Source: Candidatus Uhrbacteria bacterium (GTDB lineage: Bacteria; Patescibacteriota; Patescibacteriia; UBA9934). From it: 47,691 nucleotides of DNA. Each line of letters starts with the position of its first letter. Within the stretch, counting starts at the first letter, position 1. Location of the stretch: positions 1 through 47,691 of the forward strand of contig JABHCP010000019.1 in the NCBI GenBank assembly GCA_018673485.1, given 5' to 3'. The notes under the pieces were generated by a model. The model made no database searches and had not been told where the DNA came from. It worked only from the letters and a program-made list of their open reading frames with translations. Both the position numbers and the translations under genes were made by a program. Positions 1 to 47,691 of the stretch are shown in pieces.

Positions 1-504
1 AACCCCCTCCAGCTCCCCCTGCCCATTCGACAGGCTCAGGGCACCCTGAGGCACTTGAAGGGTGGGAAGGGGGAGGGCTTCGTTAGATGTAAACACCCCA
101 TCAAAAATTCCACCCTGCTCCTCTTGTACTTCGTCATCTGAATAAATTGCCGTTATCTCATAGCCAAGGATTCGAGCTAGTGATTGTGCTGTCTCGATAG
201 GGCCCTCGACCTTACGGGGCTCGGCATAAACAAATGCACGAGCTTCACTTGAAGCTGCAAAATATTCCGCACCATCTTTCCAGTCGCTTACTACAATATT
301 TCCGCGTTGGGCAATTAGCTCTTGGTAAAAATCATGCTGCCCGGATGCAAGCGAATCATAAAAACCAGCGCTCACAACCTGAAGTAAGAACAGTTTAAAA
401 ACTATAACACTTGCAAAAGCTATAAAAAACAAACGAAGTGCCTTAAGCCTTCTTTCAAATGACGGCATTGATCCTCCCTGCGCTCGCTTCTTCCCTGTCT
501 TCAT
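1..504 (-). CDS. ftsI: Penicillin-binding protein / FtsI-like N-terminus, 3' part beyond window
   Basis: Not in ORF track because it runs off the edge; minus-strand frame from ATG at 504 reads MKTGKKRAQGGSMPSFERRLKALRLFFIAFASVIVFKLFLLQVVSAGFYDSLASGQHDFYQELIAQRGNIVVSDWKDGAEYFAASSEARAFVYAEPRKVEGPIETAQSLARILGYEIT..., typical TM plus PBP dimerisation start. Confidence 0.75.
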   Translation of the reverse strand, partial: MKTGKKRAQGGSMPSFERRLKALRLFFIAFASVIVFKLFLLQVVSAGFYDSLASGQHDFYQELIAQRGNIVVSDWKDGAEYFAASSEARAFVYAEPRKVEGPIETAQSLARILGYEITAIYSDDEVQEEQGGIFDGVFTSNEALPLPTLQVPQGALSLSNGQGELEGV

Positions 505-557
505 GAACCTATTTTACCTTAAATCGATAGTCAGATGAGTGATTAATATGTGGATAG

Positions 558-592
558 AATAAAACCGCCAATTCTGGCGGCTCTATTGGTCA
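558..592 (-). terminator. Rho-independent terminator of 602..1039
   Basis: minus strand GCCGCCAGAATTGGCGGTTTTATT. Confidence 0.6.
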
Positions 593-601
593 AATTTGCT
601 T

Positions 602-1039
602 TTATGCTGCTTGGATCTCCTCCTCTGTCATAATACGTCCAATTGCTACATCAACGCTATCTTCTGATACCTCATACTCGGTAAGTCTAACAATCTGCCC
701 GCGGTGTGACTCATAGTCATTAAACTGCACAACATCGAGCTGCTCATCTTCTTCGTCCAATACCTTACCACTTTGCTCTACTGACAATTCATGATCCTCG
801 CCACCATATGGCACAACGTCATCGATTGCCTCTACCTCTTCATCAATGTCCTCAAACATTACCACCTCTTCTGACTCTGCATCAATCGAAAGCCAAATAT
901 GATCATCACCGTGAAACCAATACTGCATCTCGCCAGTGGTAAGATGAATCTTTTGTAACTTTGCTGAAGTAAAAGTTTTTCCACTTACGACTACTGGGCT
1001 ACCACCTAGTAATAAATCGAGGGCTTTTTGTACATTCAT
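602..1039 (-). CDS. Hypothetical acidic protein, possibly DUF4178-like
   Basis: 145 aa ORF with own terminator; N-terminal pattern GGSPVVVSGKTFTSAKLQKIHLTTGEMQYWFHGDDHIWLSID. Confidence 0.6.
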   Translation of the reverse strand: MNVQKALDLLLGGSPVVVSGKTFTSAKLQKIHLTTGEMQYWFHGDDHIWLSIDAESEEVVMFEDIDEEVEAIDDVVPYGGEDHELSVEQSGKVLDEEDEQLDVVQFNDYESHRGQIVRLTEYEVSEDSVDVAIGRIMTEEEIQAA

Positions 1040-1158
1040 AATATGAGCTAATTTGAATATTGACGAGCCTCGCTTATTAGTACTTGGAGACTCATGACCT
1101 TTGGCAGTATAACAATTTTTTTATTACTGTAAAGGGGGTGTGGAACAATCCTCTTATT

Positions 1159-2148
1159 CTAGTAATCCAATCCTTCTCGCGCCTGGACTCCGGAATAGAA
1201 ATAATGCTTGTGCATCTTTGCTTCAGTCACCAAATGCGCAATTGAAAGCAAATCTGGTTCTGGATGCCGACCAGTCATTAGCACCTCAACTCCTGGCTTT
1301 CGCGCCTCAATCGCATCGATCACTTCTTTCGAACTTAGCATGCCGAGCGCCACAGTTGAATTAATCTCATCGAGCACCACAAAATCATAATCACCCGATG
1401 TAAGCGCTTCACGCGCATCTTTAAGCCCCCGCTGAGCCTCAGACTTATCCTCATCATTTATATCAAAATCAAATGCACCAGTGATTGAGTCAATTCTATC
1501 ACGACCGGTAGCAAAATAATCGATCAACTTTATTTGATCGAACATTTTACGCTCGCTGTAATGCGTGTTCCCACCCTTATCGAAAAATACTATCTTCACT
1601 TTCTTCCCAGCGCCCGCCGCCCTTACTGACTGACCTATCGCGGAAGTTGTCTTCCCTTTTCCCTCGCCATGAATCAGTTGCACAAGACCGTAACCCTTGT
1701 GACCGATGATTCGATCGTCTGGTTGTGGTAATAATGCAAACTCTCTATAAGCTTCAATTACATCCACGACATATCCATCTATATCATCATCGAGATTATT
1801 GCGCGGATCGATCCACCTAAAATCCTTATGCTCCCATGAAAGTGCCAATTCGTGGTCTTCTATCGAAACGGTATAAAAGGTCTTTAGCACATCCTCACTT
1901 GCCATATCACCGAACCCCTTTGCCATCTTTTGATAAAACATCTTAGCATCACGCTTATCAATATGAATTCCAGTTTCTTCCAAAACCTCACGCACCAAAC
2001 AGTCCAACGGCTCTTCACCTGACTCCATCATCCCACCTGGTAAATCCCAATCCTCACCATACTCATTAGGATTCGAGCTACGCAAAAGCAAAACCTTACC
2101 AAGCCGGTCAACAAGCAGTGCCTTATGTGAATTGTAAAGTTTATGCAT
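1159..2148 (-). CDS. Nudix hydrolase fused to corrinoid (cob(I)alamin) adenosyltransferase CobO/BtuR
   Basis: N-terminal Nudix box GGMMESGEEPLDCLVREVLEETGI; C-terminal GYGLVQLIHGEGKGKTTSAIGQSVRAAG, VVLDEINSTVALG, GVEVLMTGRHPEPDLLSIAHLVTE, AREGLDY as in CobA/CobO/BtuR. Confidence 0.88.
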   Translation of the reverse strand: MHKLYNSHKALLVDRLGKVLLLRSSNPNEYGEDWDLPGGMMESGEEPLDCLVREVLEETGIHIDKRDAKMFYQKMAKGFGDMASEDVLKTFYTVSIEDHELALSWEHKDFRWIDPRNNLDDDIDGYVVDVIEAYREFALLPQPDDRIIGHKGYGLVQLIHGEGKGKTTSAIGQSVRAAGAGKKVKIVFFDKGGNTHYSERKMFDQIKLIDYFATGRDRIDSITGAFDFDINDEDKSEAQRGLKDAREALTSGDYDFVVLDEINSTVALGMLSSKEVIDAIEARKPGVEVLMTGRHPEPDLLSIAHLVTEAKMHKHYFYSGVQAREGLDY

Positions 2149-2593
2149 ATAAATCTTTTTTCTCTTGATAAACCTCTAACACCTGACGCAAACAAGGGCT
2201 TGCAGTCTCTTGATCGACAACTGCTGGGTTAAACCAACCGAATTCAGTGTGTTCTGCTGATAAAATAACAGGAATCTCAAAATTTACTTTTATGATATAT
2301 ATAACCGCCATCACTCTTCTATCGTCATCTCCCCCAATAGACCAAAGCGAAGCAGTTATTATCTGCTTATTTAATACATCCAGCTCAACACCAAGCTCTT
2401 CTTGCAACTCGCGAGCCAGTGCATCATTGATAGTTTTATCAGCTTTATCCATTCGACCACCTGGGATATCCCACGACCCGGCTCCCGCTTGATGATCTTT
2501 TTCTACACCTGAATCCCGTACTAACAAGATCTTTCCTTCCTGATTAATAATCAGGGCTTTATTTGCCACAAACATCTTTTGCATAATTGACAA
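2141..2593 (-). CDS. Nudix hydrolase
   Basis: GSWDIPGGRMDKADKTINDALARELQEELGVEL; overlaps next gene by 8 bp. Confidence 0.85.
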   Translation of the reverse strand: MSIMQKMFVANKALIINQEGKILLVRDSGVEKDHQAGAGSWDIPGGRMDKADKTINDALARELQEELGVELDVLNKQIITASLWSIGGDDDRRVMAVIYIIKVNFEIPVILSAEHTEFGWFNPAVVDQETASPCLRQVLEVYQEKKDLYA

Positions 2594-2661
2594 TATTACG
2601 TGTTTCTCTTATTCTCATGCTACACGAACTTGCATAACTTCAACAAGAGGTATCTGTTCAC

Positions 2662-2790
2662 ATGTTGGTCAACGTTTCAACCTTTCTCGGTCAGCTCTTT
2701 GCCTTTGGTGCAATCACTGCGCTCTCGGTAGGAATAGTTGGACTACTCAATGCGCACCTAGACCATCAAGACAAGATACGTAAAGCATGA
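2662..2790 (+). CDS. 42-aa single-TM small protein
   Basis: MLVNVSTFLGQLFAFGAITALSVGIVGLLNAHLDHQDKIRKA; AAGAGG upstream; TTGACA-17-TATTCT promoter at 2587-2615; ATGA overlap with next ORF. Confidence 0.6.
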   Translation: MLVNVSTFLGQLFAFGAITALSVGIVGLLNAHLDHQDKIRKA

Positions 2791-2981
2791 GTGGCTACAA
2801 GCTCTATCTACTACTGCTTGGGCTAGCTGGCCTAACGATCGCCACGATTTCGATCAAGGCATTGCTCGAGGCCCACCGCATCCCACAATTTTTCATGCGT
2901 TGCATGCGTAAACGGTCTGCACGACACAAACGCCCACTTCCCAAGCCGATCTCCCCGCACCACCCACCGCCTCGCCGGTAG
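2787..2981 (+). CDS. 64-aa small membrane protein with basic/proline-rich tail
   Basis: One hydrophobic segment then RKRSARHKRPLPKPISPHHPPPRR; start overlaps stop of 2662..2790 (ATGA). Confidence 0.55.
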   Translation: MSGYKLYLLLLGLAGLTIATISIKALLEAHRIPQFFMRCMRKRSARHKRPLPKPISPHHPPPRR

Positions 2982-2999
2982 GGTGGTTTCGCTTTTACC

Positions 3000-3028
3000 T
3001 GTGGACAGCAGTTTAACTGTTATCCACA
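3000..3028. repeat. 29-bp element TGTGGACAGCAGTTTAACTGTTATCCACA (copy 1)
   Basis: 27/29 identical to reverse complement of 30027..30055. Confidence 0.85.
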
Positions 3029-3328
3029 GATAAGCCCTCAGCGACGTCTTGGTGGAGAAGTAATGCTGTTCAACTAAAAAAAATTTATTTATAAAAGCGA
3101 ACAACCGACCGCCTTTTTAGGGCGGCCGGTACGGCGAATCGAACGGGCGAGCTTCACGCTCTGGTGTCTGAGCCTTATTGATGAAAGGCTACCAGATGAG
3201 AAGGCTCTGTGACATCCCGATCTCGATACACTGCGGCACGACATTCGAGATGAAGAAGATCACGAGAGTATGGATCAAGGATGCACCTCCAGGGTTCTTG
3301 AATCCGAATTTAGTATATTAATAAACAG

Positions 3329-3352
3329 AAAACGAGCCAATTGACTCGTTTT
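3329..3352. terminator. Hairpin AAACGAGCCAATTGACTCGTTTT
   Basis: inverted repeat with T-run. Confidence 0.6.
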
Positions 3353-3428
3353 CATATTTTCTTCGCTTTCGCGATCCCAATGATTTATTCAGTACACAGT
3401 TCGCAGTACGCAGTGCTTAGTTTACGAT

Positions 3429-6400
3429 CTAACTGCATCCACTAGTCGAACCGCAATTCAGACACTTGTAACACGCTCCGTTTCGGACCATTACTGATCC
3501 GCAAGTATCGCACGCCGGTGCATCAGACAAGTTGTCAAACGTCATGCCAAGTGCTGCAACACCCTCAACTACCGCTTCTTGTGCTGTCTCATCGACCTTG
3601 CTTTCAAACATCTTCACCTGTGCCTTCTTGGCTGTTTCTGATGGCTCATCTTCAGACTCCTGTAATTCAACCTCATCTTCAACCTTCTCTTCCAAGGCAT
3701 TTATTCCTACTGCACGCTGATCTTCTTGTGAAAGGAACTTTAGTGCCATCCATCTGAAAATGTAATCAACGATGGACTTTGCCATTCGAATGTTTGGATT
3801 GCTGGTGAACCCTGATGGTTCAAAGCGCATGTGTACAAACTTATTCACCAGAACCTGAAGCGGTACACCGTACTGCAAGGCCATGGAAACACTAGTTGCA
3901 AATGAATCCATCAAACCACTCATAACTGAACCCTGCTTACTCATTGTTACAAAAATCTCACCCGGAGTGCCATCACTGTAAAGTCCAACTGTAATGTAAC
4001 CCTTGTAATTCGCAATCGAGAATCGATGTGTGATTGACTTACGTTCATCTGGCATTCTTCGTCGTCGTGGAGCGAGATTTGTTTTAGTAACTTTAGCAGT
4101 CTTAACCTCTTGAGATCCCTCCTCCTTCGCTAAAGCTACGGCGGACAGGTCGACTTCGCTCGGGATGACGGTTTCTGGAATACCACTATCCGCTACCGTC
4201 ACCTTACCATCATCATCTGTGTCATTTGAAGTCGTAAGTGCTTGCTGTTTCTTTGAACCATCGCGATAAATCGCAATTGCTTTTAGCCCCATCTTCCAAC
4301 CCCGCATGTAAACATCCCCAACATCCTCAACGGTTGCATCATTGGGCATGTTTACAGTCTTACTAATTGCACCAGAGATAAACGGCTGTGTTGCGGCCAT
4401 CATATCTAAGTGACCCCGATAGTGGATTGTTCTGCTTCCATTCTTTGCCTTGAACGCGCAATCAAATACACTTAAATGCTCATCTTTAATGTGAGGTGCG
4501 CCCTCGATTGTGTCCATCTTCTCAATGAATGCATGGATCTCATCAATCTGGCCCTGATCATAGCCTAAACGCATGAGAGCCTCGGGTACTGTTCCGTTAA
4601 CAATCTTTAGCATTCCACCACCAACGAGCCATTTGTATTTAACAAGCGCAATGTCAGGTTCAACACCCGTTGTATCGCAGTCCATTAAAAATGCAATTGT
4701 TCCAGTTGGAGCAAGTACTGAGATTTGCGCATTGCGCAGTCCGTGCTTCCTCGCACCGTCAACCGTATTGTCCCACGACTTTCGTGCCTCAAACAATAAG
4801 TCAGCCGGCACACCATCTGGATTAATATCATACGCAGCAGTGCGGTGCATCTGCATCACCTCAAGCGCTGAACCTTCGTTTTCAGAATACCCATCAAATG
4901 TACCAATCTTCTCTGCTATCTTTGATGATTGATAATACGTGTGACCTGTTAAAAGTGCCATTACAGACGCAGCCAAGTTTCGTCCTTCGTCAGAATCATA
5001 TGCCAGGCCTCTGCTCATCAAAAGAGCTCCCAAGTTAGCAAATCCAATTCCAAGTGGTCGGAAGCTGTGTGAATTATGTTCAATAGCTGGAGTTGGGTAA
5101 CTTGAATTCCCTACAGCAATCTCCATTGCGGTCACGATAACCTCTGATGCCTTTTTAAAGCTCTCTGTGTCAAACTCCATCACGCCATCCTTTTCTTTTC
5201 TAAACGCCATTAAGTTTAGTGATGCAAGGTTGCAAGCTGAGTCATCTAAGAACATGTACTCGGAACACGGATTTGAACCATTAATACGTCCAGAATTTTT
5301 ACATGTGTGCCACCTGTTTGTTGTTGTATCGTACTGAATTCCAGGATCTCCGCACTCCCATGCAGCGAGCGACATCTTGCGGAATAAGTCGCGTGCTTTA
5401 TATGTCACGGAATCATTACCAGTCGTAACTTCTTTAGTCGCCCAAGGAGCATCCGCCTCAACAGCCTCCATAAATGCGTCATTCACTCTTACTGAGTTGT
5501 TCGCGTTTTGGAAAAATATTGATCCATATGCGTCCCCATCCATAGATGCATCATAACCGGCATCGATCAATGCCCAAGCCTTCTTCTCCTCTTTTACTTT
5601 GCACTCGATAAACTCTTCAATGTCAGGATGCTCGATATTTAAAATAACCATCTTTGCTGCTCGCCGCGTTTTTCCACCCGACTTTACAACTCCTGCAAAC
5701 GCATCAAACCCCTTCATAAATGATACTGGGCCAGACGACTTACCGTTTGATCCACCCAAAAATTCCTTTGATGATCGCAGGTTACTTAGGTTTGAACCAG
5801 TTCCTGAACCCTGCTTAAACAACATGCTCTCAGTGGTTGCAAGTTGCATAATTGAACGCATATCATCTTCAACTGAGTTGATGAAGCATGCTGAGCATTG
5901 TGGATGAGGATTTACTCCAACATTAAACCAAACTGGGCTGTTAAACGCTGCTTTTTGATTAATTAATATTGCAGTTAGCTCTTCTTCAAAAACCTGAGCG
6001 TCTTGCGCTGAATAGAAGTAACCATCTTGTCGCCCCCAATTAGCCATTGTGGTCGCAACACGGCCGATAAGTTGCTTCATTGACGCTTCACGCTCGGGTG
6101 TCCCTACCTTTCCTCGGAAATACTTTTGCGCAACAATGTTAGTTGCGGTTTGCGACCAACTCTTTGGTGTTTCAATGTCGTTTTGTTCAAAAAGAACCTC
6201 TCCGTTTGCATCTTTAATTGAAGCTGTACGCATCTCCCAATCGATCTCATCGTATGGGTGCACACCCTCTTGTGTGAAAAATCTTCCGAATCTTATTCCA
6301 TTTCCATAAATTGGCGCCTTTGAACGAACCGGAATAAAAGTTTGCTTGTGCCGAATATATTTAAGAGCAACATGAACCAAGTTATTATCAATCAAAGTCA

Positions 6401-6695
6401 TGTTAATAACCTCACGCACATCACCCGTATTTGGAACTGTGTGTCCATCAAAAATTCTCTGCAATCGAGAAATAGCTTGAGTTGAAACTTTTTCAATCTG
6501 CTCCTTGTCATCCATTCCAGCATCAAGCAATGCTTTTTTTACAGATTGATAAAGTTTTTGAGCGTCAAATTCTTGCTCTTGCCCATCACGCTTACGAACC
6601 GTCTTGAGTGAAGTCATATACTGCCAAACCGCATCGCTTACATTTTCTGTCTTTTCCTCTACGCGCTGCGTGAGTTGTGGTGTCATGTGGTCCAT
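3429..6695 (-). CDS. nrdJ: Adenosylcobalamin-dependent (class II) ribonucleoside-diphosphate reductase
   Basis: 1088 aa; ATP-cone-like N-term, FNSPVWFNVG, NPCSEYMFLDDSACNLASLNL, Zn-ribbon C-term CDTCGSVMVRNGACYKCLNCGSTSGCS. Confidence 0.95.
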   Translation of the reverse strand: MDHMTPQLTQRVEEKTENVSDAVWQYMTSLKTVRKRDGQEQEFDAQKLYQSVKKALLDAGMDDKEQIEKVSTQAISRLQRIFDGHTVPNTGDVREVINMTLIDNNLVHVALKYIRHKQTFIPVRSKAPIYGNGIRFGRFFTQEGVHPYDEIDWEMRTASIKDANGEVLFEQNDIETPKSWSQTATNIVAQKYFRGKVGTPEREASMKQLIGRVATTMANWGRQDGYFYSAQDAQVFEEELTAILINQKAAFNSPVWFNVGVNPHPQCSACFINSVEDDMRSIMQLATTESMLFKQGSGTGSNLSNLRSSKEFLGGSNGKSSGPVSFMKGFDAFAGVVKSGGKTRRAAKMVILNIEHPDIEEFIECKVKEEKKAWALIDAGYDASMDGDAYGSIFFQNANNSVRVNDAFMEAVEADAPWATKEVTTGNDSVTYKARDLFRKMSLAAWECGDPGIQYDTTTNRWHTCKNSGRINGSNPCSEYMFLDDSACNLASLNLMAFRKEKDGVMEFDTESFKKASEVIVTAMEIAVGNSSYPTPAIEHNSHSFRPLGIGFANLGALLMSRGLAYDSDEGRNLAASVMALLTGHTYYQSSKIAEKIGTFDGYSENEGSALEVMQMHRTAAYDINPDGVPADLLFEARKSWDNTVDGARKHGLRNAQISVLAPTGTIAFLMDCDTTGVEPDIALVKYKWLVGGGMLKIVNGTVPEALMRLGYDQGQIDEIHAFIEKMDTIEGAPHIKDEHLSVFDCAFKAKNGSRTIHYRGHLDMMAATQPFISGAISKTVNMPNDATVEDVGDVYMRGWKMGLKAIAIYRDGSKKQQALTTSNDTDDDGKVTVADSGIPETVIPSEVDLSAVALAKEEGSQEVKTAKVTKTNLAPRRRRMPDERKSITHRFSIANYKGYITVGLYSDGTPGEIFVTMSKQGSVMSGLMDSFATSVSMALQYGVPLQVLVNKFVHMRFEPSGFTSNPNIRMAKSIVDYIFRWMALKFLSQEDQRAVGINALEEKVEDEVELQESEDEPSETAKKAQVKMFESKVDETAQEAVVEGVAALGMTFDNLSDAPACDTCGSVMVRNGACYKCLNCGSTSGCS
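4112..4170. repeat. Nested dispersed repeats inside nrdJ
   Basis: GAGATCCC/TCGACTTCGCTCGGGATGACG split by 30 nt TCCTCCTTCGCTAAAGCTACGGCGGACAGG (4120-4149). Confidence 0.75.
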
Positions 6696-6785
6696 AGTAC
6701 AAAAGCAAATAAAAATTAGGGGTTTCTCTCAATCGACGAATGCCCGTAGGCAAGTATTGCTCAGTTTATCAGAGGTAAATTAAAA

Positions 6786-6812
6786 ATCCCAGACGTGTGG
6801 GATTCCACTTCT
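6786..6812 (-). terminator. Terminator-like hairpin in nrdJ leader
   Basis: minus strand AATCCCACACGTCTGGGATTTTTAATTT, between nrdJ promoter and nrdJ ATG. Confidence 0.6.
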
Positions 6813-6839
6813 CCCTCTGCGAAGCACTTTATTTGATCA

Positions 6840-6895
6840 ACACTATATCTTGTGCTGACAGTGAGAATTGTACCACTACATCTTGTGTTTGCCAA
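6840..6895 (-). promoter_or_regulatory. nrdJ promoter with two NrdR-box-like sites
   Basis: minus strand TTGGCA-17-TACAAT (6895..6867); boxes 6840-6855 (ACACTATATCTTGTGC on +) and 6873-6888 (CCACTACATCTTGTGT on +), 33 bp apart start to start. Confidence 0.7.
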
Positions 6896-6988
6896 AACGT
6901 AAAACTGTGGATAAGAAGCGTCGGAAAATACAGTTTTGATAATTACTGTGTTTTCATCAAACTCCGAGCAACTACGCGATGAATTTCC

Positions 6989-7564
6989 TTAAAATCCCAT
7001 CGTCAAATTGATCTCCGCCTTGCTCTTTGGAAATTCAAAGTCAACTTCGACCATTCGGCGCTCACCCATTCTGTCATCAAACAAAATGTATCCATTCTTT
7101 TGACCAAATTCCAAAACTTCTTTGGTGACCTTAACGTCCTGCATACAATAATCAATAATTTCTTGCACCTTCCCTTCTTTCCACCAAGCAACTGCCTGAA
7201 GCCCATGCGCACTCTTTCTCGTACCAAGTGTTGCCGCAGCCACATCATCAAGCTTAATGCGATAGCCAAGACTCTGACGGATCTGCTCAAGCATGTCGAG
7301 CTGTGGAATTTGTAATAAGTCACCTGGATAATACTTGTTGAGAACAGGCACATCAAAACCGACGCTATTGTAACCAATCAAACAGTCCGCTGCCTCCAAG
7401 TCTTTAAGGAGTTCCTGCATCTGCGTGTGCTTGTACGACTTCCAGGAATCATCAGCATAAAAATAAGCACAAACTACCGAGACGTCGAGTTTTTCAGGAA
7501 AATACCCACCAACATCATCAAAAGTATTTTGTGTTTCAATATCGAAAACAACTGCATTATTCAT
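6989..7564 (-). CDS. 3'-5' exonuclease, RNase H-like fold (PolB/DnaQ-like)
   Basis: MNNAVVFDIETQNTF ... LIGYNSVGFDVPVLNKYY ... YCMQDVKVTKEVLEFG. Confidence 0.75.
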   Translation of the reverse strand: MNNAVVFDIETQNTFDDVGGYFPEKLDVSVVCAYFYADDSWKSYKHTQMQELLKDLEAADCLIGYNSVGFDVPVLNKYYPGDLLQIPQLDMLEQIRQSLGYRIKLDDVAAATLGTRKSAHGLQAVAWWKEGKVQEIIDYCMQDVKVTKEVLEFGQKNGYILFDDRMGERRMVEVDFEFPKSKAEINLTMGF

Positions 7565-7684
7565 ATCGGCCACATTGTACCACAATCAGTTATCTCGATC
7601 TCTCATCGGAAATCGCATATCATCATATTGACTTAACCACAAAACCCAGCTAACGTTAGTTTTGAACCAGGCCATGGAGGCAAA

Positions 7685-8269
7685 ATGGTCATCACACTCC
7701 TTCTTCTGACTGCTCTGGGTTGCAGCAGTCCGCAGGCTGAGGTGGCGACTAGTCTGCCGCCACCTGACAAATGTCCTGTCGTCATGGAATCGTCAAGCGA
7801 CACCTTCACCTTCAACCTCGAACCCATGTTCGTACAATACTGCCCTGAAGGCAATCCGGTCCTACGCTTTGAGCTTGAAAACGATGTATTTGCTGGTGAC
7901 CGCGTTCTAATCACCTGTCTAGGAGGTGCACGCAACAATCGTGGAACCTGTGAGATACAGCTTCTGGCCACTGTGAACTACCAGTTCCTGGTGACCAGGC
8001 CCCAACACAAGGTAAGGCGCACACGTAGACGCCAGAAAGCCGAACCTGATACGATTAGAATCGATCTAAACGATGCTGAACATGGCTTACCTAGTTGCAG
8101 AGGTGACGAGTACTACATTTGGCTCTCAGGTGATCGAGATGAAGCGACATCGAACTGCTCCATCGCACTCCCGACCTTTGCACACACCTGGCCCCTTGAT
8201 CAACTTTACTACTCATTCATGGACGGTAACGCACTACTCGCGTTCCGATACGAAACACCGCCCCACTAA
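7685..8269 (+). CDS. Putative lipoprotein of unknown function
   Basis: 194 aa, lipobox LTALGC; GGAGG RBS; TTGACT-17-TAACGT upstream; terminator at 8255-8278. Confidence 0.6.
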   Translation: MVITLLLLTALGCSSPQAEVATSLPPPDKCPVVMESSSDTFTFNLEPMFVQYCPEGNPVLRFELENDVFAGDRVLITCLGGARNNRGTCEIQLLATVNYQFLVTRPQHKVRRTRRRQKAEPDTIRIDLNDAEHGLPSCRGDEYYIWLSGDRDEATSNCSIALPTFAHTWPLDQLYYSFMDGNALLAFRYETPPH

Positions 8270-8285
8270 GGGCGGTGTCGCTGCT
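8255..8285 (+). terminator. Terminator hairpin ACACCGCC..GGCGGTGT
   Basis: perfect 8-bp stem at gene end. Confidence 0.6.
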
Positions 8286-8417
8286 TCTAAAAAAATCTAT
8301 GCATTAAACGGGCGGCGATCGCTTCGGAGGACAAACAGGAGGCCTTACCTTGTGCTGTGTCCCTTGTGGATTCTGAGCCACCGTTGCTGTTCTCGGCCTG
8401 GGGGCACTTCGTCTCCC

Positions 8418-8634
8418 AAACCCCTGCCTACCGGCAGGCAGGCCCAGACTCACTTTCTTTGTTCGCCTCAAAGAAAGTAAGCAAAGCCATGGCGGAGCCA
8501 GGTCCGGCTCCGCCGGAAAAAAGCCTTTTCAGAGTGTCCCACGGCCACGGGGAATGCTACGGCCTGCAGTCAATGTTTTTGGATTACTATGAATGGACTG
8601 ATTGCCAGTTCGGTCGGCACTTCGACAGGCTCAG
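8418..8634. repeat. Intergenic cluster of short dispersed repeats
   Basis: CCTGCCTACCGGCAGGCAGG, ACTTTCTTTG-ttcgcct-CAAAGAAAGT, TTCGACAGGCTCAG (8621-8634, also at 26-39). Confidence 0.65.
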
Positions 8635-8773
8635 TATTTACAACAGGCTCCCTCTCAGACGGAGTGGTTTGACAATGAATGGACGGGGACTAACTACTTA
8701 AACATTGCCGGGGGGACTTAGATTGAAACATATATACCGCCTTTCGACGGTTTTATTAAAAGTTTTCTATATG

Positions 8774-10174
8774 TTAAAGCGCGGCTATGGCCTCAGAATA
8801 TGTTGGGAACGCATGCAACATACTTTCAAGCTTTACAAACTTAACATTTAAATGCATCGCGAGTGCCAGCTCATGGATCACTTCCCCTGACCTCTCACCA
8901 ATCATTTGAGCGCCCAGCACTTTACCCGTCTTCTTATCAAGAACAACTTTTAACAACCCTTTGCGTTTATTCTCTGCCACAGCTCGCCCCAAAGCACCAA
9001 CCGGAAATGATCTTATATCTATTTTTAGATTCTTATCGTTTGCTTCTTTAGCGGTAATGCCAACCGAGGCAATCTCGTGATGTGCGAATGTGGCCCTTGG
9101 AACAACTCGATTATCAACTGACTTTATCTTGCGCTGCGTAGAACTAACGTTCCAACCTGCAATCTCCCCATCTCTGTGCGCAGTATGCGTTAATTGCATC
9201 CCCCACGTCATATCACCCGCTACAAAAATGTGCTTTTGTGACGTCTGCAGTTTTTTGTTTATCACTACTCGATCGCGATCATCTATCTTAACTTTTGCTT
9301 TTTGAATATTCAATCCGTCTATATTTGATTTCTTTCCTGCCGCAATTATCAATTTATCGACAACGACCTTTGCTCTGGTTTCATCCTTAACCTGATATAC
9401 GAGCTCCACCTTAGCTCCTAGCTTCTTCACTGAAAGAACTTTGGAACTTGCAAATAAATTAACTCCATCTTTTTTCATTTGATCCATGGCCAGCATCGCA
9501 ATCTCTTCATCTTCAAAACTCAAGATATGCGGCGCTATCTCGAACAAATGCACTTTTGTGCCTATCATGCTAAAGAATGTGGCAAACTCAGTACCGACCG
9601 GGCCACCGCCAATAATCGCCACTGACCGTGGCTGTGACTTAAGCGCCACCACATCTTTGTACGTTAAGTAAGGCACCGTATCCAGTCCATCAACCGGTGG
9701 TGGATTATCTACCACACCCGTAGCTATCACAATGCTTTTAGCCTTAATTTTGTTACTACCAACCTTTACTGTGTGCGGATCGACAAAAGTCGCCGAGCCC
9801 ATGATTAATTCCACCTCATTCTCTAATAAAACTTTGCCCAATCTTTGTCCATTGCCGGTAATCGTATTTACAACTGCACGCTTATACTGCATTGCTTTGG
9901 AAAAACTATAGCCCAATTCAGTTGCAGAAACTCCGTACATCGGATACTCATTTTTTGCTAAATAATATGCCTTAGCTGTTGTAATCATCGCCTTGGTAGG
10001 AATACATGCATAATTCGGACACTCGCCACCTAACTTATCCTTCTCAACTAAAATAACAGACTTGCCACGACTTTTAGCAGTTAATGCCGAGCTTATTCCA
10101 GCTGATCCGCCACCGATCACTAAAACATCAATTATCTTAGTTCTAGATTTTTTTACACTCTTCCTCCTTGGCAT
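8774..10174 (-). CDS. FAD-dependent pyridine nucleotide-disulfide oxidoreductase (mercuric reductase/lipoamide dehydrogenase-like)
   Basis: GGGSAGISSALTAKSRGKSVILVEKDKLGGECPNYACIPTKAMI; GGGPVGTEFA; C-term HAFPTYSE. Confidence 0.9.
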   Translation of the reverse strand: MPRRKSVKKSRTKIIDVLVIGGGSAGISSALTAKSRGKSVILVEKDKLGGECPNYACIPTKAMITTAKAYYLAKNEYPMYGVSATELGYSFSKAMQYKRAVVNTITGNGQRLGKVLLENEVELIMGSATFVDPHTVKVGSNKIKAKSIVIATGVVDNPPPVDGLDTVPYLTYKDVVALKSQPRSVAIIGGGPVGTEFATFFSMIGTKVHLFEIAPHILSFEDEEIAMLAMDQMKKDGVNLFASSKVLSVKKLGAKVELVYQVKDETRAKVVVDKLIIAAGKKSNIDGLNIQKAKVKIDDRDRVVINKKLQTSQKHIFVAGDMTWGMQLTHTAHRDGEIAGWNVSSTQRKIKSVDNRVVPRATFAHHEIASVGITAKEANDKNLKIDIRSFPVGALGRAVAENKRKGLLKVVLDKKTGKVLGAQMIGERSGEVIHELALAMHLNVKFVKLESMLHAFPTYSEAIAAL

Positions 10175-10176
10175 AA

Positions 10177-11178
10177 TTATTCAAAAATATTTATTCCTTT
10201 CAACCAAAGCCTATCCTCGCCTTGTACCTTCATATAATACCACCACTCCACTCCCCAAAGATAAATCTCATCAACCCCGATTTGCTTTGCAAACACCATA
10301 CTAGCCTCCATATCCTCTGCTGGGAACATTTTGTAAAGCTCATCTATGGAATTATCTATATCTCCGATATCTTCAGGAATCCATGGCTCCATTTGTAATT
10401 CTGAAACTATTACTTTATCGACAAAAGGCTCGGCTAATATTTTTTGCAATGTGTAAATCATCGGTGAGTGAGGAAATATGAAAGATCCAATACTCTTATT
10501 CCAAACTTCTCTATAAAGACTGAATCCCAATACATCCACATTCCACGTTCGTAAAAACCATAATGACTGCTCACCGCTAGTTGTTGACTGAATATCATGA
10601 CTCGGATCAAGCAACCTTACAAACCTTACGGTCTGCTCAAATCGATCAGGGTCAGGTGCTGGACATTCGCCAAAAGGAAAAAATGGTTCGTTTTCAACCT
10701 GCCAACGCTCAAGCGCACTGTGATCGCGGTATCTCTCAACAACCGTCTCGATCATCAAAAAGAAACTTTCCTCAAAAGCTACCTCATCAGATTCCTGAGC
10801 CCAACTTGGAATAAAGCACTCAGGCCACCTAGGAACCTTCAAGCCAACAACTAAAGTAACATCGATCCCTTCTTGTGCCGCCCTATCCATCAAATAATCA
10901 ACCTCTTGGAAATCATATTCACCACGCACGGCCTCTATCTCATCCCAATACACCGGAATTCGTAAAGCTTCTAAACCCTCAAGGTCTGCTAAAATTGCCT
11001 CATACGTCCCCTCTACATCAAGCCCTAAATACTCGGTATAATGAGTAGAAAACGACGCTCCTACCTTTGGATCTCGTTCATGAGTTAAAGATCCGAATAC
11101 CACGCCGAATAAAAGAACAGCTAAAACAAAAACAGCTGTTATAGCAACAAGTCGCTTAAGCTGTTTTCTTCTGGCCAT
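10177..11178 (-). CDS. Membrane-anchored glycoside-hydrolase-like TIM-barrel protein
   Basis: N-terminal TM; IPVYWDEIEAVRGEYDFQEVDYLMDRAAQEGIDVTLVVG, WQVENEPF. Confidence 0.65.
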   Translation of the reverse strand: MARRKQLKRLVAITAVFVLAVLLFGVVFGSLTHERDPKVGASFSTHYTEYLGLDVEGTYEAILADLEGLEALRIPVYWDEIEAVRGEYDFQEVDYLMDRAAQEGIDVTLVVGLKVPRWPECFIPSWAQESDEVAFEESFFLMIETVVERYRDHSALERWQVENEPFFPFGECPAPDPDRFEQTVRFVRLLDPSHDIQSTTSGEQSLWFLRTWNVDVLGFSLYREVWNKSIGSFIFPHSPMIYTLQKILAEPFVDKVIVSELQMEPWIPEDIGDIDNSIDELYKMFPAEDMEASMVFAKQIGVDEIYLWGVEWWYYMKVQGEDRLWLKGINIFE

Positions 11179-11195
11179 ATCCCCCTAAGTGATTA

Positions 11196-12770
11196 TTAGA
11201 TGTCTTCTTTCTTTTCTTTGATAAACGCTAGCCATTCCTCGATAAATCGAACCGCAACCTTAAATGGCGACTCGATGATAAAATCAAAGAAATAAATAAA
11301 CACGTTAATCTTGGAAACTTTTAATGACAGCCACCTACCAAAATGTACAATTGGCAAAACTATAATGTCGAAAATAGATCCAAACACTCCTCGTCTTTGT
11401 GGAGACAGCACCACGTCGCGGGTTGAAGCACGAATGCGAATTCCAAAGAACGTCACCAATGACAAGAAGAATAGGAACAAACCGATTGAAAAAGCATTGA
11501 ATCCAAATTGATATAAAGCAAAACCAATAATTCCATAAACAAGAACTAAAACTAATGCATAGACAAAGCTAAAAATAGTTGACCATGTGCCAAAACGATC
11601 TTTTCTAATTCTAAAGCTTAAGAAGTCATGGTTGGCACCAACAACGAGCGCCCGTACTACATCTTTATAATCATCTGCGTTACGTCTCTCTGCAACTACA
11701 ACAGTCATCCCAATGAACGCCAAAAGTAGTGGATGGAATAAGATATTGATAAGCAGTGGCACAACAAACAGCTCACCATGCAAAATCAAATCGTAAGGAA
11801 CTTCCAGTATCACTGCTAAGGCCATCTTTGTTATAAACAAGAAAAGCACAGCACGAAGCACGGTTCGTCGAAGCTTTGTCCGGAATAACTTTGTTCTCTT
11901 TTTTAAGGCCTTCCAAATTGAACGTCCAAATAGATCTGGTTCAGACTCAACAAATGTTTTAAAATCTAGTGGATTTTCTTCAATGACATCTTGCAAGGTT
12001 CTAAATACTCCAGCCTGACGTCGCAATTTCTGCGAAAGTTTCTCCACTAACGGATGTTCAATTTGACTGTCGATTGTGCTAATTACAGAATCTAACCCTT
12101 CAGCGATTTCAGCAATCTGAGAAACATTAGAGCTCCCCGACCACTCTGGATAATACAAAGTCAGGGTTCTATAGCGAAGCGTTGATCTATCTGATTTTAA
12201 CAATGTCTTGTGAACAGCAATGTACAAAAGCAAATCCTTTTGCTCCTCGGTTGCAACTATTCCAGGATCCCACTCGCTACGGGTACGCATCTGCTCGTAC
12301 ATGTACCCAACTGTAAGCTCTTCATTTTTGTGCGATACTACAGCGTAATCCAATTCATTGGCGATAATGTCGAGTACAAATTGAAAGGCGAACTCAGGTT
12401 TGTTTGTTTTCTCTACACCATCCAATAACGGCCCGTATTTCAAAAATACAGGACGCAACTCATCAACAAACTTAACTGGCACCTGCTTATTTGGAAGATA
12501 CTTTGCCCAAACCAACTCACGCAACAAATTCTCTGCCATATCCTCAAGCGGCATATCGCTACCCAAAAAACGTCGTAGAATACGAGCTATCGCATTACGT
12601 CGCAGCAAATGGTCGTCCTGATATTCAAGCGTAGTTCGAACCCGCTCATACAGTGACGCAGCTGTGCTAGCTGGCGCGCTCACCTCAATAGTTTCTGCAC
12701 CTTCCTCAAGTGGCAAAGCGCCTTTTGAAGTTTGAATGGCGTGCGCTAGTTGTAACATTCTCTCGGACAT
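11196..12770 (-). CDS. Conserved multi-TM hypothetical protein
   Basis: 524 aa, several hydrophobic segments. Confidence 0.65.
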   Translation of the reverse strand: MSERMLQLAHAIQTSKGALPLEEGAETIEVSAPASTAASLYERVRTTLEYQDDHLLRRNAIARILRRFLGSDMPLEDMAENLLRELVWAKYLPNKQVPVKFVDELRPVFLKYGPLLDGVEKTNKPEFAFQFVLDIIANELDYAVVSHKNEELTVGYMYEQMRTRSEWDPGIVATEEQKDLLLYIAVHKTLLKSDRSTLRYRTLTLYYPEWSGSSNVSQIAEIAEGLDSVISTIDSQIEHPLVEKLSQKLRRQAGVFRTLQDVIEENPLDFKTFVESEPDLFGRSIWKALKKRTKLFRTKLRRTVLRAVLFLFITKMALAVILEVPYDLILHGELFVVPLLINILFHPLLLAFIGMTVVVAERRNADDYKDVVRALVVGANHDFLSFRIRKDRFGTWSTIFSFVYALVLVLVYGIIGFALYQFGFNAFSIGLFLFFLSLVTFFGIRIRASTRDVVLSPQRRGVFGSIFDIIVLPIVHFGRWLSLKVSKINVFIYFFDFIIESPFKVAVRFIEEWLAFIKEKKEDI

Positions 12771-12779
12771 AGTTTGGTA

Positions 12780-13505
12780 TTAGAAAAAAGTCCTATCTTT
12801 TGAATCCTTAATCAAATCGTAAGCCTCTTTAGCAGTGTTAACAATTGTAAACATATCTAAGTCACCTGCAGATATTGTTTCGAATTTTTCAAGCTGAATT
12901 TTTGTGAGCCAATCAAACAAGCCATCCCAGTATTCTTTACCGACCAAAACTATTGGAATCTTTTCTGACTTGCCAGTTTGAATCAATGTCAAAATTTCGA
13001 ATAGTTCATCCATTGTTCCAAAGCCTCCTGGGAAATAAACATATGCCTGAGCTGAAGCTGCTAAAATTACTTTCCGAGTGAAAAAATAATGAAATGCTCT
13101 GGAATGATTGACATATGGGTTAATGCGCTGCTCCATCGGAAGCTGAATATTAATACCAACAGACTTACCGCCAGACTCGTAAGCACCACGATTTGCCGCC
13201 TCCATGATTCCTGGGCCGCCACCGGTTACTACAGTAAAATTATTTTTTCCAAGCATAGCGCCGAGCTCAACAGCTTCTTGATACCACTTAGTGTCAGGAG
13301 TTAATCTAGCTGACCCAAAAATAGTAACTTCATTATCTAGCTCCGAGAGGAATTGAAACCCCTCAACGAACTCTGCCATTATTCTGAAAATTCGCCACGT
13401 GATATCTGACATTCTTGGGGCCTCACCAGCCGCCTTGCATTGCTGCGCCTCTTCAGGCGTTAGCGGTATTCTTGCTGTATTTTTCTCCTTCTTTATTTTT
13501 ACCAT
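12780..13505 (-). CDS. LOG-family / TIGR00730 Rossmann-fold protein
   Basis: VVTGGGPGIMEAANRGAYESGGKSVGINI, VYFPGGFGTMDELFEILTLIQTGK. Confidence 0.92.
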   Translation of the reverse strand: MVKIKKEKNTARIPLTPEEAQQCKAAGEAPRMSDITWRIFRIMAEFVEGFQFLSELDNEVTIFGSARLTPDTKWYQEAVELGAMLGKNNFTVVTGGGPGIMEAANRGAYESGGKSVGINIQLPMEQRINPYVNHSRAFHYFFTRKVILAASAQAYVYFPGGFGTMDELFEILTLIQTGKSEKIPIVLVGKEYWDGLFDWLTKIQLEKFETISAGDLDMFTIVNTAKEAYDLIKDSKDRTFF

Positions 13506-13643
13506 AATAATATTTATCTTTGCTTTATTTTACCACGAATTGTGCTCAATACATACGAATTAATCCCGAACTCCACTACTAGATTGACAAGGTGATATTT
13601 TTTGATACGCTTGCAGTCCACCCGCACCAGCCCAGGAGACAAC

Positions 13644-13787
13644 GTGCCAACAAAACATGACATCATCATACCGGTTGTTCATGAAACTCCCGGACCTGGT
13701 GCCATCATGGGCATCTTGATACCACTATCAATCGCTGCAACGATCATCGTGCACTGGCTAAGTGGTGATCTCGACTTCATCTTCTAG
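13644..13787 (+). CDS. 47-aa single-TM protein (GTG start)
   Basis: AGGAGA RBS then GTG; TTGACA at 13584-13589; MPTKHDIIIPVVHETPGPGAIMGILIPLSIAATIIVHWLSGDLDFIF; terminator follows. Confidence 0.6.
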   Translation: MPTKHDIIIPVVHETPGPGAIMGILIPLSIAATIIVHWLSGDLDFIF

Positions 13788-13805
13788 GAACTCTCTTCCC
13801 GACCT

Positions 13806-13830
13806 AAACCCCGCATCTCATGCGGGGTTT
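13806..13830 (+). terminator. Rho-independent terminator
   Basis: AAACCCCGCATCTCATGCGGGGTTT. Confidence 0.75.
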
Positions 13831-13851
13831 GCAGCTTTTTGATTTTCAATA

Positions 13852-14700
13852 TTATTCATCTAACTTTGCGCGGGCACTCATATCAACATATACTCCTCGA
13901 TCCCCAAGATACAATGGCAGTTCATAATCATCAACTACAATAATCGAATCAGATTCGAGCATTCCCGCATTGTGAAGCGCGACCATTTTTCCTGCTTGTG
14001 ATTCGGATATAGATCCGAGCAATCCCATCAAACGATCTGCCTCCTCTTGAGCTTCAAGCTCTGGAAGCAGGTCATCAGCCGCCACCATAAGATCTTCTGC
14101 TGCTGATCTCGTATCAAGCATCGCGCTTCGCAATTCCGCTGGAATATTACGCTGTGATGACATAAGTAAATCCTTACTCAACTCCCAGCGCTCGTTTATT
14201 GTATCGATGATCTCTTTATTACCAGGACTCTCCCAATTCTTTCTGTCAGTGAGCAAACCATGCTGTGCATTCTGATATCGAGATTTAATCAACTCCAGCA
14301 TTGGCAAAAATGTTGGACGGAAAATGAAATCATAATTTTTATCATTCTGACCCATCGTGTCATCTATATCCCAAAGAATATTGATTAGATCATCATCTTT
14401 GTGTTTACTTAGAGCCTCGCAAACTTTAAGAACGAATCTCCGCTCGCGTACATGCTCTTCATCTGATAGCTCGATACTACCCAATACTTCCCAAAACTCC
14501 TGTGAGAGCTCGGTTTCAACTGGATCAGTGTCTTCGCGCTTTTCGTACTTAACTAAAAAACCAAATTCACCAGCCTCAATCTCTGCAAGCTCGGCTAGCG
14601 CTTCTCGCTCACTTTCCCTTGCTCTTTCAAGCATTTTTGCATCGCGAGCAGCTTCTCGCGCCGCCCTACGAGCCTCTGAATCTTGTACTGGTGTGTCCAT
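13852..14700 (-). CDS. HAD-superfamily-like hypothetical protein
   Basis: NILWDIDDTMG (motif I-like) and SIIVVDDYEL (motif IV-like). Confidence 0.45.
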   Translation of the reverse strand: MDTPVQDSEARRAAREAARDAKMLERARESEREALAELAEIEAGEFGFLVKYEKREDTDPVETELSQEFWEVLGSIELSDEEHVRERRFVLKVCEALSKHKDDDLINILWDIDDTMGQNDKNYDFIFRPTFLPMLELIKSRYQNAQHGLLTDRKNWESPGNKEIIDTINERWELSKDLLMSSQRNIPAELRSAMLDTRSAAEDLMVAADDLLPELEAQEEADRLMGLLGSISESQAGKMVALHNAGMLESDSIIVVDDYELPLYLGDRGVYVDMSARAKLDE

Positions 14701-14725
14701 AATCTTATTTTATATTTCACGATCT

Positions 14726-16444
14726 CTACCACGACCCTCCGCCTCCGCCTCCGAATCCTCCGCCAGATGACCCTCCACCGCCTGATGCGCCGGTTGAGTT
14801 TGGTGTTGAGGTAGCTGAACGAATCGAACTTGTGATTGAATTAAATTCTCCAGATGATGCGAGAACCATGAGTGGCATGTGCCCAGTGTACCAATCAGGG
14901 GCAGCTTGACTCACACCCTCGAATGTCTTAGCCCACTTCTGTACATCGTCAAATGCAATTGCGTAAGGCAAATAATCTGCAAAAATGTTCTCCTTCTCAT
15001 GCCAAGCACTGCGATACCGCTCAGCCGTGTGCATGAATTCCTTGAACCCAAGGATCTTTCTTTTAACTTCCAGTCCCTCAGGAGTCAGTGCTGGCATCAA
15101 AAATCCCAAAATCATTATCCCGATTCCGGATACTACGCCACACACTATGCTAAACAGGCCAAAGAAAGTTGGCACAATAACAACACTTAAACCACACAAA
15201 ATAAATCCGCCAATAATCACAGCACCTTGGCGCGCGAATGAATGCTCAACATAATAACCTTCTTGAACAACCCACTGCTGAACTATCTTACGCAATTCTA
15301 TTAACTTCTTTTTTTGAATTGTTCCCTTAATCCTAGAAAGTGGCTGCGGCTCCTTCCTTCCTTTGAATAAAATTTCATACAATTGTGCGTGCGCGACATC
15401 AAGCCCTTCCGGACCATCCTTAGGATGAAGAATGACCTCTGGACCCCGTCGAAGCAATTTAAATGCCTTATCTAGCTCCTGAGTCTCAACAGACAAGGCA
15501 CCGTCCACTGCCATCTGCACAATCATCGTTGCGAACAAATCCTTTTTTGGTTTTCCAAAAGCCATCCAACCCGCATAAACTGCTTTGATTCCAAGTGGCG
15601 GCTCATACTCAGCAATAATGCTGCGCGTCATCTTTGGATCTCTGCCATATCTCCACCACATCCAAAATGTAAGTACAAGTAATATTATCGGAACCAAGCC
15701 AAACCAATTATCAAGCACCAACCAAACAAATCTTTCAAATGCAGTAGGCTCATATATAAACCCCTTAGTGAACCCAACCGCAACTGTTAGAAAATCCTCA
15801 GCCTGAAACTGAGCAGTGTCACCCCGATCAAATTTTGTACAATCTTGTGCGGTAGACCCCAAAAAACCCGTGTAACACTCAAACTGCTCAACCACAGCTC
15901 CATCTGGCAAGATGATTGTCGCCGAGGTGTGATCGATAGGCACTTCCCACTCATCGCCTGTAACATTCCAATAAAACTCATCGTAATCATCAAAATACAA
16001 AAACACACGATCAACAGTGTAGGTTATTTCGTATGTATGGCTCTCAGTAATATAACGATCTGGATCTCCAATGCGAATGTTTACGTCACTGTATCCATAA
16101 GTTCGCTCAGTCTGCGCTGACCCGCCATCTTGCAAGACACTCAGAATATCCAAGTCTGTTTTATAGCTATTTCCGTATGAGTCAGTGTAACGTGTCGGAA
16201 TCTCACGATAAATTCCATGTTTTTCAATATTAAAAGTAGTATCAATCGTTTCAATTACAGTTATCGATGCATCTTCGTGAATCTGAACAACTGAGTCGAA
16301 GGAATCGATGGACCAGGTTGCAGCCTGTGTTGATACAGGCAGTAGTAAGTAGGTAGTAGCCAGTAGGAATGCAACGCTAATACAAATACCTATTCTTGTT
16401 GGCGACGTGCTCTTCAAATGTTGTAGCATAGATTGTTTCTCCAT
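14726..16444 (-). CDS. DUF2207 membrane protein
   Basis: WSIDSFDSVVQIHEDASITVIETIDTTF...GIYREIPTRY; Gly-rich C-term GGGGSSGGGFGGGGGGSW. Confidence 0.85.
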   Translation of the reverse strand: MEKQSMLQHLKSTSPTRIGICISVAFLLATTYLLLPVSTQAATWSIDSFDSVVQIHEDASITVIETIDTTFNIEKHGIYREIPTRYTDSYGNSYKTDLDILSVLQDGGSAQTERTYGYSDVNIRIGDPDRYITESHTYEITYTVDRVFLYFDDYDEFYWNVTGDEWEVPIDHTSATIILPDGAVVEQFECYTGFLGSTAQDCTKFDRGDTAQFQAEDFLTVAVGFTKGFIYEPTAFERFVWLVLDNWFGLVPIILLVLTFWMWWRYGRDPKMTRSIIAEYEPPLGIKAVYAGWMAFGKPKKDLFATMIVQMAVDGALSVETQELDKAFKLLRRGPEVILHPKDGPEGLDVAHAQLYEILFKGRKEPQPLSRIKGTIQKKKLIELRKIVQQWVVQEGYYVEHSFARQGAVIIGGFILCGLSVVIVPTFFGLFSIVCGVVSGIGIMILGFLMPALTPEGLEVKRKILGFKEFMHTAERYRSAWHEKENIFADYLPYAIAFDDVQKWAKTFEGVSQAAPDWYTGHMPLMVLASSGEFNSITSSIRSATSTPNSTGASGGGGSSGGGFGGGGGGSW

Positions 16445-17438
16445 CAGGAGTTGCTAAAAAGTAATAGTAATTTGTTGATGCTGGATGCATTGCAGCCTCC
16501 AATGCTGCAAACCCCGGGCTAGCAATCGGCCCCGGTGGCAAACTAGCGTACATATACGTGTTGTAAGGTGAATCTATTCCAAGATCCTCAGCTGAGACCG
16601 CGGGGTCATCATTTCCTGTGATGTAATTAACTGTCGCGCATGATTGAAGTGCCATGCCGGTGTTCAGCCTATTTTGAAAAATTCCCGAAACGATCTTCAT
16701 GTCGTCAGAGGTTGGAACCTCTTTCTCAATAACAGACGCCAGCGTTATCAACTCGTGTATCGTATCAAAACTTACATCGGAATATATTTGCTCCGCACTA
16801 TGATAGCCCTCTACGCCGTAAGATTTGACGACATTGGCAACCATCTCATCAGCCATAGTTGTTACGATATCCTCCGCTGTAGCGTCTGGATAGAATCTGT
16901 AAGTGTCGGGGAATAGATATCCCTCCAGATCAACAGAATCGGGCTTATTTACTCGAATAAAGTCAGAGCTCTGTTCCAGTGGTGAGCTAACTCCAATCCA
17001 ATAATCCCAGTCTTCTTGTGTAATTTCGAACTTAGACATAACGACCTCGCCGATTTGATCAAGTGAGTATCCTTCTGGAATCGTCATTGAAATATCAGCA
17101 CCAGCTGTGTACTCGGTCATCATGTCGATTAAATTTGCATAGCTAATCTTTGGCTGAAGCTGATAAACACCAGCGCGAATTGATCCAGCTGACCCATCAA
17201 GCTTTGCGTAGACTGTAAACCAAAAATCTGACGCAATAAGGCCTTGCTCTTCAAGCGCATCGGCAGCAGCGGAAAAACTAGTTCCCTGCTCGATCTCAAA
17301 TAAGACTGGGTCAATCTCACTGCTTGGGTCCTGAATCCAAAATCTGTAAGACTGTGTTGTAATTGTAATAAATACAATCGCGATCAAAATCGCTACCGCT
17401 ATCAAACTTGCAAATATTTTTTTCATTATATTATTCAT
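16377..17438 (-). CDS. mltG: Endolytic transglycosylase MltG (YceG-like)
   Basis: IPEGYSLDQIGEVV, LEGYLFPDTYRF, LASVIEKEVP, IFQNRLNTGMALQSCATVNY, SPYNTYMYASLPPGPIASPG. Confidence 0.95.
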   Translation of the reverse strand: MNNIMKKIFASLIAVAILIAIVFITITTQSYRFWIQDPSSEIDPVLFEIEQGTSFSAAADALEEQGLIASDFWFTVYAKLDGSAGSIRAGVYQLQPKISYANLIDMMTEYTAGADISMTIPEGYSLDQIGEVVMSKFEITQEDWDYWIGVSSPLEQSSDFIRVNKPDSVDLEGYLFPDTYRFYPDATAEDIVTTMADEMVANVVKSYGVEGYHSAEQIYSDVSFDTIHELITLASVIEKEVPTSDDMKIVSGIFQNRLNTGMALQSCATVNYITGNDDPAVSAEDLGIDSPYNTYMYASLPPGPIASPGFAALEAAMHPASTNYYYFLATPDGETIYATTFEEHVANKNRYLY

Positions 17439-17443
17439 ATCAA

Positions 17444-18010
17444 CTATTCTCGTAAAAATAACATTTCAAAGAAGCTAGCCATACACAATGAACCCATCAA
17501 GATAAACAACACATCAAACCCAGCCCAATTCACAACGATACCTCCCACAATAGCGCCTGCAAACATCGTAAAATAACGAACCGACTCAAATGAGCCCCAC
17601 TCTGCCTGCTCTTCTGCTTTATTTATATTATTAGCGAATAATGCATCGAAAGAAGGATAAATGATTGCATCAGCTAAACCTAAGAATATCTGAATTAGGA
17701 TAAGGTGCCAAAATGAGAAAGCGAAAATTAATGAAAAATACCCCAAGCCTATCATCAAATACCCCACTGTTAAAAGACGTTTATTGCAATTTAGCTTACC
17801 AATCAATCTATTAATAGAAAGTGATCCCAGACTTGCGGTAAGATAAAAAACTGACACTATGATGGAAACGTGCAACACGGATCCCCCCATCGAATTAATA
17901 AAAAGTGCATAAATTGGGACAAGCATGAACGTAGAAAGCATGACCAAACTATTGATAATTAAGTACGCATGCCTCGCCCTATTCTTTTTTTTCTTGAATG
18001 AAAAAAACAT
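17444..18010 (-). CDS. Half-size (about 6 TM) MFS-like protein
   Basis: 188 aa; clear paralog of 27182..27760. Confidence 0.8.
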   Translation of the reverse strand: MFFSFKKKKNRARHAYLIINSLVMLSTFMLVPIYALFINSMGGSVLHVSIIVSVFYLTASLGSLSINRLIGKLNCNKRLLTVGYLMIGLGYFSLIFAFSFWHLILIQIFLGLADAIIYPSFDALFANNINKAEEQAEWGSFESVRYFTMFAGAIVGGIVVNWAGFDVLFILMGSLCMASFFEMLFLRE

Positions 18011-18018
18011 ATATTATT

Positions 18019-18774
18019 TTAAATATCAATTAAAAGATTATCTTCAATGAATTTAGCCACTCGATCTAATCGTTCGTGAGTTCCGGAATCAAACCAAGGT
18101 TCAGTTGCATGATAGAATCCAAGATCATTATTACTCTTGTCTAACAAAGGCCAGATGTCAGCTTCGTTGGAGATTGGAGATTGCTCGGGAATTAAATCTT
18201 TAACTTGTGGTGTCATTATATACCAACCGGATGAAACGAATATCGAATCACGATCTTTAAGGTGTGGCGTGCACTCACTTCGATCAACATAATTTGTAAG
18301 TTGCTCCTTCTGATCATCGTGCAACAAAACCTCATAAGCCGCATGTTTATCAACCGGAATTTCTATCGCCGCGATTGTAGCTGCGCCATCGATCTTTTTG
18401 TGCCTACCCATAAACTCAGCCAAGTCGATCCAAAAAAGATTGTCAGCATTTGCGAGAATGAACTGATCATCAAGTTGGTCCCAATCGACCAACTGACTCC
18501 AACCTCCAGTTCCCATCGGCTCGGGTTCCACAAGATACGAAATCTGCATTCCAAAATCAGACCCATCACCAAAATGATCCTTGATCTGATCGCCCATGTG
18601 AGCAACAGCTAAAGCAACATTGGTAATTCCGTGATTTTTAAGATGTTCAAGAACATATTCAATCATCGGCCGGCCGTGAATCGGCACCATTGGCTTTGGG
18701 CAATTATCAGTTAAAGGCGCCAGCCTTGTGCCCCTTCCGCCAGCTAGTAAAATTGCTTGAATTTTCTCATTCAT
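18019..18774 (-). CDS. Sugar-phosphate nucleotidyltransferase
   Basis: MNEKIQAILLAGGRGTRLAPLTDNCPKPMVPIHGRPMIEYVLEHL. Confidence 0.92.
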   Translation of the reverse strand: MNEKIQAILLAGGRGTRLAPLTDNCPKPMVPIHGRPMIEYVLEHLKNHGITNVALAVAHMGDQIKDHFGDGSDFGMQISYLVEPEPMGTGGWSQLVDWDQLDDQFILANADNLFWIDLAEFMGRHKKIDGAATIAAIEIPVDKHAAYEVLLHDDQKEQLTNYVDRSECTPHLKDRDSIFVSSGWYIMTPQVKDLIPEQSPISNEADIWPLLDKSNNDLGFYHATEPWFDSGTHERLDRVAKFIEDNLLIDI

Positions 18775-18820
18775 AATAGAAATATTGTAACTTTTTGACC
18801 CAATTGTGTCGAATAATTTC

Positions 18821-18865
18821 AAGGTCTGACCTTGCAAGGTCTGGCCTTGGGAGGTTAGACCTCGC
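18821..18865. repeat. Three 15-bp palindromic units
   Basis: AAGGTCTGACCTTGC / AAGGTCTGGCCTTGG / GAGGTTAGACCTCGC, followed by TGTGGATAA. Confidence 0.9.
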
Positions 18866-18884
18866 TGTGGATAAATAGCATAAA

Positions 18885-18906
18885 CCCTGTACCAGGCGGT
18901 ACAGGG
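18885..18906 (-). terminator. Terminator CCCTGTACC..GGTACAGGG
   Basis: downstream of 18962..19237. Confidence 0.65.
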
Positions 18907-18961
18907 CGCGGCCCTACGCGAGTGAGGCGTGAGGTACTAGAGCAATCGATTCGATCGAATG

Positions 18962-19237
18962 CTAGAACGTGAGGCTGTAACGGTAGAGACATGCGAAGCC
19001 GATGGCACCGATGGCACAAACTATGAACGATACCTTGGCACGGTCTTTCCAAGAATCTACTCTGGCACCATGAGTTAAGAACCATTTCTTGTGTTCAGGA
19101 ATCATATTGTAGGAATCGCGAAGCATATTTCTGACGCTTCCCAGCCTACGCAGTTCATAGATCTTACATACATGTACCGTCATGCTTACGGTGGCAAGAA
19201 GTCCGAAAAATACAGCGAAACCAGCAAACGCGATCAT
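18962..19237 (-). CDS. 91-aa two-TM protein
   Basis: start corrected to MIAFAGFAVFFG after GGGAGGAAGG; hydrophobic segments at both ends. Confidence 0.65.
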   Translation of the reverse strand: MIAFAGFAVFFGLLATVSMTVHVCKIYELRRLGSVRNMLRDSYNMIPEHKKWFLTHGARVDSWKDRAKVSFIVCAIGAIGFACLYRYSLTF

Positions 19238-19300
19238 CCTTCCTCCCAGGATCACGAAGTTCTTAAAGATCTAACCAAAATGCCAACAAAAAAGCAAACA

Positions 19301-19324
19301 GCTCTGCACCACACGGCGCAGAGC
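19301..19324 (-). terminator. Terminator hairpin
   Basis: GCTCTGC..GCAGAGC then T-run on minus strand. Confidence 0.65.
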
Positions 19325-19362
19325 ACAAAGCAGCCACGAGGGACCACAAAAGTACAGATCGA

Positions 19363-19584
19363 TCACCCAACAATGTTTGGCAAGCGCCAAAATGTGACAA
19401 CGATGACGGCAATGAAGCCAGTGATGGTCACAGATCCTAGCGCGAGTGACGCTAGAAACCACCACCAACACGACTCTCTTTTCTCTGAACGCTCCATGGT
19501 CTTTCTCCTGGTGTAGTCATAACCCCAAAGTGCGATCGTGGACAATGCAATCATGAGGATCGCAACTGCTGGCGGAACAAGCAT
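19363..19584 (-). CDS. 73-aa two-TM protein, paralog A
   Basis: MLVPPAVAIL...VIVVTFWRLPNIVG*; GGAGGGGAG RBS. Confidence 0.75.
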   Translation of the reverse strand: MLVPPAVAILMIALSTIALWGYDYTRRKTMERSEKRESCWWWFLASLALGSVTITGFIAVIVVTFWRLPNIVG

Positions 19585-19643
19585 CTCCCCTCCGTGGAAG
19601 TAGTTCCATACAATTTAATCATCAGATAAATTAAAAAGCAAAT

Positions 19644-19667
19644 TCCGCAGCCCCGAAGGACTGCGGA
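19644..19667 (-). terminator. Terminator TCCGCAGTCC-TTCG-GGGCTGCGGA
   Basis: UUCG tetraloop and T-rich tail on minus strand. Confidence 0.75.
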
Positions 19668-19698
19668 CGGGAGTATTAACCTGTTTGACCGGCAAGGA

Positions 19699-19920
19699 TC
19701 AACCGATGATCACAGGCAAATTCCAGAACGTGACGACACACAAGATCGTGAATAGGGTGAAGCCCAGCACAATCAGTCCTCTCTGAATCCACATCATGCG
19801 TGCAGCTCGCCAAGGCTCAACGCCAGGACGCATGCGCCGTCTGTCGATCCAAGAAGCGAGCATCACGATACCAAGAACTGAAACAAGAAGAACAATTACC
19901 ACAATGGGCGGAACGATCAT
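19699..19920 (-). CDS. 73-aa two-TM protein, paralog B
   Basis: MIVPPIVVIV...LCVVTFWNLPVIIG*; GGAGG RBS; same length as paralog A. Confidence 0.75.
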   Translation of the reverse strand: MIVPPIVVIVLLVSVLGIVMLASWIDRRRMRPGVEPWRAARMMWIQRGLIVLGFTLFTILCVVTFWNLPVIIG

Positions 19921-19930
19921 TACGCACCTC

Positions 19931-20170
19931 CTAGAACTGAGATCCAAGTGTCATGCAAAGCGTCAGTCCTATGACTATGACTAGTCGGCAGGCGACATCA
20001 TCAATGCGCACCCACCACTCGTTGATGTTGTCGGAAAAGTCATAACGACCACTGATACGCTTGAATAGTTTTTGACGCCAGTGACTCCATGCGACCAAAA
20101 TAGCCACAAGAACGCACACAGATGGAACAACGATAAACCAAACCGTGAATCCAGTAAAAGCTTCGATCAC
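19931..20170 (-). CDS. 79-aa two-TM protein (GTG start)
   Basis: CGGAGGTGTGAT-GTG; MIEAFTGFTVWFIVVPSVCVLVAILVAW...LVIVIGLTLCMTLGSQF. Confidence 0.65.
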   Translation of the reverse strand: MIEAFTGFTVWFIVVPSVCVLVAILVAWSHWRQKLFKRISGRYDFSDNINEWWVRIDDVACRLVIVIGLTLCMTLGSQF

Positions 20171-20268
20171 ATCACACCTCCGAAGTGAGTAATTCAAATA
20201 TATTAAATCAATTTGCAAACAAAAAAGCAACCCGAACGGGTGCTCGATCAATAATTAAATAGAGCTAT

Positions 20269-20769
20269 CTAACTAAGATAAAAAAATGCAACTGATATCA
20301 AAACTCCAAGCAATGAGCCGGCGAGGACATCCAAAAAATAATGCACCCCAACCACAATGCGTGACCAGGCGATGTATAGTGCCAACAGATAAAATGCGAT
20401 CACAAAAGCCCAGGCGTGTTCCAAACTTGAATTACAAAATGCGTACGATAGTACTGTCGCAAATGAAAAGCTTGCAGCAGCATGCACTGATGGAAAAGAG
20501 TAAGTTTTGATTGCCAAATGATACATCGTCTTATCTTCAGGTGGTCTATGCCGCTTAATCAAAAACTGAAGCAACAAAGACAAGCCAGTCGCGATAATGA
20601 CTGGTGACACCCAAAAAAATACTTTGGACGTATCGTTAACAACGAACAAAAGTCCGATCATTATCAGTCCGTACAAATACAATCCAAGTTCAGAAATATG
20701 TGACCAAAAAGAATACTCAGGATGAAAAGCATTTTGAATTTTGGAAGAAACCCGTTCGTCCCATTTCAT
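20269..20769 (-). CDS. PAP2-family phosphatase
   Basis: KRHRPPED, SFPSVHAAAS, SRIVVGVHYFLDVLAG. Confidence 0.92.
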   Translation of the reverse strand: MKWDERVSSKIQNAFHPEYSFWSHISELGLYLYGLIMIGLLFVVNDTSKVFFWVSPVIIATGLSLLLQFLIKRHRPPEDKTMYHLAIKTYSFPSVHAAASFSFATVLSYAFCNSSLEHAWAFVIAFYLLALYIAWSRIVVGVHYFLDVLAGSLLGVLISVAFFYLS

Positions 20770-20893
20770 AGTGTTATCAGTATATCACGTTGAAGTCTAA
20801 CCATTTCGACGCCTGAGAGAAATCTTCTTAAACCTAGAGATCTCTCGTCGCTTCACTCCTCGAGATGGGAATGGAGAGGTAGCCAATCGAAAT

Positions 20894-20924
20894 AAAAAAC
20901 CGCGCAATTGCTCGCGCGGTTTTT
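20894..20924 (-). terminator. Rho-independent terminator
   Basis: AAAAAACCGCGCaattgctcGCGCGGTTTTT. Confidence 0.75.
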
Positions 20925-20932
20925 CTAAATGT

Positions 20933-21736
20933 CTATTCTATGCAATATCGCTCGTAATTGACCAACTGCTTTTGATCTGAGCTGCTGGAATGAAAATTAT
21001 CACCTGGCTCTTCATAGACTGCTGCCTGGAAGCACTCATCGCTCAGCCACTGGATTGTGTACCCATATGCTCCATACAACGTATCGTCACTTTGATACTG
21101 CGAGTAATACTGGCCATCTCCCAATTCCCCGACCATGGTTCGCTCGCCAGTCAAGAGATCAATAACCCCAGCAGCTCGCAGATCATCACCAGCAACAGAA
21201 TTATCATACAAAACTGCCATCTTTGTTTGATCGTCAGATACTTCACGCGCATCTCCATTGGCCGGAAGCAAATCATTAAATGAAGCTTTCTCTGACGTCT
21301 TTGTGGCAACATCTAAAACTGATACTGAATAACCAATGTCGTCAATTCCCGTGATTGATGAGTAAAAAATACGCCCATCATAGTTTAACTGCGGAGCGGC
21401 AACAAGCTGTACTGGCACCTGCTGATATGAGATCACTAGCGACTCTTCGTTTGAGCAACGATCAACCATCCATAATGAAGTCTGACCATTTTCGATCGTG
21501 TCAGTGAAGAAAAATGGTGTATTGCAAACCTCGTTGCATTCTTGATCGTCAATCATACCAACCTCGGTCGACCCAACCTCGGCAGCGGACTCAGGCCAAT
21601 ATAAAAATCCTGCGATCGCGCTTACAGCTATAACAACTAACAATACAATCGATATTACGATCCAAACGATCGGTGATCTGTGTCCCACATGTGGCTCGGG
21701 TTGAACCTGTGGTTGTTCTGGAATTTGTTCAGGCAT
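20933..21736 (-). CDS. Membrane-anchored hypothetical protein
   Basis: 267 aa; Pro-rich N-term, one TM, extracellular Cys-containing domain. Confidence 0.65.
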   Translation of the reverse strand: MPEQIPEQPQVQPEPHVGHRSPIVWIVISIVLLVVIAVSAIAGFLYWPESAAEVGSTEVGMIDDQECNEVCNTPFFFTDTIENGQTSLWMVDRCSNEESLVISYQQVPVQLVAAPQLNYDGRIFYSSITGIDDIGYSVSVLDVATKTSEKASFNDLLPANGDAREVSDDQTKMAVLYDNSVAGDDLRAAGVIDLLTGERTMVGELGDGQYYSQYQSDDTLYGAYGYTIQWLSDECFQAAVYEEPGDNFHSSSSDQKQLVNYERYCIE

Positions 21737-21786
21737 AGGAAATGTTTAAATTGTTTAAATGTTTAAATTGTTTATTTCAATTCCAT

Positions 21787-23379
21787 CTAGTCGACCAGTA
21801 CACTGCCGGTCATCTCCTCTGGTGGATCGATACCTAGCATAGTCAGGAATGTTGGAGCGATATCGGAGAGCATTCCCATTGGTGGAACGCGTGAGAGGTC
21901 CTTGCTTGGAATGTCGCCCGTTACTCCAGACTTTCCTTCCAACCTGTTTGCGACCACCCAAAGTGGCACTGGATTTGTACTGTGCTCTTTATCAATTCCG
22001 CCAGTTTGCAAGTTCTTAACTTCCTCTGCATTACCATGGTCTGCCGTCACCATCATCATTCCGTCTTGCTTTAAAACTTCCTTCACAACCCTACCAAGGC
22101 AATCATCAACCACCTCTACCGCCTTAATAGTCGCCTCGAGGTTTCCCGTGTGCGCGATCATGTCGGGGTTTGCGTAGTTAACAATAATTACATCATAATT
22201 CCCGGTCTTAACTTCTTTCACCAATCTGTCAGTTAGCTTGTAGGCAGACATCTCTGGCTGTTGATCGTAACGAGAAACATGTGGTGAGGGAATTATTATG
22301 TGATCTTCCTGCGCAAAAGGTTTCTCGCGCTTGCCGTTGAAAAAGTAAGTTACGTGCGCGTACTTTTCAGTTTCAGCAATACGCAATTGAACAAGCTTTT
22401 TCTCGGCAATAATTTCACAAAGTGTTCTTTCAAGTTTTTCTTGGGGGTACGCAACACTAATTGGTAATCCACGCTCATACTCTGTCATAGCCGTGAAATG
22501 CAAATCGTCAATGTATTCACGCTCAAATTTATGAAACGCCGGCAACACAAAAGCCTTGGTAAGCTGACGCGCCCGGCCTGATCGATAGTTATAGAAAATA
22601 ATTGAATCTCCCTCTTTCACCTTCGCAACTGGCTCATCTCGCTTTGTGATAACGATCGGAACAAACTCCTCATCGTATACTTCTTTTGCGTAAGATGCTT
22701 TTATCGCCTCGATCGGTTGCTCAAAAGTTTGCACAGATGTTCCGTCGACCATCGCACTGTAAGTTTTTTGAGTGCGATCCCAACGGTTGTCACGATCCAT
22801 TGCATAGTATCTACCCGATATCGTTGCAATTCTTCCAATCCGCAATTCTTCAATCTTACTCTCGAGCGCTTCTATAAACTCGATCCCTGAATTGTAAAGT
22901 GAATCACGGCCATCTAAAAATACGTGGATAGCAACATCTTTAACGCCCTGCTTCTTTGCCAACTCCATGAGCGCATAGCAATGCCGATTGTAACCATGAA
23001 CCTTACCGGCTGAAAGCACTCCCATAAGATGCAACGTCCCTCCAGTCTTCTTCACGTGCTCAGTAGCTTCAATAAATTTTTCATTTTCAAAAAAATCTCC
23101 ATCCTCAATTGATCGATCGATCTTTGGCAAATCCTGATAGTGAATTCGCCCCGCCCCAATTGTAAGATGACCAACCTCTGAGTTCCCCATTTCTCCCCAA
23201 GGCAAACCAACCGTCTCACCCGCAGCGCGCAAAAGCATTGTCGGATAACGCTGTGTCAACATGTCGAGCGTTGGTGTTTTTGCCTTTGTGATAGCGTTCC
23301 CCGGCGCATCTGGTGCAATTCCAAAACCATCAAGAACAACAAGCACAGCCGGTCGCGGTCGTTTTTTCTTCTCTGGCAT
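21787..23379 (-). CDS. gpmI: 2,3-bisphosphoglycerate-independent phosphoglycerate mutase
   Basis: VLVVLDGFGIAPDAPGNAI, GNSEVGHLTIGAGRI, MVTADHGNAEEV. Confidence 0.97.
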   Translation of the reverse strand: MPEKKKRPRPAVLVVLDGFGIAPDAPGNAITKAKTPTLDMLTQRYPTMLLRAAGETVGLPWGEMGNSEVGHLTIGAGRIHYQDLPKIDRSIEDGDFFENEKFIEATEHVKKTGGTLHLMGVLSAGKVHGYNRHCYALMELAKKQGVKDVAIHVFLDGRDSLYNSGIEFIEALESKIEELRIGRIATISGRYYAMDRDNRWDRTQKTYSAMVDGTSVQTFEQPIEAIKASYAKEVYDEEFVPIVITKRDEPVAKVKEGDSIIFYNYRSGRARQLTKAFVLPAFHKFEREYIDDLHFTAMTEYERGLPISVAYPQEKLERTLCEIIAEKKLVQLRIAETEKYAHVTYFFNGKREKPFAQEDHIIIPSPHVSRYDQQPEMSAYKLTDRLVKEVKTGNYDVIIVNYANPDMIAHTGNLEATIKAVEVVDDCLGRVVKEVLKQDGMMMVTADHGNAEEVKNLQTGGIDKEHSTNPVPLWVVANRLEGKSGVTGDIPSKDLSRVPPMGMLSDIAPTFLTMLGIDPPEEMTGSVLVD

Positions 23380-23504
23380 AGTGGGGGTATTATATCAAAA
23401 GTAGGCAGTAAGCAGTAGGCAGTAAGCAGTTCAATCCCCCTCCTTTTCAAGGAGGGGTTAGGGGTGGTTATAAGATAATTTCAATATTCCAGATTCTCTA
23501 TTTT

Positions 23505-23671
23505 ATCAAAAGCCAAAAGCCCCACACCAGACGGAATGGGGCACAGCCCCACACCGAAGTGCGGGACCACGTATCGATCCAAGGTTTCCCGTTCAAGGTC
23601 TAACCTTGGAAGGTCAGGCCTCGACTTCTGCGAGGATCTTGCGGAGTGCAGCTTCGAGCTCCTCAGGCGTG
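23505..23671 (-). repeat. Duplicated 3' cassette, copy 1
   Basis: terminator hairpin, 15-bp palindromic units and TPEELEAALRKILAEVEA*-coding tail; homologous to 24070..24271. Confidence 0.85.
23595..23624. repeat. Two 15-bp palindromic units
   Basis: AAGGTCTAACCTTGG / AAGGTCAGGCCTCGA. Confidence 0.8.
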
Positions 23672-23745
23672 TTGATCACGATCGCTTCGCCGTAGTTACC
23701 CGATGGCGGGCAGACGAGAATGACTAGAATCTCGAACTTCGAGAT

Positions 23746-24006
23746 CTAATCGACAACCGATGCGGTATACCGCGCTTCCAACAAGTTCACGACAATCGCA
23801 CCGGTAGGGACACCTAATCCAAAGTCCAGGATTGGATCCGTCTGACGCAGATCCCATAGCCTTTTTGACGCATGAGCAAATCTCGCAACAGGACCACACA
23901 AGATCTGAATTCGGTCATCGATCCCTGCGACCAAGGCATCGAGCCGCACATCTGCATCTGGAAAATATGGGCCACCTAACTCCTCTACAACGAACACTCC
24001 GAGCAT
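23746..24006 (-). CDS. 86-aa ORFan; same frame stays open for 43 more codons after TAG (to 23614)
   Basis: AGGAGAGGAG RBS; ORF ends ...TASVVD-TAG then ISKFEILVILVCPPSGNYGEAIVINTPEELEAALRKILAEVEA*. Confidence 0.5.
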   Translation of the reverse strand: MLGVFVVEELGGPYFPDADVRLDALVAGIDDRIQILCGPVARFAHASKRLWDLRQTDPILDFGLGVPTGAIVVNLLEARYTASVVD

Positions 24007-24069
24007 GAAAAAACTCCTCTCCTGCGTGGAATTGCAGGATAATTAGATTACCTTGGCAATCGAATGCTG

Positions 24070-24271
24070 TCAAAAGCCAAAAGCCCCACACCAGTCGGTG
24101 TCGGGCACAGCCCCGCGTCGAATGTACGACACAGGACCACGATTTGATTCGGAGTCTAACTCCTAGGAGTCCGACTCCCGGGAGTCCAACTCCCAAAGGT
24201 TAGACCTTGGAAGGTCAGGCCTCGACTTCTGCAAGGATCTTGCGAAGTGCAACCTCGAGCTCCTCAGGCGT
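24070..24271 (-). repeat. Duplicated 3' cassette, copy 2
   Basis: same order of elements as copy 1, with an expanded 5-unit hairpin array. Confidence 0.85.
24151..24225. repeat. Five 15-bp palindromic units
   Basis: GGAGTCTAACTCCTA/GGAGTCCGACTCCCG/GGAGTCCAACTCCCA/AAGGTTAGACCTTGG/AAGGTCAGGCCTCGA. Confidence 0.92.
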
Positions 24272-24737
24272 CTTGGCCGGAATCGGAGTCAGACCTCGGC
24301 ATCTCCTGAGTCGCATCAGTATCATCGCGAGCCTTCTTACGCAAACGAACTCCAACCGAAATGAATACCCCTAACGACACAACAGCGAAAGGCCACATGA
24401 AACACATGAGACATACACATACTGCCACAGTCCAAAACTGCCACAATAAATCTGACGACGGAACATGTGAAGTCACCCAAAAACCCCATAGCAAAGTACA
24501 AAATGAATGAACGCCAGTGGTGACCCCAAAGGTACGAACAAAGTTCTCGGGCCAAAAGCTTTCATGATGATTTGCCATATACCCAACAACCAAAAATCCG
24601 GCTATTACCACATACGTCAATATGTACGTGAACCAAAAGTAGCTTCCATTGAAGAGTCTTTCGATAATGGACAGACTAAGCAGCCCAACAGACATGTACG
24701 CGAGAAAAAACGTGATCATCTTCAAACGAACGAGCAT
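24264..24737 (-). CDS. 157-aa four-TM hypothetical protein
   Basis: AAGGAGGGG RBS; four hydrophobic segments; C-term SDSDSGQDA*. Confidence 0.6.
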   Translation of the reverse strand: MLVRLKMITFFLAYMSVGLLSLSIIERLFNGSYFWFTYILTYVVIAGFLVVGYMANHHESFWPENFVRTFGVTTGVHSFCTLLWGFWVTSHVPSSDLLWQFWTVAVCVCLMCFMWPFAVVSLGVFISVGVRLRKKARDDTDATQEMPRSDSDSGQDA

Positions 24738-24850
24738 AACCCCTCCTTGCCTGAATAGGCTGTGATATGCAAATATATACTACCACTAGGATCAAATAAA
24801 AGAAAAACACCTCCTGCCTTTCGAGCAAAGAGGTGGTCAACCCTTTTGGT

Positions 24851-24952
24851 AATTGTTTAATTACTCGGGCAGAGCCCTCGCTTGTTGAAATGTCTAAAAT
24901 GTTTATTTCGAAATAAACAACTTAAACACTTTCAACACTTTAAACATTATCT
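24851..24952. repeat. GTTTAAATT-type intergenic repeat, copy A
   Basis: aligns with 28962..29059 (AATTGTTTAATyAyTCGGGC..GCCC..TTGTTkAAA..TTTATTT). Confidence 0.65.
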
Positions 24953-25267
24953 ATTAACCGCCATTGAATCATCCGAATTTAAATATACTACATCATCTAC
25001 CTTCACAAGTCCGAGCATTTGCACACGTGTCATCACACTATCGATTGATCGTAAGGATGAGACCTGATTCTGCAATTGTTCGTTCTCGTGTTCTATTAGA
25101 GTAATATCGCTTTCCATATCCCGCACTGCATACCCTTGAGTCGCTGACATATTCACCTGCCAAATGTAGAGCGCTCCAACTACCGCCACACATGCAAGCA
25201 AACAATACGTAAACCACTTAGTGGCTGAGAAATTGATTATTAGATTTTGTACAGACGGAATCGTCAT
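24947..25267 (-). CDS. FtsL/DivIC-like septum protein
   Basis: 106 aa, single TM followed by coiled coil, directly downstream of rsmH. Confidence 0.7.
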   Translation of the reverse strand: MTIPSVQNLIINFSATKWFTYCLLACVAVVGALYIWQVNMSATQGYAVRDMESDITLIEHENEQLQNQVSSLRSIDSVMTRVQMLGLVKVDDVVYLNSDDSMAVNR

Positions 25268-25377
25268 AGTCCTCCGATTATTATGTTGAAATTGATGAAG
25301 TTGTTTAAAATGTTTATGTTGCCGATCTGTATGTTCGCTGTTCTTCCAACGTCAACACTTTCAACAATTTAATCATC

Positions 25378-26232
25378 TTAAACTTTTTTTACTGCTATTC
25401 GCAATTTTGCGCTTCGAGCGCGTGGATTAGATTTTATCTCTTCAAGTCCTGGCTTGATTGGTCTTTTTGTTGTCGCCTCCAGATCCTCTCGATTCTTAAT
25501 GAAATTCTTTACTATCCTGTCCTCAAGTGAGTGAAAGCTGATTACCGCGAGCACTCCACCGGGCTTCAACACCTTCACCGCTGCCTCGAGCCCTTTTTCC
25601 ACCTCTCCCAACTCATCGTTTACTGCAATTCTGAGTGCTTGGAACACCTTTGTGGCTGGATGTTGCTTGCCAGATCTTCGCACTGCATTTGAAATGATCT
25701 CGGCGAGTTCTGATGTTCGCGTTATTCTTCCCTTCTTTCGCGCTACAAATATTGCCTTGGCAATCGGTGCCGCGTAACTCTCCTCACCTAGCTTTCTGAA
25801 TATTCTTGCTAGCTCGTCACGTGTCCATCCGTTTACAATCACCTCTGCGGTTAATTCCTGCGACTGATCGTAACGCATGTCCAGTGGCCCGTCGTGCATA
25901 AACGAGAACCCTCGCTCCGGATCATCAACGTGAAGTGATGAAAATCCGATGTCAAAGAATGCTGCATCAACCGGCTCTTTCACATGTGTTTCGATGCCTG
26001 AGAATGAATCTTCTACGAACTCAATGCGATCAGCTACATCCTTCAACTCTTCCTTAGCAAGTTCTAGATTGCGCGCATCGCGATCAAATCCGATCACTCT
26101 AGCACCTGTAACCGACTCAAGAATCGCCCGCGTATGACCACCGAGGCCCAGCGTTGCATCAATAACTACAGAGTTCTCTTTGAGTGAAAGCCCGTCAATT
26201 ACCTCCTTAAGTAATACTGGTACATGTTTCAT
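25378..26232 (-). CDS. rsmH: 16S rRNA (cytosine(1402)-N(4))-methyltransferase
   Basis: MKHVPVLLKEVIDGL, DATLGLGGHTRAILE, FFDIGFSSLHVDDPERGFSF, AVISFHSLEDRIVKNF. Confidence 0.97.
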   Translation of the reverse strand: MKHVPVLLKEVIDGLSLKENSVVIDATLGLGGHTRAILESVTGARVIGFDRDARNLELAKEELKDVADRIEFVEDSFSGIETHVKEPVDAAFFDIGFSSLHVDDPERGFSFMHDGPLDMRYDQSQELTAEVIVNGWTRDELARIFRKLGEESYAAPIAKAIFVARKKGRITRTSELAEIISNAVRRSGKQHPATKVFQALRIAVNDELGEVEKGLEAAVKVLKPGGVLAVISFHSLEDRIVKNFIKNREDLEATTKRPIKPGLEEIKSNPRARSAKLRIAVKKV

Positions 26233-26290
26233 AGCTATAAAAATTCACGCCAGAACTTTCGCTCTGACGTATGGTCAAAGTTAAAGTTCT

Positions 26291-26722
26291 TTATATCCCT
26301 AGTTCACCGAGCTCTTCTGCGATATTTACCGCATCGTTCTCAGTAGCCTCTCGGTAAGTATTCCACTTATCCTCGTCCCAAATCTCGAGACGTGTGTGAA
26401 TACCTACAATCACCACTTTTCTGCCTACCCCCGCGTATTTGCGAAGGTAGTCAGGAAGGACAAACCGTCCCTGCTTATCAAGCTTCACATCCATGGCGCC
26501 CGCAAGCATGAGCCGGGCGAACGCACGTGATTTAGCCTGCCCCAGGGGTAAACTCGCCAACTTGTCGGAGAGCTTCCCCCACTCCTCCAAGGGGAGCAGG
26601 AACAACGAAGAATCAAGACCCCGCGTCACTACTGCGCCTTTTGCGAGATCTACTCTAAACTTCGTTGGTACGGCAAGCCGTCCTTTTTCGTCGATTGAGT
26701 GATGATATTCCCCTATGAACAT
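26291..26722 (-). CDS. mraZ: Transcriptional regulator MraZ
   Basis: MFIGEYHHSIDEKGRLAVPTKFR ... LDKQGRFVLPDYLRKYAGV. Confidence 0.97.
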   Translation of the reverse strand: MFIGEYHHSIDEKGRLAVPTKFRVDLAKGAVVTRGLDSSLFLLPLEEWGKLSDKLASLPLGQAKSRAFARLMLAGAMDVKLDKQGRFVLPDYLRKYAGVGRKVVIVGIHTRLEIWDEDKWNTYREATENDAVNIAEELGELGI

Positions 26723-26892
26723 AATTTGGAAATATTCAGAAGGTACAGGCAGTAGCGACCCAACATCACAAACTATTTAAGACACACAAGCGCGATCTTA
26801 AACCGTTTACGATGAGGGGAAGTCTCCTGAACCTCTATTTTTATTAGATATATAAAAACGAAGCAGCCATTGAATCAAGCTGATCGCTCAAT

Positions 26893-26964
26893 TCCCCACT
26901 TCGTGCCATTACTCTTCCACTTTACCCCACCAAGCCCCTCTGGTCAACCTGAATTCCCCACTTC
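26893..26964 (-). promoter_or_regulatory. Candidate MraZ boxes
   Basis: minus strand GAAGTGGGGAATT (x2) and GGTGGGGTAAAGTGGAAG with GTGG repeating at 10 bp. Confidence 0.45.
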
Positions 26965-27092
26965 AATACACGCGCTCAACGTAAACTTTACGCTTTATCT
27001 ACAACCTAAACTCGTGTTCGGTATTTGTTCCTGTTAATAACAAATGAATTTTATGTCCAACATCCGATGTCGGACACCAGTTATCCACAAAA

Positions 27093-27128
27093 GTTTCACA
27101 TATGCGACGATCGTCGAATAAGTGAAAC
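27093..27128. promoter_or_regulatory. 36-bp nested dyad
   Basis: GTTTCAC-ATATG-CGACGATCGTCG-AATAA-GTGAAAC, both arm pairs share one symmetry axis. Confidence 0.7.
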
Positions 27129-27181
27129 CTTTTAGCAACGCAATCGATCATATACGCAAAACAAAGTATAATGTGAACAAT

Positions 27182-27760
27182 ATGTTTTTCTTTAAACGCA
27201 TGCGCAATAAACGCGCACTAAATGTTCTCGTTGTAACAAACGCCCTCATCTTAATCGCGGGTGCAATGATGGGACCTATCTACGCGCTGTTCGTCGAGGA
27301 GATTGGTGGCAACTTGCTCGACGCAAGTATTGCCGGAGCAATCTTCGCGCTCGCCGCCGGAATGACGGTACTAATCGTTGGCCGTATCACAGACAAAATC
27401 AAACAACAGCGCTACGTTGTTATTTTTGGATACTTAATGATGGCACTTGGATTCTTTCTTTACCTTTTTGTAAATTCCATCTGGTTTTTGTTTGCCATTC
27501 AAATCATCATCGGTTTTGGTGAAGCAATCTACTCCCCCGCCTTTGATGCGATCTACTCAAAGCACACTACAAAACACCATGAAGGCCGCGAGTGGGCGCT
27601 TTGGGAGTCCATGATGTATTTCACAACAGCATTTGGAGCAATGGCCGGAGGATTGCTCGCCTACAACTTTGGCTTTAATGCAATATTCATCGTCATGGCC
27701 GGACTATGCATCATCAGCGCGCTCTACCTCACATTAATTTCAAAAAAGGTCCTAAAATAG
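27182..27760 (+). CDS. Half-size (about 6 TM) MFS-like protein
   Basis: MFFFKRMRNKRALNVLVVTNALILIAGAMMGPIYALFVEEIGGNLLDASIAGAIF; TATAAT just upstream. Confidence 0.85.
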   Translation: MFFFKRMRNKRALNVLVVTNALILIAGAMMGPIYALFVEEIGGNLLDASIAGAIFALAAGMTVLIVGRITDKIKQQRYVVIFGYLMMALGFFLYLFVNSIWFLFAIQIIIGFGEAIYSPAFDAIYSKHTTKHHEGREWALWESMMYFTTAFGAMAGGLLAYNFGFNAIFIVMAGLCIISALYLTLISKKVLK

Positions 27761-27890
27761 CCTAACCGCTAAAACTAGTTCAATAAAACCAGCACTTAAT
27801 GCTGGCTTTTGATTTAATCGTGTTCTTGTTGTAATCTATGACTGGAACAGTTCAAGATCCTTTCATAACCCCAGTCTCGGAGCAAACCAA

Positions 27891-28220
27891 GTGGCCGATC
27901 CTGCAAAATCACGCCAACCTGTTCGCGACCTCTCAGGAACCATCTCGGTTTCAGGAACCTGCTCTATCTGTCACAGGTACACCTCATGTGCTGTAGGTAT
28001 CTCGGACGAGGAAGATGCTATCATGGCATTTCGAGAGCAACACTACGACGAACAGGACGAAACAAGTGAACGTCACTTCTTCAAGGGCGAACCGACCGTC
28101 ACAAAATTCCCTGCTCGAGAACAACAGACCAGAGAACCCGACCCTGCCCTGAAATCACTTGCAAGATCGGCTCGTGATCGCTCCAATCGAGCAAAGCTCG
28201 CCATCGTACCCGGCAAATGA
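27891..28220 (+). CDS. 109-aa ORFan (GTG start) with Cys cluster
   Basis: GTCSICHRYTSCAVG; terminator CCCGCCcCCTC..GAGG..GGCGGGTTTT follows. Confidence 0.5.
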   Translation: MADPAKSRQPVRDLSGTISVSGTCSICHRYTSCAVGISDEEDAIMAFREQHYDEQDETSERHFFKGEPTVTKFPAREQQTREPDPALKSLARSARDRSNRAKLAIVPGK

Positions 28221-28249
28221 TGTTGTATTGAAGCATCATTGTCACCCGT

Positions 28250-28284
28250 CCCGCCCCCTCTTCGTGAGGTGTGGCGGGTTTTAG
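28250..28284 (+). terminator. Rho-independent terminator
   Basis: CCCGCCCCCTCttcgtGAGGTGTGGCGGGTTTT. Confidence 0.7.
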
Positions 28285-28295
28285 CTTGTATGCAC

Positions 28296-28326
28296 AAAAC
28301 CCGCGTATGAAAATTCAAAACGCGGG
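28296..28326 (-). terminator. Rho-independent terminator
   Basis: minus strand CCCGCGttttgaattttcataCGCGGGTTTT, directly after stop of 28327..28419. Confidence 0.75.
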
Positions 28327-28419
28327 CTACTGAACATATCGGGACCATGAGATAAAGATCGCTGCCAGCATGAGCAGCAGCAATCCTACCCAGTGATACC
28401 ATCGAGGTCGATCGTACAT
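28327..28419 (-). CDS. 30-aa single-TM microprotein
   Basis: MYDRPRWYHWVGLLLLMLAAIFISWSRYVQ*; GGAG 8 nt upstream; terminator abuts stop. Confidence 0.6.
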   Translation of the reverse strand: MYDRPRWYHWVGLLLLMLAAIFISWSRYVQ

Positions 28420-28477
28420 TCGATTCTCCATTGGGCCAAGGTGCTACCTCTAGACTATATCGATACGCCTCCTGTGT

Positions 28478-28957
28478 CTACTGGGAACTAAACTTTTTAT
28501 CAATTACTTCCATGGTTCCGCCTGGAACTTTTTCTCGCCAGGTTGTATCCCCTGACTCAATCAACCCCCTGATTTCTGTGCCGTTGAACCCTGGAACTGG
28601 GGAAATATTTTGTATTTCAGTGTTGTGTTTTGCAAACAATGCCTTCATGTCCTCGTCTCCGCTCCAAATCTTTGGATCTTCTGGATTTCCAGCAGCCTCC
28701 AAAACTTTATCCACCCATTCATCATCTGAATCGCAATCTGCAACATCGATGATTGTCGCATCAACAATATTCTCCGCTAGCAATGAAGCACTAATCATCT
28801 CGCGCACCTCATCAACTGTAAATAAATCATCTTCACGAGCGTCACCATGGCAAATTACAACAATAGGTTTGGTGCAAGACTGCGCCATACCCTGCACGAC
28901 CATTAACTGACCTGTGTGAAACGGTTGAAACCGTCCTGGAAAAATACATGTAGACAT
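28478..28957 (-). CDS. NMN adenylyltransferase-like nucleotidyltransferase
   Basis: MSTCIFPGRFQPFHTGQLMVVQGM; start corrected from track. Confidence 0.8.
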   Translation of the reverse strand: MSTCIFPGRFQPFHTGQLMVVQGMAQSCTKPIVVICHGDAREDDLFTVDEVREMISASLLAENIVDATIIDVADCDSDDEWVDKVLEAAGNPEDPKIWSGDEDMKALFAKHNTEIQNISPVPGFNGTEIRGLIESGDTTWREKVPGGTMEVIDKKFSSQ

Positions 28958-28961
28958 AAAT

Positions 28962-29059
28962 AATTGTTTAAATTGTTTAATCATTCGGGCTGACGCCCTT
29001 ATTTGTTTAAAATGTTTATTTTTCGAAGTAAACACTTTAAACAGCTTCATCACTTTAAA
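28962..29059. repeat. GTTTAAATT-type intergenic repeat, copy B
   Basis: see copy A. Confidence 0.65.
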
Positions 29060-29963
29060 TCTCTCCGAGTTTTCTATCCAACCCAAACGGCCTTTGCAAT
29101 TGCTTTGTTAGCTCTGCCATTTGCATTGGTGGAACATTGATTTGGCTCATGTCGATCGATCCGAGCTGCGATTCGTGACACGCCTTCAAGTATCCAATCT
29201 CTGACGGGTCAAAGCCGATTAACGTTGCAGCGACAGCATCGACTGCCACAGCATCAAATCCAGCTAGGACAACTCCCATCTCAACAGCACTACCTTGAAC
29301 TGGGCCATCACCCTGCATAGCCATAATACCATCAACGATGGCAACATCGCACGGGGCTTGTCGATAAAGTTCAGCGATACTTTCATGGTGCGCTTTTACG
29401 CCCTCTTCTTCCAACCACGGCCAGTGCGCCCACACACGCCCAGTAGCACTAATGCGCGATGGCACTATCCATGTTCCAGTCGTCCAAGTGTAAACTGATG
29501 CTGACATTCCAACTTCCTTGTGAACCTTCAAAGGTGCCAAAGAAATCTTAAACCCAGCATTCGCCGCAACCTTTGATCGACGGATTGGATTCCTAGACCC
29601 ATCCTCGCGAACAGTTTCACCGTCAACAAAATCATCTTCATTTAAATCAACAAGTTCGACTTGATGATACTCATCGAGCAAACGCTCGTATCCAAAGTGC
29701 TCAAACGCAGCCTTGGATCCTCGATACGCTGCGTCACCGATTTTCACTGGAGTTTTTGAATACGTCCGAATAACATCCAAGAGCCCACGGACCGCGTCAA
29801 CGTGAGTGCAAGCCAACTGATACTGACTATCAATCAAATTAACATGAACAAAAATCTCCTCAGCTTCGCGGCATTTAGTAATAAAATCATCACCAAGATC
29901 CTCAACAGCTTTACGAACCGTCAATCTTCGCTCACTCCCAGTATGTAATTTCACATCTATCAT
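29055..29963 (-). CDS. DUF362-family protein
   Basis: PVKIGDAAYRGSKAAFEHFG, FKISLAPLKVHKEVGMSAS, VAIVDGIMAMQGDGPVQG, LAGFDAVAVDAVAA. Confidence 0.85.
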   Translation of the reverse strand: MIDVKLHTGSERRLTVRKAVEDLGDDFITKCREAEEIFVHVNLIDSQYQLACTHVDAVRGLLDVIRTYSKTPVKIGDAAYRGSKAAFEHFGYERLLDEYHQVELVDLNEDDFVDGETVREDGSRNPIRRSKVAANAGFKISLAPLKVHKEVGMSASVYTWTTGTWIVPSRISATGRVWAHWPWLEEEGVKAHHESIAELYRQAPCDVAIVDGIMAMQGDGPVQGSAVEMGVVLAGFDAVAVDAVAATLIGFDPSEIGYLKACHESQLGSIDMSQINVPPMQMAELTKQLQRPFGLDRKLGEI

Positions 29964-30026
29964 GGCCCTAGTTTAGCATATCAGAAGACAGACGTCAGAC
30001 GTCAGAACCCAGATATAATCAAAGGC

Positions 30027-30055
30027 TGTGGATATCAGTTAAACTCCTGTCCACA
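30027..30055. repeat. 29-bp element (copy 2, inverted)
   Basis: TGTGGATATCAGTTAAACTCCTGTCCACA. Confidence 0.85.
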
Positions 30056-30094
30056 AGGAGTTGGACTCCCAGGGGGTAGGCTTCCTGTGGATAT

Positions 30095-30113
30095 ATTTGC
30101 ATACTATGCAAAT
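30095..30113. promoter_or_regulatory. Perfect inverted repeat ATTTGCAT-ACT-ATGCAAAT upstream of 30153
   Basis: 8-bp arms, 3-nt spacer. Confidence 0.6.
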
Positions 30114-30152
30114 TTTTTATAAGCTCAAACTAACTTCTACCCGAGGTCTACC

Positions 30153-30629
30153 ATGCCCCTTCCCTGGCGGCGCCCCGCGTTCGCACTTCAACCGCTACGC
30201 GTACTGTCAACTGGTCACATCGCGATAAGCCCATGTGAAATAGGATTCTTCGATCACGAAAATGGCATCGTGGATGTAGCAGAGAACCTTACACTGCTCC
30301 GGAGGGCAGGATTTGACATTCAGTTCGTAGAGCCAAGCCAAACGATTATCCAGCGCGGTAAAACAACGCGCGTCAATGTGATGCCAAGGTTTCGAGTGCT
30401 CATACCGCCCGAGGCGATCGCCGGGCTTTCGATTGAAGCGCCCACCCGTGTGAAGGAGCTCGCCTTCTTCCGCAACGGACTGCTCGTCATTTTCTCACGT
30501 GGCATCCGCTACTCGACCCCACTCCTCTACCCATACACCTTGGAACGAGCTCGTGAACTCCTTGCACTGGGATGCCCTCAAGGCTTGGTCCTAACTGAGC
30601 CATTGCGCTCGCACGTTCTCGGAGCGTGA
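30153..30629 (+). CDS. 158-aa ORFan
   Basis: Plus-strand ORF with own upstream region and terminator. Confidence 0.6.
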   Translation: MPLPWRRPAFALQPLRVLSTGHIAISPCEIGFFDHENGIVDVAENLTLLRRAGFDIQFVEPSQTIIQRGKTTRVNVMPRFRVLIPPEAIAGLSIEAPTRVKELAFFRNGLLVIFSRGIRYSTPLLYPYTLERARELLALGCPQGLVLTEPLRSHVLGA

Positions 30630-30642
30630 ACTCGCGCAAAAT

Positions 30643-30684
30643 GAAAAACACTCTACCGTCTCGCGGTGGAGTGTCCTTGCTTTT
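30643..30684 (+). terminator. Terminator, copy 1
   Basis: GAAAAACACTCTACCGTCTCGCGGTGGAGTGTCCTTGC. Confidence 0.8.
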
Positions 30685-30779
30685 ATGTAAATACCTACAC
30701 CATTGGAGCATTGACAAATCATCAAAAACTCGATAACCTTACTCGCTGCCCTTTTACCAACCCCCCACCCGAGGAAGCC

Positions 30780-31479
30780 ATGCTTCAACTCATCCTTTCT
30801 TCTACCGGCGAAGTGACCACCCTCCAACCTGGTGATAAGGCTGCGTTTGTAACGCACCCCCTTCAAAACCACAAGCGAGCCAGCTTGGTATTCTCTCGAC
30901 CGATCGACGGCAACGATTATGATGCTGATGTTCCAAGACAACGCCGGACGCCTCGAAGGCATCGGGCAACTGGACCGCAATACGCTCATCGGAATCGTGC
31001 GACTCCTGGCCGCCACCCACGGCATGAGCGCCAAGTGGCTCAATGATGATCACCGGACGCAGGTGATGGTCTTCAACACCATCGAGCCAGCGGTTAAGGT
31101 TGAAGTTCAAACCGACTGGAACCCAAACCTGTTCCTGCGCGTCGAGGATGTGGCCTGGGGTCAAGGCCAACCGCCTCATTGTGCGACGCGGCTCATGAGA
31201 GCCCTAAGTGGTGCTGGGATTACGTTTGTAGCCGAAACCCTACTCATCTACTGCTGGCATAGTTCATATACAATCATGCGTAAAGAACTGCCCGAAGGTG
31301 GCTCACGCATCATTACTTGGGATAAGTTTCGACATTACGAAGAAGGTGTCACTCTCCACGGAATCAAGGGCTATGGGCACAAGAGCCACAAACTACTCCT
31401 CGAGGCACTACGTGATCTCGGCATCGACCCAAACATGGACCTCACCGACTTCCCTTGGGATCAACTCCCGCGCGTGTGA
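30780..31479 (+). pseudogene. ORFan split by an apparent +1 frameshift near 30905-30925
   Basis: TTGACA-17-TAACCT promoter, GAGGAAGCC-ATG; frame A MLQLILSSTGEVTTLQPGDKAAFVTHPLQNHKRASLVFSRPIDGNDY, then coding-like frame continues as MLMFQDNAGRLEGIGQLDRNTLIG...QLPRV* (30919..31479). Confidence 0.55.
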
Positions 31480-31493
31480 GCGCACGCTAAAAC

Positions 31494-31535
31494 GAAAAAC
31501 ACTCTACCGTCTCGCGGTGGAGTGTCCTTGCATTT
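31494..31535 (+). terminator. Terminator, copy 2
   Basis: 38 bp identical to copy 1. Confidence 0.8.
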
Positions 31536-33318
31536 AAACGTAACCTCCGGCCTGAATGGTCCAGTATTCTCTGTACAGCCCACTTTCTTTAACTAGTTCT
31601 TCGTGTGTTCCTTGAGCCACAATTCGACCCTTGTCCATTACGATGATTTGATCTGCTTCCATGACCGTTGAGAGTCGATGAGCGATCACGAGTGACGTTC
31701 TTCCCTTCATGGCTTCTTTGAGTGCAGTCTGGAGTGCGTGCTCAGTTTTTGAGTCGAGCGCGCTCGTTGCCTCATCGAGAACGAGAATCGGCGGGTTCTC
31801 CAAGAATACGCGTGCGAGTGCGATTCTTTGCTTCTCTCCACCAGAGAGCTTCACTCCACGCTCTCCCACAATCGACTTATAACCTCCTGGAAGTTTTTTG
31901 ATGAAATTGTGGGCCTGAGCTCGTCGCGCTGCAGTCTCTACCTCCTTCATCGACGCTGACGGTTTGGCTAATCGAATATTATTGATTACTGAATCATGGA
32001 ACAGTAGATTTTCCTGCATTACAAATCCAACATTGCTACGTAAACTCTTCAACTTAAGATTTCGAATATCATGTCCATCAATTGTAATAGAGCCTTTGTT
32101 CGGATCATGGTAACGCAGCATCATCTGAGCAAGCGTTGACTTCCCCGCTCCGGACTCACCAACGATCGCAAACATCTGTCCGTCAGGAATAATAAATGAA
32201 ATTTTCTTAAGCACTTGGCGAGTATCATCATAACCAAAAGTGACTTTATTAAATACTACACGGCCGCTCACCTTCTTTAGGCCAATTGCGTCCTTTCTCT
32301 CACGAATCTCAGGCACTTCATTCCAATCCTTCAAAACTCTATCGAGCTCAACTAATGATTTCGATACTGTTGGCAGTGTTCCCATTATCATTTGAACTGA
32401 ACCAAATAAGAAGTTCGCAAACCCTAGGAACATTATCATTGTACCAAGCGTTGTAGCACCCTGAAGAACAAACCATGTACCAAAGCCAAAAATCAAAAGC
32501 CTACCGGATATGTAAATAGCGCCATACCCCGCCTCCACAGTTGCCCAAAGACGATTCACCTTCATCTGATACTTCCAGCTACTCGTATACATTGCCTTAA
32601 ACCGCTTCACTAAACTCAATTCTTTAGAAAAACTCTTAACCGTTGCAATATTTGAATACGCATCCCCAACAACTCCCGTAATCTTCTCCCACATCTTATT
32701 CACTCCATGCTGATGCTTTGCAGAAGCTTGTAGTTGTAGAGCACCAATAACCACGATTAAAGGAATGGGTACAAGCGCCACAATGGTCAATCGCCAGTCA
32801 ATGTATAAACCAACAACTAAAGCTGCACCAAAACGTGTTATTGCCTCCAGGTATGTTTTACTCGAGTTATAAGTGATGTGCCAAACTGAATTCCAAGCAT
32901 TATCAAAACGTCGCAACATCTCACCCGACTTCTCACTCTTAAATCTTTCCACATCTAACCCCAAGATCCTACCAAAAAGTTCTTGCAAAAAATCCATCAA
33001 GATCCAATTTCCAAAATACCAAGAAATGTACATGTACACGGCAGTGAAAGAAGTTTCAAAAATAACAAGCCCTCCCCAAATCAAGAGGAACGGAAGTATT
33101 ACTTTAAAGCCATCGCTAACCGTCATTGATAGCCCAGCTATTTCTATGATCGAATCAACAATTGACCCATAAATGTAAGGCTCAGCAACCGCTAACACTC
33201 CCAACAAACTTGAGAATATTATAAAGATAGGCCAATAATACCATCTCGCCTTAAGAGCTGGCTTTAGCATCCTCCAAATCTTCCTATATCTTATTTCTCG
33301 TTTTTCCTCCATAGACAT
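31534..33318 (-). CDS. ABC transporter, fused permease and ATPase (exporter type)
   Basis: TM domain; Walker A GESGAGKSTL; LSGGEKQRIALARVFLENPPILVLDEATSALD. Confidence 0.95.
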   Translation of the reverse strand: MSMEEKREIRYRKIWRMLKPALKARWYYWPIFIIFSSLLGVLAVAEPYIYGSIVDSIIEIAGLSMTVSDGFKVILPFLLIWGGLVIFETSFTAVYMYISWYFGNWILMDFLQELFGRILGLDVERFKSEKSGEMLRRFDNAWNSVWHITYNSSKTYLEAITRFGAALVVGLYIDWRLTIVALVPIPLIVVIGALQLQASAKHQHGVNKMWEKITGVVGDAYSNIATVKSFSKELSLVKRFKAMYTSSWKYQMKVNRLWATVEAGYGAIYISGRLLIFGFGTWFVLQGATTLGTMIMFLGFANFLFGSVQMIMGTLPTVSKSLVELDRVLKDWNEVPEIRERKDAIGLKKVSGRVVFNKVTFGYDDTRQVLKKISFIIPDGQMFAIVGESGAGKSTLAQMMLRYHDPNKGSITIDGHDIRNLKLKSLRSNVGFVMQENLLFHDSVINNIRLAKPSASMKEVETAARRAQAHNFIKKLPGGYKSIVGERGVKLSGGEKQRIALARVFLENPPILVLDEATSALDSKTEHALQTALKEAMKGRTSLVIAHRLSTVMEADQIIVMDKGRIVAQGTHEELVKESGLYREYWTIQAGGYV

Positions 33319-33356
33319 GCGACAATTATATCATAATGCGTTACAATTTTTTGTGT

Positions 33357-33860
33357 ATGAATATCGCAAACGAAATTAAACAAATCTGGAACTGGTTATT
33401 TTCAAAAAGAAGTGAGTTTTTGCAGCTTGGTTACAAGGACGCATTCATGGCACAAATCGTCATGGAAATTTTGCAAAATAATATTAAGCACGACTTTGAA
33501 TACTGCAAGCTCTATAAACTTGACCCAATTCATCCCGTTGATAATCGCGAGAATGCGATGCAGGCAACCAAGGATCGTGCTGAAAAACTTAAACCACACA
33601 AATCATTGCTATTGAAAAAGCGTAAATTATCAAAAGAAGACTTGGCTAAATACCTCCCCTCTGCGACTTACATGCGGGCGGTTCCGATGCAAGACAATCG
33701 ATACGTAACCTTTGAGGGCAATGGAAGAATAGCTGCACTCAAACAAGTATTCTCAACTGAGGATAAAATCGAAATCGAACTTGAAATCTTCCAACCAAAA
33801 CATAAACGACGAATTCAGAAAAAGATTAATAAACTACGTGCCATGCATGGGTTGGAATAA
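33357..33860 (+). CDS. Hypothetical protein with weak ParB-like motif
   Basis: YVTFEGNGRIAALKQVF; start uncertain (33336 or 33357). Confidence 0.5.
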   Translation: MNIANEIKQIWNWLFSKRSEFLQLGYKDAFMAQIVMEILQNNIKHDFEYCKLYKLDPIHPVDNRENAMQATKDRAEKLKPHKSLLLKKRKLSKEDLAKYLPSATYMRAVPMQDNRYVTFEGNGRIAALKQVFSTEDKIEIELEIFQPKHKRRIQKKINKLRAMHGLE

Positions 33861-33996
33861 ATGGCCGCCAGGCAATTTTACTTAATTCCCATTTCGAACA
33901 AAGAGAGAAATCTTCTCGTTTCGATCGAACTCAGAAGATCTCTCCTGGACGTCGAGATGGTGAACTATTATTTCACTTTCATTTGTGAGTTAATAG

Positions 33997-34029
33997 AAAA
34001 ACCGGTCGAGTATGCCTCGACCGGTTTTT
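33997..34029. terminator. Bidirectional terminator
   Basis: AAAAACCGGTCGAGtatgcCTCGACCGGTTTTT between convergent genes. Confidence 0.8.
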
Positions 34030-34040
34030 GAAATCTTAAT

Positions 34041-36134
34041 TTAGAAATTATCGTCAGGTGAACTTACCGACGCTATCGCGTCACTCACATCATAATCACT
34101 GGCGCTATCCACGTCATCTCCAAATGAATAGTTAGTGAAAAATGCATCTGAGATATCGTCGATCTGCTGATTCCAATCACTTCCATATAAGTCAGTTGCA
34201 ACCTCCTCAGAACCGATCGCTCGCAGCACACCGCCCTGCTCTACAGCATATACCGTATTCACAGTTTGGAACTTCACCATCTTTGTTCCTGGATGATACG
34301 TTACGTTCGCTCCCAACGGTGCATCTGCCATCACATCAGAATTTACCAAAATGATGTCATCAAAACTATCGTACCATGTGAAGTAAACTTTTGAGTTAGG
34401 AAAAGCGTGACGCATTCCAGCGCTGTCGTAGAAATAAACCGCGCGACAAGGATCATTAACACCTGTCGAATCAATGCACTGACTCTTGATTAATACCTCT
34501 GTATCCAAATCTGCAATATCAGTTATAACACCCGTCGAGCTATCGGACACCTCTGTAGTTGTAGTTTCAGTCGTTTCGGTAGTTTCGGTAGTTTCGGTTG
34601 TCTCTGTTGTTTCAGTCGTTTCGGTCGTTTCAGTTGCCGCACCAACTGTAATGGTGCTAGTTGACGCTGTTGTAGAATTACCAAGTGAATCATCACAAAT
34701 CGCATATGCCGAATATGATCCTTCAGCTCCAAACGTATAACTCTTAGTATACAGACCGTCGCCTTGATCATTCATGTGTCCCTGTGATGCACCATTTAGA
34801 TAAAGTAAGCACAGATCTACTTCTGACAGCTCATCTGTCGCCGTCACACTGAATGCTGTTAACTCATCTTGAATAGCTGAAATCGGTGTAACTGCAGAAA
34901 TTTCTGGCCCTGTTTCATCTGACAGAACTGTAACACTGGCCGCTTCACCTTCCACACCTGCGATATCGATCGCTCGAACTGAAACCTCGTGTGACCCCTC
35001 GCTTACCGTCAAGTCATATTCTGTCACATCTCCAATGTCAGTGTATCCAGCTCCATCAACATCAATTTCATAAGACTCAACCCCGTATTGATCAGTGGAA
35101 GCGTCCCAACTTAGTGAAATGGCTCCATCAGTTGAAGGAGAGTCTGAAGTTAGACCAGAAACCGTTGTCGGAGCTTCACTGTCAGTTGCGTAAAATATAG
35201 ATCTTAAATATGAAGTGTATCCAGCAATAAGCAAATCATCGCCAAAATATTCAACATCGACCAGCAGCTCTGACCCGGTCTCATCTGGAATATCCACACT
35301 CGTCCAAGTCGCACCACCATCGTCTGTAACATAAGCGACACTGGTGCCGACAACCGCTCCCACGGAACTTGAATAAAAATCAAAAGTTACAAATTTATTT
35401 GTGCTCACTCCGTCGAAAATCGTCCATGCCGCACCACCATTTGTCGTGTAATACAAACCGCTACCTGTGGCAACAATTCCATTCATCGTGCTTGAGTAAT
35501 AAGCATCATAGAATTCATTAGTTCCACCATATCTCCTAATTGGCCATGATGACCCACCATTTGAAGTATGAAGAATGGTCTCATTATCTCCAACAGTATA
35601 CACCTCATCAACGCTCAATATATGGATTGAATTTAGATCTTCTGTAACTCCACTGGGTTGCAACGTCCAAGAGTCACCTCCATTTAAAGTTTTATAAATC
35701 AGTCCACCATCACCAACAACCCAACCAATAGATGAATTAAACATCTCGATGTGAACCAGTTTGCTACTAATCGCAACCGACACATCGTCCCAAGTTACCC
35801 CTAAGTCATCCGTCTTAATAATGGTCCCATTCTCACCTACAGCTATAATCGAATTCTTATCTACAAATTGAACATCGTACAATTCTTCAGTTGTTGGTTC
35901 GTATACGACTCTATCCTCCCAATCACCATTGACAATCACCACGAAAGGCTCAGAACCACTTGAGTTAGTGATGAGTATTGCTCCAGTATCTGAGTCGAAA
36001 TAATCGACTCCAAAAACTTTTTGGCTTGACTCATTATAAAGCTTAGCCCAATCTGCCGCATTCACAGCCGAAACACCAACTACAAAAAATAACACTACTA
36101 AAAGTGGCACGGAAATATATCTCAATAATTTCAT
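34041..36134 (-). CDS. Secreted surface protein: BNR/Ycf48-like propeller, Ig-like domains, (ETT)n linker, CPR-type C-terminal domain
   Basis: 697 aa; repeated TxDxGxTW motifs; VYFTWYDSFDDIILVNSDVM...LGANVTYHPGTKMVKFQT. Confidence 0.75.
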   Translation of the reverse strand: MKLLRYISVPLLVVLFFVVGVSAVNAADWAKLYNESSQKVFGVDYFDSDTGAILITNSSGSEPFVVIVNGDWEDRVVYEPTTEELYDVQFVDKNSIIAVGENGTIIKTDDLGVTWDDVSVAISSKLVHIEMFNSSIGWVVGDGGLIYKTLNGGDSWTLQPSGVTEDLNSIHILSVDEVYTVGDNETILHTSNGGSSWPIRRYGGTNEFYDAYYSSTMNGIVATGSGLYYTTNGGAAWTIFDGVSTNKFVTFDFYSSSVGAVVGTSVAYVTDDGGATWTSVDIPDETGSELLVDVEYFGDDLLIAGYTSYLRSIFYATDSEAPTTVSGLTSDSPSTDGAISLSWDASTDQYGVESYEIDVDGAGYTDIGDVTEYDLTVSEGSHEVSVRAIDIAGVEGEAASVTVLSDETGPEISAVTPISAIQDELTAFSVTATDELSEVDLCLLYLNGASQGHMNDQGDGLYTKSYTFGAEGSYSAYAICDDSLGNSTTASTSTITVGAATETTETTETTETTETTETTETTETTTTEVSDSSTGVITDIADLDTEVLIKSQCIDSTGVNDPCRAVYFYDSAGMRHAFPNSKVYFTWYDSFDDIILVNSDVMADAPLGANVTYHPGTKMVKFQTVNTVYAVEQGGVLRAIGSEEVATDLYGSDWNQQIDDISDAFFTNYSFGDDVDSASDYDVSDAIASVSSPDDNF
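34558..34633. repeat. 9-bp tandem repeat encoding (ETT)n
   Basis: TETTETTETTETTETTETTETTTTE. Confidence 0.85.
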
Positions 36135-36252
36135 AAAATTTGATTAAATCTTGATGTAAGTATAATGCATTACACCCATAAAAACCATTAAAGCATAACG
36201 ACCACCCTCGCAGGAGGATGGTCAGTTCGTTGTTTAGCCTAGCACGCGGGTG

Positions 36253-37266
36253 CTACCAGGGCTTGATGCTGTAGTCGGCGGTCGTGAAGATGTACTGGTT
36301 GCCAAGCACCACAGAGCCGCGGTGTAAGGCATCGTTGTGGAAGCCGCCGAGCACTGTCGACGAAGTTCCGGAAGCGTCGTTCTCGTTGCCTCCGTTGACC
36401 GTCGACCAACTACCGATCGCACGGTTGTCATAGCCGCCCGAGACCACCGAAGTGCCACCGCTGGCCTGATTGCGCATTCCGCCGAGCGTCGCCGAGTAGA
36501 CACCAGAGGCCACGTTGTCATCTCCACCGAGCGCTAGGCTATTGGTGCCCGACGCCTCCAAGTCGCGTCCACCAACGGTAGTGGCCCTGTGACCAGTCAC
36601 AAAACTCCTGTAACCGTTGATGGCCACGCCGGCAGGCCCGGTGACCTCGTTGTAGAAGCCACCAATTGCCACAGTGCGCTCGGCCGTGAGGATATTGTCC
36701 CCACCACTGACGATGGCGGAAAAGTCCCCATAGCCCGTGATGGTATTGTTCAGGCCAGCGAGAATGCCGCTGTTGGTGGCGTAGAACTCAACGACGTTCT
36801 GGCTTCCACCGAGCAGGAACGAGTAGGCACCGTGGGACTCATTCTGGCGTCCCTGCACGATGCTGCCGTAGCTCGTGTAGCTGTGGTACGGACCGATGAT
36901 CAGGTTGTGCGAGCCCGTACGGATCGGGCTGCTTGAGCCGAGCTCGTTGTAGCCGATGATCAGGTTGCCCAGACCATTGCCATCACCCCAGGTGTCGCCC
37001 CAGCCCTTCTGGACGTAGACGTTGGTGCCCTCAAAGATCACGTCGTTGTTGACGTCGACGTACATCACGTCGTTGAGCTCATCGTACCAGGCCTCCAGGT
37101 CATCGAGCCTTGCCTGAAGAGCAGCGTTCTCAGCCTCGAGAGCATCCTGACCGTCCTGCAGACACTGGATCTGATCAGCCACGGTGGGCTCTGCGGTGCA
37201 GTCGACGGCATGTGCCTTGGACGCAAAGCTGATGAACAGAGAAAAAAGGAACACAAATCGAAGCAT
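36253..37266 (-). CDS. YadA-head-like beta-roll surface protein
   Basis: signal peptide, short coiled coil, then repeats such as NSLALGGDDNVASGVYSATLGGMRNQASGGTSVVSGGYDNRAIGSWSTVNGGNEN. Confidence 0.75.
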   Translation of the reverse strand: MLRFVFLFSLFISFASKAHAVDCTAEPTVADQIQCLQDGQDALEAENAALQARLDDLEAWYDELNDVMYVDVNNDVIFEGTNVYVQKGWGDTWGDGNGLGNLIIGYNELGSSSPIRTGSHNLIIGPYHSYTSYGSIVQGRQNESHGAYSFLLGGSQNVVEFYATNSGILAGLNNTITGYGDFSAIVSGGDNILTAERTVAIGGFYNEVTGPAGVAINGYRSFVTGHRATTVGGRDLEASGTNSLALGGDDNVASGVYSATLGGMRNQASGGTSVVSGGYDNRAIGSWSTVNGGNENDASGTSSTVLGGFHNDALHRGSVVLGNQYIFTTADYSIKPW

Positions 37267-37385
37267 TAGGACTTCCTGTTGCACTTCGTTTTTCCAATGG
37301 ATAAACCCCCTCGAATGAGGATCCCAAAGGCCGGATAACCTAGCATATTATGTCCTTACCGTCCACCCCTCCGCCTTATGAATTA

Positions 37386-37414
37386 TTGACAATGAACGTC
37401 AAATCAGATACTAT
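37386..37414 (+). promoter_or_regulatory. tRNA-Gln promoter
   Basis: TTGACA-17-TACTAT. Confidence 0.6.
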
Positions 37415-37437
37415 CCCTGCGCGATCACTCACCACAC

Positions 37438-37511
37438 TCCCGGATCGTCTAAAGGCAGGACACCTGGTTTTGGTCCAGGGAATCGGAGTTCGAATCTCTG
37501 TCCGGGAACCA
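37438..37511 (+). tRNA. tRNA-Gln (anticodon TTG), CCA encoded
   Basis: TCCCGGATCGTCTAAAGGCAGGACACCTGGTTTTGGTCCAGGGAATCGGAGTTCGAATCTCTGTCCGGGAACCA. Confidence 0.95.
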
Positions 37512-37540
37512 AAAAATCACCATTTCTATGGTGGTTTTTT
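37512..37540 (+). terminator. tRNA terminator
   Basis: AAAAAATCACCATTTCTATGGTGGTTTTTT. Confidence 0.8.
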
Positions 37541-37591
37541 GTATTCGTAAGGACAGAGGATTCGAATGAGGGGTGGTAAGGGGTGAACCCC

Positions 37592-38143
37592 TTACACTGC
37601 CGGGGGTGACAGTAATGTTTCGATTAGATCATTCACGTCACGTTTTGATCGAATATGTATAACTTTATTATCATGCGGATCCAAAATCTCACACCATCCA
37701 CTCTCATGACGACAATATCCAACTGAGTAACGTTTATAAATTGAATGAAGTATCAATTTGCACAGCTCGACGAATGTACTTCCTCGTTTTTTAAGGTACC
37801 TCCACACCAAATGTAATATCTGACCTACGATGCTCCTGTGTTGAAAATGATAAATGATGTCAGCTCTTTCAAAGCTTTGCTCTGCCAAGTATCGAGTTGC
37901 ACCTTCTATAATCCAGGCGTCTCGCTCCACTACCTCTTGAATCCTCTGCATCGCCTTTGGTCGATCTTCGATCTCTGAATACCTCTGCTTCCAAAGTATG
38001 TCATCGAGTGAAAACATAGGAATTCCAAACTTTTCAGATGCATGCTGCGCAAATGTGGTCTTTCCCCTTCCTGCGTCACCGATTATCAGAATCCGACGCG
38101 GTTGCTCATTTTTGGTCGACGATTTCATAGTATCTTCTTGCAT
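37592..38143 (-). CDS. P-loop adenylate-kinase-like (topology modulation type) protein
   Basis: RILIIGDAGRGKTTFAQHASEKFGIPMFSLDDILWKQRY. Confidence 0.8.
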   Translation of the reverse strand: MQEDTMKSSTKNEQPRRILIIGDAGRGKTTFAQHASEKFGIPMFSLDDILWKQRYSEIEDRPKAMQRIQEVVERDAWIIEGATRYLAEQSFERADIIYHFQHRSIVGQILHLVWRYLKKRGSTFVELCKLILHSIYKRYSVGYCRHESGWCEILDPHDNKVIHIRSKRDVNDLIETLLSPPAV

Positions 38144-38160
38144 GCTATTCTATATCTGTT

Positions 38161-38865
38161 ATGAATATTATTCAAACAATTCAAAAAGAGCTCAAAAGAC
38201 AAGCTGATCCAACAGTCAAAAAGAGCGCTCTGCGCTGGTTTAAAGAACCAATCAAACTTTACGGCGTTAAAACCCCTGAGGTTCGACGCATGTCCCAAGA
38301 ATTCTACCGTGAAGTTCAGGACCTATCTAAAAACGAGCTTTTTGATATTTGTGAGAAGCTTATGCAATCGGGAATGCAAGAGGAATTTGTAATTGCATCA
38401 GCCTGGGCGTTTCGTAGACGCAAGGAATTTAATGAAACAGACTTCGATCGATTTGAGGCTTGGGTCGATCAATACGTCTCAAACTGGGCAATGTGTGATG
38501 ACTTTTGCACAAAGTCACTTGGATATCTATTACTAGACTTCCCTGCCCTTGTTCCAAAAATTAAACTCTGGACCAAGTCAAAAAATCAATGGGTTCAGCG
38601 CGCCTGCACGGTTAGCTTAATCATTCCAGTTCGAAACAAACAAAATATCGACGATGTATTCGATGTAGCCTTCGATCTCCTCGAGTGCCCAGAAGACATG
38701 GTTCAAAAAGGCTACGGCTGGATGCTCAAAGAAGCCACCAAGCATTATCAAGATGAGGTATTCAAATTCGTTATGAAGTATAAATCTCACATGCCAAGAA
38801 CGGCACTTCGATACGCAATCGAGAAAATGCCCAAACGATTAAAAAAGGACACCATGATTAAATAA
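38161..38865 (+). CDS. DNA alkylation repair (AlkD-like) HEAT-repeat protein
   Basis: KLYGVKTPEVRRMSQEFYRE, WVDQYVSNWAMCDDFCTK, MVQKGYGWMLKEA. Confidence 0.88.
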   Translation: MNIIQTIQKELKRQADPTVKKSALRWFKEPIKLYGVKTPEVRRMSQEFYREVQDLSKNELFDICEKLMQSGMQEEFVIASAWAFRRRKEFNETDFDRFEAWVDQYVSNWAMCDDFCTKSLGYLLLDFPALVPKIKLWTKSKNQWVQRACTVSLIIPVRNKQNIDDVFDVAFDLLECPEDMVQKGYGWMLKEATKHYQDEVFKFVMKYKSHMPRTALRYAIEKMPKRLKKDTMIK

Positions 38866-38917
38866 GTATAAATTCAGCACTAAGTGTACGATCGTACACT
38901 TAGTGCTGAATTTATAC
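38866..38917. repeat. Perfect 52-bp palindrome
   Basis: GTATAAATTCAGCACTAAGTGTACGA|TCGTACACTTAGTGCTGAATTTATAC, no spacer or mismatch, directly after stop codon of 38161..38865. Confidence 0.95.
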
Positions 38918-38949
38918 AGCGTTCATAAAAACCTACTTCTATCTGTATT

Positions 38950-38980
38950 AAAAAGAACCAGCGCAAGCTGGCTCTTTTAA
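38950..38980. terminator. Terminator AAAAGAaCCAGCgcaaGCTGGcTCTTTT
   Basis: hairpin with A/T flanks. Confidence 0.65.
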
Positions 38981-39002
38981 ATCTAATGACTGGAAGAACT
39001 TT

Positions 39003-39440
39003 TTAGGTCCAAGATAAAATCTCCTTAGCAATCTCGGGCTTATCCGCAAACTCCTCGTTGACAATTCTTCTCGCTTCTTTGATAGCTAATTTAAAATCTT
39101 CATCAATCCATCCGGGATAATTCCGACCAACCCCACCTTGATCTCGATTCTCTCCCAAAAGACGTAAAGATGCAAGCGCCTCTTGAAATACTCCAATCTG
39201 AGAACGAAGCGATCTAAGCTCTTCTGTACTTGGGTCTTCAACGATGAGCTCTCTAACTAACTTCGCGCGCAAGTTGAGCCAATCCTCCATTCTCTTACGC
39301 TTTTCAGGAGTAAGAACATGCTCAGACTCAGCTTCCACATGGTCAGTCTCATCTGTAGTACCTGAATCAATCTCTTTATTCGTTTTTGTAGCCTCTTCAG
39401 CTATTATACCTTTTTGCCCTATTCCTATTTCTAATTTCAT
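39003..39440 (-). CDS. Hypothetical protein, tandem partner of 39444..39764
   Basis: 145 aa; NYPGWIDEDFKLAIKEA. Confidence 0.65.
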   Translation of the reverse strand: MKLEIGIGQKGIIAEEATKTNKEIDSGTTDETDHVEAESEHVLTPEKRKRMEDWLNLRAKLVRELIVEDPSTEELRSLRSQIGVFQEALASLRLLGENRDQGGVGRNYPGWIDEDFKLAIKEARRIVNEEFADKPEIAKEILSWT

Positions 39441-39443
39441 ATT

Positions 39444-39764
39444 CTATTCTTGTTTATCAGAACTCAACTCCTCTAAAAGATCTTCTATTTCCTTTGCTGC
39501 CTGAAGAAAAGTATGACCTGTCCAACTTGGATATAATATATGCCTATCTTCAAGGCGCAGCTCTCCTTTTCCAATTTTTCTATATTCATCAGCGAGCTTC
39601 TCCCAATAATCTTTATTGTACTCTTCCCAATCTTCATACTTGAACGCTATTCGAATGCCGAGCAAAAAACTATCCAATTTCTCACGTTGATCAGGTAACA
39701 TATGGTCCTCAAGATCCTGAGCAGGTGCCGTAAACTCTGGCCCTCTTTTTCCAAACATATTCAC
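39444..39764 (-). CDS. Hypothetical protein, tandem partner of 39003..39440
   Basis: 106 aa; LYPSWTGHTFLQAAKEI. Confidence 0.65.
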   Translation of the reverse strand: MNMFGKRGPEFTAPAQDLEDHMLPDQREKLDSFLLGIRIAFKYEDWEEYNKDYWEKLADEYRKIGKGELRLEDRHILYPSWTGHTFLQAAKEIEDLLEELSSDKQE

Positions 39765-39766
39765 AA

Positions 39767-40456
39767 TTATTGATTATCTGTTTTTGAACTTAGATCTTTT
39801 GATAACTGATTTAGAATTCGTGATGCGTATTCTCGGCCACCGAGTCCAAATGCTAATCCACCAGCAAGTGCGATCATGGCTACGAATCCTGTGAATAGAA
39901 CTTGAATCAATGACTCTGCGATTCCGAGCTGCACGAGTGCTGCCATGAAACTAAATACTATAATCGCGTATCGTGCGCTTCCTGCTAAAAAGCATGCGCT
40001 ATGCATCTTTGCAGCTTCAAGTGCTGTTTTAATAATCTCCTGAACAAAGTTTGCCAAAATCATTCCAACCAAGAGAATTATTACAGCAATTAATACATTT
40101 GGAATATATTCAACGATGGTGGTCAAGAATAAAGTAACTTGATTCCATTCCAAGATGTCAGCCGCGGCGATTAGTGCAAAAATGATAACAAACCATTTTA
40201 CTAGCCAACCGAGTGACTTTCCAAGATCAAGCTTTAATCCTGCGCGCTTGAACATTGTGTCCAACTCCAGTTTTTGCATTAACTCATCAATATGCAAAAC
40301 CTTCGCTAATCTAATCACGACCTTATAAAGAACACCGGCCAAGATAAGACCTAAAATAAAAATAATCACTGCAAAAAGCAGCTTTGGCACAAAAAGTACA
40401 ACTCCAGCCCACAGATCTACAAAGGCTGACTGCAACACATCTACATATTGAGGCAT
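39767..40456 (-). CDS. MscS-type conserved TM helix protein
   Basis: repeated IIFILGLILAGVLYKVV / VIILLVGMILANFVQEII units; GGLAFGLGGREYASRIL. Confidence 0.8.
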   Translation of the reverse strand: MPQYVDVLQSAFVDLWAGVVLFVPKLLFAVIIFILGLILAGVLYKVVIRLAKVLHIDELMQKLELDTMFKRAGLKLDLGKSLGWLVKWFVIIFALIAAADILEWNQVTLFLTTIVEYIPNVLIAVIILLVGMILANFVQEIIKTALEAAKMHSACFLAGSARYAIIVFSFMAALVQLGIAESLIQVLFTGFVAMIALAGGLAFGLGGREYASRILNQLSKDLSSKTDNQ

Positions 40457-40545
40457 AGAAAAAAAGGTTATAAAGTTTATTAGAGGTTGAAAAGGTTGTA
40501 GAGGTTGTAATCACCTCAAAATCTTCTACCGCCTCCATTGTACCG

Positions 40546-40977
40546 CTACTTGGCCTTTCTCCTCAATGCATCCTTTGTGGATATGGTGATGCGAGGCTTG
40601 TGCTCATATTTTGGTGTGAGCACATTTTTTATCTCAAAACTAGACAATCCTTGTTCAAGCAGTTTATTGATTGTATCAATATCTTGTTCAGTCTTTTCTT
40701 TCTGCACTGCCACGAGGCCTATGCCCTTAGCAAAACCAAGCGTATTAACAATCGCCAGCGAACTCCTAAGTGCTGTTGCTGAACCAGGACCAACAACTGC
40801 AAAGATCTTTTTCACCTCACCCAGCTCACATCCATTTTTTTCTAAAAAATCACGGAAGGCTTTTAAATAGCCCTCCGGTCCAATTTCATTTACTACAATA
40901 TCCTGCTCAACCGCACCTTCCTTGAGAATTGAAAAAATAATTCGATTAATATCTTGGCCATTAAGATAAATCATCAT
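40546..40977 (-). CDS. TsaB-like protein (short)
   Basis: FAVVGPGSATALRSSLAIVNTLGFAKGIGLVAV. Confidence 0.75.
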   Translation of the reverse strand: MMIYLNGQDINRIIFSILKEGAVEQDIVVNEIGPEGYLKAFRDFLEKNGCELGEVKKIFAVVGPGSATALRSSLAIVNTLGFAKGIGLVAVQKEKTEQDIDTINKLLEQGLSSFEIKNVLTPKYEHKPRITISTKDALRRKAK

Positions 40978-41663
40978 AGTGACAAATTAACCTTATTAAC
41001 AAGTATGACTTTATCTGACTCCAACAAGGACATTAAAAATCGATCCTTAACTTCAAATCTATACGTGTACTCATCCGTTGGCATGTACGTGTAATTAATC
41101 TCACGCGCAAGCTTTGACTCTAATGATTCCATTGCCTTTACAAGGCGTTTATCACTGATATCCCCAACAACCAGTATGTCTGAGGCTACATCGCTGTTAT
41201 CTATAAATCGTCCGGTTAAAAGAAGAAGGTCGAGCGAACCTGCGTCTTGTAGCTCACCAACCAATGAATGATTCATAAGTATCGCCATTTTTTTCATCAT
41301 GCCGCGCAGCTCCTCGAAAAATGGACACTCCTTATTTGCTATGTAATATTTTTTCTTGTCTTTTGTTTTTTTCTTTGGCACCTCACTCTCGGTTGAGATA
41401 ATCTTTCCTGCAACCTCACTAATAACATTGAGGCCTATCAAGTTTTGCAACTCTCTGCGGACTGAATTTAATTGTGCGTCAACCTTGCGAGTTATCTCAC
41501 GAACATAAAACGGACGGTCTGGATGTTCCAAGAATAGATTCAAAAGTCTGACTCTTGTCTTTGATCCAAATAAACTCTCAGGAGCGAATGCCTCTACAGG
41601 CTTCTCTTGAGGCTTTACTTCTACTTTGTCTGATACTTTCACAGGCATAAAAAATGTATTCAA
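40974..41663 (-). CDS. Winged-helix transcriptional regulator
   Basis: FGSKTRVRLLNLFLEHPDRPFYVREITRKVDAQLNSVRRELQNLIGLNVI. Confidence 0.75.
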   Translation of the reverse strand: MNTFFMPVKVSDKVEVKPQEKPVEAFAPESLFGSKTRVRLLNLFLEHPDRPFYVREITRKVDAQLNSVRRELQNLIGLNVISEVAGKIISTESEVPKKKTKDKKKYYIANKECPFFEELRGMMKKMAILMNHSLVGELQDAGSLDLLLLTGRFIDNSDVASDILVVGDISDKRLVKAMESLESKLAREINYTYMPTDEYTYRFEVKDRFLMSLLESDKVILVNKVNLSL

Positions 41664-41740
41664 TGTGTATATAACCTCCTTCCACTTAGTCTATTCATAT
41701 AGTAAACTTATTACCAGGAGGTGTAAAGGACACCAAACAT

Positions 41741-43906
41741 ATGCTAGTGATAAAATCGTCTGCGCAAATTCTAAATCCAAAGTCAGAGAAAGCTCATATT
41801 TCCAGTACTTTGATACCACTTCCAGAGAAATGTGGCCATATCTTCGGTCTTGTTAGGTTTTTGGGCAAATCCAACACCGCTCGTGAGCTTATATCTGAAG
41901 CAATTCATGAAAGACTGGCCAGATTCAAAGATACCATTGAAGGAGATGTCCATATTGCTCGCAGATTTGAGCAATTATTACAGGCTCTTAATGAAGACAT
42001 CGCCCAAATTATCGCTGAACAAAAAAGTATTCCACTATCTGACACTCATATAGTGATCGGTGTGGTTCATGAAAATAAAGTGTTCATCAGCGGAATCGGA
42101 AACTTATCAGCACTCTTCATGCACCGCACTGCCCAGCAGAGATATGTGATCTACGAATTGTCTGATCAATTTGCCAATAAAGAAGACCAGTCGTGGGACA
42201 AACTATTTGAAACTGTGCTCGACGGCGAACTTCACCCTGGTGACATATTTTATTTGGCTACCCGTGTTTCGGCACGAGAGATAACTCTAGCCGAACTTCA
42301 AGATATTTTAACTACCCTGCCGGCATCTGGATCATTGAAAAGAATACAGCAGTACTTAAACCGCGACACCGTATACGGAGGTATATGCTTTCAAGTATCT
42401 GACACGCCTGAAGCCGGCGCTCCCAAAAAAGTAAATCCGATGCATTCAATGGAACTACTCGATGAGACTCAAGAAAAAACAGCTACATTACTAGGTGACC
42501 AGGCACCTGACGTTGGAGGGTTCATAGCAAAAATCACAAACCCACTTATTAAGAAATTATCTGCTCCGGGTACTCGTGGGTACAAAAGCTTGCTAAAAAG
42601 GATAACAAAAGTTTTCCTACAAGTTTTAACAATCTTGATCGCTGGGCTTATTAAAATCATTGCTTTCATTACAAAATACGCAATAATCGGCTTGCAGAAC
42701 CTGCCGTCGCTCTTTAGAAAAGGACACAGCGCGGTAAAGCAACAGCCTCATCCAAAAGAAAGAATCAGTGCAGGTATAATGTGGTTTAATAAACTGCCGT
42801 CAGTAACAAAGTATGCGGGTATTACGATCGCGATACTGATCTTAATTTTTGTATCAACGATGACAATAACCAATCGACGACAGGCCAGCATACAACAAGA
42901 AGATGCATTCAATGTCATAGTCACGCACATTCAAGAAAAAATGGATTCAGCGCAAGCAAGCCTCATCTATGATGACGAAAACCAGGCACGACTACACTTG
43001 CAAGAAGCAACTGCCCTACTTGAAACCATAAACTATAACGGACGATCGCAAGAAAATACTACAAATGAATTACGAGAGCAACTTCAAGAAGTTCTCTATG
43101 ACATACAAAAAATAACTCCAGCCGACTTAACAATTCTTGCAACGTCAGGTGACATAGAAATCACTCAAGCGCTCGTAATTGCTGATGCCATATATTCCAT
43201 CGATTTACAAAATAATCTCTACCGGCTTAATACACTCGAATCCAACTGGCAATCAATTGACATCAACTCTGGAGCCATTGAACAAATAATTAGTTCAAGC
43301 ACTACCGAGGATGGCAATGCCCTGGTGGTCGACGTAAACCAACAGCTCGGACGGCTCGCTATAAGTGGTAGCACGCTCAATCCTATCGTGAGTGGTGCAA
43401 ATGACTTATTGAGCGTGGAGGATATAATTGAATATAACGAGAGTATCTACGTACTCTCAGCAACTGCAAAGCAAATCACAAAAATGCGCGAACGAGGTGA
43501 CGGCTACGAGGCTGGCACTCCATGGATTAGCTCAACTGACTCAGACACCGACCTTTCAAGCGCACGAGCGTTAGCGATTGATGGAAATATATACGTACTC
43601 ACACAAGATGATGTAGTTTCATTACTCTCAGGACGACAACAAACATTTAATCTAGACTCCATATCACCTCAGATGAGCGATCCAATAGACATCTGGACAG
43701 ACGCCGACAGTCAATTCATATACATATTAGAACCTGCTGAGTCTCGAGTCATCGTACTTGATAAAGAAGGATCACTAATTGCGCAATATACTAATGACAC
43801 AATCGCACAAGCGCACTCCATGATCGTACAAGAAGACAGCAATTCGATAATAGTAGTAACCGACACAACTGCCTACACATTCGCCGCCGAGCACCTGCTA
43901 CAGTAA
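41741..43906 (+). CDS. PP2C-like domain + TM + beta-propeller-like protein
   Basis: N-term CGHIFGLVRF...HIVIGVVHENKVFISGIGNLSALF; TM near 340-370; repeated propeller-like C-term. Confidence 0.6.
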   Translation: MLVIKSSAQILNPKSEKAHISSTLIPLPEKCGHIFGLVRFLGKSNTARELISEAIHERLARFKDTIEGDVHIARRFEQLLQALNEDIAQIIAEQKSIPLSDTHIVIGVVHENKVFISGIGNLSALFMHRTAQQRYVIYELSDQFANKEDQSWDKLFETVLDGELHPGDIFYLATRVSAREITLAELQDILTTLPASGSLKRIQQYLNRDTVYGGICFQVSDTPEAGAPKKVNPMHSMELLDETQEKTATLLGDQAPDVGGFIAKITNPLIKKLSAPGTRGYKSLLKRITKVFLQVLTILIAGLIKIIAFITKYAIIGLQNLPSLFRKGHSAVKQQPHPKERISAGIMWFNKLPSVTKYAGITIAILILIFVSTMTITNRRQASIQQEDAFNVIVTHIQEKMDSAQASLIYDDENQARLHLQEATALLETINYNGRSQENTTNELREQLQEVLYDIQKITPADLTILATSGDIEITQALVIADAIYSIDLQNNLYRLNTLESNWQSIDINSGAIEQIISSSTTEDGNALVVDVNQQLGRLAISGSTLNPIVSGANDLLSVEDIIEYNESIYVLSATAKQITKMRERGDGYEAGTPWISSTDSDTDLSSARALAIDGNIYVLTQDDVVSLLSGRQQTFNLDSISPQMSDPIDIWTDADSQFIYILEPAESRVIVLDKEGSLIAQYTNDTIAQAHSMIVQEDSNSIIVVTDTTAYTFAAEHLLQ

Positions 43907-43913
43907 TCAGATT

Positions 43914-43950
43914 TAAAAAACCACCCAGCGTAAGCTTGAGTGGTTTTTGA
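43914..43950. terminator. Terminator AAAAAACCACCCAGCGTAAGCTTGAGTGGTTTTT
   Basis: between convergent genes; near-copy at 45308. Confidence 0.75.
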
Positions 43951-43968
43951 ATTTAATACTAGGTATTC

Positions 43969-45294
43969 TCATTCATCTTTCATATAAACCTCATCAAAAT
44001 CACCCTCTCCAAGAATACGTCTTCGCTCCATCTCTGCATCAATTACATCAACCAACTGCCTTGTTCGATCAGCATCAGATTCCTCAAGTCCGATAGTTGT
44101 CTCACGAAAAAGATATGAGCGTAATATATCAAGAAAAGCCCTGTAGTCTCCCTCTTTATCCTGCAAACGCTTACGAAAAACCTCAATCCAATTCGGGTCC
44201 TGCTTTTCCCTAAATGCCAACATTGTCTCAAAAAACTGCAATGCGTCATTACGTTGTGGCCCATTGACTTCAAAAAGTGGTAAATCTTTTATACCATCAC
44301 GATCGCCAGAATGTTCAGAACTCGGCTTTCCTCCAAGCACCATTAAACCCATAGGGCCAAATGAATGAGCCAATTGCCTTAATAAATCTGCTTTGGCCTC
44401 GTCGTCATCTTTCTCATATGCATTAAAGAAAGCCCTATACTCCATCTCTTCGGCGGTCAGAGTAAGCAATCTAAGTTGTGAGGAAATATTTTCATACTCC
44501 CCAACATCTGTAGTTACCTCATCTAAAAAACGAAACAGCTGATCTGAGCCATAAGAAAATGAACGCTGTGTATGTCGATATTCATGCAGGAACGCTTGGT
44601 CCGGATAATCTTCTTGCAAGAATCGCTTCAAATGATCTTCGGAGAGATAAATAGTCGGATCTTGTAAAACACCCTCCAGCGTTTGATTACGCATAATAAA
44701 TAAAGAAGGACTACCACCACTTAGCTCTACCCATAATTCCTGACGCTTTTCATAATCATCCCCTGCTTCTTGGAGAGAAATGATACGTACATCAAATCGC
44801 TGCTCATCATCTTCAGAATCTATACCAAGCTTCTTACGTTGCTCGACCAATATAGAATCATCACCGTATGCGAGCAATCCTCGCAATTTCTCTGTTAATA
44901 CACTGTCTACACGCTCTTCGATCGTTGAGATCATGTCTCTTTCTTTCCTACTCCTCTCCTCTGGCTCAATATCAACAAGCCTTCTCATAAACTGCTCAAT
45001 ATAGACAAACTCTGTATCTGACACTACCTCATCACCTGTGCCAATAAGAATGTCACTCGCCATATCAAAAAGTGCCACCTCACTCGCATTCCTTGGAAAA
45101 TCCTTAGGAACTTCAAATTCTGCACAGATGCTCTCAGGAGTATAATGCTTCCTTTCGGGTATCTCTGAATCCTCCAAATAATCCCGTGCAACTCCTTGTT
45201 GTTCATTGCCTGCGCCACTCTCAGGACTAACACCCCTCTTCCGCTCATTTAACGACCGTTTGATAACCTCATTCATATAAATGAATTTTATCAT
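43969..45294 (-). CDS. Hypothetical protein with HExxH motif
   Basis: DQAFLHEYRHTQRSFSYGSDQLFRFLDEVTTD. Confidence 0.6.
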   Translation of the reverse strand: MIKFIYMNEVIKRSLNERKRGVSPESGAGNEQQGVARDYLEDSEIPERKHYTPESICAEFEVPKDFPRNASEVALFDMASDILIGTGDEVVSDTEFVYIEQFMRRLVDIEPEERSRKERDMISTIEERVDSVLTEKLRGLLAYGDDSILVEQRKKLGIDSEDDEQRFDVRIISLQEAGDDYEKRQELWVELSGGSPSLFIMRNQTLEGVLQDPTIYLSEDHLKRFLQEDYPDQAFLHEYRHTQRSFSYGSDQLFRFLDEVTTDVGEYENISSQLRLLTLTAEEMEYRAFFNAYEKDDDEAKADLLRQLAHSFGPMGLMVLGGKPSSEHSGDRDGIKDLPLFEVNGPQRNDALQFFETMLAFREKQDPNWIEVFRKRLQDKEGDYRAFLDILRSYLFRETTIGLEESDADRTRQLVDVIDAEMERRRILGEGDFDEVYMKDE

Positions 45295-45307
45295 GACTAT
45301 TGCTATT

Positions 45308-45344
45308 AAAAAACCACTCAGCGTAAGCTTGGGTGGTTTTTAAT
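45308..45344 (-). terminator. Terminator AAAAAACCACTCAGCGTAAGCTTGGGTGGTTTTT
   Basis: near-copy of 43914. Confidence 0.7.
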
Positions 45345-45355
45345 TTTCTATCAAA

Positions 45356-45970
45356 TTATGAAACCTCGCGGTAGACCTTTGTCATTGCGATCATTGTTGT
45401 TGGTGCAGTGAACACCAATCCAACATACAGACAAAGCATTCCGATGACATTCACAACACTTGTTACAGAATAGAATCCGAGCAAATCCCACTTGAGCCCC
45501 ATAGTCATCTCTGAGCTCTTTTTCATCGCCTCAATTGGACCCATTCCCTTGTCTACTACGAGTAGAGGTGCGAACCAATATTTCAACGACCAGATAACGC
45601 CTGGGAAAATGAGCAAAAAGAAACCAACGTAAACAACAAAGCCGTATACAATCATTACACCAAGGTACTTAAAAAATACATTCCATCTGGTAAACAATGT
45701 TGCGATTACTGGCTTCTTACCATCAGTAATATCAAGAACAATTTGGATAAACCCAACTCCCATGATTGTAGCCAATACGAAATATGCCAAGAAAAGCAAT
45801 ATTGAAAGATACCAATAATCTTCCGAAATAAAAATCCCCAAAATCATTGGGAGTATTGCCGCTCCAATCATCACCAAAAACATAATAATGAAAAAGCCTA
45901 AATGCTCTTTCATCTTCTCCCAACCAAACCGTATCGCCGCTCCGTCGCTAAAGGTCTTTGTATTCAACAT
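45356..45970 (-). CDS. Multi-TM protein (DUF975-like)
   Basis: 204 aa; FPGVIWSLKYWFAPLLVVDKGMGPIEAMKKSSEMT. Confidence 0.65.
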   Translation of the reverse strand: MLNTKTFSDGAAIRFGWEKMKEHLGFFIIMFLVMIGAAILPMILGIFISEDYWYLSILLFLAYFVLATIMGVGFIQIVLDITDGKKPVIATLFTRWNVFFKYLGVMIVYGFVVYVGFFLLIFPGVIWSLKYWFAPLLVVDKGMGPIEAMKKSSEMTMGLKWDLLGFYSVTSVVNVIGMLCLYVGLVFTAPTTMIAMTKVYREVS

Positions 45971-45989
45971 AAAAAGTTATACTAATTAT

Positions 45990-47691
45990 TTATTTTATAA
46001 ATGATCTAGTTATTGGTCCGAAGTATCCTGCTGCTGGCTTAATACCAACTGCTTTTTGAAACTTAATCAATGCTTGTCTTGTTAATTCGCCAAAATAATC
46101 TGTTTCATTACCACGAGACCCTGGTCCGGAATCTGCCAAAATATAACCACTTTTGTTTAAGTATTTTTGGAGCTCACGAACGTCCTCACCCTTTGAACCT
46201 AGGGTCAAATCACGATCAAAGACAACTTCTACGTCTTCACCCTCTTGAATCTCATCAACATCTATAATATCTTCGATAACGATTCCTTGTGATGAAATCA
46301 ACTCACGTGTAAGAGGGCCGAAATATCCAAATGCTGGTAAACCATTATCTTGTTGCCATGAGACTAATGCTTGGCGAGTTAGCTCACCAAAATACTCAGT
46401 CTCATTACCAGCAGACCCCGCACCGTCTTGCGCTATATTATATCCATTGCTATTTAAAAATTGCTGCAATTCCTTAACATCTTCACCTGTCACACCAAAT
46501 GTTAGATCCCTTTCAAAACTAGGAACGATGATCTCTAACACCTCTTGTGCAACCCCCTCAATCTCATCAATAAGCCCATCGAGCAACTCTTCGATAGCAT
46601 CATCGATAAGCTCAAGTAACCCAGATCCGCTATCCTCTGCAATGGAATCGCCAACCCCATCATTCTGGCCCTCTTGGTCATCCTGCTCTGTGCCCTCATC
46701 AATATCGCAATCACAATCATCCTGCACATCGATTGCAATTTCATCAGTTTCAATACTTGCAATAACCTCCGCCAAGTCTGTTCCTTCTATTTTAAACTTT
46801 ACCGAGTCAGCATCGATATCATACGGCAAGTCCCACGAATAATTATCCGTATTTATTATTGGGCCCTCTACAAACTCATACGTTAAACCACCATCATAAG
46901 AAACATAGATATTCACTAAACGCACACTGGAATTACTTGACCACTGCACCTTCACATCATCACCTGCCTCCACCGTTGTAGATCCAGTCACGCCCGTAAC
47001 AGTAGCATTGGAAGATCCGGAACTTGAACCTGATCCATCTTCCGAATCAACACCTCCCAGCGAAGGACTCGGTGCCGAGGTTACCGACGAAGAACCACCA
47101 GACTTTGTAGTAAAACTCCAAGAAGTCGTATCCAATATACCCGCAAAACTATTACTATTAGCATCATCAAATGCGGTAGCATCTATTTGCACATAGTATT
47201 CCGTCAACGCATTCAAAACACTGGAAGGGTCAATTGTAATCGTATCTGTACCCGTACCCGTCACTTGACCGCCTGTAACATCAATGGTCTCTACGGTGGC
47301 ATCATTTGTGGAACGTTTAATGGTCACATTGCCAGACTCAATATCTACATTTTCATCAAATGTAATCACAAGATCAGATATATTTTGAATACTGGTCGCA
47401 TCATCTGCCGGACTTAAAGTCGACACAGTCGGAGAGGTATAATCCCCGGTTGTAAAACTCCAGCTTGTTGTGTCCGTTATACCGGCATAGCTATTCCCTG
47501 CCGTATCATCAAAAGAATCAGTGCCAACTTGCACATAATACTCAATATTATCATCTAACGTTGCAGCTGGATTTATAGTAATCGTAGTTGTACCTGACCC
47601 TGTAACCTTGCCGTCCTGAGCATCTATAGTCTCGATAGTTGAATCATCGGACGTCTTTTTAATGACAATATCATTACTCGCTCCTGCCTCG
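45990..47691 (-). CDS. Surface protein with Ig-like (Big_5-type) repeats and two peptidoglycan-binding domains; 5' end beyond window
   Basis: frame stays open past track start to window edge (EAGASNDIVIKKTSDDSTIETIDAQDGKVTGSG...); DLTFGVTGEDVKELQQFLNSNGY and DLTLGSKGEDVRELQKYLNKSGY. Confidence 0.85.
   Translation of the reverse strand, partial: EAGASNDIVIKKTSDDSTIETIDAQDGKVTGSGTTTITINPAATLDDNIEYYVQVGTDSFDDTAGNSYAGITDTTSWSFTTGDYTSPTVSTLSPADDATSIQNISDLVITFDENVDIESGNVTIKRSTNDATVETIDVTGGQVTGTGTDTITIDPSSVLNALTEYYVQIDATAFDDANSNSFAGILDTTSWSFTTKSGGSSSVTSAPSPSLGGVDSEDGSGSSSGSSNATVTGVTGSTTVEAGDDVKVQWSSNSSVRLVNIYVSYDGGLTYEFVEGPIINTDNYSWDLPYDIDADSVKFKIEGTDLAEVIASIETDEIAIDVQDDCDCDIDEGTEQDDQEGQNDGVGDSIAEDSGSGLLELIDDAIEELLDGLIDEIEGVAQEVLEIIVPSFERDLTFGVTGEDVKELQQFLNSNGYNIAQDGAGSAGNETEYFGELTRQALVSWQQDNGLPAFGYFGPLTRELISSQGIVIEDIIDVDEIQEGEDVEVVFDRDLTLGSKGEDVRELQKYLNKSGYILADSGPGSRGNETDYFGELTRQALIKFQKAVGIKPAAGYFGPITRSFIK

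What the first reader, a model, noticed from the sequence alone, without database searches (positions are those of the whole stretch)
23505..24271. Duplicated 3' cassette: conserved peptide tail + hairpin array + terminator behind two unrelated ORFs
23505-23671 and 24070-24271 share AAAAGCCAAAAGCCCCACACCAG...GGGGC/GGGC hairpin...GGACCACG...palindromic units...AAGGTCAGGCCTCGACTTCTGC.AGGATCTTGCG.AGTGCA.C.TCGAGCTCCTCAGGCGT. On the minus strand both encode TPEELE(A/V)ALRKILAEVEA-stop. In that stretch I see four differences: three synonymous, one Ala/Val, implying selection on the peptide. The upstream ORFs (86-aa soluble, 157-aa four-TM) are unrelated, so the tail behaves as an exchangeable 3' module. 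The stop codon overlaps the first palindromic unit.
Basis: partly seen in the sequence, partly recalled or inferred. Interest (0 to 1): 0.78.

Follow-up and report, generated by a model that had tools for sequence, protein, structure and literature searches.

The report
Duplicated gene ends in orphan-gene island
In a small-genome bacterium, two neighbouring genes without known relatives carry near-identical tail ends (last codons, RNA hairpins and terminator) left by a local duplication; the repeated peptide reads in line with only one of the two genes, and there only after a stop codon, so it is not a working exchangeable protein module.

Summary
The repeat is real: 80 nt at 90% and 53 nt at 87% identity. 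The peptide-module reading mostly fails. Tail A lies in the frame of the 86-aa ORF, but 25 codons behind a TAG (23746-23748). Tail B is in a different frame from the 157-aa ORF, which ends on a TGA that the cassette itself supplies (24264-24266). No third tail was found in this genome, nor any homologue in 96 relatives. Three synonymous changes of four is not significant (P about 0.05-0.10). Codon usage does suggest that the tail once was a genuine C-terminus. The better-supported conserved features are RNA hairpins. Hairpin 2 keeps all 10 pairs although 5 changed; the terminal hairpin recurs behind two further orphan-gene clusters of this genome, with paired changes. The ftsL-iPGM neighbourhood is conserved in 15 relatives: the gap is 54-416 bp in 13, but 1.6-1.9 kb with unrelated small genes in this genome and two others, one of which (G008) also shows duplicated gene ends. 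Best explanation: local duplication followed by deletion or conversion inside an orphan-gene island, joining gene B to the 3' end of an A-like copy. Ordinary genome turnover, with one informative detail: gene ends recur while gene bodies do not.

The parts
23749..24006 (-). ORF A, 86 codons (stop TAG 23746-23748), orphan; with the TAG read through the frame runs 130 codons to the tail
   Evidence: codon score 0.24 per codon in frame, negative in all other frames; no Pfam or PHROG match
23746..23748 (-). In-frame TAG between ORF A and its tail, next to an imperfect palindrome (23727-23748)
   Evidence: TAG ends 9 of 26 long ORFs in the window, so it is an ordinary stop here
23617..23670 (-). 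Tail copy A, TPEELEAALRKILAEVEA, stop TGA at 23614-23616
23579..23609 (-). Hairpin 1 of copy A (fold-back of palindromic units, CCAAGGTT...AACCTTGG)
23545..23568 (-). Hairpin 2 of copy A, GGTCCCGCAC-TTCG-GTGTGGGGCT, 10 pairs
   Evidence: sequence; alignment
23520..23541 (-). Hairpin 3 of copy A, terminator-like, followed by GCTTTTGGCTTTTG
24264..24737 (-). ORF B, 157-aa orphan membrane protein; its TGA (24264-24266) lies inside the tail DNA
   Evidence: no homologue in 96 relatives, no Pfam above cut-off
24285..24297 (.). Palindromic unit GGAGTCAGACCTC within ORF B, 10 nt from the edge of the homology; possible junction
   Evidence: junction role is inference
24218..24271 (-). Tail copy B, TPEELEVALRKILAEVEA, out of frame with ORF B
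24151..24208 (.). Hairpin 1 of copy B: units GGAGTCTAACTCC, GGAGTCCGACTCC, GGAGTCCAACTCC, AAGGTTAGACCTT, folding back over 52 nt
24109..24138 (-). Hairpin 2 of copy B, GGTCCTGTGTCG-TACATT-CGACGCGGGGCT, 12 pairs
24084..24105 (-). Hairpin 3 of copy B, terminator-like
24045..24073 (-). Promoter-like TTGACA-17-TAATCT of gene A, overlapping the T-rich end of B's terminator
   Evidence: read from sequence; below the tool's threshold
18885..18914 (-). Third copy of hairpin 3 plus GGGCCGCGCCC, behind a cluster of orphan small membrane ORFs (18962-20250)

Best explanation
The site between ftsL and iPGM of this genome carries an insert of two small orphan genes read on the minus strand, gene B (157-aa membrane protein) upstream of gene A. 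Gene A's original 3' end was the tail codons, TGA, hairpins 1-3 and a terminator-like end. A local duplication of A's 3' end, or of the whole A gene, followed by a deletion or conversion within the array, joined gene B to a second copy of that end near a palindromic unit. The junction is out of frame, so B now stops at a TGA two codons into the copied tail, and keeps the copied hairpins as its terminator. Gene A later gained an in-frame TAG and is probably a damaged gene. What is maintained afterwards is mainly the RNA structure of the 3' untranslated region, not the peptide. Shown: homology, frames, copy number, conserved neighbourhood with short gaps in relatives, hairpin pairing. Inferred: order of events, role of palindromic units, that hairpin 3 terminates transcription.
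For: Homology limits and identity; frame of A and of B against their tails; codon score of the tail in its frame; only two tail copies in the genome. Tandem neighbours, same strand, 564-601 nt apart. mraZ-rsmH-ftsL-iPGM order is kept in 15 relatives, with ftsL-iPGM gaps of 54-416 bp in 13 of them against 1567 bp here; A and B are orphans. G005 (1806 bp) and G008 (1939 bp) hold different small genes at the same site, and the G008 insert has its own repeated gene ends (65 nt with start codon and first codons; 71 nt), at 80-85% identity. Further orphan clusters of this genome have terminators repeated within the cluster (C13 42 nt 90%; C18 36 nt 83%). Hairpin 2 retains all 10 pairs between A and B although 5 pairs changed, 2 on both sides (sequence); hairpin 3 pairs in 94% of cells over 4 copies with 3 of 9 pairs changed on both sides.
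Against: No intermediate is seen in any relative, so duplication plus deletion cannot be told from gene conversion or from an insertion of the cassette. Four copies are few for covariation: 41 of 500 shuffles do as well. The terminator scan finds none at its strict criteria. The TAG might be an assembly error or a strain variant.
Confidence: 0.68

Rival explanations
1. A mobile 3' cassette (MITE- or REP-like element, hairpins with tail codons as passenger) inserted behind ORFs.
For: Sharp ends of homology; palindromic units; hairpin 3 recurs at four places of the genome, all behind orphan ORFs; hairpins with a similar core exist in 8 of 383 other genomes of the phylum, control 0.
Against: Full cassette only twice and adjacent; no terminal inverted repeats or target-site duplication seen in the alignment; outside the genome only the short hairpin core matches, in mixed contexts such as tRNA ends and gene interiors; palindromic units overall are hardly above the control pattern (94 against 83).
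Confidence: 0.15
2. The peptide tail is a functional C-terminal module used by both genes, through read-through of TAG in A and +1 frameshifting or re-initiation in B.
For: Coding-like codon usage of the tail in its frame (0.6% and 0.1% of off-frame windows as high); 3 of 4 changes synonymous; an internal ATG with AAGAAGG 6 nt upstream opens a 36-codon frame that includes tail B.
Against: Two independent recoding events would be needed; TAG is an ordinary stop here (9 of 26 long ORFs); the synonymous excess is not significant; no third copy and no homologue.
Confidence: 0.07
3. Plain tandem duplication of one ancestral gene, whose bodies diverged beyond recognition while the ends stayed alike.
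For: Tandem, same strand; some neighbouring orphan ORFs elsewhere are paralogues (W73 and W82, E = 1.7e-7; three C18 ORFs weakly).
Against: Homology ends abruptly 4 nt upstream of the tail; body A is soluble and B is a four-helix membrane protein, with no similarity between A and B.
Confidence: 0.08

Closest known systems
Orphan-gene islands ('dark matter islands', described for archaeal genomes, PMC4158269; abstract only read)
   Same: Cluster of short, fast-evolving, narrowly distributed genes between conserved genes
   Different: Bacterial small genome; very short arrays at a conserved site; repeated terminators and gene ends
REP/MITE-type and Rickettsia palindromic elements (PMC2229807, PMC10969869; titles and abstracts only)
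   Same: Palindromic units that form hairpins, some overlapping coding sequence
   Different: Low copy number; no mobility signature; the unit is joined to a terminator and to codons of one gene
Intrinsic (rho-independent) terminators duplicated with their genes
   Same: GC-rich hairpin followed by a T-rich stretch at gene ends
   Different: T-run interrupted (CTTTTGGCTTTTG), preceded by two more hairpins; not accepted by a strict scan
Integron gene cassettes with attC sites (general knowledge)
   Same: Small orphan ORFs in one orientation separated by imperfect palindromes; copy B has GTCTAAC...GTTAGAC, fitting the RYYYAAC/GTTRRRY core letters
   Different: Genes seem to have their own promoters and terminators; core letters occur in units of other spelling too; integrase not searched

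Membership tests
Mobile repeat (MITE/REP-like) | Many dispersed copies of the whole element in the genome | tested here: not met
   Whole cassette twice, adjacent; only hairpin 3 at four sites
Mobile repeat (MITE/REP-like) | Terminal inverted repeats and target-site duplication | tested here: inconclusive
   None seen in the two-copy alignment; no recent empty site from the same species available
Intrinsic terminator | Stable GC-rich hairpin directly followed by T-run at gene 3' end | tested here: inconclusive
   Strong hairpins, z = -4.9 to -5.3; T-run interrupted and strict scan negative
Exchangeable C-terminal peptide module | Tail in frame with more than one unrelated protein | tested here: not met
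   A in frame only past TAG, B out of frame
Orphan-gene island | Genes without homologues, inserted between conserved neighbours whose order is kept in relatives | tested here: met
Integron cassette array | IntI-type integrase and attC sites with bulged bases | not tested
   Only the core heptamers were noted by eye; no integrase search was made

The most novel reading that the evidence does not exclude
Small-gene islands of this bacterial family diversify by keeping gene ends (promoter with start codons, or last codons with hairpins and terminator) and replacing gene bodies through recombination at hairpin-forming palindromes: a cassette-like system without a dedicated recombinase. The G008 insert at the same site (shared 5' ends with start codons in front of different bodies) and the A/B pair (shared 3' ends) would be two snapshots.
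Probability: 0.1. Interest if true: 0.65.

Novelty: new member of a known kind. Interest (0 to 1): 0.3.

Why it matters
If the pattern holds, sites such as ftsL-iPGM show how small bacterial genomes gain and lose orphan genes, and how untranslated ends with hairpins act as seams for recombination. It also warns that a repeated, mostly synonymously varying peptide need not be a translated module: reading frames must be checked first.

Tried and rejected
Tail as a sorting or export tag: rejected, no other copies in the genome at E up to 10. TAG recoding: not favoured, TAG ends 9 of 26 long ORFs. Known RNA family: no match near the cassette in Rfam. Phage or plasmid origin: none found for ORF A in viral contigs and phage records, nor for ORF B in viral contigs and plasmids. 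Terminator hairpin as a widespread cassette: the 30-nt pattern hit four unrelated records of genome contigs (L073 has related hairpins inside a possible reading frame) and no viral contig; the looser core gave 8 other genomes in 383 of the phylum, in mixed contexts. Palindromic unit RRGTYNRACYY as a genome-wide repeat: 94 matches against 83 for the control. Paper searches for palindromic repeats, integrons or orphan small genes in this group of bacteria gave nothing on point. An integrase search and a structure prediction were not run.

Full report
What is there. The window is contig 21 of a 1.03-Mb genome; genome size and gene content suggest a member of the Patescibacteria (inference, no name was given). 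On the minus strand both carry TPEELE(A/V)ALRKILAEVEA followed by TGA, then three hairpins and a T-rich end.

Frames. The 86-aa ORF ends at TAG 23746-23748; its frame goes on for 43 open codons, the last 18 of which are tail A. So A is a 130-codon frame with one internal stop. Tail B is not in the frame of the 157-aa ORF: that ORF enters the cassette one base out of register and stops at the TGA formed by the second and third tail codons, AC-GCC-TGA-GG. The tail is therefore not attached to both proteins. TAG ends 9 of 26 long ORFs of the window, so it is an ordinary stop.

Is the peptide selected? Four differences, all transitions, three synonymous. Simulated random changes give three or more synonymous in 5% (any change) or 10% (transitions only) of cases; the tail (4/54) is not significantly more alike than the rest of the repeat (11/79; P = 0.28). 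Codon usage of the tail in its frame is coding-like: 0.6% (A) and 0.1% (B) of stop-free off-frame windows of the same length score as high. The two copies are not independent. I read this as a former or actual C-terminus of gene A, copied once.

Copies. The tail occurs twice in the genome even at E up to 10. ORF A with tail has no homologue in 96 relatives (one weak hit at E = 0.06 in the body), ORF B none; cassette B none in the 72 other genomes of the order. Pfam, PHROGs, viral, phage and plasmid searches gave nothing convincing.

RNA structure. Hairpin 2 is GGTCCCGCAC-TTCG-GTGTGGGGCT in A and GGTCCTGTGTCG-TACATT-CGACGCGGGGCT in B: ten common pairs, five of them changed, two on both sides, none broken when G-U is allowed (read; the B form is the predicted fold, while the lowest-energy fold of A pairs the same strands differently). 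Hairpin 3 recurs at 18885 of the window and on contig 18 at 18064, behind other orphan ORFs; over the four copies 94% of cells pair and three of nine pairs have changes on both sides, with all slid controls far lower, though 41 of 500 shuffles do as well with so few sequences. All tested segments fold better than shuffles (z -3.5 to -6.0).

Setting. mraZ, rsmH, ftsL and iPGM are neighbours in this genome and in 15 of 16 relatives fetched; in the sixteenth (G004) only mraZ and rsmH were found. The ftsL-iPGM gap is 54-416 bp in 13 relatives, 1567 bp here, 1806 bp in G005 and 1939 bp in G008. The longer inserts hold different small ORFs. In G008 two ORFs share 65 nt of upstream sequence including the start codon and the first codons, and a 71-nt segment with a hairpin is repeated too. 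Other orphan clusters of the window's genome (C13, C18) have terminators repeated within the cluster. So repeated gene ends around unlike gene bodies are a recurrent trait of these islands, seen at 3' ends here and at a 5' end in G008.

Mechanism. I propose duplication of an A-like 3' end and a deletion or conversion that joined gene B to it, possibly at the palindromic unit at 24285-24297. This explains the orientation, spacing, out-of-frame junction and lack of further copies. The order of events is inferred. Confidence 0.68. A mobile element (0.15), a translated module (0.07) and divergence of a plain duplicate (0.08) are less likely, for reasons given with each.

Novelty. Orphan-gene islands, palindromic repeats and duplicated terminators are known kinds; this is a new instance. 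The most novel open reading is an end-preserving, body-replacing mode of orphan-gene turnover.

Noticed in passing
window 18855-20250: Cluster of small orphan membrane ORFs on the minus strand between a nucleotidyltransferase-like gene and a PAP2-like gene; two (19363-19584 and 19699-19947) are paralogues with a common end VVTFW.LP.I.G (E = 1.7e-7). In G001 the same gap is about 2.7 kb, in several other relatives near zero.
   Followed up: partly
L021 13129-14631 (G000 contig 18): Three GC-rich orphan ORFs of 122-144 aa in one orientation, weakly alike, each followed by a hairpin of the type CCCCGCACCGAT..ATCGGCTGCGGGG and each with a promoter-like sequence.
   Followed up: partly
L017 8481-9700 (G000 contig 13): Two orphan ORFs (148 and about 185-212 aa) with nearly identical terminator-like ends (42 nt, 90%).
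   Followed up: partly
L064 5425-7372 (relative G008, same site): Insert of small ORFs in which two unlike ORFs share 65 nt including start codon and first codons MTFG.
   Followed up: partly
L073 6200-6600 (MAG BP7.bin63): Several related hairpins (GGGGCTGTGCCCTGTACCGTCTGGTACAGGG and variants) close together, perhaps within a coding region.
   Followed up: no
window 24154-24205: GTCTAAC...GTTAGAC at the ends of a 52-nt fold-back resembles the core heptamers of integron attC sites; probably chance, as related units are spelled differently.
   Followed up: no

Follow-up and report, generated by a model that had tools for sequence, protein, structure and literature searches.

The 47,691-nucleotide stretch of Candidatus Uhrbacteria DNA that was analyzed (the window) carries a 52-bp perfect reverse-complement palindrome at positions 38866 to 38917, which has no loop and whose symmetry ends at 52 bp. 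As a first-pass annotation had claimed, the palindrome starts directly 3' of the TAA of an AlkD-like open reading frame (38161 to 38865) and has no T-tract. The same annotation had placed a conventional terminator 30 bp further on; a short hairpin is indeed found there, although at a distance of ~40 bp. The features of the locus and its family are the following.

38866..38917, no strand: 52-bp palindrome, longest of the CGATCG-centered family; half = GTATAAATTCAG-CACTAAG-TGTA-CGA
38889..38894, no strand: CGATCG center of the 52-bp palindrome, common to the family in this genome and to most gene-flanking palindromes in the order
27089..27132, no strand: second family member in the window, imperfect; GTTTCACATATGCGACGA / TCGTCGAATAAGTGAAAC
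38161..38865, + strand: AlkD-like gene (DNA_alkylation, PF08713), neighbor only
39003..39440, - strand: hypothetical gene, convergent, on the other side of the 52-bp palindrome, neighbor only
38958..38971, no strand: ordinary terminator-like hairpin between the two convergent genes, neighbor only

The chance expectation for such a palindrome in the window is ~1.5e-11, and the runner-up among loopless palindromes there is only 20 bp long. Folded as a hairpin, the palindrome scores -48.9 kcal/mol for 116 nt (z = -10.4). We found no evidence for a functional tie between it and the AlkD-like gene. The order kinase, AlkD, MscS-like, TsaB-like is retained in a congeneric genome, G001, in which the palindrome is absent from the same locus. 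As a separate observation, the AlkD ortholog of this congener (L015:2764-3681, G001:C11) has an in-frame insertion of ~27 codons that consists of a palindromic repeat (CCCCTCCTCCTTAGCACAAGGCTACGGAGGAC...CCCCTCCTTGGAAAAGGAGGGG) and is reminiscent of Rickettsia palindromic elements.

A family of CGATCG-centered palindromes

The first-pass annotation had proposed looking for single arms of the palindrome elsewhere. The exact arm has no second locus in the window's genome (G000), and exact-arm searches of the genome, the congener and viral contigs returned only this locus or chance matches, whereas ~62 related palindromes are present in G000. Scanning the essentially complete sequence of this genome (1.03 Mb, a draft assembly of 21 contigs) identified ~63 loopless palindromes centered on CGATCG, the majority of them perfect and 28 to 52 bp in length and about a dozen scoring weakly. 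According to a simple ORF-based gene call, 61 of the 63 are intergenic. Among the 456 CGATCG sites in the genome, 52 were well paired, compared with a mean of 0.6 (maximum, 5) when the arms were re-paired at random. Since few long palindromes occur at other centers, the CGATCG center is a real property of the family.

The half-site common to the family is TTTCA[C/T]....G...CGA in a fixed register, with the CA at positions 14-13 from the center being near-invariant; the intervening bases vary among copies but are symmetric within each copy. The window copy, which carries CACTAAG in the common register, has the loopless CGATCG center, the CA at 14-13 and the intergenic position that define the family. 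Palindromes in G000 occur in clusters of two or three, and a composite of three is found at two loci in opposite orientations. They prefer convergent intergenic regions (21/56, P = 0.008), while divergent regions hold 10 copies. The sequence flanking the 63 copies is heterogeneous, and identical 40-bp copies are present at unlinked loci. When Rfam was searched at the gathering score, only tRNAs were matched, and the palindrome had no match.

Two other repeats were observed in the course of this work. An imperfect dispersed repeat that is also CGATCG centered (AGAAATCTTCT...TTCGATCGAACTCA.AAGATCTCTC) is found at 33904 to 33944 of the window, near 16341 of L023 and near 13947 of L069. A separate small palindrome family (L037:2285, L062:10320 and L059:7742) comprises three copies of CTGTGGATAGAGGTTcAACCTCTATCCACAG or of a version of it with matched changes in the two arms.

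Gene-specific partnership between a Cas2/PaaX-like protein and its palindromes

In G000 as well as in G001, one gene of ~175 codons is bracketed by CGATCG palindromes. Its product and homologs (~180 amino acids) combine an N-terminal winged helix with a Cas2-like (PaaX_M) domain: PaaX_M was matched by all 36 aligned homologs, CRISPR_Cas2 by 12 and Y1_Tnp by none. The cas2 profile score of the partner protein is just above the cutoff, and its score against the full-length PaaX model is 14.6, relative to a cutoff of 264.55. AlphaFold2 predicted a winged-helix-like N-terminal half, partly at low confidence, and a ferredoxin-like C-terminal half (pLDDT, 83.6). Among the closest solved folds returned by Foldseek were PaaX of E. 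coli (probability, 0.98) and Cas2 of Streptococcus pyogenes (0.96 to 1.00); every E value was >0.001. No His or Tyr is invariant among the homologs. An invariant Asp aligns near the start of the Cas2 profile; the conserved Asp of Cas2 lies near the start of that protein.

The partner protein resembles the Cas2 of CRISPR-Cas systems in its ferredoxin-like fold and in the position of this Asp but differs in its added winged helix, in a genome that lacks Cas1 and in having palindromes in place of CRISPR arrays. Cas1 (PF01867) had no match in the G000 genome, while the same search was positive in 9 of 14 controls. Since there is no Cas1 in the genome, the system is not one of CRISPR adaptation. 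We know of no transposase or recombinase motif for the Cas2-like fold outside Cas1-Cas2.

Three partner genes are present in G000; they are ~40% identical, and each abuts palindromes. Homologs were found in 33 of 73 genomes of the order and in 121 of 380 genomes of a phylum sample, with up to at least nine matches per genome. Across three congeners, the position of the partner gene is constant. Around 50 homolog loci in the order, 39 loopless palindromes lie 60 bp or less from a gene end (6.7 per kb), relative to 3 in the outer 126 kb (~0.02 per kb), and 36 of the 39 are centered on CGATCG, CGGCCG or CGTACG. The same arrangement was seen at 16 of the 28 genes examined in the phylum sample, where the centers are CGGCCG, CGATCG, TACGTA and CTATAG. 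When order and phylum are combined, 55 of 82 homologs have a loopless palindrome at most 60 bp from a gene end and 27 do not; the 3' end carries one in 43 genes and the 5' end in 33. All seven genomes of the order that match the strict palindrome pattern carry partner homologs, one of them a weak match (hypergeometric P of ~0.003). In a consensus scan of the genome collection, true palindromes were confined to a single genome, JAHJAM (Patescibacteria); the matches in the other genomes were nonpalindromic.

The arms of these palindromes are specific to the gene that they flank. At the 21 two-ended genes, the 5' palindrome agrees with its 3' counterpart at 13.2 of 15 half-arm positions, in comparison with 6.5 of 15 between genes (0/5,000 permutations). 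Arm similarity rises with protein identity, including below 60% identity (Mantel r = 0.25; 0/2,000 permutations). On average, dispersed copies in all five genomes compared are most like the gene-flanking palindromes of their own genome; in G001 and G021, however, the own gene flanks are the best match for only about half of the single copies. Identical copies occur at unlinked loci in three congeners (13, 9 and 2), and genome G222 has eight exact 26-bp copies, two of which flank the partner gene. These data show a partnership between protein and palindrome that is gene specific.

Two further perfect palindromes were noted elsewhere. One of 38 bp (ATAAAACACCCTAGGTCAATTGACCTAGGGTGTTTTAT) lies at L013:234-271 (G010:C93), in a genome in which no Cas2-like homolog was found, and one of 54 bp (TTTTTGTACACTTGCGCCCCGCGGCATATGCCGCGGGGCGCAAGTGTACAAAAA) lies at L104:7566-7619 in an uncultured member of the Clostridia, an unrelated phylum (CANRIY010000019.1).

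Comparison with known palindrome systems

REPtrons consist of REP elements and REP-associated tyrosine transposases (RAYTs) (PMC2817692, PMC3733652). The present system resembles them in having a stationary gene between cognate palindromes, intergenic dispersal, clusters and coevolution, and its palindromes likewise prefer 3' or downstream and convergent positions. Near-identical palindromes flank both ends of 21 genes, although not all homologs are two ended, and dispersed copies match and coevolve with their own gene, with the reservation given above for G001 and G021. In contrast to REPtrons, the protein pairs a winged helix with a Cas2-like domain and has neither a Y1_Tnp match nor an invariant His or Tyr, and the palindromes are loopless, usually perfect and centered on CG-NN-CG. 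No Y1 (HUH) tyrosine transposase was detected among the 36 homologs, and no GTAG or CGTC tag was found at the hairpin foot among the 63 copies. Given that both the transposase and the tags are absent, the system is not a REPtron, although its mode of action may be similar.

A Y1 transposase was also considered as the partner and rejected, as the Y1_Tnp genes of the genome lie elsewhere and have no CGATCG palindromes. Two of these four genes (L176:1218-1988, G000:C14, and L178:1297-2115, G000:C15) have two-sided hairpins of their own, of the AAGGTTGAACCTTTAAAGGTTCAACCTT; GGGCTTAGCC type, and are apparently ordinary RAYT-REP systems that exist beside the Cas2-like one.

Like MITEs and Rickettsia palindromic elements, the family consists of short dispersed palindromic repeats, but its center is conserved, it is almost never found within genes, and it is tied to one gene family; known families of these elements have conserved outer ends. 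Three other candidates were rejected. parS was considered for the TGTTTCAC half-site, and parS proper (TGTTTCACGTGAAACA) was found separately in a relative; integron attC sites were set aside because there is no cassette array and there are ~63 sites genome-wide; and protelomerase targets differ in anatomy and, again, in the number of sites.

Dispersal, regulation and other explanations

Since G000 and G001 have 1 of 14 palindrome sites in common, which is about the chance level, and one G030 site is absent from G031, the sites turn over. Five other G030 sites are found at orthologous places in G031, almost unchanged, within regions that are 71 to 80% identical; one of these copies is asymmetric and is retained in the two species with flanks that are >25% different. 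The five conserved sites are compatible both with binding sites under selection and with insertions that have persisted for a long time. Neither a target-site duplication nor a clean empty site was seen, and the intergenic DNA is too diverged for exact empty-site comparison. Arm changes are symmetric, with one-sided intermediates (AACTCCC/GGTAGT) between two perfect forms.

The explanation that we cautiously favor is that the window palindrome is one of the ~63 dispersed extragenic palindromes that have a partner Cas2-like gene, whose protein recognizes and disperses the family. Recognition of the palindrome by the Cas2/PaaX-like protein is strongly implied, and we infer that the protein also spreads it. 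A protein dimer probably recognizes the palindrome, with its winged helices on the TTTCAC half-sites ~12 to 17 bp off center and the Cas2-like pair over the CG-NN-CG center. Following recognition, the protein may copy or insert short palindromes into intergenic DNA, by analogy with the action of RAYTs on REPs, and perfect arms would result if what moves were a hairpin in its folded form or a complex with two-fold symmetry. The window copy would then be one such dispersed insertion, which lies 3' of AlkD and would play no part in its function. Points that weigh against this explanation are the failure to see a target-site duplication or a clean empty site, a fold with no known transposase or recombinase motif outside Cas1-Cas2, the five sites conserved in G030 and G031, the incomplete matching of single copies in G001 and G021, the 27 homologs with no palindrome nearby and the high Foldseek E values. 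The inverted-repeat element remnant proposed in the first-pass annotation holds insofar as a dispersed palindrome family tied to a Cas2-like gene is present, but the palindrome is not what is left of an insertion sequence. A role as a resolution or recombination site, also raised there, is conceivable.

A less probable but serious alternative is that no palindromes move and that the protein acts as a regulator of the PaaX type or as a nucleoid-associated protein. The palindromes would then be operators of its own gene together with dispersed selected sites, which arise and decay by mutation. The PaaX_M and winged-helix architecture is consistent with this idea, as is the conservation of five sites, one of them asymmetric, in G030 and G031. 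E. coli PaaX binds the spaced half-sites TGATTC(N27)GAATCA and acts as a repressor at its own promoter (PMC9493321), and the comparable half-sites make it plausible that a PaaX-like dimer binds TTTCAC(N22)GTGAAA. While the protein shares with the PaaX family the Cas2-like PaaX_M domain, the N-terminal winged-helix half and two spaced DNA half-sites (PMC9493321; PDB 8a39), it lacks the C-terminal PaaX region (~180 versus ~300 amino acids), and its sites lie on either side of the gene and dispersed, mostly off promoters. Palindromes are at least as common 3' as 5' of the gene (43 versus 33 of 82), dispersed sites are enriched in convergent, promoterless regions (P = 0.008), and the site positions in G000 and G001 are mostly different, all of which argue against this alternative. 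Identical unlinked copies of 26 to 40 bp and symmetric arm drift would also be hard to obtain through selection on single sites.

A function in transcription termination or 3' mRNA stabilization, with a merely incidental link to the Cas2-like gene, is improbable. The hairpin is very stable, so that the strong 3' stabilizer suggested in the first-pass annotation is physically possible; positions just 3' of stop codons are frequent, convergent regions are enriched, and some G222 copies are in terminator-like contexts with T runs. Nevertheless, the window copy lacks a T tract and adjoins an ordinary terminator, 10 copies lie in divergent regions, and this reading leaves unexplained both the fixed center and half-sites and the >100-fold excess of palindromes, with arms specific to each gene, around a single gene family.

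We regard as still more doubtful the proposal that template switching during replication (quasi-palindrome correction) mainly makes and maintains the palindromes with no dedicated protein. Although symmetric arm changes and one-sided intermediates are what it would produce, the persistence of an asymmetric copy in two species weakens it as a sole cause, and it does not account for the common center, the dispersal or the gene association. Finally, an assembly fold-back, which was raised in the first-pass annotation and to which a draft assembly of 21 contigs might seem prone, can practically be dismissed, because the flanks beyond 52 bp are unique rather than mirror images, the flanking gene order is kept in G001 without the palindrome, and palindromes built in the same way are present by the dozen in this and other independent assemblies.

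Taken together, these data point to a phylum-wide Cas2/PaaX-like protein with its own palindromes as an apparently undescribed system that resembles REP elements; our literature search, which had subscription papers and preprints outside its scope, found no description of such a protein-palindrome system. More tentatively, a Cas1-less, Cas2-fold winged-helix family that is widespread in Patescibacteria may mobilize its own perfect palindromes, making it a REPtron-like selfish system that has no HUH transposase.

The main point lies outside positions 38866 to 38917, in this phylum-wide pairing, through which an annotated but unexplained PaaX_M/Cas2-like family gains a precise DNA partner that makes its function directly testable. 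If the proteins only bind the palindromes, they would be unusual phylum-wide regulators or chromosome organizers with coevolving sites. If mobilization is true, a Cas2-type protein would act on DNA outside CRISPR adaptation, and the spread of palindromes by such a protein would mean that REP-like repeats can arise by a route that does not involve HUH enzymes, which would bear on the origin of the CRISPR Cas2 module.
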